DNA of 46,149 nt from Armatimonadota bacterium. GTDB lineage: Bacteria; Sysuimicrobiota; Sysuimicrobiia; Sysuimicrobiales; Humicultoraceae. Position 1 is the first letter of the stretch. Each line of letters opens with the position of its first letter. The stretch covers positions 21,343-67,491 of the forward strand of contig JAVHLY010000016.1 of the NCBI GenBank assembly GCA_031081585.1, read 5' to 3'. The position numbers and the translations under genes were made by a program. Below, one piece after another: positions 1 to 46,149 of the stretch. Under the pieces are notes generated by a model. That model saw only the letters and a list, made by a program, of their open reading frames with translations, was not told where the DNA came from and ran no database searches.

Positions 1-636
1 GGTCCCGCCGTCGGCCTGGGCGTCGAACCCCTCGATCTCCACGACGCGGATCGTCTCCAGGTGCGCGGGCACCAGGTTGCGGGCCGTCCGCACCAGGTCC
101 TCCCGAGCGAACGCCTCCCGCGAGACGAAGCGCACCCGCACCGGGCGGCCTTCGGTGATGATGCGGTTGGCCTCGCGCTCGATCGCCTCGACCCGCGCCC
201 GGTCCAGGTCAACCAGCGCGAAGTCCATGCGCGCCCGGTCCGGGTAGATCTGGCCGCCGGTCACGCTGGCCCCAAAGAGATGGTAGACGACCCCGCTGAG
301 GACGTGGAGGGCGGTGTGGTGGCGCATCACCGCGTAGCGGTGCTCCCAGTCCACCACGACCTGCACCGTGGCGCCCGGCGGCGGCACGGGGCCGGCCACC
401 GCATGCCAGGGCGGATCCCCCTCGACCGCCGGATGCGCGTGGCCCACGACCGCCGCCTCCCCGCCGTCCCAGCGCAGCCACCCGCGGTCGGACGGCTGCC
501 CGCCCCCACCCGGAAAGAGCACCGTGGAGGCCAGCTGGACCCGCGCCCCCTCGACGGCGCGCACGTGGGTGGTCTCCTCGCGCGCGTACGCATCGTGGAG
601 GTAGCGGAGAGCGGCGAAGGGGAGCGTCGCACCCAT
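1..636 (-). CDS. alaX: AlaX-type alanyl-tRNA editing protein (partial, C-terminus off window)
   Basis: Free-standing editing domain related to the second additional domain of alanyl- and threonyl-tRNA synthetases. Known members hydrolyse Ser- or Gly-tRNA(Ala) in the cytoplasm. Reading from the ATG at 636-634 the protein shows LFPGGGGQPSDRG near residue 40, the HHTALHVLSG stretch with the first zinc-ligand HxxxH, and close to the window edge VVEIEGFDAQADGGT, which holds the conserved D-x-Q-x-D-G-G-T-H signature. 212 codons are visible and the reading frame leaves the window at base 1, so the end of the gene is missing. It lies 45 bp downstream of the acetyltransferase and is probably the tail of the gyrB-gyrA transcript. 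The start is the only ATG fitting the domain boundary. Confidence 0.88.
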   Translation of the reverse strand, partial: MGATLPFAALRYLHDAYAREETTHVRAVEGARVQLASTVLFPGGGGQPSDRGWLRWDGGEAAVVGHAHPAVEGDPPWHAVAGPVPPPGATVQVVVDWEHRYAVMRHHTALHVLSGVVYHLFGASVTGGQIYPDRARMDFALVDLDRARVEAIEREANRIITEGRPVRVRFVSREAFAREDLVRTARNLVPAHLETIRVVEIEGFDAQADGGT

Positions 637-681
637 GACTCCACCACCGACCCGGCAGGCAGAGGTTTCGCGACTCCCCCC

Positions 682-1521
682 TCACAGCTCCTTGCTGACG
701 ATGAGGAGGCCGTCGGGACACCAGGGGTGCGGCGTCCACTCCCCGTCGAGGCGCGGCAGGGGGAGCCCTTCCGGCGTGAAGACGACGAGGCGGTGGACCT
801 GGTGCGCCCGCGCGCGCTCGGCCACCACCCCGAGCATGGCCGCCACGTGCGAGGGTGGACCGTCGACGAGACAGACCACGGCGGCGTCGCGGTGGAGGGC
901 GAAGAGCGCCGCCCCCTCGACGGGACCCGCAGGCTCGCCGGTGCGCAGGACCCGGCCATCCCTGGCGAGCCCCTTCACCATGGGGACGAGCAGCGTGCGG
1001 AACCGCCACCCCAGCGGGGTCAGGCCCGCCCACGCGCGCAGGGTCTCGCCGCCCTGGAGGCGGCGCGCGATCGCCGCCGCCTCCTCGGGGTGCGCCGGGC
1101 GCACGTGGGCATCGTAGGGGACATCGATGGGACCGGCGCCGAGACGGGTCTCGCGGACCTGCGCGCGGGTGACGGGCCGGTAGCCGGCGCGCTCCGCCAC
1201 CGCCTGCGCCGCGTACTCATGGACGGGGACGGCCGTGCGCGCCACTCCGGCGCCGTAGCGCCGCGCCAGCGCCTCCGCCTCGGCGACAAGCCGCCGCCCG
1301 ATGCCCTGGCCCTGGCGGTCCGCCCGCACGCGCACCCCCTCGAGCCACGCCTCCTCCGCGCTCACCAGGGCCACGTGCACGGCGCCGACCACCGTGTCGT
1401 CCTCGGTCAGGACGACCTGGTGCGCCGGCTCTTCAGCCCACGCGTCCCACTCGGGTGGGAGGGCCGTGCCCGGGTCGAGGGCCACCGCGCCCCGCACCAG
1501 CGGTCCACTGTGCACCTGCAT
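682..1521 (-). CDS. GNAT-family N-acetyltransferase
   Basis: 279 aa. The first half (about residues 30-110) is a GNAT fold: the acetyl-CoA pyrophosphate loop is visible as RADRQGQGIGRRLVAEAE (Q/R-x-x-G-x-G/A type). It is preceded by the strand WLEGVRVR and followed by VAERAGYRPV, the usual end of the domain. The second half (from about 130) resembles a degenerate second GNAT-like lobe and ends in a strand-rich segment. The substrate cannot be told from sequence. Start ATG at 1521 has an AGGG just upstream. The gene is 21 bp downstream of the M50 protease gene and in the same direction, consistent with one transcript running gyrB to alaX. Confidence 0.8.
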   Translation of the reverse strand: MQVHSGPLVRGAVALDPGTALPPEWDAWAEEPAHQVVLTEDDTVVGAVHVALVSAEEAWLEGVRVRADRQGQGIGRRLVAEAEALARRYGAGVARTAVPVHEYAAQAVAERAGYRPVTRAQVRETRLGAGPIDVPYDAHVRPAHPEEAAAIARRLQGGETLRAWAGLTPLGWRFRTLLVPMVKGLARDGRVLRTGEPAGPVEGAALFALHRDAAVVCLVDGPPSHVAAMLGVVAERARAHQVHRLVVFTPEGLPLPRLDGEWTPHPWCPDGLLIVSKEL

Positions 1522-1542
1522 CGCCCTGCGGATGCCCGGGGC

Positions 1543-2277
1543 TCAGGAGGACGAGGGCGATCCGCTCTGGCCCAGCAGGCGGCGGAGGTCGTTCAGGAAG
1601 ATGTGCAGGAGGAGCCAGAAGAAGAGGACGGCGGTGGTGTGGCGGAAGAGGTGGCGGCCCACCTCGGGGACCCCTCGCGCCTCCATCTGCGCCAGCGCCA
1701 GGTGCCCGCCGTCCAGCGGCGCCAGCGGCAGGAGGTTGGCCAGTCCCACGCTCAGGTTGATCTGCGCGGCCAGCACGCGCAGGCTCTCCGGCGTCCCCGC
1801 GCGCAGCAGCAGCCCGAGCGCTCCGACGATCCCCGCCAGCTGCACGCGCGGTCCCCGCGCGCCCCCGGGGCGGCGCTCCACCGCCATGGCCCGCCGCACC
1901 TCCGGGCTGATGCGGCGGGGGAGGAGGAGCAGGCCCAGCAGGAGGTTGGCCAGCGGGCCGGCCAGCAGGACGGGGATGCGCCGGTGGGGCGGCAGGCGCT
2001 CGATGTCGATGGCGGCGAAGCCACCCACGAGAACGGGGCGGAGGCTGATCGTGGTCCCGTCCACCTCGCGCGCCAGCAGGCGCGGCCCGAAGCCGATGCC
2101 CACCTCCTGGACGCGCCCGCCCGCCCGGCGCGCCGCCACCGCGTGGGCCGCCTCGTGGACGAGCACGGTGGCCGAGAGCACCCCCAGCGCCCGCAGCCAG
2201 GCGCCCAGCGTGGGCCCCGGCGGCGTCGCCGCACGGCCGTCTCCGTTCCGTCCCATCGGCGCCAGCCGCGGCTCCAC
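1543..2277 (-). CDS. M50-family (site-2-protease-like) membrane zinc metalloprotease
   Basis: 244 aa. Carries HEAAH (residues 41-45), the HExxH zinc motif of M50 peptidases in a membrane helix, and later NLLPLAPLDGGH, the family's second motif in which the Asp is the third zinc ligand. Hydrophobic segments near residues 28-48, 100-125, 165-190 and 205-225 fit the six-helix core, and there is no PDZ domain, so it is a minimal rhomboid-sized type rather than RseP/RasP. Known relatives cleave membrane-bound regulators; the substrate here is unknown. The GTG start at 2277 follows the gyrA stop codon by 5 nt, which suggests translational coupling; an in-frame ATG lies 7 codons in. Confidence 0.82.
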   Translation of the reverse strand: MEPRLAPMGRNGDGRAATPPGPTLGAWLRALGVLSATVLVHEAAHAVAARRAGGRVQEVGIGFGPRLLAREVDGTTISLRPVLVGGFAAIDIERLPPHRRIPVLLAGPLANLLLGLLLLPRRISPEVRRAMAVERRPGGARGPRVQLAGIVGALGLLLRAGTPESLRVLAAQINLSVGLANLLPLAPLDGGHLALAQMEARGVPEVGRHLFRHTTAVLFFWLLLHIFLNDLRRLLGQSGSPSSS

Positions 2278-2282
2278 GGCGC

Positions 2283-4724
2283 TCAGGCCTCCTTCGAGAT
2301 CACCGCCACCGCGGCCAGACGGTCGCCCTCGTCCAGCTTCTTCACGCGCACCCCCTGCGCCGCCCGCCCCACCAGCGGCACCGAGGCGGCCGGGGTGCGC
2401 AGCACCTGGCCCCGCTCGGAGATGATCAACAGCTCGTCCTCCTCGTCGACGGCGCGCACGGCCACCACCGGCCCTGTGCGCTTGGTGAGCCGGATGTTCA
2501 CCACGCCGAATCCGCCCCGCCCCTTCAGCGGGTACTGCCCGAAGCGCGTGCGCTTGCCGTACCCGTTCGCCGTGAGGGTGAGGAGCGCCTCCCCCTCGGT
2601 GACGTCGGCGATCCCCACGACGGCGTCATCCGGCCGGAGGCGGATGCCGCGCACGCCGCGCGCGGTCCGCCCCGTCTCCCGCACCAGGTCGGCCTTGAAC
2701 CGCAGGGCCCGCCCCAGGCGGGTGGCCAGGATTACCTCGGTGGCCTTCCGGATGTGCCGCACGCCCACCAGCTCGTCCGGCCCCTCGAAGGTGATGGCGA
2801 AGATCCCGGCCCGCCGCGTGTGGATGAACTCCATCAGCCCGGTCTTCTTCACCAGCCCGCGTGCGGTGGCCATGAAGAGGGCGCCCTCCTCCTCGAAGGA
2901 GCGCAGGGCGATGAGCGCCGTCACCCGCTCGTCCGGGGCGATGGTGACGAGGTTCACCAGGGCCACCCCGCGGGCCACCCGCCCGCCCTCCGGCACCTCA
3001 TGGGCCTTCAGGCGGTAGACCTTGCCCCGGTCGGTGAAGATCAGGAGGACGGCGTGGGTGGTGGTCACCACCAGGTGCTCGACGACGTCCTCCTCGCGTG
3101 GCGTGGCGCCCACGACCCCCCGGCCGCCGCGCCGCTGCAGCCGGTAGGTCTCCAGCGGCAGCCGCTTGATGTAGTTGTTCCGCGTCAGCGTGATGACGAC
3201 GTCAACGTCGGGGATGAGGTCCTCGGCCTCGAACGCCTCCGCCTCGCGCGCCTGGATGCGCGTGCGCCGCGCATCCGCGTAGCGCTCCTTCACCTCGAGC
3301 AGCTCCTGGCGGATGGCCGCCATGATCAGCCGGGGCCGCGGGGCGTCGGCGTCCGCCAGCATCTCGGTGAAGCGGGCAATGTCCTGGAGGAGCTGCCGGT
3401 ACTCCTCCTCGAGCTTCTCCCGCTCCAGGCGGGTCAGGCGCTGCAGCCGCAGCTCCAGGATGGCGTCGGCCTGGGCCTGGCTGAGGCCGAAGGTCTGCAT
3501 CAGCCCGTCGCGGGCTGCGGCGGTGTCCCGGGCCTTGCGGATGAGGGCGATGACCGCGTCCAGGTGCCGCAGGGCGGTGCGCAGCCCCTCCAGGATGTGG
3601 GCGCGCGCCTCCGCCCGCGCCAGGTCGTGGCGGGTGCGGCGGATGACCACCGTGCGCCGGTGCGCCAGGTAGTGCTCCAACAGCTCCCGCAGCGTCAGCA
3701 CGCGCGGCACGCCGTCCACCAGGGCCAGGAGGATGGCGCCGAAGGTCGTCTGCAGCTGGGTGTGCTTGAAGAGCTGGTTGCGCACGATCTGCGGGTTGAC
3801 GTCGCGGCGTAGCTCGACGACCACGCGCAGCCCCCGCCGGTCCGACTCGTCGCGCAGGTCGGTGACGCCGTTGAGCTTGCGCAAGCGGACCAGCTCGGCG
3901 ATGCGCTGGATGAGCGCGGCCTTGTTCACCATGAAGGGGAGCTCGGTGATGACGGCGGCCGTCTTGCCGCCGCGCAGCTCCTCGATCTCCACTTTGGCCC
4001 GCACGGTGATGCTCCCCCGGCCCGTCGTGTAGGCGGCCTTGATGCCGTCGCGGCCCAGGATGACCCCGCCGGTGGGGAAGTCGGGCCCCTTCACGTACCG
4101 CAGCAGCTCGGCGTCGGGCAGCGCCGGGTCGTCGATGAGGGCCACCAGGGCGTCGACGACCTCGCCCAGGTTGTGGGGCGGGATGTTCGTGGCCATGCCG
4201 ACGGCGATGCCGCTGGCGCCGTTCATGAGCAGGTTGGGCACGCGCGCCGGCAGGACCACCGGCTCGCGCAGCGACTCGTCGAAGTTGGGGACGAAGTCCA
4301 CCGTCTCCTTGTCGATGTCCGCCAGCAGCTCCATGGCCAGGCGGCTGAGGCGGGCCTCGGTGTACCGCTGGGCCCCCGGGGGGTCCCCGTCGATGGAGCC
4401 GAAGTTGCCCTGCGGGTCCACCAGCGGATAGCGGAAGGACCAGTCCTGCGCCATCCGCACCAGCGCCTCGTAGATCGGCGCGTCCCCGTGCGGGTGGTAG
4501 CGGCCCATGACGTCGCCGACGATGCGGGCGCTCTTCTTGTAGGGGGCGTCGGGGCGCAACCCCAGCTCCAGCATCCCGTAGAGGATGCGGCGCTGCACCG
4601 GCTTCAGCCCGTCCCGCACGTCGGGCAGCGCCCGGCTGACGATGACGGACATGGCGTAGTCGAGGTAGGAGGTCTTCATCTCCTCCTCGATCGCCCGGGC
4701 GATGATGCGTTCCTCTAGGGCCAC
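2283..4724 (-). CDS. gyrA: DNA gyrase subunit A
   Basis: 813 aa, normal GyrA length. It is the breakage-reunion subunit of gyrase, working with GyrB to introduce negative supercoils. The catalytic Tyr is Y121 in [10 protein letters not shown]. The winged-helix region holds [11 protein letters not shown] and [18 protein letters not shown]. The C-terminal pinwheel starts with the GyrA-box QRRGGRG near residue 530, which marks it as gyrase rather than topoisomerase IV. At the quinolone-determining positions equivalent to E. coli Ser83-Ala84-Asp87 the protein has Ala82-Pro83-Glu86. GyrA follows gyrB by 145 bp; a GGTGAGGGGAGAA ribosome-binding stretch precedes the ATG. No second type IIA topoisomerase is in the window. 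Confidence 0.97.
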
Positions 4725-4869
4725 GGTTCTCCCCTCACCGGTGCGCCGACGTCTCCCCGCTCAGGGGCGCGCAGCGGCGCCACCTCGTCCCGGCAGCCGG
4801 AGCAGACCACGGGCCCGCGCCGGGCCGACGGCGCGTCGATCCGCACCCTCGGTCGGAAACAGGGGGCGC

Positions 4870-6910
<2,041 letters not shown>

Positions 6911-6973
6911 CGTGCGGATCTGCGGCGGCGACGCCGATTCCTGCGGGCGTCTGGCCCCGTCGAACCAATTGTC

Positions 6974-7003
6974 AGTATAGCACGCGAACTCCCCGGGGGT
7001 CAA
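6974..7003 (-). promoter_or_regulatory. Sigma-70-type promoter for gyrB
   Basis: On the minus strand TTGACC (7003-6998), an 18-bp spacer and TATACT (6979-6974). A TGC precedes the -10, giving a TGN-like extension. Only two mismatches to consensus occur in the two hexamers together, which is rare in this GC-rich sequence. Predicted transcription starts near 6967, giving a gyrB leader of about 180 nt that contains the hairpin at 6877-6910. Confidence 0.72.
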
Positions 7004-7036
7004 ACGCGCAAACCCGCTCCGGGCGCGGATTTTCGC

Positions 7037-7327
7037 CTACGGACCCAGGCGGACGACGGGGCGGAGGGCGGTGAGCGCCGCGCCCGGAAGCCGCCGGCGC
7101 AACGCCTCCAGCACCTCCCCCTGGCGCATGCGAAGCTCGTGGGCGACGGCGGGGTGGCGGCAGGCCACCTCCAGGACGCCCCGGCGCACCGTCACCGGCT
7201 CCGCCCCCGAGGCCAGCGGGCCGACCACGTCCTCCCACACCTCGCACACCCGGGCCAGGTGCAGGGCTCCCTCCACCCCCAGCGCCCGCGCCGTCGTCGT
7301 CAGGAGGTCTCGAAGAGCGGTAAGCAT
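7037..7327 (-). CDS. dciA: DUF721/DciA-family protein (putative replicative helicase operator)
   Basis: 96 aa. The DUF721 core is visible: LARVCEVWEDVVGPLASGAEP followed by VRRGVLEVACRHPAVAHELRM and a C-terminal leucine-rich helix. DciA proteins bind the replicative helicase DnaB and replace the DnaC/DnaI loader in most bacteria; no dnaC/dnaI-like gene is present here. Position between recF and gyrB is the usual one in Actinobacteria. The ATG at 7327 overlaps the 3' end of recF by 28 bp, so the pair is probably translationally coupled. The protein is short and lacks the long disordered extension of many DciA proteins. Confidence 0.75.
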   Translation of the reverse strand: MLTALRDLLTTTARALGVEGALHLARVCEVWEDVVGPLASGAEPVTVRRGVLEVACRHPAVAHELRMRQGEVLEALRRRLPGAALTALRPVVRLGP

Positions 7328-8418
7328 GCCACCTCCCGGACCGTTCCCGCCTCGACCTGGTAGAGCCGGACCGGGCGGTCGAGCGCCCGCGCCCCCACCG
7401 TCGTCAGCGCCAGGATGGCCTGACCCTCCCCCAGCACCCCCAGGAGGCGGTCCCGCCGGGTTGGGTCCAGCTCGGCCACCACGTCGTCCAGTAAGAGGAT
7501 CGGCGCCTCCCCCCACTCTTCCCGGGCCACTTCGTACTCCGCGACGCGCAGCGCGAGCGCCGCGGCGCGCTGCTGCCCCCGGGATCCGAACGTCCGCAGG
7601 TCGCACCCGGCCACGGCCAGGCGGAGGTCGTCCCGGTGGGGCCCGGTGAGCGTCACGCGCCTGGCCGCCTCCGCCCGCCGCACCGCGCGGAGAGCGGCCT
7701 CCGCCACCCCGGGCAACGCCTCCTCGGACCCGGCCCAGGCCGGAGCGTACTCCACGCGCAAGGGTTCCTCCCGCCCGGCCAGCATCGCGTACCAGGCGGC
7801 GGCCCGCGGGGCCAGTCGCTCCACGTACGCACGGCGGCGCGCCGTCAGCCGCGCCCCCAGGTCCACGAGCTGGGCGTCCCAGGGCTCCACGCCCTCGAGG
7901 CGCCCCATCCGGAGGAGCCGGTTGCGCTGCTCCACCACCCGGAGGTACCGGGCGAGCAGGTCGTGGTAGGCGGGGCTGAGCTGGACGAGCGCGGCGTCGA
8001 GGAAACGCCGGCGCAGGGCCGGGGGACCGGTCACGACCGCCAGGTCCTCGGGCGCGGCCAGCACGCTGCCCACCCGTCCCGACAGCACGCGGCGGCTGCC
8101 CGGGACCCCGTTCACGCGCAGGCGTCTGAGCGCCCGCTCCCCCTCGCGGAGGAGCAGGAGGTCGACCTCCTCCAGTCGGCCCGCCCGCTCCCGCTCCAGC
8201 CCGACCCGCACCCGCGCCGCCTCCGCCCCAAAAGTCATCAGGTCCACGTCCCTCCCCGCCCGCGCCGAGCGGCCGGTCAGGGCCAGATGCAGCGCCTCCA
8301 GCAGGTTAGACTTGCCTTGAGCGTTGGCGCCGAAGACCAGGTGCAACCCCTCTCCGAAGGCCAGGTCCGCCTGCCGGTAGTTGCGAAAGTGGCGCAGGGT
8401 GAGCGTGCGGACCTTCAC
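7300..8418 (-). CDS. recF: DNA replication/repair protein RecF
   Basis: 372 aa, usual size. RecF is an SMC-like ATPase that helps RecO/RecR load RecA at gaps. Walker A is GANAQGKS at residues 30-37, the ABC signature region is FGSRGQQRAAALALR, and Walker B with D-loop is ILLLDDVVAELDPTRR. The N-terminal RTLTLRHFRNYRQADLAF is typical. The GTG start overlaps the dnaN stop as GTGA (8415-8418), a clear translational coupling. The 3' end overlaps the dciA start. Confidence 0.96.
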   Translation of the reverse strand: MKVRTLTLRHFRNYRQADLAFGEGLHLVFGANAQGKSNLLEALHLALTGRSARAGRDVDLMTFGAEAARVRVGLERERAGRLEEVDLLLLREGERALRRLRVNGVPGSRRVLSGRVGSVLAAPEDLAVVTGPPALRRRFLDAALVQLSPAYHDLLARYLRVVEQRNRLLRMGRLEGVEPWDAQLVDLGARLTARRRAYVERLAPRAAAWYAMLAGREEPLRVEYAPAWAGSEEALPGVAEAALRAVRRAEAARRVTLTGPHRDDLRLAVAGCDLRTFGSRGQQRAAALALRVAEYEVAREEWGEAPILLLDDVVAELDPTRRDRLLGVLGEGQAILALTTVGARALDRPVRLYQVEAGTVREVACLPLFETS

Positions 8419-9524
8419 GTGTAGACCCGCACCGGAGCCAGCACGTAGACGTAATCGGGCTGGTTGACGGGCCGGATCGCCCCCGGCTGCAGCGGTCCGG
8501 TCAGGTCGAAGACCAACTCATCGGTCTCGAGGATGCTCAGGCAGTCCAGCAGGAACCGGGCGTTGAACGCGACCTGCACCGGCTCGCCCTCAGCCTGCAC
8601 GGGCACCTTCTCCACCGCCCGTCCCACCTCGGGCGTGTTGGACGTGATCGTCAACGTGCCCGCCTCCGTGCTCAAACGCACCACGTTAGCGGAGTCGCGG
8701 GCGGTGATGGCGGCCCGCCGCACGGCGCGCAGGAAGCGCTCGGTGGACAGGCGCAGACGCTGCTTCGCCGTCTGCGGGATGACTTGCTGGTAGTTGGGGA
8801 ACTGCCCGCTGATCAGGCGCGAGACCAGTCGGACCTCGGGCAGGGTGAAGACGAGCTGGCTGTCGGCCAGGGCCACCGCCACCTCCCCGCCCGCTGAGGG
8901 CAAGAGGCGCGCCAGCTCGTTCATGGTCTTCGCCGGAACGATGACGGCCAGCTTCTGCCGGAGGGGTCCCCCCAGCGGTGCCGTCCGCAGCGCCAGCCGC
9001 CCGCCATCCGTGGCCACGAGTCGCACTTCACCTTCGTCGAGGACGAAGTAGACCCCGGTGAGGAACGGGCGCGTCTCGTCGGTGGAAACCGAGAAGATGG
9101 TCTGCCGGATCATCGCGCGCAAGAGCCCGCTGTCCAGCGTCGCCACCGATGGCGCATCGGCCTCGGGCATGAGCGGGAAGTCCGCGGCCGGCAGCCCATG
9201 AATCTCGAAGGTCACGTTCTCTGCCAGGACCTCGGCCTGGGTGCTGTTTTCCTCGACTCGGAGCTCGACGCGCCCTTCAGGCAGATTGCTCACAATCTCC
9301 TGTAGCAGCCTGGCCGGTAGCGTGATGGCTCCGCGGCGGCGGACCGTTGCAGGAACCGTGGTCTGGATTCCCAATTCCAAGTCGGTCGCCGCCAGCTTCA
9401 CAGCGTCTGGGACCGTTTCGAGCAGAATGTTGCCCAGGATCGGCATAGTCGTCCTGGCCGAGATCGCCCGGCTGACGATTTGGACTCCCCGCAGCAAGTG
9501 AGCCTGTTCACTAAGGATGTGCAT
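8415..9524 (-). CDS. dnaN: DNA polymerase III beta sliding clamp
   Basis: 369 aa with three repeated clamp domains, the length expected for DnaN. Recognisable stretches are AISARTTMPILGNILLE at the N-terminus, LPAADFPLMPE in the middle, TDETRPFLTGVYF at the start of domain 2 and, at the end, VYVLAPVRVYT, which replaces the usual Met-Pro-x-Arg tail. The clamp tethers polymerase III and binds many repair proteins. It is separated from dnaA by a 211-bp AT-containing gap and followed by recF with a 4-nt overlap. The ATG has AAGGGA about 8 nt upstream. Confidence 0.97.
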   Translation of the reverse strand: MHILSEQAHLLRGVQIVSRAISARTTMPILGNILLETVPDAVKLAATDLELGIQTTVPATVRRRGAITLPARLLQEIVSNLPEGRVELRVEENSTQAEVLAENVTFEIHGLPAADFPLMPEADAPSVATLDSGLLRAMIRQTIFSVSTDETRPFLTGVYFVLDEGEVRLVATDGGRLALRTAPLGGPLRQKLAVIVPAKTMNELARLLPSAGGEVAVALADSQLVFTLPEVRLVSRLISGQFPNYQQVIPQTAKQRLRLSTERFLRAVRRAAITARDSANVVRLSTEAGTLTITSNTPEVGRAVEKVPVQAEGEPVQVAFNARFLLDCLSILETDELVFDLTGPLQPGAIRPVNQPDYVYVLAPVRVYT

Positions 9525-9735
9525 ATGCGTTATCCCTTCTCAACTTATAGAGTACTTAACTTCGTCATCATCATAGATGTTGTGGTTGGTGGGGATAAGA
9601 GGGGGTCGGGCCGGTTTTGAACGGCCCGACCGGGTGAACGCCCCTGTGGGTGGGGTGGGGATGGTTCGTGGGGTTGGCTGGGGACGGACGGGGGCTCGGA
9701 GAGCTCGAGGCGCCGTCCCCAGCTTGCCCACCGGG
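9525..9735 (-). other. dnaA-dnaN intergenic region with AT-rich island and DnaA-box-like sites
   Basis: This 211-bp gap holds, on the minus strand after dnaA, a DnaA-like box TTATCCCCA (9598-9590, one mismatch to TTATCCACA). A second, TTATCCACC, lies on the plus strand at 9736-9744, at the dnaA stop. The stretch 9541-9585 is the AT-richest part of this region and contains TATAAG (9549-9544), a possible -10 for dnaN, but no convincing -35. In Bacillus the unwinding element lies in this gap, so a bipartite origin is possible. Confidence 0.45.
9604..9631 (-). terminator. 10-bp hairpin downstream of dnaA
   Basis: GGTCGGGCCG (9604-9613) and CGGCCCGACC (9622-9631) form a perfect stem with an 8-nt loop, about 105 bp after the dnaA stop. 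Neither strand has a following T-run, so termination would be weak or Rho-assisted; it may instead slow polymerase or protect the dnaA mRNA end. Confidence 0.4.
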
Positions 9736-11085
9736 TTATCCACCGTGCTGCAGGCGCTCCGTCAGGCGTTTGAGACTGGCCGCCAGATGGGGGTCCTGCT
9801 GCAATGCGTGCTTGACCCGGTCGCAGGCGTGCATGACGGTCGTGTGGTCGCGCCCGCCGAAGGCCTCGCCGATCCTGGGGAGTGAGGCGTCGGTCAGCTC
9901 TCGCGCCAGGTACATGGCGACCTGGCGCGGGAAAGCTACGGCCTTGGTTCGGCGCTTGGCCCGCATCTCCTCGAGTCGGATGCCGAAGTAGTCCGCGACG
10001 GCTTGCTGGATGGCCTGGATGGTGACGGCCGACGGTCGGGAGGCGGGCAGGAGTTCGCGCAGGACCTCTTCGGCAAGGGTGCTGGTGATGGCCGACCGCG
10101 TGAGCGTCGCGTAGGCGACGACGCGGACGAGCGCACCCTCCAACTCGCGGATGTTCGTGGTAATCCGCTGGGCGATGAACTCGGCTACCTCGTCCGGGAG
10201 GTGGATGCCGTCCACCTCGGCCTTCTTGCGCAAGATGGCGATGCGGGTCTCCAGGTCGGGGGGCTGGATGTCGGCGATGAGGCCCCACTCGAAGCGCGAG
10301 CGCAGGCGCTCTTCCAGGGTCGGGATCTCCTTCGGGGGCTTGTCGCTCGTTATGATGATCTGGCGGGTGGCCTCGTGCAGCGTGTTGAAGGTGTGGAAGA
10401 ACTCCTCCTGGGTGCGTTCCTTGCCCGCCAGGAACTGGATGTCGTCGATGAGGAGCACGTCCACGTTGCGGTACTTGTGGCGGAACTCGATCATGCGGTC
10501 GTCGCGGATGGAGTTGATGAGTTCGTTCGTGAACTTCTCGCTGCTGACGTAGGCCACCCGGTGCAGGGATTCGTGGTCGACGACGTGATGACCGATGGCC
10601 TGGAGGAGGTGGGTCTTCCCCAGGCCCACGCCGCCGTAGATGAACAGGGGGTTGTAGGCGCGTCCGGGCGCTTCGGCGACCGCACGGGCGGCGGCGTGGG
10701 CGAAGCGGTTACCGCTGCCCACGACGAAGGTCTCGAAGGTGTACTTGGGGGAGAGGGCGAGGCCGTCGATCGTGCGCACCGGGGCCGGCTCCCGGGCGGC
10801 GGACGGGAGCGCCGGGGGTGGGCCTTCGCTCACCGTCAGCTCGACGGTGACAGGCCGTCCGGCGATGCGCCGCAGCTCACTCTGGATGAGCCCCAGGAAC
10901 CGGGACTCGATCCAGTCCTTGGCGGCCCGGTTGGGGACGGCAAAGGTGACCGTATCGCCGCGGACCCCCAGCGGGCGCATGGTCTTCACGAAGACCTCGA
11001 AACTGGGCTTGCCGAGCTGGCCTTCGATGCGGGAAACCGCGGCAGTCCACAGCGACTGCGCGGAGGCGGGGTCGGTGGTGGCCAT
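9736..11085 (-). CDS. dnaA: Chromosomal replication initiator protein DnaA
   Basis: 449 aa from the ATG at 11085, chosen because GGAGGAGG lies just upstream; the frame is open 17 codons further. Domain I spans about residues 8-80 (SLWTAAVSRIEGQL, FEVFVKTMRPL). A short linker follows. The AAA+ domain has YNPLFIYGGVGLGKTHLLQ (Walker A 151-158) and VLLIDDIQFLAGKERTQEE (Walker B). The C-terminal domain IV has the DnaA-box-binding signature FGGRDHTTVMHACDRV. DnaA binds the boxes at 12083-12354, unusually separated from the gene by another coding region. No promoter is evident in the 90-bp gap upstream, so dnaA may be co-transcribed with the GHKL gene. Confidence 0.97.
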   Translation of the reverse strand: MATTDPASAQSLWTAAVSRIEGQLGKPSFEVFVKTMRPLGVRGDTVTFAVPNRAAKDWIESRFLGLIQSELRRIAGRPVTVELTVSEGPPPALPSAAREPAPVRTIDGLALSPKYTFETFVVGSGNRFAHAAARAVAEAPGRAYNPLFIYGGVGLGKTHLLQAIGHHVVDHESLHRVAYVSSEKFTNELINSIRDDRMIEFRHKYRNVDVLLIDDIQFLAGKERTQEEFFHTFNTLHEATRQIIITSDKPPKEIPTLEERLRSRFEWGLIADIQPPDLETRIAILRKKAEVDGIHLPDEVAEFIAQRITTNIRELEGALVRVVAYATLTRSAITSTLAEEVLRELLPASRPSAVTIQAIQQAVADYFGIRLEEMRAKRRTKAVAFPRQVAMYLARELTDASLPRIGEAFGGRDHTTVMHACDRVKHALQQDPHLAASLKRLTERLQHGG

Positions 11086-11175
11086 GGCGTCCTCCTCCGA
11101 GGCAGGTGACATCGGCACGGGTCGGTCGGGGCACACGAGGTGCCGGGACGTCCGGCTTCGCGGGCATGACGTCGG

Positions 11176-11973
11176 TCATGACGTGAAGATGGCTCCCAGG
11201 TGGGCGATCCCGTCCTCGGTCAGCGTGCGCTTCCCGGAGCCCCGGTGCTGCACGAGGCCGAGCGACTCGAGGGCGACGAGTTCCCGGTAGGCGGTGCTGT
11301 GGCTGATGTCCAGCTCTTTGGCGATGCTGGTCGGTCCGGCCGCGCCCAGCTCGCCAATGAGTAGGAGGATCTTCTTCTGCCGGGACGTGAGCTCTGCCGG
11401 GTCCGGGCGTCGCCCGGCCGGCGGGCCGGGGGGCGCGGCCGGGCGCGCCAGGCTGAGGGTGACAACGGTCCCGCCATCCAGGTTGTCCTCCAGCGTCAGG
11501 GTCCCGCCGAGGAAGGTCAGTTGCTCGCGGGCGACGGGCAGGCCCGAGCCCACGCCGCGGATGTAGCGGCGCATCTCGGCGGAGGCGGTGGTAAACCCCG
11601 GCAGGAGGGCCCGCTCCTTGTCGCGGATACCCGGTCCTTGATCGGCGATGCGGATCGTGTTGCCGTCGTCGAGGATGCTGATCACGGCGTTGTGGAAGTA
11701 GGCATGGATGAGGTTCTCCACGATCTCCCGGATGACCACAAAAGGGATACGGCCCCCGCGGGCCTGCGACTGCGTGTAGGTCGTCGTCGCCAGGTCGTCG
11801 ATGAGGGCCTTGAGGTCGCCGCCCGTCAGCGAGATCACCCGCGGCGTGGCCAGCGGCGAGTCGTACACCGCCAGCCGGACCTCGGGGTCGACCTCGGCAT
11901 CCTCCGCGCCTCCCCTGGCTGCTTCCCGCAGCCGGCGGAGGGCATCACGGATCGTCGTCGGCTCAACCGACAT
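11176..11973 (-). CDS. GHKL-type ATPase fused to a winged-helix DNA-binding domain
   Basis: 265 aa. Residues about 85-185 are a HATPase_c (Bergerat) fold like that of SpoIIAB/RsbW and histidine kinases: the N box is REIVENLIHAYFHN, the G1 box ADQGPGI and the G2 box RGVGSGLPVA. There is no dimerisation/phospho-acceptor domain. After a Pro-rich linker the C-terminus (about 205-262) is a winged helix: SRQKKILLLIGELG, then SIAKELDISHSTAYRELVALESLGLV. So this is a one-protein ATP-binding transcription regulator. It lies between oriC and dnaA and points the same way as dnaA. A 12-bp tandem repeat (12019-12042) is upstream. Target genes are unknown; dnaA is the obvious candidate. The ATG at 11973 lacks a clear ribosome-binding site. 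Confidence 0.78.
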   Translation of the reverse strand: MSVEPTTIRDALRRLREAARGGAEDAEVDPEVRLAVYDSPLATPRVISLTGGDLKALIDDLATTTYTQSQARGGRIPFVVIREIVENLIHAYFHNAVISILDDGNTIRIADQGPGIRDKERALLPGFTTASAEMRRYIRGVGSGLPVAREQLTFLGGTLTLEDNLDGGTVVTLSLARPAAPPGPPAGRRPDPAELTSRQKKILLLIGELGAAGPTSIAKELDISHSTAYRELVALESLGLVQHRGSGKRTLTEDGIAHLGAIFTS

Positions 11974-12018
11974 GACGCATGTTTTCTGGGATGGTCGGAA
12001 TTCCTACTGTCCCGGCCG

Positions 12019-12042
12019 GTGTTCGAGTCTGTGTTCGGGTCT
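12019..12042. repeat. Two tandem 12-bp repeats upstream of the GHKL regulator
   Basis: GTGTTCGAGTCT (12019-12030) is directly followed by GTGTTCGGGTCT (12031-12042), differing at one base. The pair is 46 bp upstream of the start codon at 11973, a place where an operator for that gene would be expected. Confidence 0.6.
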
Positions 12043-12082
12043 TTTCATGCCAGCCATGCGGCAGGCTGAAGATCACCGGAAA

Positions 12083-12354
12083 TGTGGATATCGCCGTCCC
12101 GGGCAGTGCGGGTTTCGGCGGGGGTATCCGCTCTTCCTGCGGGGCGGATGGGGAGGAAACCCTTTGGTTGCGCGGGCGTTTGCGGACTTGTCCACAGGTG
12201 TGGGCAAGGCTGTGGACAGACCTGGGGGGTTGTGGGCAGAGGAATGGGATCGCGGGGTCGACAGACCCGGGTAATGGGTGCCTGGGCGCCGGCTGATGGG
12301 ACGGTCCCGGCCGGATTGTGGACAGAACCCGGTGTTATCCACAGATTGTCCACA
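12083..12354. other. oriC: Replication origin oriC (DnaA-box cluster)
   Basis: Within the 484-bp gap between the GHKL gene and rpmH lie at least eight DnaA-box-like 9-mers. Plus strand: TTGTCCACA 12188-12196, TTATCCACA 12335-12343 (perfect) and TTGTCCACA 12346-12354. Minus strand: ATATCCACA 12091-12083, TTGCCCACA 12207-12199, CTGTCCACA 12219-12211, CTGCCCACA 12239-12231 and CTGTCCACA 12325-12317. Gene orientation diverges exactly here. The rest of the gap contains the rpmH promoter and no credible coding sequence. No long AT-rich unwinding stretch is seen inside the cluster; the best candidate is the dnaA-dnaN gap. Confidence 0.9.
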
Positions 12355-12389
12355 GTCCACCCGCTCCATTCCCGTTGCCGCACTGTTCA

Positions 12390-12419
12390 TTGAAGCCCGG
12401 ATGCGCGGTGTGGTATAAG
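12390..12419 (+). promoter_or_regulatory. Promoter of the rpmH-rnpA-yidD-yidC-jag operon
   Basis: TTGAAG (12390-12395), 18-bp spacer, TATAAG (12414-12419). The predicted start is about 30 nt before the rpmH ATG. It abuts the right edge of the DnaA-box cluster, so DnaA binding could affect it. Confidence 0.6.
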
Positions 12420-12457
12420 AAAGCGGGACTTTTACCCCCTTTCCCGACCGGAGTGGT

Positions 12458-12595
12458 ATGGTCAAACGGACTTATCAACCGAAACGGCGGCGGCGTCAGC
12501 GCGTCCACGGGTTTCTGGCCCGGATGCGAACTCCGGGGGGGCGCAGGGTGTTGAAGCGCCGTCGTGCCAAGGGTCGCCGCCGCATCGCTCTTTGA
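12458..12595 (+). CDS. rpmH: 50S ribosomal protein L34
   Basis: 45 aa, extremely Arg/Lys-rich: begins [13 protein letters not shown], then [26 protein letters not shown], the L34 signature. It is a component of the large ribosomal subunit. GGAG lies 4 nt before the ATG. The last 11 codons overlap the open frame of rnpA, and the stop codon sits inside an 11-bp tandem duplication (12590-12611). First gene rightwards of oriC, as in most bacteria. Confidence 0.96.
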
Positions 12596-13037
12596 GCTTG
12601 CTTTGAGCTTGTGCCCATCTGAGGGGACCGCTCCCGCGAGCCAGGGCCGGGCAGGACGATCGACGGGGCGCCTGAGCACGCAACAGGACTTCCAGGCTGT
12701 CTACCGGCTGGGACGCCGGGCGTCTACACCCCTCCTCACGGCGTACGTGCGTCCGGGCACCGGTCCGGTCCGGTTGGGCATCGTGGTGCACCGGCGGGTG
12801 GGAGGCGCGGTGACCCGTAATCGGGTCCGGCGACGGGTTCGGGAGGCATTCCTCCGGGTCAGTCCCCGGCTGGTGGGCGGGGGCGATGTCGTCCTGGCTC
12901 CGCGTCCGGAGGCGCTGGAGGCCCCGTTCCCGGAGCTCGTCAGGGCCGTCGCCAGGGCGCTGGCGGTCGGCGGGATGCCATCCAGGGAAGAGTTCGACCG
13001 GGATCCCAGACCGGGAGCCGGAGAGCGCGACCTATGA
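12564..13037 (+). CDS. rnpA: Ribonuclease P protein component
   Basis: Protein cofactor of the RNA enzyme that trims tRNA 5' leaders. The core is clear: [19 protein letters not shown], then [27 protein letters not shown] with the RNR motif that contacts P RNA. The frame opens at a GTG at 12564 inside rpmH (157 aa), 32 bp of overlap. No ATG or GTG lies between that GTG and the core; TTG codons at 12603 and 12609 are alternatives giving about 144 or 142 aa. RnpA is usually about 110-130 aa, so the N-terminal extension is uncertain. It ends in ATGA overlap with yidD. Confidence 0.9.
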
Positions 13038-13330
13038 GGGGTCCTGGAGGAGGGGCGGAGATGGTCGCGGGGCGGGGCCCTGGACAGCCCTGGCCGGTGG
13101 CGGTACAGATGACCCGGCTGGTGCAGACCATGCTGGTAGCTGCCATCCGCCTCTATCAGGTGGTCCTCTCCCCGCTGCTGGGAAAGCGCTGTCGGTTCTA
13201 CCCCAGCTGCTCCTCCTACGCCCTGGAGGCGGTCGGGCGCCACGGGCCCTGGCGGGGGAGTTTGCTGGCGGTCCGCAGGCTGCTGCGTTGCCACCCCTTC
13301 CATCCTGGGGGGTACGACCCGGTCCCATAG
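13034..13330 (+). CDS. yidD: Membrane protein insertion efficiency factor YidD
   Basis: The family core is unmistakable: [30 protein letters not shown] then GHGPW-like [30 protein letters not shown], with the three conserved Cys. YidD is a small membrane-peripheral protein that aids YidC-dependent insertion; yidC follows 9 bp later. The ATG at 13034 overlaps the rnpA stop (ATGA). Family members usually begin close to the IRLYQ segment, so the ATG at 13109 (MTRLVQTML) is an alternative giving 73 aa. Confidence 0.93.
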
Positions 13331-13339
13331 GAGAGTCCG

Positions 13340-14029
13340 GTGCTGCGACCGATCGAAGACGCCCTTGCGGCCGTCATCCATGCCCTGACCGCCTGGACGG
13401 GCAGTGTGGGGCTGGCGGTCGTCCTCATGACCGTCCTGATCCGCCTGGTCCTCCACCCGCTGACCCGGTGGAGCCTGAACTCCATGAAGCGCATGCAGGC
13501 CCTCATGCCTCAGATCGAGGTCCTGCGCCGCAAGTACAAGGACGACCCCCAGCAGGCCAACCTCGAGATCATGAAGCTCTACCGGAGCAGCGGGGCCAAC
13601 CCCTTTACCGGTTGCCTACCGCTGTTCATCCAATTTCCCGTCCTCATTGCGCTCTTCCGCGTCTTGCAGCGGCAGGAGCTGTTCGCCGCCCAGACCTTCC
13701 TGGGGATTCCGCTGGACTCCCGTCCGTCGCTCTCGGCCATTGCGGACAACCCCGTCCTGCTGGTCATCCCCGTGCTCATGGGCGTGACGACCTATCTCCA
13801 GCAACGCCTGAGCATCACCGACCCGCAGCAGGCCCGCATGTTCGTCATCATGCCGATCCTCTTCGCCTGGTTCAGCTTGAGCTTCCCCGTGGGCCTCTCG
13901 TTGTACTGGATCGTCTCGACGGTGGTGTACATTGGGGAATACCTCCTGGTGGTCGGTCCTCCTCGCCGTTCGGCTTCGGCCCGCGCCCCCGCCCGACGAG
14001 CTGCGAAGACGGCGGAGAAGCGGTCCTAG
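13340..14029 (+). CDS. yidC: YidC/Oxa1-family membrane protein insertase (short form)
   Basis: 229 aa. Inserts membrane proteins alone or with SecYEG. Hydrophobic segments lie near residues 22-42, 89-109, 137-155 and 168-200, and the groove Arg is R35 in MTVLIRLVLHPLTRW. The cytoplasmic hairpin KRMQALMPQIEVLRRKYKDD and the motif NPFTGCLPLFIQFPVLIALF are typical. It has no large periplasmic P1 domain, matching Bacillota, Actinobacteria and chloroplast forms rather than proteobacterial YidC. The tail is rich in Arg/Ala/Lys. GTG start with AGGAGAG upstream. Confidence 0.95.
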   Translation: MLRPIEDALAAVIHALTAWTGSVGLAVVLMTVLIRLVLHPLTRWSLNSMKRMQALMPQIEVLRRKYKDDPQQANLEIMKLYRSSGANPFTGCLPLFIQFPVLIALFRVLQRQELFAAQTFLGIPLDSRPSLSAIADNPVLLVIPVLMGVTTYLQQRLSITDPQQARMFVIMPILFAWFSLSFPVGLSLYWIVSTVVYIGEYLLVVGPPRRSASARAPARRAAKTAEKRS

Positions 14030-14090
14030 GGGTGTAGCCAGTACGGCAGAGCAGCGGGCACCGGAAACGGAGGTCGACAGGAGACGTCGC

Positions 14091-15131
14091 ATGAAGAGCC
14101 CCCAGCACGAAATGCGGACGGTTGAGGAGGTCGGCCGGACCGTCGAAGAAGCGGTCGAGCGGGCCATCGCCCACCTGGGTGTCGCCAGGGATCGCGTCCA
14201 GGTGGATGTGCTGGATGAAGGGAGCCGTGGCGTCCTCGGGCTCGGCGCGCGCGAGGCGCGCGTCCGGGTGACGGTGCAGCCCGGGGCGGACGAGGTCGTG
14301 ACGACGATTCTGGAGGGGCTCCTGGAGCACATGGGGGCCGAGGCTGCCGTGCAGGCCCAGGAGGAAGGCGGGGTGCTGCGCGTGCGCGTGGAGGGGGACC
14401 AGCTGGGAAGCCTCATCGGCAGACGGGGGCAGACGCTCTCCGCGCTCGAGCACCTGCTGGGGGTTATGGCCGCACGGCGGCTGGGGCGGCTGATCCGGTT
14501 GGAGCTGGACGTCCAGGGGTACCGGGAGCGGCGCCGGGCGGCCCTGGAAGCCCTGGCCCGGCGGACGGCGGAGCGGGTCGTGCGACAGCAGCGGGAGATC
14601 GCCCTGGAGCCCATGGAGGCCCGGGAGCGACGGATCGTGCACATGGCGTTGCAGGACCATCCCGCGGTGGTGACCGTGAGCCGCGGCGAGGGGGAGTGGC
14701 GGCGGGTCGTCGTCCTTCCACGTGAAAAGGCGGGCCCGCCCGAGGAGGTGGGCGAGCAGGAACCCCTCAACGCCCGATATCGTTTCGGCGAGCGGACGCG
14801 ACGCCCTGAGCAGGGAGGATCCCCACAGCGTTCTGACCGCGGGCGGAGGACGTGGCCGGGGAATCGAGAGCGGACAGCTCAGGGACGCAGGCCGAGGCCT
14901 CCCCGTCCAGGCGCGACTCCTGGGGCTGACCGACATGGGCAGGGATACGGTCCTCGCATGGGCCGCGCCCCCGTCGTCCCACCATGGGCCGCACCCTCCC
15001 GCGGCACGGAGAAGGAGGGCCCGCCGGGCCGCCGCCCGGAGGGGCTTCCCGCGGATGAGGAGTTGGAGGCAGAGATCGAAGCGCTGGCCCGAAGGATGGG
15101 ACGGTCGCCCGAAGACGATCAGTCGAAGTAG
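14091..15131 (+). CDS. khpB: Jag/KhpB RNA-binding protein with long C-terminal extension
   Basis: 346 aa from the ATG at 14091 (AGGAGACG upstream). Order: Jag-N domain (RTVEEVGRTVEEAVERAIAHLG, then DVLDEGSRGVLGLGAREARV), KH domain with GSLIGRRGQTLSALEHLL (GxxGxxG-type loop), and R3H domain with EARERRIVHMALQDHP. KhpB binds many RNAs, often as a heterodimer with KhpA, and influences cell elongation and division. After residue 225 come about 120 residues of low-complexity Arg/Pro/Gly-rich sequence with weaker third-position GC, ending in an acidic helix ADEELEAEIEALARRMG. Typical Jag is about 200-250 aa. Part of the yidD-yidC-jag operon. Confidence 0.92.
   Translation: MKSPQHEMRTVEEVGRTVEEAVERAIAHLGVARDRVQVDVLDEGSRGVLGLGAREARVRVTVQPGADEVVTTILEGLLEHMGAEAAVQAQEEGGVLRVRVEGDQLGSLIGRRGQTLSALEHLLGVMAARRLGRLIRLELDVQGYRERRRAALEALARRTAERVVRQQREIALEPMEARERRIVHMALQDHPAVVTVSRGEGEWRRVVVLPREKAGPPEEVGEQEPLNARYRFGERTRRPEQGGSPQRSDRGRRTWPGNRERTAQGRRPRPPRPGATPGADRHGQGYGPRMGRAPVVPPWAAPSRGTEKEGPPGRRPEGLPADEELEAEIEALARRMGRSPEDDQSK
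14714..14729. promoter_or_regulatory. Imperfect parS-like site inside khpB
   Basis: CCTTCCACGTGAAAAG keeps the core TTCCACGTGAAA of the parS consensus TGTTTCACGTGAAACA (11 of 16 positions by eye). It lies about 2.4 kb from oriC and 2.2 kb upstream of parB. ParB clusters commonly have several parS sites near the origin. Weaker than the site at 15873. Confidence 0.4.
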
Positions 15132-15156
15132 CCGGGCCTGGCGCAAGGGGGTCTGA

Positions 15157-15885
15157 CTGGCCCACCCCTCCGAATCTCCCCGGGAACTCATCCTCGAGGG
15201 TGCTCGAGCTCTCCGCCTCGAAGTCCCACCTGAGGCGCTCGGACGCCTGCTCGCCTACGCCAGGCTCGTGCTGGAGTGGCGCGACCGGGCCAGCCTGACC
15301 GCCTATGGGGCCCTGGAGGTGATCGCACGGTGCCTGGTGGTGGAGTCGCTCTTCTGCCTGGCCGCGTTCCCCTTTCCCCCTCGCGCCCGAGTCATCGACA
15401 TCGGCACCGGGGCCGGCTTCCCGGGGGTCCCCCTGGCAGTCCTCCGTCCGGACCTGGACGTCACGCTTCTGGAGGCTTCCCGGCGGAAGGTGGCGTTCCT
15501 GGAGATGGCCACTCAGGCGATCGGCCTTGCCGTCCGGATCATCCACGGAAGAGCCGAAGACATCGCCCGGCAGCAGGAGCACCGCGAGGGGTATGGAGTG
15601 GTCGTCTCCCGTGCCGCCGCCCCCCTGCGAATCATCCTGGAGCTAGCCCTCCCGCTGCTGGCTGTTGGAGGTGCTGGTCTCTTCTCCTCCGGCGCAAGAG
15701 CCGCCGAAGAGGTGGCCTCTGCTGGCGCTCACCTGGCTGCCCTTGGAGGGGTCCTGGGCTCCGTCTGGTTGCCTCCTCCGGCCCTGGAGACGGTCTCGCG
15801 GGTGGTCGTGGTCACCAAGGTGGCTCGAACGCCGGAGAGGTTCCCCCGTCGCTTTCAGCGGATGCGTCGCGACGTTTTCACGTGA
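15157..15885 (+). CDS. rsmG: 16S rRNA (guanine-527-N7)-methyltransferase RsmG, probable CTG start
   Basis: SAM-dependent methyltransferase of 16S rRNA G527. SAM-binding motif VIDIGTGAGFPGVPLAVL, then VTLLEASRRKVAFLEM, and SRAAAPL near the active site. The frame opens after a TGA at 15154-15156; the next in-frame ATG/GTG/TTG is the GTG at 15268. That GTG would cut into the conserved N-terminal helical region (PPEALGRLLAYARLVLEW). I therefore infer the CTG at 15157, which has AAGGGGG five nt upstream, giving 242 aa, the family's usual size being 210-240. mnmE and mnmG, its usual neighbours in many phyla, are absent. Confidence 0.88.
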   Translation: MAHPSESPRELILEGARALRLEVPPEALGRLLAYARLVLEWRDRASLTAYGALEVIARCLVVESLFCLAAFPFPPRARVIDIGTGAGFPGVPLAVLRPDLDVTLLEASRRKVAFLEMATQAIGLAVRIIHGRAEDIARQQEHREGYGVVVSRAAAPLRIILELALPLLAVGGAGLFSSGARAAEEVASAGAHLAALGGVLGSVWLPPPALETVSRVVVVTKVARTPERFPRRFQRMRRDVFT

Positions 15886-15890
15886 AAACG
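15873..15890. promoter_or_regulatory. parS: parS centromere-like palindrome
   Basis: CGTTTTCACGTGAAAACG is a perfect 18-bp palindrome that contains the parS core TTTCACGTGAAA; only the outermost positions differ from TGTTTCACGTGAAACA. It covers the rsmG stop codon and lies 75 bp upstream of parA, 3.6 kb from oriC. ParB would load here. Confidence 0.8.
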
Positions 15891-15964
15891 GGGGGAGGAG
15901 GCGAGGTAGCTCCGGCGAAGAAGCCAGGAGGTCGCAGCAGCCTTACGGCACCTTTCGTCGCACC

Positions 15965-16756
15965 GTGCATCGGACTATCGCCATCGTGAACCAGAAAGGC
16001 GGGGTGGGGAAATCCACCACCGCCGTGAACTTAGGGACTGCGCTTGCCCTCGAGGGTCTGCGGGTACTCGTCGTAGACCTCGACCCCCAGGCCAATGCCA
16101 CGAGCGGGCTGGGCGTCCCCAAGCCTCCCGCGCGCGCTTCCATCTACCACGTCCTCATCGAGGGAACCTCGCTGGAGCAGGTGATCGTCCCGACCGCCGT
16201 GCCGGGCGTCTTCCTGGTCCCCTCGAACATCCACCTGGCCGGAGCCGAGGTCGAACTGGTCCCCATGCTCTCCCGGGAGACCCGGCTGCGGGAGGCCCTG
16301 GGTGCGCTGCGCGAGGCCTACGACGTCATCCTGCTCGACTGCCCGCCTTCGCTCGGCCTGTTGACGATCAACGCGCTGACGGCGGCGCAGGAAGTGCTGA
16401 TCCCTATCCAGTGCGAGTACTACGCCCTCGAGGGGCTGAGTCAGCTCCTGGACTCCATCGGCCTCGTCCGCCGCCACCTGAACTCGCAGCTGGAGGTCAC
16501 CGGTGTCCTCCTGACGATGTACGACAGCCGGACCAGGCTCTCCGATCAGGTCGCAGACGAAGTCCGCGGGTTCTTCAAAGAACGGGTCTACCGGACGATT
16601 ATTCCCAGGAGTGTGCGATTGGCGGAGGCTCCCAGCCATGGCCTCCCCATCGCCCTGTACGATCCCGGCTCGCGCGGCGCGGAGGCGTATGCCGAGCTGG
16701 CCAAGGAGGTCATGACCCGTGGACGACCGGTTGGGGTCATCGAGCACGTCGGCTGA
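15965..16756 (+). CDS. parA: Chromosome partitioning ATPase ParA/Soj
   Basis: 263 aa from the GTG at 15965, where homology starts (HRTIAIVNQKGGVGKSTTA). The deviant Walker A KGGVGKST is at residues 11-18, the second motif is VVDLDPQANATSGLG and Walker B-like DVILLDCPPSLGLLT. ParA forms ATP-dependent gradients on DNA that drive ParB-parS segregation, and Soj also modulates DnaA. The tail overlaps parB by 38 bp. No clear ribosome-binding site precedes the GTG; the open frame continues upstream through the parS region without homology. Confidence 0.95.
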   Translation: MHRTIAIVNQKGGVGKSTTAVNLGTALALEGLRVLVVDLDPQANATSGLGVPKPPARASIYHVLIEGTSLEQVIVPTAVPGVFLVPSNIHLAGAEVELVPMLSRETRLREALGALREAYDVILLDCPPSLGLLTINALTAAQEVLIPIQCEYYALEGLSQLLDSIGLVRRHLNSQLEVTGVLLTMYDSRTRLSDQVADEVRGFFKERVYRTIIPRSVRLAEAPSHGLPIALYDPGSRGAEAYAELAKEVMTRGRPVGVIEHVG

Positions 16757-17666
16757 GCACCGGCGTCGAGCGCTCGGGCGTGGGTTGAGCGCGCTGCTGG
16801 GCCGGGAGGCGCTCGACGAGGGCGCGGTGCGGGAGATTGCCATCAGCGACATCCGTCCCGGTCCCTTCCAGCCCAGGGGCCCCGTCGCGGCCGAGGATCT
16901 GGCCGACCTGATCGCATCCGTCCGCGAGCGCGGCGTCATCCAGCCCGTGGTGGTGCGGCCTGTGGAGGACGGCTACGAGCTGGTGGCAGGCGAACGACGG
17001 TGGCGGGCGGCGGTGGCGGCCGGCCTGGCCGTCCTCCCGGCCGTGGTGCGGCGCCTGTCCGATCAGGAAGCCCTCGAGGTGGCCCTGATCGAGAACCTCC
17101 TGCGGGAGGACCTCTCGCCGCTCGAGCGCGCGCGCGCCTACCGGCGTCTCCACCAGGAGTTCGGCCTGACGCAAGAACAGATCGCCGCCCGTCTCCACCG
17201 CAGCCCCTCCAGTGTGGCCAACACGCTGCGGCTCCTCCACCTCCCCCCGGAGGTCCAGCACGCCCTGGAGCAGGGTCGGCTGACCGAGGGACACGGCAGG
17301 GCCTTGCTCGGTCTGGCCGACGAGGAGGCGATCGTGGCGGCGGCCCGGGAGGTGCAGCGGCGCAACCTCACGGTGAGGCAGGCCGAGCGCCTGGTCAGGC
17401 GGTGGGGTGCAGGGCCCCGCCGGCGTGGTCGACCGCACAATCTGGACCTCCAGGCGGTGGAGGAGGAGTTGACCGCCCGGTTCAAGACCCGGGTCACCAT
17501 CACGGGCGGGCGGCGCGGGGGGCGCATTGCCATCGCCTTCTACAGCTTGGAGGACCTGGACCGGCTGGTCGCCCTGCTCCAGCAGGCTGCCGAGGCCGCA
17601 TCCAGGCCGGATTCGGCCCCTCCTCCGGTCGCCCCCACGCCGGTAGCCTCTACCCCTCTCGGGTGA
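16719..17666 (+). CDS. parB: Chromosome partitioning protein ParB/Spo0J
   Basis: 315 aa. CTP-dependent DNA clamp that loads at parS. LGRGLSALLG is the N-terminal ParA-stimulating segment. The CTP-binding domain follows with IRPGPFQPRG, GVIQPVVVRPVEDGYELVAG and GERRWRAA (91-98), then LIENLLREDLSPLERA. The helix-turn-helix that reads parS is LTQEQIAARLHRSPSSVANTL, and the C-terminal dimer domain starts about residue 250. A strong AAGGAGG precedes the GTG start within parA. Confidence 0.95.
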   Translation: MDDRLGSSSTSAEHRRRALGRGLSALLGREALDEGAVREIAISDIRPGPFQPRGPVAAEDLADLIASVRERGVIQPVVVRPVEDGYELVAGERRWRAAVAAGLAVLPAVVRRLSDQEALEVALIENLLREDLSPLERARAYRRLHQEFGLTQEQIAARLHRSPSSVANTLRLLHLPPEVQHALEQGRLTEGHGRALLGLADEEAIVAAAREVQRRNLTVRQAERLVRRWGAGPRRRGRPHNLDLQAVEEELTARFKTRVTITGGRRGGRIAIAFYSLEDLDRLVALLQQAAEAASRPDSAPPPVAPTPVASTPLG

Positions 17667-17685
17667 GGCCGCCCTGGGCCGGGCC

Positions 17686-18273
17686 GTGACCCGCGAGGAG
17701 GCCTGGGAGCTCCTCTGCCGGTGGGTCCAAAGTCCGGCGCTCAGGCGCCACCTGCTGGGGGTGGAGGCGGCCATGCGCGCCTACGCCCGGCGGTTGGGCG
17801 GTGACCCTGACCTCTGGGGGCTGGCCGGGCTCCTCCACGACCTCGACTACGAGCGCCATCCCTCCCAGGAAGCGGGCCACCCCTACCGCGGGGCGGAGGC
17901 CCTCCAGGCGGCCGGTGCCCCTCCGGAGGTCGTCCGGGCTGTCCTGGCCCACGCCGACTATACGGGCGTGACCAGGGAAACACCCATGGAGAAGGCGCTC
18001 TTCGCCTGTGACGAGCTCGTGGGGTTCCTGATCGCCGTCGCCCTCTCCCGCCCGGGACGGACCATCGCCGAGGTGGACGTCCCGGCGGTCTTGAAGAAAC
18101 TCAAGGAGAAGGCCTTCGCGCGCGGGGTGAATCGCGAAGAGCTCAGGCGGGGCGCTGCTGAGCTCGGGGTGCCGTTTGAGAAGCACATCCAGGTGGTGCT
18201 GGAGGCCCTCCAGGCAGAGGCGCCGGCGCTGGGCCTCGCCGGCGAGGCATCGGTCCCACCGGGGTCCGGTTAG
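17686..18273 (+). CDS. HD-domain hydrolase (COG2316-like)
   Basis: 195 aa. The metal-binding HD motif is in LAGLLHDLDYERHP, with the upstream helix RRHLLGVEAAMRAYARRLG and the later His-Ala-Asp in VLAHADYTG. This pattern (LxHDxDYExxP) is that of a small family of predicted HD phosphohydrolases of unknown substrate. The C-terminal third has KKLKEKAFARGVNREEL, also shared by the family. GTG start 19 bp after parB, same direction; read as part of the par transcript. Substrate cannot be predicted. Confidence 0.78.
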   Translation: MTREEAWELLCRWVQSPALRRHLLGVEAAMRAYARRLGGDPDLWGLAGLLHDLDYERHPSQEAGHPYRGAEALQAAGAPPEVVRAVLAHADYTGVTRETPMEKALFACDELVGFLIAVALSRPGRTIAEVDVPAVLKKLKEKAFARGVNREELRRGAAELGVPFEKHIQVVLEALQAEAPALGLAGEASVPPGSG

Positions 18274-18323
18274 GCGGATTCCACGCCGAGGCGGCGGAGG
18301 AGATCGCCTCCTGGCTGTGGAAG

Positions 18324-18827
18324 GTGAGCCGCGATCCCGGTCCCCACGGTCCGGCACTCCACATGGCCGTCCGCATCGACCCGATCGTCCTCAGCATCGC
18401 CCTGGTCGCCCTCGCTACCGTGCTGGCGGTGACGGCGCTCTTTCTCGTGGTGCTGCTTCGACGGCAGCTCCGCCTGGCACCCCGGCCTGCTCCCGACGAC
18501 CGCGGGACGGCAGATCGCCTCATGGCGGTCGAGCGACGCCTCGCGGACCTGGCCGACCAGGTCCGCGAAGTGCGCGACGCCCTCGACCGTACTGTGCAAC
18601 ACGTCGGCATGGTCCGCTACGATGCCTTTCAGGACCTTGGCGGGCAGATGAGCTTCAGCCTGGCGCTGCTCGACCGGCGGCGTACCGGCGTGGTGGTGAG
18701 CGTCCTGAACGGTCGGGACGGAAGCCGGGGCTATGCGAAGGCGGTCGTCGGTGGGCGCCCCACCCTCCCCCTGTCAGAGGAGGAGGCGGAGGCGGTCGCT
18801 CGGGCGCTCGGCACCCCGTCAGTCTGA
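18324..18827 (+). CDS. DUF4446-family membrane-anchored protein
   Basis: 167 aa. An N-terminal membrane helix (about residues 18-44, VLSIALVALATVLAVTALFL) is followed by a coiled-coil stretch (AVERRLADLADQVREVRDAL). The DUF4446 core comes next: GMVRYDAFQDLGGQMSFSLALLD, GVVVSVLNGRDGSRGYAK, and a C-terminal LSEEEAEAVARA. Function is unknown; the family is frequent beside parB in Bacillota, as here. The GTG at 18324 gives the full ORF; an ATG at 18363 directly before the membrane helix is an alternative start. Confidence 0.82.
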   Translation: MSRDPGPHGPALHMAVRIDPIVLSIALVALATVLAVTALFLVVLLRRQLRLAPRPAPDDRGTADRLMAVERRLADLADQVREVRDALDRTVQHVGMVRYDAFQDLGGQMSFSLALLDRRRTGVVVSVLNGRDGSRGYAKAVVGGRPTLPLSEEEAEAVARALGTPSV

Positions 18828-18956
18828 GGGGATCCCGGAGCCGCCGGCTGCGGCGCGGCGTCGGCGGCCGGGGCGCGCCCATCGGACACCGATGCGGGTT
18901 CGGCCTCGGGTGTCCGGCCGTTGACCCGCCCGGGGTGAGGTAGCGGAGCGCCGCCC

Positions 18957-19694
18957 GTGCTCTTCCGCGACCGACGCGAGGCCGGTGAGCGGCTGGGGGA
19001 AGCCCTGAGGGGCCTCGACCTGGCTGATCCGGTGGTCCTGGCCATTCCCCGGGGCGGCGTGATTGTCGGGGCGGCGGTCGCCGCAGCCCTCGCCGCTCCC
19101 CTCGACGTCATCGTCCCGCGCAAGTTGCGCGCGCCCGACAACCCCGAGCTGGCCATCGGGGCGGTGGCCCACGACGGCTCGGTGTACCTGGACCAGACGC
19201 TCCTCCACCTGCTGGGGGTGGACGACGCCTATGTCGCCGAGGAGGTCCGCCGCCAGCGTGAGGAGATCCGCCGCCGCCTCTTCCTGTACCGGGGACGGGA
19301 GGACTACCCCTCCATGGCCGCGCACACGGTGATCCTGGTCGACGACGGCATCGCCACCGGTGCTACGATGATCGCAGCAGCACGGGCCGTTCGGGCGATG
19401 CGGCCCGCTCAGACGGTGATCGCCATCCCGGTCGGTCCGCCGGACGGCGTGCAGCGGCTGGAACGGGAGGCCGATCGGGTGGTCGTCCTGGAGACCCCGC
19501 CGACCTTCTACGCGGTGGGCCAGTTCTACGAGGACTTCACCCAGACGACCGACGAGGAGGTCCTGGAGGCGCTGGGGCGCTCCGCCGGTGCCGCAGGTCC
19601 GGGGCCGGCGCGGGGCGCGGCGCCCGGCCGGGAGGACGGGGAGCGCCGGGAGGGGGAGGGCGGGCAGCATCGGCCAGGGGAGGGCGGGGCATGA
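18957..19694 (+). CDS. Phosphoribosyltransferase-family protein
   Basis: 245 aa. Type I PRTase fold: MLFRDRREAGERLGEAL at the N-terminus, IPRGGVIVGAAVA in the first lobe, and the PRPP-binding loop TVILVDDGIATGATM (two Asp, then GxATGAT). The segment DVIVPRKLRAPDNPELAIGAV is shared with the COG1926-type predicted PRTases often linked to stress proteins. The acceptor base is unknown. The last 35 residues are a Gly/Arg/Glu-rich tail. GTG start with AGCGGAG 8 nt upstream. gcvT starts 15 bp after its stop. Confidence 0.82.
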   Translation: MLFRDRREAGERLGEALRGLDLADPVVLAIPRGGVIVGAAVAAALAAPLDVIVPRKLRAPDNPELAIGAVAHDGSVYLDQTLLHLLGVDDAYVAEEVRRQREEIRRRLFLYRGREDYPSMAAHTVILVDDGIATGATMIAAARAVRAMRPAQTVIAIPVGPPDGVQRLEREADRVVVLETPPTFYAVGQFYEDFTQTTDEEVLEALGRSAGAAGPGPARGAAPGREDGERREGEGGQHRPGEGGA

Positions 19695-19709
19695 GTGAGG
19701 GACTGAATC

Positions 19710-20840
19710 GTGGGTGAAGCGACCACGCTGCGGCGGACGCCTCTCCACGCCGCGCACCTGGCGCTCGGGGCGCGGATGGTACCCTTCGCCGGGTGGGAGA
19801 TGCCGGTGCAGTACCGGGGGATCATGGAGGAGCACCTGGCGGTCCGCTCGCGGGCGGGGCTCTTCGACGTCTCCCACATGGGCGAGATCCTGGTCGAGGG
19901 GCCGGGCGCCCTGGAGACGCTCCAGCGCCTGCTCACCAACGACGTCGGGCGGCTGCGGGTCGGGCAGGGCCTGTACTCTCCTATGTGTGCACCGCACGGC
20001 GGCATCCTGGACGACCTCACCGCCTTCCGCGTGGGCGAGGAGCGCTACCTCCTCGTCGTGAACGCCGCCACCACGGCCAAGGACCTGGCCTGGGTGGCCG
20101 ACCACGGCGATCAGGCGGTCGTCCGCGACGTCTCGTCGGAGATGGCCCTGCTGGCCCTGCAGGGACCGGCCGCCGAGGTTATCCTGAGCCAGCTGACGCC
20201 GGCCCCGCTCGCGCGCCTGCGTCCCTTCGACGCGGTGCCGCGCACGACGGTGGCCGACCGGCCGGCCTTCCTCTCCCGCACCGGCTACACCGGCGAGGAC
20301 GGGTTCGAGATCGGCCCGGCCTGGGAGGACGCGCCCCCGGTGTGGGAGGCCCTCCTCGCCGCCGGCCAGCCCCTCGGGCTGCAGCCGGCCGGATTGGGAG
20401 CGCGCGACACGCTGCGGCTGGAGGCGGGTTTCATGCTCTACGGCAGCGACATCGACGAGACGACGACGCCGCTCGAGGCGCCGCTGGGGTGGACGGTGAG
20501 GTGGGAGAAGGGAGACTTCATCGGGCGGGCGGCGCTGCTGGCGCAGCGGGAGCGGGGGGTGGAGCGCCGGCTCGTCGGCTTCACCCTGGCGGAGCGCGCC
20601 ATCGCCAGGCACGGCTTCCCCATCCTGCGGGACGGCGCTACGGTCGGGCGCGTGACCAGCGGGACCTTCAGCCCGACGCTGCAGCGCAGCATCGGCCTGG
20701 GCTACGTCGCCGTGGTCCACGCGGAGCCGGGGACCCCGCTGGCCGTGGAGATCCGCGGCCGCCCCGTGCCGGGGGAGGTCACCCGCCTCCCCTTCTACCG
20801 GCGCCCGAAGGCAGAGCGGCCGGTCGCCGCGGGGCGCTGA
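19710..20840 (+). CDS. gcvT: Aminomethyltransferase (glycine cleavage system T protein)
   Basis: 376 aa, normal for GcvT. Transfers the methylene of aminomethyl-lipoyl-H protein to tetrahydrofolate, releasing ammonia. Motifs: PLHAAHLALGARMVPFAGWEMPVQY, GLFDVSHMGEI, a folate-site region DDLTAFRVGEERYLLVVNA, and SRTGYTGEDGFEI. GTG start with GAGGGA 7 nt upstream. First of a tight run gcvT-gcvH-gcvPA-gcvPB. No glycine riboswitch is seen upstream. Confidence 0.96.
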   Translation: MGEATTLRRTPLHAAHLALGARMVPFAGWEMPVQYRGIMEEHLAVRSRAGLFDVSHMGEILVEGPGALETLQRLLTNDVGRLRVGQGLYSPMCAPHGGILDDLTAFRVGEERYLLVVNAATTAKDLAWVADHGDQAVVRDVSSEMALLALQGPAAEVILSQLTPAPLARLRPFDAVPRTTVADRPAFLSRTGYTGEDGFEIGPAWEDAPPVWEALLAAGQPLGLQPAGLGARDTLRLEAGFMLYGSDIDETTTPLEAPLGWTVRWEKGDFIGRAALLAQRERGVERRLVGFTLAERAIARHGFPILRDGATVGRVTSGTFSPTLQRSIGLGYVAVVHAEPGTPLAVEIRGRPVPGEVTRLPFYRRPKAERPVAAGR

Positions 20841-20857
20841 CGGCGACGAGGTGGGCG

Positions 20858-21241
20858 ATGTTCCCTGAGGACCTCCGGTACACGAAGGAGCACGAGTGGG
20901 CGCGGCGCGAGGATGGGCGGATCCGTGTCGGCATCACCCGGTTCGCCGCCGACCGCCTCAGCGACGTCGTCTTCATCGAGCTCCCCCGTCCCGGCAGCAC
21001 GGTGACCCAGATGCAGACCTTCGGCGTGATCGAATCGGTGAAGGCCGTCTCTGACCTCTACGCCCCGGTCTCGGGGACGGTCGTCGAGGTGAACACGCAG
21101 CTGGCCGAGCGCCCCGAGCTGGTCAACCAGGACCCGTACGGAGCGGGGTGGATGCTGCTCCTGGAACCCAGCGACCCCACGGAGTGGGAGCGCCTGCTGT
21201 CGGCGGAGGAGTACCGGCGGCTCGTCGGCGAGGAGGCCTAG
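20858..21241 (+). CDS. gcvH: Glycine cleavage system H protein
   Basis: 127 aa, exact family size. Carries the lipoyl arm shuttling aminomethyl groups between P and T proteins. FPEDLRYTKEHEWAR opens the protein and the lipoylated Lys is K62 in GVIESVKAVSDLYAPVSG. The C-terminal NQDPYGAGWMLLLEPSD is typical. ATG at 20858, 17 bp after gcvT; no other start fits. No lipoate ligase or synthase is within the window. Confidence 0.96.
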   Translation: MFPEDLRYTKEHEWARREDGRIRVGITRFAADRLSDVVFIELPRPGSTVTQMQTFGVIESVKAVSDLYAPVSGTVVEVNTQLAERPELVNQDPYGAGWMLLLEPSDPTEWERLLSAEEYRRLVGEEA

Positions 21242-21243
21242 CG

Positions 21244-22623
21244 GTGGCCCGCGCCTGGGTGCCCCACAGGTACCTGCCGCTGACCGAGGCGGACCGCGCG
21301 CAGATGCTGGCGACGATCGGTGTGGCCGACGTGGAGGACCTCTTCGCCGACATCCCGGCGAGCGTGCGGCTGCTGCGGGACCTCCGCCTTCCCCCCGCCC
21401 CCAGCGACGCCGAGCTGCTGGCGGAGCTGCGCGCGTTCAGCGGCCAGAACGCCGACGCGGACCGCTACGTCTGCTTCCTCGGGGCCGGCGCCTACGACCA
21501 CTTCATCCCCAGCGTCGTCTGGCACCTGGCCGGGCGCGCGGAGTTCGTCACCGCCTACACCCCCTACCAGGCCGAGCTGATGCAGGGAGAGCTGCAGGCC
21601 ACCTACGAGTACCAGAGCCTGCTGTGTGCCCTGACCGGCATGGAGGTGGCCAACGCCTCCATGTACGACGGGGCCAGCGCGACCGCGGAGGCGGCCGTCA
21701 TGGCGCGTGACCTCACGCGGCGCTCCGGCATCCTCCTGTCCACCGCGGTCCACCCCGAGTACCGCCAGGTGCTGCGCACCTACACCGCCCCGCTGGGGCT
21801 CACCGTGACCGACCTGCCGCACGAGGGCGGGGTCACGACCCCGCAGGCGGTGCGCGACGCCCTGGACGGCGAGACCGCGGCCGTCGTCGTCCAGCACCCC
21901 AACTTCTTCGGCCGCCTGGAGGAGGTGCGGGCGCTGGCGGAGGCCGCCCACGCCGCCGGCGCGTTGTTGGTGGTGGCGGTGGCCGATCCGGTGGCCTACG
22001 GGCTGCTGCAGCCGCCGGGGGCGCTCGGCGCCGACATCGTCGCCGGCGAGGGGCAGCCGCTCGGCAACCACCTGAACTTCGGCGGTCCCTACCTGGGCAT
22101 GCTGGCCACGCGCGAGGCCTTCGTGCGCCGTATGCCCGGACGTCTCGTCGGCGCGACGGTCGACGCGCGTGGCCGTCGCGGCTTCGTCCTCACCCTGCAG
22201 ACCCGCGAGCAGCACATCCGGCGCGAGCGGGCGACGAGCAACATCTGCACCAACGAGGCCCTCAACGCCCTGGCGGCCGCCGTCTACATGGCGGCGCTGG
22301 GGCCGCACGGCCTGCGCCAGGTGGCGGAAGCATGCGTCCGCAAGGCCCACTACGCGCGGGAGCGCCTGTGCGCCCTGCCCGGGTTCGGCCTGGCCTTCCC
22401 CGGCCCGACGTTCCACGAGTTCGTCCTCACTTGCCCGCTGCCGCCCGAGCGGCTGAACGACGGGCTCCAGTCCCGAGGGATCCTGGGGGGACTGCCGCTC
22501 GGCCCCTGCTACCCGGACCTCGACCACGGCTGGCTCCTCTGCGTGACCGAGATGCGCACCCGGGCGGAGATCGACCGGCTGGTGGAGGCGGTGGCGGAGA
22601 TCGCCGAGGAGGACGTCCGATGA
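21244..22623 (+). CDS. gcvPA: Glycine dehydrogenase (decarboxylating) subunit 1
   Basis: 459 aa, N-terminal half of the P protein as found in the split form of Bacillota and many thermophiles. Begins [21 protein letters not shown]. Family signatures: [35 protein letters not shown], and [17 protein letters not shown]. It lacks the PLP lysine, which sits on subunit 2. GTG at 21244 is two bases after the gcvH stop with GGAGG upstream; the frame is open further into gcvH but without homology. Stop overlaps the gcvPB start (ATGA). Confidence 0.95.
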
Positions 22624-24161
22624 CGGAGCACCACGGGATCGCCTCGGCCGGGGTGAGCGCCCCGCCGCAGGAGGCGCCGCGCCGGCCGGACGCGGACGGG
22701 ATCCCGCTGCTCATCGAGCAGAGCGCCCCGGGTCGTCGGGCCGCCGCCCCGCCGGCGAGCGACGTGCCCCCCGTGCCGCTCGAGGCCATCCTCCCCCCGG
22801 CCGTCCTGCGCCCCACGCCGCCGCCGCTGCCGGAGGTGAGTGAGCTCGACCTGGTGCGCCACTACACCCGCCTCTCCCACCGCAACTACGCGGTGGATCT
22901 GGGGTTCTACCCGCTGGGGTCGTGCACGATGAAGTACAACCCCAAGGTCAATGAGGACGCGGCGCGCCTGCCGGGCTTCGCCCGCCTCCACCCCTACACC
23001 CCCGGGCCGCTGGCCCAGGGGGCGCTGCGGCTCATGGCGGAACTGGAGGCGATGCTGGCCGAGATTACCGGCATGGACCGTGTCACCTTCCAGCCCGCCG
23101 CGGGCGCGCACGGGGAGCTGACGGCGCTCCTGATGGTCCGGGCCTACTTCGCCGACCGCGGGGAGCGTCAGCGCACGCGCGTGGCCGTCCCCGACTCGGC
23201 CCACGGCACCAACCCGGCGTCGGCGGCGATGTGCGGCTACGAGGTCCTCACCGTGCCCAGCGACCGGCGCGGCAACATCGACGTCGAGGCGCTGCGGCGC
23301 ATGGCCGACGGGCGCCTGGCCGCCCTCATGCTCACCAACCCCAACACGCTGGGGCTTTTCGAGGAACGCATCCTCGAGGTGGCCGAGCTGGTGCACGGGG
23401 TCGGGGCCCAGCTCTACCTGGACGGCGCGAACTTCAATGCCATGCTGGGGATCACCCGGCCGGGCGACCAGGGGTTCGACCTGATGCACACCAACCTGCA
23501 CAAGACCTTCAGCACCCCGCACGGTGGCGGGGGGCCGGGCGCGGGGCCGGTGGCGGTGAAGGCCCACCTGGCGCCCTACCTGCCGGTCCCGGTGGTGGAG
23601 CGCGACGGCGACGGCTACCGGCTGGACTACGACCGCCCGAAGTCGATCGGCCGCGTGCGGGCCTTCTACGGGAACTTCGCCGTGCTGGTGCGCGCCTACG
23701 CCTACATCCGCGCCTACGGACCGCTGCTGCGCCAGGTCTCCGAGGCGGCCGTCCTCAACGCCAACTACCTGCTGGCGCTGCTGCGCGACGCCTTCGACCT
23801 TCCCTACGACCGGCCGTGCAAGCACGAGTTCGTCCTCTCCGGCCGGCGGCAGAAGCGGGAGTCCGGGGTCACCACGCGGGACATCGCCAAGCGCCTCCTC
23901 GACTACGGCTTCCACGCGCCGACGATCTACTTCCCGCTCATCGTGGAGGAGGCCATCATGGTCGAGCCCACCGAGACCGAGAGCCGCGAGACCCTGGAGG
24001 CCTTCGCCCGGGCCATGCTGGCTGTGGCGGAGGAATGCCGCACGCAGCCCGACTTGGTGCGCACCGCCCCGCACACCACGCCCGTGGCGCGGCTGGACGA
24101 GGTCACCGCCGCGCGCCGCCCCAACCTGCGCTGGCGGTTGCCGGAAGACCCCCCGGCGTGA
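22620..24161 (+). CDS. gcvPB: Glycine dehydrogenase (decarboxylating) subunit 2
   Basis: 513 aa. PLP-bearing half of P protein; decarboxylates glycine and passes the aminomethyl group to GcvH. PLP lysine K295 in [36 protein letters not shown] and [15 protein letters not shown] are further signatures. The N-terminal 75 residues are Pro/Ala-rich, with a conserved [14 protein letters not shown] segment. ATG overlaps the gcvPA stop by 4 nt and its own stop overlaps the next gene as GTGA, so three genes are translationally coupled. Confidence 0.96.
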
Positions 24162-25144
24162 CGGACGCGCCAGGCGCCGAGCGGGGTGGGGCGGCGGCCA
24201 GCGCTGTCGCGCTGACGCTGGAGGCCATCCGGGCGGCGCGCGAGCGCATCGCCCCGCACGTCCTGCGCACGCCCCTCCTGCCCTTCCACCCGCAGCCGGG
24301 GATCTGGCTCAAGGTGGAGGGAGTCCAGCCCACCGGCTCCTTCAAGGTGCGGGGGGCGGCGAGCCACCTCACCACGCTGTCACCCGGGCGCGGGGTTATC
24401 ACCGCCTCTTCGGGCAACCACGGACAGGCGGTGGCCTACGTGGCCGCACGCCTCGGCCGGCCCGCCACGGTGGTCGTCCCCGAGGACGTTCCGGCGGTGA
24501 AGGCCGAGGGGATCGCCCGCTGGGGCGCGCGCCTCCTGCGCCACGGGCGCACCAGCGAGGAGCGGATCCGGCTGGCCCTGGACCTGGCCGAGCGCGAAGG
24601 GCTGGCCTACGTCCCGCCGTTTGACGACCCGCTGGTCATGGCAGGGCAAGGCACCGTGGGTCTGGAGATCGTGGAGGACCTGCCGGAGGTGCGGGCGGTG
24701 CTGGTGCCGGTGAGCGGTGGAGGGCTCATCTCCGGGGTCGCGGTGGCGGTCAAGGGGCTGCGCCCCCAGACGGCCGTCCTGGGCATTGAACCGGCCCTGC
24801 TACCCCGGTTTGCCCGCTCCCGCGCCGCCGGACGCCCTGTCCGGCTCCCCTTTGCTCCGACGGTGGCAGACGGCCTGCGCGTCCTGGAGCCCGGTCGCCT
24901 CACCTGGGAGGTGACCCGGGTCTGCGTCGACGACTTCGTGGCGGTGCCGGAGGAGGCCATCCTGGAGGCGGTGCGCCGCCTCCTCCTCGAGGCGCGGCTA
25001 GTGGTGGAGCCGTCGGGGGCGGTCGGGCTGGCTGCGCTCCTCAGCGGAACCGTCGACGTGCCCCGCGCCGCCGTGATCGTGCTGTCCGGCAGCAACGTGG
25101 ACCCGGACCTGCTCGCTCGGGTGCTGGCGCGGTCCACGCTCTAA
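24158..25144 (+). CDS. PLP-dependent threonine/serine dehydratase family protein
   Basis: 328 aa, fold-type II. PLP lysine K63 in [29 protein letters not shown] binds the substrate carboxylate; [11 protein letters not shown] is the PLP-phosphate glycine loop; and [14 protein letters not shown] is the usual C-terminal signature. There is no ACT regulatory domain, so it is a catabolic-type threonine/serine ammonia-lyase or a serine racemase; sequence alone does not decide. GTGA overlap with gcvPB implies a joint role with glycine cleavage: serine or threonine to 2-oxo acid plus ammonia. Confidence 0.9.
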
Positions 25145-25195
25145 CCGGTCGGTCGCTCTCCCCGTCAGCTCCTCGGGCTTCCCTGCGTCAGTTGT

Positions 25196-25218
25196 GAGCC
25201 TGGAGCGTGCTCAGGCTC
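25196..25218 (+). terminator. Hairpin downstream of the gcv-dehydratase operon
   Basis: GAGCCTGGAGC pairs with GCTCAGGCTC across a 2-nt loop with one bulged G, 51 bp after the dehydratase stop. No T-run follows, so termination is uncertain. The rest of the 319-bp gap (25145-25463) holds the lexA control region and nothing coding that I can support. Confidence 0.35.
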
Positions 25219-25306
25219 GGCGCCAAGGAGCTCCTGCGGGTGCGTCCCCTTCAAGATTGCGCTCTGACGCGTCTGGCCCCGCGCGAGGCCGTGTGAGGGA
25301 GAAAAT

Positions 25307-25320
25307 CGTACATCTGTTCG
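25307..25320. promoter_or_regulatory. LexA (SOS) box 1
   Basis: CGTACATCTGTTCG matches the Gram-positive-type LexA consensus CGAACRNRYGTTCG at nearly all fixed positions (CG-AC-----GTTCG). It lies 157 bp upstream of lexA and 33 bp (about three helical turns) from a second box. Confidence 0.72.
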
Positions 25321-25339
25321 CTAAACCAGGGTTGCTGTT

Positions 25340-25353
25340 CGTACGTGTGTTCG
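25340..25353. promoter_or_regulatory. LexA (SOS) box 2
   Basis: CGTACGTGTGTTCG, same pattern as box 1. It falls between a possible -35 (TTGCTG, 25332-25337) and -10 (CATACG, 25355-25360) with 17-bp spacing, so bound LexA would block this promoter. The promoter hexamers themselves are weak. Confidence 0.75.
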
Positions 25354-25463
25354 GCATACGCTTGTCCCGACGAGAGGCCACCCTGCCGTGGCAGGCGGCC
25401 CGGAGGCCATTCAGGAGGGCCCGGTCCGGGCACGGTTGAGAGGCTCGAGGAGGCAGCAAAGAG

Positions 25464-26090
25464 ATGGGCGGGCGGCTGACCCAGCGTCAGCAGCAGATCC
25501 TGCAATACGTCGCCACCTGCATCCGCCGCTCCGGCTACGTCCCCTCGGTCCGCGAGGTGGGCAGGGCGGTGGGGTTGCGCTCCCCGTCCACGGTCCACCA
25601 GCACCTGGTGGCGTTGGAACGCAAGGGCTACATCCGCCGGCACGGCGACCGCATGCGGGTGCTCCAGATCACCGACCGCAGCGCGCTGCGTGACCTCGAG
25701 GAGACGGTCGCCCTGCCGCTGGTGGGGCGGGTCTCGGCCGGGCTGCCGGTGCTGGCCGAGGAGCACGTGGAGGACATGATCCCTGTGCCCCGGCGCTTCG
25801 TGGGGTGGCAGGAGGAGTGCTTCCTGCTCACCGTCCGTGGCGACAGCATGGTCGGGGCGGGGATCCTGCCGGGCGACCTCGTCATCGTCCGCTGCCAGCA
25901 GACTGCGCAGCCCGGGGACATCGTCGTGGCGCTCTACGGGGAGGAGGCTACCGTGAAGCGCCTGGCCCGCGAGGGGGAGCAGCTCGTGCTCAGGGCCGAG
26001 CACCCGGCCTACCCGGTGCTGCGGGGGACGTTCGAGATCATCGGCAAGGTGGTGGGGCTTCTGCGTGGATACCACGAGGCGCGGGGATGA
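25464..26090 (+). CDS. lexA: SOS repressor LexA
   Basis: 208 aa. N-terminal winged helix: LTQRQQQILQYVATCIRRSG then PSVREVGRAVGLRSPSTVHQHL. Self-cleavage site Ala92-Gly93 in LVGRVSAGLPV. Catalytic Ser128 in RGDSMVGAGILPGD and Lys165 in EEATVKRL, so the protease is intact. RecA-stimulated autocleavage relieves repression of DNA-damage genes. Two LexA boxes upstream show autoregulation. Its stop overlaps the start of a small membrane protein (ATGA). ATG has AGCAAAGAG upstream. Confidence 0.96.
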   Translation: MGGRLTQRQQQILQYVATCIRRSGYVPSVREVGRAVGLRSPSTVHQHLVALERKGYIRRHGDRMRVLQITDRSALRDLEETVALPLVGRVSAGLPVLAEEHVEDMIPVPRRFVGWQEECFLLTVRGDSMVGAGILPGDLVIVRCQQTAQPGDIVVALYGEEATVKRLAREGEQLVLRAEHPAYPVLRGTFEIIGKVVGLLRGYHEARG

Positions 26091-26278
26091 GCGCGGGGCC
26101 GGCGGTCGCCAGACGCCTCGCCTACCGCGCGGCACCGTCGGCGCGGCCGGCGCCCCCGCGCCGGCGGGCGGTGTGGGAGCGGCTCCTGGACGACGAGCAG
26201 GCCCTGCGGCTCAAGGCGTTGCTCTTCCTTGTCCTCCTGCTGGTCACCGCCTGGTGGGAAGGTCCCCTCCGGCCTTGA
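26087..26278 (+). CDS. Small single-helix membrane protein in the lexA operon
   Basis: 63 aa, no family recognised. Residues 1-40 are Arg/Ala/Pro-rich and positively charged, including ERLLDDEQALRLK. Residues about 42-57 (LKALLFLVLLLVTAWW) form a membrane helix, leaving five residues beyond it. Charge distribution predicts N-in, C-out. The ATG overlaps the lexA stop by 4 nt (ATGA), so it should be made with LexA and rise after DNA damage. By position and build it recalls SOS division inhibitors (YneA beside lexA in Bacillus; SidA in Caulobacter), but there is no sequence similarity that I can see. Confidence 0.6.
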   Translation: MSAGPAVARRLAYRAAPSARPAPPRRRAVWERLLDDEQALRLKALLFLVLLLVTAWWEGPLRP

Positions 26279-26328
26279 CCCGGCTCGACCCACCCCAGGC
26301 AGGGCCCTTGCGACGCGGTTGAGCCGGG
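26279..26328 (+). terminator. Long-stem hairpin directly after the lexA operon
   Basis: CCCGGCTCGACC (26279-26290) pairs with GGTTGAGCCGGG (26317-26328), 12 bp with one G-U, around a 26-nt loop. It starts at the base after the stop codon of the small membrane gene. It is followed by CCTCTC rather than a U-run. Confidence 0.42.
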
Positions 26329-26409
26329 CCTCTCGACACGTGGGGGGGGTCCCCACCCGGGGCCGTCCCACCCTAGGAGACCACACCGCAGGCGCCGAAG
26401 CCCCGCTGC

Positions 26410-26934
26410 GTGGGCGAGGCCGACGCACGGCCGCACCTGGAGGCCGGGGAGGACGCGCTCCGACGGGAGGCCTGGCCGGAGGCCGAGGCCGCCTTCCGCG
26501 AGGCCGTGGCGAAGCACCCCGACTCGGCCGTGGCCTACAGCAAGCTGGGCGTGGCGCTGGCACGGCAGGGCCGGTACGAGGAGGCCCTCCAGGTCCTCCA
26601 GGTGGCGGTGGCGCTCAACCCCCGGTACGCCGCCGCCTACAGCAACCTGGGCAACGTCTACCGCGAGCTGGGGCGGCGCGACGAGGCACTGCGCGCCTAC
26701 GAGCGGGCCATCGAGGTCGACCCGGACTACTGGGTGGCCCACCAGAACCTGGGCGTCCTCTACAAGGAGATGGGGCGCGTCGGCGATGCCGTGCGGGAGT
26801 TCAAGAAGGCCACGCGGCTCTCCATGCGTGCGCCCGCCGGTGCCCCCCGTCGCGGCTGCCTGGGGCCGGCTGCGGCCATCGCCCTCCTGGGTGCTGCCCT
26901 CCTCCTCACGCCGCTGCTCCTCTCCGCGCGCTGA
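26410..26934 (+). CDS. TPR-repeat protein with C-terminal membrane anchor
   Basis: 174 aa. Four consecutive tetratricopeptide repeats (about residues 7-135), e.g. AYSKLGVALARQGRYEEALQ, AYSNLGNVYRELGRRDEALR and AHQNLGVLYKEMGRVGDAVR, each with the W/L-G-A-P-type positions. The last 30 residues include a hydrophobic stretch (PAAAIALLGAALLLTPLLL) that would tail-anchor it, with the repeats in the cytoplasm. A scaffold for protein-protein contacts; partners unknown. GTG start at 26410 without a good ribosome-binding site, so the exact start is uncertain. Confidence 0.75.
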   Translation: MGEADARPHLEAGEDALRREAWPEAEAAFREAVAKHPDSAVAYSKLGVALARQGRYEEALQVLQVAVALNPRYAAAYSNLGNVYRELGRRDEALRAYERAIEVDPDYWVAHQNLGVLYKEMGRVGDAVREFKKATRLSMRAPAGAPRRGCLGPAAAIALLGAALLLTPLLLSAR

Positions 26935-26972
26935 GGGCCCCCCGCAGGGCACGTTTGGCCCATCAGGGAATG

Positions 26973-27002
26973 TTGGGCAGCGGGCGGGCGTTACGCTATG
27001 GT
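26973..27002 (+). promoter_or_regulatory. Probable trxA promoter
   Basis: TTGGGC (26973-26978), 18-bp spacer, TATGGT (26997-27002). The -10 lies inside the small inverted repeat CGCTATGGTAGCG, which could bind a regulator. The TSS would be about 60 nt before the trxA ATG. Confidence 0.45.
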
Positions 27003-27067
27003 AGCGGGGGAGCTGCGCGGTGTGCTCCCGTCCGCAGGACGGTGACCGTAGGAGGAGCGAGGGACGC

Positions 27068-27406
27068 ATGGCGAAGCCGACGCACGTCACGGAGGAGACC
27101 TTCGAGCGCGAGGTGGTCCAGGCCGACCTGCCGGTCCTGGTGGACTTCTGGGCGGAGTGGTGCGGCCCGTGCCGGATGATCGCTCCCATCGTCGAGGAGT
27201 TCGCCAGGGAGTACGAGGGGCGCATGAAGGTCGCCAAGGTGGACGTGGACACCAACCAGGGGCTGGCCATGCGCTTCAACATCATGAGCATCCCCACCCT
27301 CGGGCTCTTCAAGGGCGGGCAGCTGGTCGAGCGAATCGTCGGGTACATGCCGAAGGCGGAGCTCAAGCGGCGGGTGGACGCCGCGCTCGCGGCGAGCGTG
27401 CGCTGA
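27068..27406 (+). CDS. trxA: Thioredoxin
   Basis: 112 aa. The active site is WCGPC with C32 and C35 in [16 protein letters not shown]. The cis-Pro loop is [11 protein letters not shown] and [16 protein letters not shown] is typical. Cytoplasmic disulfide reductant, kept reduced by TrxB whose gene converges on it 48 bp downstream. ATG at 27068 chosen because the family starts there and GAGGGA lies just upstream; the frame is open 16 codons further. Confidence 0.96.
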
Positions 27407-27454
27407 CCGGCCAGGCCCCGAGCGGCCGACCGCACAGGCCCCGCCGGGCCCGGG

Positions 27455-28447
27455 TCAGGAGGGTCGCGGGGAGGGGGTTTCGGCCACCGAGCGCGGCTCC
27501 CAGTGCTCCTCGGGGGTGAGCGCCTCCGCCCCCTGCAGCCAGCGCTCCGCCTCCATCGCCGCCATGCACCCGAAGCCGGCGGCGGTGACCGCCTGGCGGT
27601 AGGTGTGGTCATGGACGTCGCCGGCGGCGAAGACGCCCTCCCGGCTCGTGCGCGTCCCCCGGACGACGAGGTAGCCCTGCGGGGTCATCTCCAGCTGCCC
27701 CTGGAAGAGGCGGGTGTTCGGGACGTGGCCGATGGCGATGAAGACGCCGTCGGTCCGGAGCACGCTCTCCTCCCCCGTCTGGCGGTCCCGCACCCGGACA
27801 CCCGTCACCTTCTCGTCGCCCAGGACCTCCACCACCTCGCTGTTCCAACGGAAGCCGATCTTGGGGTGGCGCCGGGCCCGCTCCTGCATGATCGCGCTGG
27901 CCCGCAGCCGGTCGCGGCGGTGGATCACCGTGACGGAGCGCGCCAGGTTGGCCAGGTAGAGAGCCTCCTCCATCGCCGTGTCCCCGCCGCCTACGACGAC
28001 CACGTCCTGGTTGCGGAAGAAGAAGCCGTCGCAGGTGGCGCAGGTGGAGACCCCCCGCCCCAGCAGGCGCTGCTCCGAGGGCAGTCCCAGCATGCGCGGC
28101 GAGGCTCCGGTGGCAATGATGAGGGCGGCGGCCAGCACCTCCTCGCCGCTGGCCGTGCGGATGCGGAAGGGCCGGCGCGACAGGTCCACCGCCTCCGCGT
28201 CCTCCGAGCGGAACTCCGCCCCCACGCGCTCGGCCTGCAGGCGCATGGCCTGCATGAGGTCCGGGCCCATGATCCCGTCGGGGAAGCCGGGGTAGTTCTC
28301 CACCAGGGTGGTGAGCATGAGCTGGCCGCCCGCCTCGCTCCCCTCGATGACCAGCGGCGCCAGGTTCGCCCGGGCGGCGTAGATGGCCGCCGTCAGCCCG
28401 GCGGGGCCGCCCCCCAGGATCACCACGCGCCGCACCCGCCCCTCCAT
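27455..28447 (-). CDS. trxB: Thioredoxin reductase (NADPH)
   Basis: 330 aa FAD/NADPH disulfide reductase. FAD site [19 protein letters not shown], redox pair C136-x-x-C139 in [16 protein letters not shown] site [17 protein letters not shown] followed by HRRDRLRAS, and C-terminal FAD motif [21 protein letters not shown]. Reduces the thioredoxin encoded tail-to-tail with it. ATG at 28447; a GTG four codons later, preceded by GGAGGGGCGG, is an alternative start. It is the only leftward gene in the right arm. Confidence 0.95.
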
Positions 28448-28525
28448 TCCCGATTCGATGCCCTCCTCGTCACGCCTGGACAGCGTTGGCCTGGACGACG
28501 TGACACCGTGAGCCTACCCGAAACC

Positions 28526-28669
28526 CGGGCGCGGGGAAATGGCCGCGGGCGCCGGCGCCGGACAGGCGAGGGCCGCGGCGACACCGACCGGCCCGGGCGG
28601 GGCGCTGCCGTCGTCCGGCCGCATCACGCCCTCAAACGCCGGACGGCACGGGGCCATTCCCCGGGCCCG
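28526..28669. repeat. Nested inverted repeats in the trxB-hspR divergent gap
   Basis: Outer arms: CGGGCGCGGGGAAATGGCC (28526-28544) against GGCCATTCCCCGGGCCCG (28652-28669), nearly complementary with one indel and one mismatch. Inner arms: TGCCGTCGTCCGG (28606-28618) against CCGGACGGCA (28639-28648) with a 3-nt bulge. It could be a structured 5' leader of trxB (minus strand) or a DNA element. The remainder of the 354-bp gap holds the hspR control region and no gene I can support. Confidence 0.45.
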
Positions 28670-28734
28670 TCGTCGTGGCCAGGGCGCGGCAGGTGGTGCA
28701 GGCGTGGTGCAGGGCGCCGCGCCCCGGTCCGGAA

Positions 28735-28787
28735 TTGACAATATTATTGTCAGATCCCTTGACAATGGCGCTGACAGTGGGTAGGTA
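28735..28787 (+). promoter_or_regulatory. hspR operon control region with AT-rich palindrome and TTGACA repeats
   Basis: TGACAATA-T-TATTGTCA (28736-28752) is a perfect 17-bp palindrome in an otherwise very GC-rich setting. TTGACA occurs at 28735-28740 and 28759-28764 and CTGACA at 28771-28776, 24 and 12 bp apart. The second TTGACA can act as a -35, but the -10 17 bp on (TAGGTA) is poor. The palindrome is not the canonical HAIR sequence (CTTGAGT-N7-ACTCAAG) but has its layout, so HspR is the likely binder. Confidence 0.6.
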
Positions 28788-28801
28788 AGGGGTATGGAGG
28801 T

Positions 28802-29167
28802 ATGGGGCTGGGCACCACGCTCAGGAAGGCGAGGGCGGGAGGCATGAGGAGTCGGCGGGAGGACACGCCCCTCTACCTCATCAGCATCGCCGCCGACCTG
28901 GCGGGGCTCCACCCCCGGACGCTGCGGATCTACGAGGAGAAGGGCCTGCTGGCCCCCCGGCGGCGGAACCGCATCCGCCTCTACTCCGACCGGGACATCG
29001 AGCGGGTGCGGCTGATCCGCCACCTGACCCAGGAACTCGGGGTAAACCTGGCCGGGGTGAAGCTCCTCCTCGAGGTCTACGACCGGGAGGAAGCGGGCCG
29101 CAGCGGGGACGTGACCTGGATCTTCAGCCGGCGCAGCGTGCGCGTGCGCCGGAGCGGCGAGCGGTGA
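28802..29167 (+). CDS. hspR: MerR-family heat-shock repressor HspR
   Basis: 121 aa. MerR-type winged helix with the HspR sequence LYLISIAADLAGLHPRTLRIYEEKGLL, RRRNRIRLYSDRDIERVRLIRHLTQELGVNLAGVKLLLEV. HspR represses dnaK and clpB operons with DnaK as co-repressor in Actinobacteria and Deinococcus. The tail (WIFSRRSVRVRRSG) is basic. First gene of hspR-hsp20-dnaK-grpE-dnaJ-clpB; in actinomycetes hspR is usually last (dnaK-grpE-dnaJ-hspR). The ATG at 28844, next to the conserved start, is an alternative to 28802. Confidence 0.9.
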   Translation: MGLGTTLRKARAGGMRSRREDTPLYLISIAADLAGLHPRTLRIYEEKGLLAPRRRNRIRLYSDRDIERVRLIRHLTQELGVNLAGVKLLLEVYDREEAGRSGDVTWIFSRRSVRVRRSGER

Positions 29168-29211
29168 GTGGCTGAGGACGCGGACGCGAAGGGCGAAGGG
29201 AGGGAGGAGCG

Positions 29212-29658
29212 GTGAGCATCCGGCGGTGGGACCCGTTCGATGAGCTGGCCTCGCTCCGGGAGTCGATGGAGCGGGTCTTCGACGAGTTCTTCACCTCCCG
29301 GCGGACGGAGCGGCGCGGAGTCCCGGCGGTCTGGGAGCCGGCGGCCGAGCTGTTCGAGACCGACAGCGAGGTCGTCTTCCGCGCCGAGATGCCCGGCATC
29401 GATCCGAAGAGCGTCGACGTGACGGTCTCGGAGGACGCGCTGACGGTGCGGGGCGAGGCGCGCGCCGAGGAGGAGCAGAAGGGCCGCAACTACTACCGCC
29501 GCGAGCTGCGCTACGGTTCGTACCAGCGGACGGTGGCGCTGCCGACGGCGGTCCAGGCGGACCAGGCCCGGGCGGCCTACCGGAACGGCATCCTGGAGGT
29601 CCGCCTCCCCAAGGCGGAGCGGGCCCGGGCCAAGTCGATCAAGGTGGAGGTCGAGTAA
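29212..29658 (+). CDS. Small heat-shock protein (Hsp20/alpha-crystallin)
   Basis: 148 aa. Starts [20 protein letters not shown], the typical N-arm. The alpha-crystallin domain spans about residues 42-138, with [20 protein letters not shown] and the closing motif [14 protein letters not shown] (A-x-x-x-N-G-I/V-L). It lacks an obvious C-terminal IxI motif unless KSIKVEVE serves. Holds unfolded proteins for DnaK-ClpB. GTG start with a GGGAGGGAGGAG ribosome-binding site; 2 bp before dnaK. Confidence 0.93.
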
Positions 29659-29660
29659 CC

Positions 29661-31559
<1,899 letters not shown>

Positions 31560-31574
31560 GGAGCGGGGGCGACG

Positions 31575-32216
31575 ATGACGGAGGAGCGCAAGGCGCCCGA
31601 GGAGCTGGCACCACCCAGCGAGCCCCGCGACGAGGTGGCCGCACCGGAGGCGCCGGTGGAGGGGCCGCGGGAGGGCGCGGTCGCCTCACCTGAGGCGACC
31701 ATCGAGCAGCTGCGCGCCGAGGTGGAGCGCTACCGCGAGGAGGCGGACCACCACTGGCAGCAGTTCCTCCACGCGGCCGCCGACCTGGAGAACTACAAGA
31801 AGCAGGCGGCGCGGGCGCGGGAGGAGGCGGTGGCGCGGGCGCGGCGCGAGCTGCTGGCCGTGATCCTGGGAGCGGTGGACAACCTGGAGCGGGCCCGCGC
31901 CTACGCCCGAGAGGCGGCGGTGCGGGCGGCGTCGCCTGAGGGGGACGTCACCGCGGCCCTGGCCGGCCTGCAGGAGGGGCTGGAGATCACCCACCGGCAG
32001 ATCCTCGAGCTCCTGGAGCGGTTCGGGGTGCGGCCGTTTGCGGCCGTCGGCCGGCCCTTCGACCCGCGCCTCCACGAGGCCATCGAGGCCGTGCCGCCCG
32101 ACGAGGCCCATCCTGCCGGCACGGTGGTCGAGGAGGTGGAGCGCGGGTACCTGATCGGGGAGGACGTGCTGCGCCCCGCGCGGGTCCGGGTGGCCCGCGC
32201 GGGCGACGGCGCCTGA
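31575..32216 (+). CDS. grpE: Nucleotide exchange factor GrpE
   Basis: 213 aa. The N-terminal 45 residues are acidic/Pro-rich. Coiled coil with DHHWQQFLHAAADLENYKKQ; then LAVILGAVDNLERA and the C-terminal beta-wing with ERFGVRPFAAVGRPFDPRLHEAI and VVEEVERGYLIGEDVLRPARVRV, the GrpE signature. Exchanges ADP on DnaK. Good RBS (GGAGCGGGGGCG); 15 bp after dnaK. Confidence 0.95.
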   Translation: MTEERKAPEELAPPSEPRDEVAAPEAPVEGPREGAVASPEATIEQLRAEVERYREEADHHWQQFLHAAADLENYKKQAARAREEAVARARRELLAVILGAVDNLERARAYAREAAVRAASPEGDVTAALAGLQEGLEITHRQILELLERFGVRPFAAVGRPFDPRLHEAIEAVPPDEAHPAGTVVEEVERGYLIGEDVLRPARVRVARAGDGA

Positions 32217-32279
32217 TCGGGCGCCGCGGCGCCGGGACGGGGCGGCACGGCGGCGGGGAGCACGTCGGGGCGGGCGGAG

Positions 32280-33248
32280 ATGGAGTTCAAGGACTACTAC
32301 AAGATCCTGGGCGTCGAGCGGACCGCCGACCAGAAGACGATCAGCCAGGCGTTCCGCCGCCTGGCCGCCCAGTACCACCCCGACGTGAACAAGAGCCGGG
32401 GGGCGGAGGAGCGCTTCAAGGAGATCAACGAAGCCTACCAGGTCCTCCACGACCCGGAGAAGCGGGCCCGCTACGACCAGATCTACGACGCCTACCAGCG
32501 CGGCGGAGTCCCCTGGGAGCAGTTGTTCCGCGGCGCCTACCAGCAGGCGCCCGGCGGCTACACGGTCACCTTCGGGGACCTGGGCGACCTGGAGGACCTG
32601 CTGGGCGGGGGCTTCAGCGAGTTCTTCCAGCAGTTCTTCGGGGGGCTGGGTGCGCGCCCGGGCCGCCGCCGCGCGGGGCGCCGGCCCTCCGCCGTGGAGG
32701 AGGTGCTGCGCGGGGCGGAGGCGCGGCCGCAGGCGAGCGCGGAGTTGGAGCTCACCCTGGAGGAGGCCTTCCGGGGCGTGCGCAAGCCGGTGACGCTGCA
32801 GGTGGACGGGACCACCCGCCGCCTCGACGTCACCGTGCCCCCGGGGGTGCGCGACGGGCAGCGCCTGCGCCTCGGCGGCGCGCTCGACGGCGGCGACCTC
32901 TACCTGACCATCCGCATCCGCCCGCACCCGGTCTTCACCCGGCAGGGTGACGACCTGCTGGTGGAGGTGCCGGTCTCGCTCCCCGACGCGCTGCTGGGGG
33001 CGGAGGTCGAGGTCCCCACACTGGAGGGGCCGGTGCGCATGCAGATCCCGCCCGAGACGCAGAACGGGCGGACCTTCCGCCTGCGCGGGCTGGGGATGCC
33101 CCGGGCCGGTGGCGGACGGGGCGACCAGTTCGTGCGCGTGCGGGTGGTGCTGCCGGAGCGGCTCACCGAGGAAGAGCGGCGGTTCTTCGAGGAGATGCGG
33201 CGGCGCCGCGCGGGCGGCGGGCGCGCCCGGGCCGCCGGCAAGGTCTAG
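32280..33248 (+). CDS. DnaJ-family co-chaperone, class B (CbpA-like)
   Basis: 322 aa. J domain at residues 4-68 ([17 protein letters not shown]) with the HPD tripeptide at 33-35. A Gly/Phe-containing linker ([20 protein letters not shown]) follows, then two C-terminal substrate domains ending in a dimerisation region. There is no CxxCxGxG zinc finger, so it is the class-B type rather than classical DnaJ; it is still the operon's only J protein. It stimulates DnaK ATPase and delivers substrates. 63 bp after grpE. Confidence 0.93.
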
Positions 33249-33298
33249 GCGCGGGGCGGCGGAGCTGCACGAGCCCAGGGGCAGGGAGGGTTTCGGTC

Positions 33299-35929
<2,631 letters not shown>

Positions 35930-36045
35930 GGGATCCCCGGCGGCCTCCGGGCGGCCTCTGGTAGGATGATCTCGACGCCCGCGGCGCGCGCCGACGCCGC
36001 GACGCGTCGGCCGCGACGCAGCCCAACGACCGGGAGGCACGCCGG

Positions 36046-37545
36046 GTGCTCGAGGTCACCGTCTTCACCAGCGGGGCGGTCCTGCTGGTCCTGGAGATCG
36101 TCGCCAGCCGCGTGCTGGCGCCGTTCTTCGGCAACTCCGTCTACGTCTGGGGGAGCCTGATCGGGGTCTTCCTGGCCGGGCTGACCCTCGGCTACTTCGT
36201 CGGGGGCCGGGTCGCCGACCGCTGGCCCTCGCCGGTGCTCTTCAGCGCGCTGGTCTTCCTGGCCGGCGCGCTGACCTTCCCCATCCCCTACGTGGCGCGC
36301 CCGCTGCTCGGGGCCCTGGTCCTGGCCGGATTCGGCCCCCGTGCCGGCTCGCTGCTGGCCGCCGCCCTCCTCTTCCTCCTGCCGAGCGTGGTCATGGGCA
36401 CGGTCTCGCCCTTCGCCGTGCGCCTGCGGGCCCGCAGCGTCCTCACCGTCGGCAACGTCGCCGGCGTCCTCTACGCCCTCTCCACGCTGGGCAGCATCCT
36501 GGGGACGCTGCTGGCCGCCTTCGTCCTCATCAACGCCTTCGGCGTGCGCGCGATCATCCACGGGCTGGGGATTATCCTCATGCTGCTGGCGGTGGCGGGG
36601 CTCCTCACGGCCCGGCGCGCGGTGGCGGCGGCCGCCACCGGCGGGCTGGCGGTGGCCCTGGTGGCCGGCGGGGTGGCGGCTGGTCCGGTGCACGCGCCGG
36701 ACGGGGTGGTCTTCCAGCGCGACACCGTCTACCACCAGATCACCGTCTCCGACGAGGGGCGGGTCCGCTACCTGAAGCTCGACAACTACTGGCAGAGCGG
36801 CCTCGACCTGGACGACCCGCACCGCACCGTCTTCGCCTACAGCGACTACATGCACGCGCCGCTCCTGCTCGTCCCGCGGCCGGAGCGGGTGGCGCTCATC
36901 GGGCTCGGCGGCGGCACCGTGCCGCGCCGGTTCGTCGAGGACTACCCGCAGGTGCAGGTGGACGTGGCCGAGCTCGACCCGGAGGTGGTCGCCGCCGCCT
37001 ACCGGTACTTCGACCTGCCGCGCACCCCGCGGCTGCGCGTCATCGCGCAGGACGGCCGCCTCTTCCTCTTCACCACCCCGACGCGCTACGACCTCATCCT
37101 CCTGGACGCCTACCTGATCGACACCATCCCCTTCCACCTGGCCACGCGGGAGTTCTTCGAGCTCGTCGCCGCGCGCCTGCGGCCGGGCGGGGTGGCGGCC
37201 AGCAACGTCATCGGCGCCCTGGACGGCCCCGACAGCCGCCTCTTCCGCGCCATCTACAGGACCTTCCGCACCGTCTTCCCCACGGTCTACGTCTTCCCGG
37301 TCGGGTGGCACGCCTACGGCAGCGCGGCGTCGGTGCGGAACATCATCATCGTCGGTACCCACGGGGCGCCGCTCGACGCCGCGGCGCTGCGCGCGCGGGG
37401 GGCGGCCCTGGCGGGGACGGTGGTGCGGGTGCCGGGCTTCCCCGACGTGGTGGCCAGCCTCTACCCGCACCCCGTCCGCACCGAGGACGTGCCGCTCCTC
37501 ACCGACGACCACGCCCCGGTGGACGCGCTGATCCCGCGGCGGTGA
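36046..37545 (+). CDS. Membrane protein fused to a spermidine-synthase-like domain
   Basis: 499 aa. About seven hydrophobic helices in residues 5-215 (e.g. GAVLLVLEIVASRVLAPFFG and FLAGLTLGYFVGGRVADRW) resemble the transporter-like part of fused polyamine synthases. Residues about 225-490 are a Rossmann methyltransferase fold: ERVALIGLGGGTVPRRFVED, VDVAELDPEVVAAAYRYF, and DLILLDAYLID. The usual GGG-G motif is present. The second motif is DAYLID rather than the DSTDP of true spermidine synthases, so polyamine chemistry is unproven. GTG start; TAGGAT at 35962-35967 might be a -10. Confidence 0.8.
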   Translation: MLEVTVFTSGAVLLVLEIVASRVLAPFFGNSVYVWGSLIGVFLAGLTLGYFVGGRVADRWPSPVLFSALVFLAGALTFPIPYVARPLLGALVLAGFGPRAGSLLAAALLFLLPSVVMGTVSPFAVRLRARSVLTVGNVAGVLYALSTLGSILGTLLAAFVLINAFGVRAIIHGLGIILMLLAVAGLLTARRAVAAAATGGLAVALVAGGVAAGPVHAPDGVVFQRDTVYHQITVSDEGRVRYLKLDNYWQSGLDLDDPHRTVFAYSDYMHAPLLLVPRPERVALIGLGGGTVPRRFVEDYPQVQVDVAELDPEVVAAAYRYFDLPRTPRLRVIAQDGRLFLFTTPTRYDLILLDAYLIDTIPFHLATREFFELVAARLRPGGVAASNVIGALDGPDSRLFRAIYRTFRTVFPTVYVFPVGWHAYGSAASVRNIIIVGTHGAPLDAAALRARGAALAGTVVRVPGFPDVVASLYPHPVRTEDVPLLTDDHAPVDALIPRR

Positions 37546-37552
37546 GCGGGCG

Positions 37553-37762
37553 GTGGCCATCCTCAAGCTCTACGAGGGGGACGTCGTCCGCACCCGCAGG
37601 CCGCACCCCTGCGGCAGCGACACCTGGCAGGTGGTCCGGCTGGGGGCCGACGTGCGCATCACCTGCACGGGGTGCGGGCGCAGCGTGCTGGTGCCGCGGG
37701 TGAAGCTGGAGCGGCGCATCCGGCAGTTCGTCCGCCGCGGTCCGGGCTACCGCCCCGACTAG
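37553..37762 (+). CDS. DUF951-family protein
   Basis: 69 aa. Matches the family pattern closely: LYEGDVVRTRRPHPCGSDTW, LGADVRITCTGCGRSV, then PRVKLERRI. The HPCG...CTGCG arrangement gives three conserved cysteines. Function unknown; the gene lies directly upstream of ychF in many Bacillota (yyzM-yyaF in Bacillus), as here with a gap of 3 bp. GTG start 7 bp after the previous gene. Confidence 0.9.
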   Translation: MAILKLYEGDVVRTRRPHPCGSDTWQVVRLGADVRITCTGCGRSVLVPRVKLERRIRQFVRRGPGYRPD

Positions 37763-37765
37763 CCG

Positions 37766-38854
37766 GTGGCCCTCCGGGCGGGGCTGGTCGGGTTGCCCAA
37801 CGCGGGAAAGTCCACGCTGCTGAACGCGCTCTCCCAGGCCCGCGCGGCCACCGCTCCCTACCCCTTCACGACCATCGACCCCAACCGCGGGGTGGCCTCC
37901 GTCCCGGATCCGCGTCTGGAGGCGCTCGCCCGGGTCCTCCGTCCGGCGCGGGTCGTCCCCGCCACCGTCGAGGTCGTCGACATCGCCGGGCTCGTACGTG
38001 GCGCCTCGCGGGGCGAGGGGCTTGGCAACCAGTTCCTGGCCCACGTGCGCGAGGCGGACGTCCTCCTGCACGTCGTGCGCCTCTTCGCCGCGCCCGAGGT
38101 GGCGCACGTAGAGGGGGCGATCGACCCGGTGCGGGACGCCGAGATCGTCGAGGCGGAGCTGCTCCTGGCCGACCTAGCCCAGGTGGAGCGGCTGCGGGAG
38201 CGCGCCGGCCCGCGGGCGCGCAGCGGCGATGTGGCCGCACGGGCGGAGGTGGAGGTGCTCGACCGCCTGAGGGAGGCGCTGGCCCGGGGGATCCCGGCGC
38301 GCCACGCGCTGGAGGGGGAGGAGCTGGCCCGTCTGGCCCCCTGGCGCCTCCTCACCGCCAAGCCGGTGCTCGTCGTGGCGAACGTGGACGGGGCGGCCTC
38401 GAGCGCGGCCCTCGAGGGGCTGCAGCGTCACGCCGAGGCACAGGGGGCGCGCCTCGTTGCCCTGGACGCCCGCCTGGAGGCCGACCTGGCCGAGCTCCCC
38501 GCGGAGGAGGCGGCGGAGTTCCGCCGTGCCCTGGGCGTCGACGAGAACGCCTCCGGCGTCGGCCGCCTGCTGCGGGCGACCTACGAGCTGCTGGAGCTCA
38601 TCACCTTCTTCACCGTCCTCTCCCAGGAGGTGCGGGCCTGGCCGCTGCGCCGGGGCGCCACGGCGCTCGAGGCGGCGGGGCGGATCCACACGGACATGGC
38701 ACGGGGGTTCATCCGGGCCGAGGTGGTGCCCTGGGAGGGGCTCGTGGCGGCGGGCAGCCTCGAGGCGGCGCGGGAGCGGGGGCTCCTCCGCGCGGAGGGG
38801 CGGGGATACGTGGTGCAGGACGGCGACATCCTCACGATCCGGTTCGCCGTATAG
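37766..38854 (+). CDS. ychF: Redox-regulated/ribosome-associated GTPase-ATPase YchF (Obg family)
   Basis: 362 aa. G1 [17 protein letters not shown], switch region [11 protein letters not shown]3 [22 protein letters not shown]. The G4 region has ANVDG where GTPases have NKxD, consistent with YchF's preference for ATP. The TGS domain at the C-terminus includes [38 protein letters not shown] and [13 protein letters not shown]. Binds the 70S ribosome. GTG start, 3 bp after DUF951. Confidence 0.95.
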
Positions 38855-38868
38855 GAGGAGATCTGCCC

Positions 38869-38883
38869 GGTTTGCGCGAAACC
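38869..38883. promoter_or_regulatory. Candidate operator upstream of the GntR regulator
   Basis: GGTTTGCGCGAAACC has matching 5-bp arms (GGTTT/AAACC) around GCGCG. It is 31 bp before the regulator's start codon. A direct repeat CATGCCG (38898-38904, 38914-38920) lies beside it, the second copy covering the start codon. An autoregulatory site is likely but unproven. Confidence 0.4.
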
Positions 38884-38914
38884 TACCCGACAGCCATCAT
38901 GCCGACATCCTGAC

Positions 38915-39733
38915 ATGCCGTCATTGCCGGGCTCAACCCGCCTCAAACCCGACCGCCCCGCTGTGGGCTGGACGCCCCGGCCCGTCTCCGCCCAGCCCCT
39001 CAGCCTCGTCCCCAAGTACCACCAGGTGCGCGCGGACATCGAGCGGCAGATCGCCGCGGGGACCCTGGCCCCGGGGACGTTGCTGCCCCCCGAGCGGGAC
39101 CTGATGCGGGCGTACGGGGTGAGCCGGATCACGTTGCGGGAGGCGCTGCGCCCGCTCCTGCTCCAGGGGACGCTCGTCTCGGTGCGGGGACGCGGCATCA
39201 TGGTGGCCCAGCCCACCATCCGCCAGGCCGGGGACGTGCTGGTCTCCTTTACCGACGTGCTGCGCTCCCAGGGGCTGGAACCCGGCATCGGGCAGGTGGA
39301 GATCACGGTGGAGCCGGCGCCTCCCGAGGTGGCCGCCGGGCTGCGCCTGCCGCCGGCGACCCCCGTCGCCCGGGTGGCCAGGGTGCGCACCGCAGGGGGT
39401 CGGCCGGTCAACTACAGCGTCTCGCACCTACCGGCCTCGGCGGTCCCTGGGCTCGAGGTCGCCCGGCTGGCAGCGGTGGGATCGCTCTACCACCTCCTCC
39501 GCCAGGACTACGGCCTGGAGGTCGCCCGGGCCGAGGACGAGATGTGGGCCCGGGGGGCCACGCGGCGGGAGGCGGCCTTGCTGGGCATCCGCGCCCGCGC
39601 TCCCGTCCTCATCCTGCGGCGCCTGGCCCTGCTCAGGAACGGCGAGCCCATCGAGCACGGGATCTCGGTGATCCGCTCCGACATCTACCGGTACGGGGTC
39701 CGGCTGGCGGCGCCGCCGGTCGGCGGAGGCTAG
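38915..39733 (+). CDS. GntR-family transcriptional regulator, HutC/UTRA type
   Basis: 272 aa. Winged helix at about residues 30-100: LVPKYHQVRADIERQIAAG, PPERDLMRAYGVSRITLREAL, and QGTLVSVRGRGIMVAQP. The UTRA effector domain at about 120-265 has VARVRTAGGRPVNYSVSHLP, RAPVLILRRLALLRNGEPIEHGI and the closing YRYGV. UTRA domains bind sugar phosphates or other small metabolites, so it probably controls the downstream catabolic genes. ATG at 38915 lacks a ribosome-binding site; translation may be leaderless. Its stop is 3 bp before the next gene. Confidence 0.9.
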   Translation: MPSLPGSTRLKPDRPAVGWTPRPVSAQPLSLVPKYHQVRADIERQIAAGTLAPGTLLPPERDLMRAYGVSRITLREALRPLLLQGTLVSVRGRGIMVAQPTIRQAGDVLVSFTDVLRSQGLEPGIGQVEITVEPAPPEVAAGLRLPPATPVARVARVRTAGGRPVNYSVSHLPASAVPGLEVARLAAVGSLYHLLRQDYGLEVARAEDEMWARGATRREAALLGIRARAPVLILRRLALLRNGEPIEHGISVIRSDIYRYGVRLAAPPVGGG

Positions 39734-39736
39734 ACG

Positions 39737-40699
39737 GTGACGCGTGCGGAGGCGGGTGGCGGCGCCGAGCAGGGCGTAGGCGTAGCCCGCCGGGCCGCCG
39801 AGATCCTGGACGACCTGCGCCTGCTGCGGATCCGGGGCGGGAGCGCCATCGGCCGGGCGGCATTCACCGCGCTGGCACTGGCGGCGGCGGAAGGGCCCGA
39901 CGACCCCGCCGCGCTGGGTGCGCACGTGCTCGACGTGGGACGGGAGCTGCTGGCCCTGGCCCCCGTCATGGCCACCGTCGCCCGCGTCGTCCACGACGCC
40001 GAGGCCATCGTGGAGGAGGAGCTTGGCCGGGGCGCCCCCGCATCCCAGGTCCGGGCGCGCCTTCAGGCCTGGGCAGAGCGGAGCGTCCGGCGGTCTGAAG
40101 CCGACATGGCCCGCCTGGCCGAAGTGGGGGCGCGCCTCGTGGGGTCGGGACGAACGCTGGTGACGCACAGCTTCAGCGACACCGTCCTGCGGGTCCTCAC
40201 CCACGTCGCGCGCGCCGGGGCGACGGTGCGGGTGGTGGTAACCGAGTCCCGCCCCCTCTTCGAGGGCCGGCGCCTGGCCGAGGCGGTGGCGGCGCTCGGG
40301 CTGCCCTGCGAGCTGATCCCAGACGCCGCCATGGGCGTGCGGGTGCGGGGGGCGGACCTGGTCATGGTCGGCGCGGACGCCGTCCTCCCCTCGGGGGCCT
40401 TCCTGAACAAGACCGGCACCTACCTGCTGGCGCTCGCCGCAGCGGCTGCCGGTGTCCCTGTCTACGTGGCGGCAGAGACGACGAAGGTGGACCCGCGGGC
40501 CGCCCTGGGGTGGCCCGTGCCCGTGCCCGACCGCCCGGCGGCAGAGGTGTTGGGCGAGTGGACGCCGCCGCCAGGGCTCATCGTCTGGAACCGCTTCTTC
40601 GAGACCACGCCGGCCAGGCTGGTGGAGGCCTTCGTCACGGAGCGCGGCGTGTTGAGCCCGGCGGCGATGGCGGCCTCGGCCCGGGCCGACGAGGCGTAA
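39737..40699 (+). CDS. eIF2B-alpha-like / sugar-phosphate isomerase-family protein lacking the catalytic Cys
   Basis: 320 aa. C-terminal half is the eIF2B/MtnA/ribose-1,5-bisphosphate isomerase fold: VVVTESRPLFEGRRLAEAVA, LIPDAAMGVRVRGADLVMVGADAV, SGAFLNKTGTYLLALAA and VPVYVAAETTKVDP. The isomerases have a catalytic Cys after Thr-His; here the stretch is LVTHSFSDTVL with Ser145. The catalytic Asp position is kept (D214, GADAV). It is therefore closer to eIF2B-alpha, which binds sugar phosphates without isomerising them. The N-terminal half is a helical bundle. It may sense or modify a ribose phosphate from this cluster. GTG start at 39737. Confidence 0.8.
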   Translation: MTRAEAGGGAEQGVGVARRAAEILDDLRLLRIRGGSAIGRAAFTALALAAAEGPDDPAALGAHVLDVGRELLALAPVMATVARVVHDAEAIVEEELGRGAPASQVRARLQAWAERSVRRSEADMARLAEVGARLVGSGRTLVTHSFSDTVLRVLTHVARAGATVRVVVTESRPLFEGRRLAEAVAALGLPCELIPDAAMGVRVRGADLVMVGADAVLPSGAFLNKTGTYLLALAAAAAGVPVYVAAETTKVDPRAALGWPVPVPDRPAAEVLGEWTPPPGLIVWNRFFETTPARLVEAFVTERGVLSPAAMAASARADEA

Positions 40700-40708
40700 C
40701 TGCGGGCG

Positions 40709-41764
40709 ATGCCGGGGGTGGACCTCTACGACCGCATCCTGGGCAGCCTGGCTGCCGGCGTGATCGGCGACGCCATGGGCGCGGCCACGGAGCAGCGCAG
40801 CTTCGAAGAGATCGTGCGCCTCTTCGGGGGCCCGGTGCGCGAGTTCCACCGTCCGCCACCGGACAGCCCCTTCGCGGGGGGGCGCGAGGCCGCCCAGATC
40901 ACGGACGACGCGGGGCAGATGTTGGCCATGGCCCGGGCGCTGATCGAGACCGGAGGCGTCCTCAGCGTCGAGGCCGTGGCCCGTCACCTGCTGCGCTGGG
41001 CGGAGGATCCCGAGGTCTTCCGGCGGTTCGCCGGCCCCACCACGCGCGCGGCCATCGAGGCGATGCGCGAGGGGGTCCCGCCGCTGGAAGCGGGACGGCG
41101 CGGGCGCCTCACCAGCGTGGGCACGAGCAACGGCGCGGCCATGCGGGTGGCCCCCGCCGGACTGGCGCACCCCGGTGACATCGACGGCGCGGTGCATGAT
41201 GCGGTGGTGATGTGCCTGCCTACCCACGCCACCCAGCTGGCCATGGCGGGCGCGGCCGCTGTGGCCGCCGGCGTGGCCCAGGCGCTCACCCCGGACGCCG
41301 ACGTCTACAGCGTGGTGCGCGCGGCCTTTGCCGGTGCGGAGCAGGGCGAGGCGTCGGGGCGGCGCGAGGGGCGGGTGGTGGCAGGGCCGTCGGTGCAGCG
41401 GCGCATGGAGCTGGCGGTGGCGCTGGCGTTGCGCCACTCCGACCTGCTGGAGGCGGTGCAGGCGATCCACGCCGTGGTGGGCAGCGGGCTGCACATTGCC
41501 GAGGCCGTCCCCGCCGCCGTGGGCGTCTTCGTGGCGGCGGGCGGGGACCCGCTGGAGGCGATCATGGGGGCGGTGAACATCGGGGACGACACCGACACGG
41601 TGGCCATCATCGCCGGCAGCCTAGCCGGAGCGCTGCGGGGGGCCCGGGCCCTGCCGGCCGACCTCATCGAGCGCGTCGAGCGCGCCAACGCGCTCGACCT
41701 GCGCGCGGTGGCCCGCGAGCTGACGGCGCTGGCCGAGCGGGCCCGAGTCCCCAGCGCCCGCTAG
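40709..41764 (+). CDS. ADP-ribosylglycohydrolase (DraG/ARH) family protein
   Basis: 351 aa, all-helical family. Metal-binding signatures are present: GDAMGAATE near residue 20, TDDAGQM at 65-71 (usually TDDT) and IGDDTDTVA near 290 (usually GGDTDT). These give the Asp/Thr ligands for two Mg ions. Known members remove ADP-ribose from proteins or cleave ADP-ribosyl compounds, but many cluster with sugar genes and act on unknown N-ribosides. The setting here, between a sugar-phosphate-binding fold and a nucleoside-type ABC/hydrolase set, favours small-molecule catabolism. 9 bp after the eIF2B-like gene. Confidence 0.88.
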   Translation: MPGVDLYDRILGSLAAGVIGDAMGAATEQRSFEEIVRLFGGPVREFHRPPPDSPFAGGREAAQITDDAGQMLAMARALIETGGVLSVEAVARHLLRWAEDPEVFRRFAGPTTRAAIEAMREGVPPLEAGRRGRLTSVGTSNGAAMRVAPAGLAHPGDIDGAVHDAVVMCLPTHATQLAMAGAAAVAAGVAQALTPDADVYSVVRAAFAGAEQGEASGRREGRVVAGPSVQRRMELAVALALRHSDLLEAVQAIHAVVGSGLHIAEAVPAAVGVFVAAGGDPLEAIMGAVNIGDDTDTVAIIAGSLAGALRGARALPADLIERVERANALDLRAVARELTALAERARVPSAR

Positions 41765-41865
41765 GGCGCTGCGGGCCGTCCGTGACCGTACCGTGGCGGG
41801 CGGTTCGGGAGGGGAGGTGAGAGGGGTCTCGTCGTCTAGGCGGAGGAGGGAAGGAGGTCGAGACG

Positions 41866-43254
41866 ATGTGGGTGCGAGTGTGGGGAGGCCTCACGGCCCT
41901 GCTCGTCGCCGTGGTCGCCGGTGCGCTGGTGGCGAGCACGGTGCTGCCGGTCCGGGCGTCCCCCCGACAGGCTGAGGAGGCGGCCGCGGCCGGCGGGGCG
42001 GTGGCGCAGGCGGCGCGGCCGCGCGTCGTGCTCAAGTTCCTGACCATCACCGACGACGCCCAGATCAACGCCTGGAAGGAGATCCTCCAGGAGTTCCGCA
42101 AGATCGAGGGCGGGAAGTGGGCCCACGTGGACCTGGCCTTCGAGTCGGTGCCGTTCCAGGACCTCTTCCCCAAGATCGAGAGCGCTGTGGCCGCGGGCGC
42201 CCAGATGGACCTGGTGCAGTCCGATGGCCCCGACATGAAGCACTACGCCTTCTACCGCAGCCTGGTGCCGCTGGGCCGCTACTTCACCCCGGAGGAGCTC
42301 AAGCAGTGGCTGCCGCAGTCCGTCGAGGAAGGCAGCTTCCGCGGCGTGCTCTACGGCCCGCCGATGATGCAGTCCTGCTCACTGATGATGTACAACCGAC
42401 AGATGACCGACGCCGCCGGCATCAAGCCGCCCACGACGCTGGGGCGGAGCTGGACGATGCGCCAGGCGCTCACCGCGTGGCAGAAGACCACCCGCCGCCC
42501 CGCCGGCTCCAGCGTCCCCACGGTGTGGGGGCTGCGCTGGGGGCAGGGGACGTGGGTCGGCGACTACGAGCACGGGATCTTCCGGCGGTCGAACGGGGCC
42601 AAGGGGTCCAAGACCTTCCAGGGCATGGGCCCGGACGGGGTTACCTTCGTCGGCTACTTCGACACGCCCGAGGCCGTCGAGGCGATGCAGTTCTACCAGG
42701 ACCTGCACCGCCGCTACCGGGTGACGCCCATCGAGCCGATCCCGCAGATCTTCGAGACGCGCAAGGCCGCCTTCATGGTGACGCCCGACAACCGCATCGG
42801 GGAGCTCAACCGCCTCTACGGGGAAGGGAAGTTCCCCTGGGGCGTGACCGGCATCCCCTACTTTAAGACCCAGCTCTGCCACACCGGGAGCTGGCACTAC
42901 GGGATCTCGCCGAACACGCGCCACCTGGAGGAGGCGGTGGCATTCGTGAAGTTCGCCAGCAGCGACGCGGGGGCGCGCATCTGGTACAAGCACGTGCGCC
43001 AGCTCCCCGCCAACGTCAACCTGCTCAACAGCCTGCCCGAATACCGGCCGGGCGGGCGGCAGCACATGTGGTTCGAGGCGATGCAGCGGATCGGGGTGCC
43101 GCGCATCCAGACCCCCGGCTACACCGAGTACCAGCAGGTCTTCGCCGAAGTGACCCTCAACATCATCGCCGGCGCCGACGTCGCCCAGCAGATGAAGGCC
43201 GGAGCCCAGCGCATCCAGGGCCTGCTGGCCAAGTACCGGGGCTGGAACCGCTAG
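41866..43254 (+). CDS. ABC transporter extracellular solute-binding protein (family 1)
   Basis: 462 aa. Signal peptide at residues 1-31: RVWGGLTALLVAVVAGALVA then VLPVRASP, which suggests signal peptidase I cleavage. No lipobox Cys is present near it. The mature part follows the sugar-binding (CUT1) pattern: LKFLTITDDAQINAWKEIL, FPKIESAVAAGAQMDLVQS, FYQDLHRRYRVTP and a C-terminal AVAFVKFASSDAGARIW. The ligand is not identifiable. Excellent RBS (GGAAGGAGG); 101 bp after the glycohydrolase gene. A strong hairpin follows its stop. Confidence 0.9.
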   Translation: MWVRVWGGLTALLVAVVAGALVASTVLPVRASPRQAEEAAAAGGAVAQAARPRVVLKFLTITDDAQINAWKEILQEFRKIEGGKWAHVDLAFESVPFQDLFPKIESAVAAGAQMDLVQSDGPDMKHYAFYRSLVPLGRYFTPEELKQWLPQSVEEGSFRGVLYGPPMMQSCSLMMYNRQMTDAAGIKPPTTLGRSWTMRQALTAWQKTTRRPAGSSVPTVWGLRWGQGTWVGDYEHGIFRRSNGAKGSKTFQGMGPDGVTFVGYFDTPEAVEAMQFYQDLHRRYRVTPIEPIPQIFETRKAAFMVTPDNRIGELNRLYGEGKFPWGVTGIPYFKTQLCHTGSWHYGISPNTRHLEEAVAFVKFASSDAGARIWYKHVRQLPANVNLLNSLPEYRPGGRQHMWFEAMQRIGVPRIQTPGYTEYQQVFAEVTLNIIAGADVAQQMKAGAQRIQGLLAKYRGWNR

Positions 43255-43260
43255 CCCCAC

Positions 43261-43291
43261 GCGCGGGGCCGCCCACGGGGCGGCCCCGCGC
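43261..43291 (+). terminator. 13-bp GC hairpin between binding protein and permease genes
   Basis: GCGCGGGGCCGCC (43261-43273) and GGCGGCCCCGCGC (43279-43291) are exact inverted copies with a 5-nt loop and no T-run. In binding-protein ABC operons such hairpins stabilise the upstream mRNA or cause partial termination, so that binding protein exceeds permease. Confidence 0.6.
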
Positions 43292-43324
43292 ACCGCGGAG
43301 GAGCGCACGCGCCCAGAGGGCCAG

Positions 43325-44242
43325 GTGAGCGTCGCCACGCCCGCCCTCCCCGTCCCGCGCCGGTGGTGGACCGCCCGCCGCCGCGGCTACCTACTGGCCT
43401 TCCTGTTCATCGCCCCCGCCCTGGTGAACTTCCTCGTCTTCCGCTACCTGCCGATCCTGGCGGCGCTGCGGTCGAGCCTCTGGCAGTACAGCCTGCTGGG
43501 CGGGTACGGGACGTTCATCGGTCTGGGCGCTTACGGGCGCATGCTCGAGGACCCGATCTTCTGGACCTCGCTGCGGGTGACCGCGCTCTACGTCCTGCTC
43601 AAGGTGCCGGCGCAGGTGGCGCTCAGCCTGCTCTTCGCCGTCCTGCTCCAGCGGGAGACGCGCTTCGCCGCCCTGGTCCGCTCGGCCGTCTTCGCCCCCG
43701 TGGTGGCCTCCATCGTCGTCGTCTCGGTGATCTGGGCGCTGATGTACCACGTGCAGCTGGGGCTGCTGAACAGCATCCTCACCAGCCTGGGCCTGCCGCG
43801 GATCGCCTTCCTCTCCAACCCGCAGCTGGCGCTCGTGGCCATTGTCGTCATGATGGTCTGGAAGGAGCTCGGCTTCAGCATGATCATCCTCATGGCGGGG
43901 CTGAAGGGCATCCCCGACATGTTCTACGAGGCGGCACGCATCGACGGGGCCAGCCCCTGGCAGCAGTTCCGGGCCATCACCCTGCCCCTGCTGCGCCGGG
44001 TGCTGATGTTCGTCCTCGTCACCCAGACGATCTTCTCCTTCCAGGTCTTCGTCCCCGTCTACACCATGACCCGCGGCGGGCCGCTGGACGCGACGAAGGT
44101 CATCGTCTACTACATCTACCAGAACGGCTTCCTCTTCCAGGACATGGGGTACGCCGCGGCCATCTCCATGGTGACGCTGGCCATCCTGCTGGTGGTGAGC
44201 GGCGTGCAGATGCGGCTGCTGCGCAGCGAGGTGGAGTACTGA
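43325..44242 (+). CDS. ABC sugar-type transporter permease 1
   Basis: 305 aa with six hydrophobic segments, the first at about 22-40 (YLLAFLFIAPALVNFLVF). The EAA loop that contacts the ATPase is FYEAARIDGASPWQQFRAITLPLL. CUT1/MalF-UgpA type. It has GTG start at 43325. Its stop TGA shares one base with the next ATG (TGATG). No ATP-binding subunit is in the window, so a shared MsmX-like ATPase elsewhere is needed. Confidence 0.94.
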   Translation: MSVATPALPVPRRWWTARRRGYLLAFLFIAPALVNFLVFRYLPILAALRSSLWQYSLLGGYGTFIGLGAYGRMLEDPIFWTSLRVTALYVLLKVPAQVALSLLFAVLLQRETRFAALVRSAVFAPVVASIVVVSVIWALMYHVQLGLLNSILTSLGLPRIAFLSNPQLALVAIVVMMVWKELGFSMIILMAGLKGIPDMFYEAARIDGASPWQQFRAITLPLLRRVLMFVLVTQTIFSFQVFVPVYTMTRGGPLDATKVIVYYIYQNGFLFQDMGYAAAISMVTLAILLVVSGVQMRLLRSEVEY

Positions 44243-45186
44243 TGTCCTCCGGGCCTGTGGCCGAAGCCCGCGCGGTCCTGCCGGCCCGGCGAGGGGCGGG
44301 GACGGCGGCGTTCCTGGCCCGCTGGGCGCGCGCGGCCGGGCGGGACTGGTGGTGGTACCTCACCGGGGTCGTCATCCTGGTCCTCTACGTCACGCCCTTC
44401 GCCTGGATGATCCTGGGGAGCCTGCGGCGGGAAGTGGAGATCTTCGAGTACACCTACCCGCTGACCTGGCGCACCTTCGTCCCCGTGGAGTGGACGCTGA
44501 AGAACTTCCTCGACGTGCTCGGTCTCTCCCCGGAGGGGCGGGCCTTCGGGCTGAACTTCGGCCGGGCCCTGGCGGTGACGGCCTTCGTCTCGGCGGCCGT
44601 CGTACTCAGCTCGCTGGTGGTGAACACCATGGGCGCCTACTTCTTCGCCCGCCTGGACTTCCCGCGCAAGGAGGCGCTGCTGCTCGTCGTCATCGCCACC
44701 ATGCTCATCCCCTTCGAGGCAGTGATGGTGCCGCTCTACATCGTCGTGCGGGCGCTGGGGGTGCAGGACACGGTGTGGGCCCTCGTCCTCCCCTGGTACG
44801 CCAGTCCCTTCGTCATCTTCGCCCTGGTTCAGTTCTTCAAGGAGATCCCGCGGGAGCTGGACGAGGCCGCCATCATCGACGGGGCCTCCTTCTTCGGGGT
44901 GCTGCGCCACGTCATCGTCCCCAACGCCGTCCCCGGGCTGGTGACCACGGCGCTGCTGGAGTTCCAGTTCATCTGGAACCTCTTCTACTGGCCGCTCATC
45001 GCCGTGGGGCGCAAGGAGCTGCAGACGATCCAGGTGGCCATCGCCCAGCAGACGACGCAGACGCAGATCTACTGGGGGCGCATCTTCGCCGGCTCGGTGC
45101 TGGCCTCGGTCCCCATCATCCTCCTCTTCCTCCTGATGCAGCGCTACTACGTCCGCGGCGTCGTCCTCTCCGGGGTCAAGGGGTAG
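44242..45186 (+). CDS. ABC sugar-type transporter permease 2
   Basis: 314 aa. MalG/UgpE-type permease: six membrane segments beginning YLTGVVILVLYVTPFAWMIL, and EAA loop ELDEAAIIDGASFFGVLRHVIVP. The extracytoplasmic part WNLFYWPLIAVGRKELQTI is typical. Pairs with permease 1. ATG overlaps the previous stop by one base; the frame is open upstream but only this start matches the family. Confidence 0.94.
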   Translation: MSSGPVAEARAVLPARRGAGTAAFLARWARAAGRDWWWYLTGVVILVLYVTPFAWMILGSLRREVEIFEYTYPLTWRTFVPVEWTLKNFLDVLGLSPEGRAFGLNFGRALAVTAFVSAAVVLSSLVVNTMGAYFFARLDFPRKEALLLVVIATMLIPFEAVMVPLYIVVRALGVQDTVWALVLPWYASPFVIFALVQFFKEIPRELDEAAIIDGASFFGVLRHVIVPNAVPGLVTTALLEFQFIWNLFYWPLIAVGRKELQTIQVAIAQQTTQTQIYWGRIFAGSVLASVPIILLFLLMQRYYVRGVVLSGVKG

Positions 45187-45189
45187 GCC

Positions 45190-46146
45190 ATGGCCCCCCG
45201 GCGGGTGCTCATCGACACCGACCCCGGCGTGGACGACACCATGGCCATCCTCCTGGCCCTGGCCTCGCCCGAGGTCGTGGTGGAGGGCCTCACGGTGGTC
45301 TACGGCAACACCGACGCGGAGCAGTGCGCCCGCAACGCCCTGGCCGTGCTGGAGGTGGCGGGCCGGCCCGACCTGCCGGTGGCGGTGGGCGCCCGGCGCC
45401 CCCTCCTGCGGCCCTACACCGGCCGCGGCCGGCAGGTGCACGGGGCGGACGGACTGGGGGAGACCGGCCTCGGGGCCGGCCGGCCCGTCCCCGAGGGGAA
45501 CGCCGTGGAGTTCCTCATCGCCCGCGCCCGGGAGGCCCCGGGCGAGCTGACGGTGCTGGCGCTGGGCCCGCTGACCACCCTGGCCCTGGCCGTGAGCGTG
45601 GAGCCGCGCCTGGCGCAGTGGGTGCGCGAGGTGGTCCTCATGGGCGGCGGGGTGCGCGAACGGGGGAACGCCACCCCCGTGGCCGAGGCGAACTTCCACA
45701 ACGACGCCGAGAGCGCCCGCATCGTCCTCCACGCCGGCTGGCCGGTCACCATGGTGGGGCTGGACGTTACCCACCGCGTGATCATGACGCCGGCGCACCT
45801 GGCGCGGCTGGCCGCCGCCCGCACGCCGGTGACCGAGCTGATCGGGGCGATCACCCCCTTCTACCTGCGCGCCGCCCGCCAGTTCGCCGGCATCGACGGG
45901 TTCTTCGTGCACGACCCCACCGCCGTCACCTACCTGCTCCGCCCCGAGTGGTTCACCACGCAGGAGCTCTACGTCGACGTGGTCACCGACAGCGAGCGGG
46001 CGCGCGGCCAGACCATCGCGGACTTCCGCGGGCAGTGGGGACAGCCGCCCAACGTGCGTGTCTGCCTGGAGGTGGACGCGGAGCGCGAGCTGGCCCTCTA
46101 CCTCGAGCGGGTGACCGCCTACCGCCCGGGTGCCGCCCCGTCATGA
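45190..46146 (+). CDS. Nucleoside hydrolase family protein
   Basis: 318 aa. The calcium-binding signature DTDPGVDD is at residues 9-16, with VYGNTDAEQCARNALAVLE next, LTVLALGPLTTLALAV, and EVVLMGGGVRERGNATPVAEANFHND, then HDPTAVTYLL with the catalytic His region. Cleaves ribonucleosides to free base and ribose, or a related N-riboside; specificity is undecided. 3 bp after permease 2, so the imported solute is probably its substrate. Its stop overlaps an ATG at 46143 (ATGA), the apparent start of a further gene that leaves the window after 7 nt. Confidence 0.92.
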   Translation: MAPRRVLIDTDPGVDDTMAILLALASPEVVVEGLTVVYGNTDAEQCARNALAVLEVAGRPDLPVAVGARRPLLRPYTGRGRQVHGADGLGETGLGAGRPVPEGNAVEFLIARAREAPGELTVLALGPLTTLALAVSVEPRLAQWVREVVLMGGGVRERGNATPVAEANFHNDAESARIVLHAGWPVTMVGLDVTHRVIMTPAHLARLAAARTPVTELIGAITPFYLRAARQFAGIDGFFVHDPTAVTYLLRPEWFTTQELYVDVVTDSERARGQTIADFRGQWGQPPNVRVCLEVDAERELALYLERVTAYRPGAAPS

Positions 46147-46149
46147 GCG

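Follow-up and report, generated by a model that had tools for sequence, protein, structure and literature searches.

In Bacillus subtilis, oriC is bipartite, with a cluster of DnaA boxes upstream of dnaA and a DnaA-trio unwinding site downstream of it (PMC13220808, PMC6669920); the 3′-GAT-5′ DnaA-trio has TACTACTAC as its complement (PMC6669920). In this organism DnaA is regulated by YabA, Soj, DnaD, CcrZ and SirA (PMC13220808). How deep-branching bacteria control the level of DnaA and the firing of their origins is largely unknown. Here we analyzed a stretch of 46,149 nucleotides (the window) from a 2.9 Mb genome assembled in 66 contigs, in which a gene for an ATPase fused to a winged helix (wHTH) adjoins dnaA:

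11176 to 11973, minus strand: gene of the GHKL ATPase–winged-helix protein (265 aa; HATPase_c at residues 80-176, wHTH at residues ~196-257)
9736 to 11136, minus strand: dnaA open reading frame, directly downstream of the ATPase gene, with its likely start at ATG 11085 or GTG 11136

Past dnaA lie dnaN, recF and, further away, gyrB, and in the opposite direction lie rpmH, rnpA, yidC, jag, parA and parB, some of these names coming from a reading of the translations.

The earlier note on this DNA had described the frame as a fusion of a GHKL ATPase, its N, G1 and G2 boxes complete, with a winged helix, and we confirmed the frame, its coordinates and its strand, as well as both domains. The frame has a single possible start codon. 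In a Pfam profile search, HATPase_c (PF02518) matched residues 80-176 with an E-value of 2.1e-12 and 47.9 bits against a cut-off of 26.4, which places the protein in the GHKL/HATPase_c superfamily, and the C-terminal 60 residues matched wHTH families of the IclR, MarR, TrmB and Csa3 types, with HTH_IclR reaching 25.5 bits against a cut-off of 22 over residues ~196-257. The three boxes are intact in the window, and across 45 diverse homologues the residues of the N box (E83, E86, N87 and H90), G1 (D111, G113 and G115) and G2 (G140, G142 and G144) are invariant or nearly so: N87, H90 and all of the named G1 and G2 residues are kept in 44-45 of the 45, and E83 in 43. Conservation extends to the wHTH, where S224, R230 and R249 are among the residues kept in 43-45 of the 45 homologues; S224, R230, G247 and R249 are invariant, as is the basic residue R198. 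An AlphaFold2 model made from a three-sequence input predicted the wHTH with pLDDT mostly of 75-89; the mean over the whole model was 53, and the GHKL part was not confidently predicted. Weak matches to solved structures were to branched-chain dehydrogenase kinase, sporulation kinase B, CheA and anti-sigma F for the GHKL part and to MarR-like proteins for the wHTH part.

Several more specific assignments were considered for the protein. At E ≤ 1, the only Pfam matches were to HATPase_c and wHTH families, with no HisKA-type dimerisation/phosphoacceptor domain among them, which argues against a sensor histidine kinase; neither AlbA_2 nor HATPase_c_4 was matched at this threshold, which argues against a regulator of the COG2865 type. 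The earlier label of SpoIIAB/RsbW-like holds for the GHKL fold and fails at the level of the curated families, since the SpoIIAB model TIGR01925 scored 21.1 of the 135 bits needed and HATPase_c_2 (PF13581) 12.8 of 27.4. The protein has no close paralogue in its own genome, the next matches there being ATPase parts of larger frames with E-values of ~1e-5 to 1e-4.

To follow the family across genomes, we compared loci from the window's phylum, represented in the search by one order with seven families, and from beyond it. Searching with the single protein gave 38 matches in other genomes at 54-71% identity, all of them within the window's order except the match in G057. The gene is present in each of the order's 37 genomes in which dnaA could be detected. 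All loci read show it immediately in front of dnaA and in the same direction; the assembly of G039 splits the pair, with the gene running into the end of one contig and dnaA opening another. Its apparent absence from five further genomes (G003, G005, G023, G033 and G035) is not real, these being incomplete assemblies that also have no dnaA match. A profile (A1) was then built from 24 family sequences and searched beyond the order. In a second phylum, represented by one genus with a GC content of ~45%, the gene adjoins dnaA in all three species at ~50-53% identity. The first broad searches suggested a restriction to these two phyla; sampling of a third, large phylum (that of G094) removed it by giving 31 matches among 299 genomes (E-values of 1e-95 to 1e-32), of which 30 are same-strand neighbours of dnaA; the 31st is cut by a contig end. 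One class of this phylum, that of G563, has the gene in 15 of 15 good genomes.

The third phylum is probably Bacillota, because the DnaA of one of its members, G368 (7.3 Mb), is 72% identical to the sequence that we take to be B. subtilis DnaA. Among other genomes, the 40 dnaA loci whose DnaA came closest in sequence were read, and none of them, G368 included, has such a gene upstream of dnaA. The patchy distribution within the third phylum implies losses or transfers. A tree of DnaA did not resolve the sister relation of the second phylum, and the gene may have come by either vertical descent or transfer.

The GHKL–winged-helix protein is thus an old, conserved family whose linkage to dnaA is without exception among the assembled loci of three phyla. 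The earlier note had proposed neighbourhood conservation as a check, and homologues proved to be strictly dnaA-linked, not scattered; such consistent adjacency rules out a random, unlinked homologue. Adjacency alone, however, overstates functional coupling, as the oriC neighbourhood is generally conserved in bacteria. In a mirror-tree comparison, the value for DnaA (0.57) lay between those for DnaN (0.73) and YidC (0.45), with no co-variation beyond that seen for neighbouring genes. The protein could regulate something else and merely be carried along in this neighbourhood, where gene order is widely conserved and yidC, jag, dnaN and recF hold their positions too. We consider this explanation improbable, given the unbroken linkage across three phyla, the insertion of the gene exactly between the DnaA-box array and dnaA, and a spacing that suggests co-transcription. 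A functional link to dnaA or the origin is well supported, and we think it very probable that the protein influences, by whatever route, either dnaA or the working of the origin.

The spacing between the two genes was analyzed in the window and in its relatives. In the window, the gap is 90 bp to the ATG at 11085 and 39 bp to the in-frame GTG at 11136. In relatives, ~40 bp commonly separate the stop of the gene from the likely start of dnaA, with 9-16 bp in some genomes and an overlap (-4 bp) in two, and in the third phylum the distance between the open frames ranges from -22 to 110 bp. Because the gap is usually ~40 bp and the frames sometimes overlap, the ATPase gene and dnaA probably form one operon, and in many genomes the short or overlapping gaps would hardly accommodate a promoter for dnaA alone. 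This is in accordance with the earlier observation that the two genes are co-directional with no obvious separate promoter for dnaA. Some irregularities of dnaA were seen in individual assemblies. In two genomes of genus g14, G029 and G037, dnaA was matched as two pieces in different frames (L028:2259-3573 and L031:2304-3604); the breaks differ in place and are possibly assembly errors, and a third g14 genome has an intact dnaA. In G025, a further dnaA-like match (77%, covering residues 112-444; G025:C47:77640-78638 and L032:3-965) is separate from the ATPase-linked dnaA and represents either contamination or a second copy.

Apart from its linkage to dnaA, the gene occupies a particular place with respect to the elements of the origin. 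A scan for DnaA boxes and a reading of the intergenic regions on both sides of the two genes gave the following features:

11974 to 12458, no strand assigned: intergenic region to the divergent rpmH, the upstream part of the origin, with the DnaA-box array and the promoters of rpmH and of the dnaA operon on opposite sides
12346 to 12354, plus strand: DnaA box TTGTCCACA
12335 to 12343, plus strand: perfect DnaA box TTATCCACA
12188 to 12196, plus strand: DnaA box TTGTCCACA
12083 to 12091, minus strand: DnaA box ATATCCACA
9525 to 9735, minus strand: dnaA-dnaN gap, the putative unwinding side of the origin
9590 to 9598: box-like TTATCCCCA within the dnaA-dnaN gap
~9541 to 9581: AT-rich, trinucleotide stretch within the dnaA-dnaN gap

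With one mismatch allowed, the interval between rpmH and the ATPase gene holds 2-8 DnaA boxes per locus at nearly fixed positions, where shuffled sequences lead one to expect at most 0.2. Most loci have DnaA boxes in the dnaA-dnaN gap too, and in most relatives this gap carries a canonical TACTACTAC and an AT-rich stretch, which are degenerate in the window. Box clusters thus flank dnaA and clear trios are present in most relatives, as in the bipartite origin of B. subtilis. With boxes upstream and the putative unwinding site between dnaA and dnaN, the sequence places the ATPase gene inside a predicted bipartite origin, between the upstream box array and dnaA. The earlier note had set the gene between dnaA and oriC; the position between box array and dnaA stands, and the picture of a one-part oriC does not, as the likely unwinding region lies across dnaA, in the dnaA-dnaN gap.

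This location could also mean that the protein is a direct factor of the orisome, one that by binding to DnaA or to the DNA of the origin promotes or prevents the assembly of DnaA, with any effect on transcription being secondary. The location of its gene, with the box array on one side and the unwinding region on the other, would suit such a role, as would its presence irrespective of the type of promoter. Against this, autoregulation is the simplest role for a wHTH protein whose gene shares an operon with the presumed target, and we regard a direct orisome role as unlikely, while giving it some weight.

The upstream region was next considered for the promoter of the dnaA operon, where two tandem, promoter-like elements of the AGGA type were recognized:

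11981 to 12007, minus strand: P2, a conserved promoter-like element of sigma-H-like form, GTAGGAATT-N11-AGAAAAC
12112 to 12140, minus strand: P1, a second AGGA...CGAAA element (CAGGAAG...CGAAAC), conserved in families f1 and f2

Of 38 loci from the window's order and from the second phylum, 37 have AGGA-N17-AA at a fixed place, with a spacing of 16-18, a motif that was noticed before it was scored. The DnaA-box core TCCACA lies 70-72 bp before the AGGA in most relatives and 83 bp before it in the window (the box at 12083-12091). The divergent rpmH promoter is sigma-A-like, with a mean of 8.55 of 12 matches vs 6.96 in shuffles, and on the dnaA-operon side no sigma-A match rose above shuffles (7.21 vs 7.26 of 12). 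Compared with the sigma-H consensus RNAGGAWWW / RNNGAAT (PMC8510167), the promoter of the second phylum, GCAGGATTC-N11-AYAGAAT, agrees at 12 of 13 positions, as does that of one f1 genome; most others are weaker, with single-locus shuffle p-values mostly >0.05. The comparison is only suggestive of a sigma-H-type promoter for the dnaA operon in these two groups, the order of the window and the second phylum. As a universal feature a sigma-H promoter can be set aside, since the third phylum is without the AGGA element. No operator was recognized with confidence, and none common to all phyla was found. In relatives, a GG-N8/9-GAAA element ~27 bp before the AGGA of P2 was also seen, which may act as a weak DnaA box or serve as an UP element. 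A full-length sigma-H is encoded in the window's own genome (TIGR02859 above cut-off, G000:C19:1631-2221), and a protein of this family above cut-off in 36 of the 46 searched genomes of the order; the match in the second phylum falls just below cut-off. Two genomes of the second phylum have three sigma-H-like copies each.

These observations bear on a switch of the SpoIIAB/RsbW type, in which the GHKL domain would bind a sigma-H-like factor, a STAS partner would relieve this binding and the wHTH would tether the protein at the sigma-H-like dnaA promoter. The relatives of the GHKL part include anti-sigma F, and the own genome holds, besides its sigma-H, seven STAS matches; the upstream region of the dnaA operon carries the sigma-H-like element. 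On the other hand, the SpoIIAB and HATPase_c_2 models were far from matched and below cut-off, respectively, an informal reading of the neighbours recognized no sigma or STAS gene adjoining the ATPase gene, and the third phylum keeps the protein at promoters with no AGGA element. An anti-sigma switch therefore appears quite improbable.

The reading that we prefer is that the ATPase–wHTH gene would head the dnaA operon and encode a dedicated DNA-binding regulator. Its winged helix would bind the promoter and DnaA-box region upstream of its own gene, and the GHKL domain would bind ATP, exchange ATP and ADP or dock a partner, thereby switching DNA binding. Such a switch would set the transcription of its own gene and of dnaA, and possibly also how readily DnaA reaches the upstream boxes. 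Observed in support are the domain architecture, the conserved residues of the ATP site and the recognition helix, the linkage to dnaA, the operon-like spacing and the location in the origin. ATP binding, DNA binding, the target site and the direction of regulation are here predictions from sequence, and the suggestion of the earlier note, that the expression of dnaA or the firing of the origin could be coupled to the level of ATP or to a partner protein, would depend on them. We give about even chances to this particular mechanism, in which a nucleotide or a partner switches a DNA-binding protein that regulates the dnaA operon or the origin. More tentatively, and with somewhat less than even confidence, the family may represent an undescribed, ancient class of initiation control, in which an ATP-switched winged-helix protein, encoded within oriC at the head of the dnaA operon, would match the supply of DnaA or the firing of the origin to the state of the nucleotide pool or to a signalling partner, with a sigma-H-like promoter in two of the phyla. 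The protein is a directly testable candidate for coupling the energy or signalling state of the cell to chromosome replication.

If this regulator reading is true, the protein acts at the same step as YabA, Soj, DnaD, CcrZ and SirA, none of which is described as a GHKL or wHTH-GHKL protein in the review that covers them, where the terms 'GHKL' and 'winged helix' are absent (PMC13220808). A search of the literature for genes upstream of dnaA, GHKL-wHTH regulators, and sigma-H with dnaA, with subscription papers mostly outside its scope, gave nothing on the protein. With the SpoIIAB/RsbW anti-sigma GHKL kinases it shares the Bergerat ATP-binding fold, the N, G1 and G2 boxes and the form of a short soluble protein, and it differs from them in its winged-helix fusion, its conserved N-terminal segment PEVRLAIYDSPL and its dnaA neighbour. 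Outside the family, the ATPase domain is closest in sequence to CBS-fused or stand-alone HATPase proteins (GPGI ... PGFSTA ... GFGAGMGLPNI) with a similar PGF(S/T)TA motif, several of which have CBS domains in place of the wHTH and which are not near dnaA in the loci read. Five such stretches (L076, L081, L082, L083 and L084) encode CBS-domain-like proteins fused to a SpoIIAB-like GFGAGMGLPNI ATPase, with dnaA not adjacent in the parts read. The C-terminal wHTH resembles winged helices of the IclR, MarR, TrmB and Csa3 types, but the dnaA-linked protein is without the effector domains of those families and has its GHKL domain preceding the wHTH. Finally, the predicted origin shares the two-part layout of the bipartite oriC of B. 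subtilis and differs from it by an extra gene within the origin, before dnaA, which gives a new origin layout.
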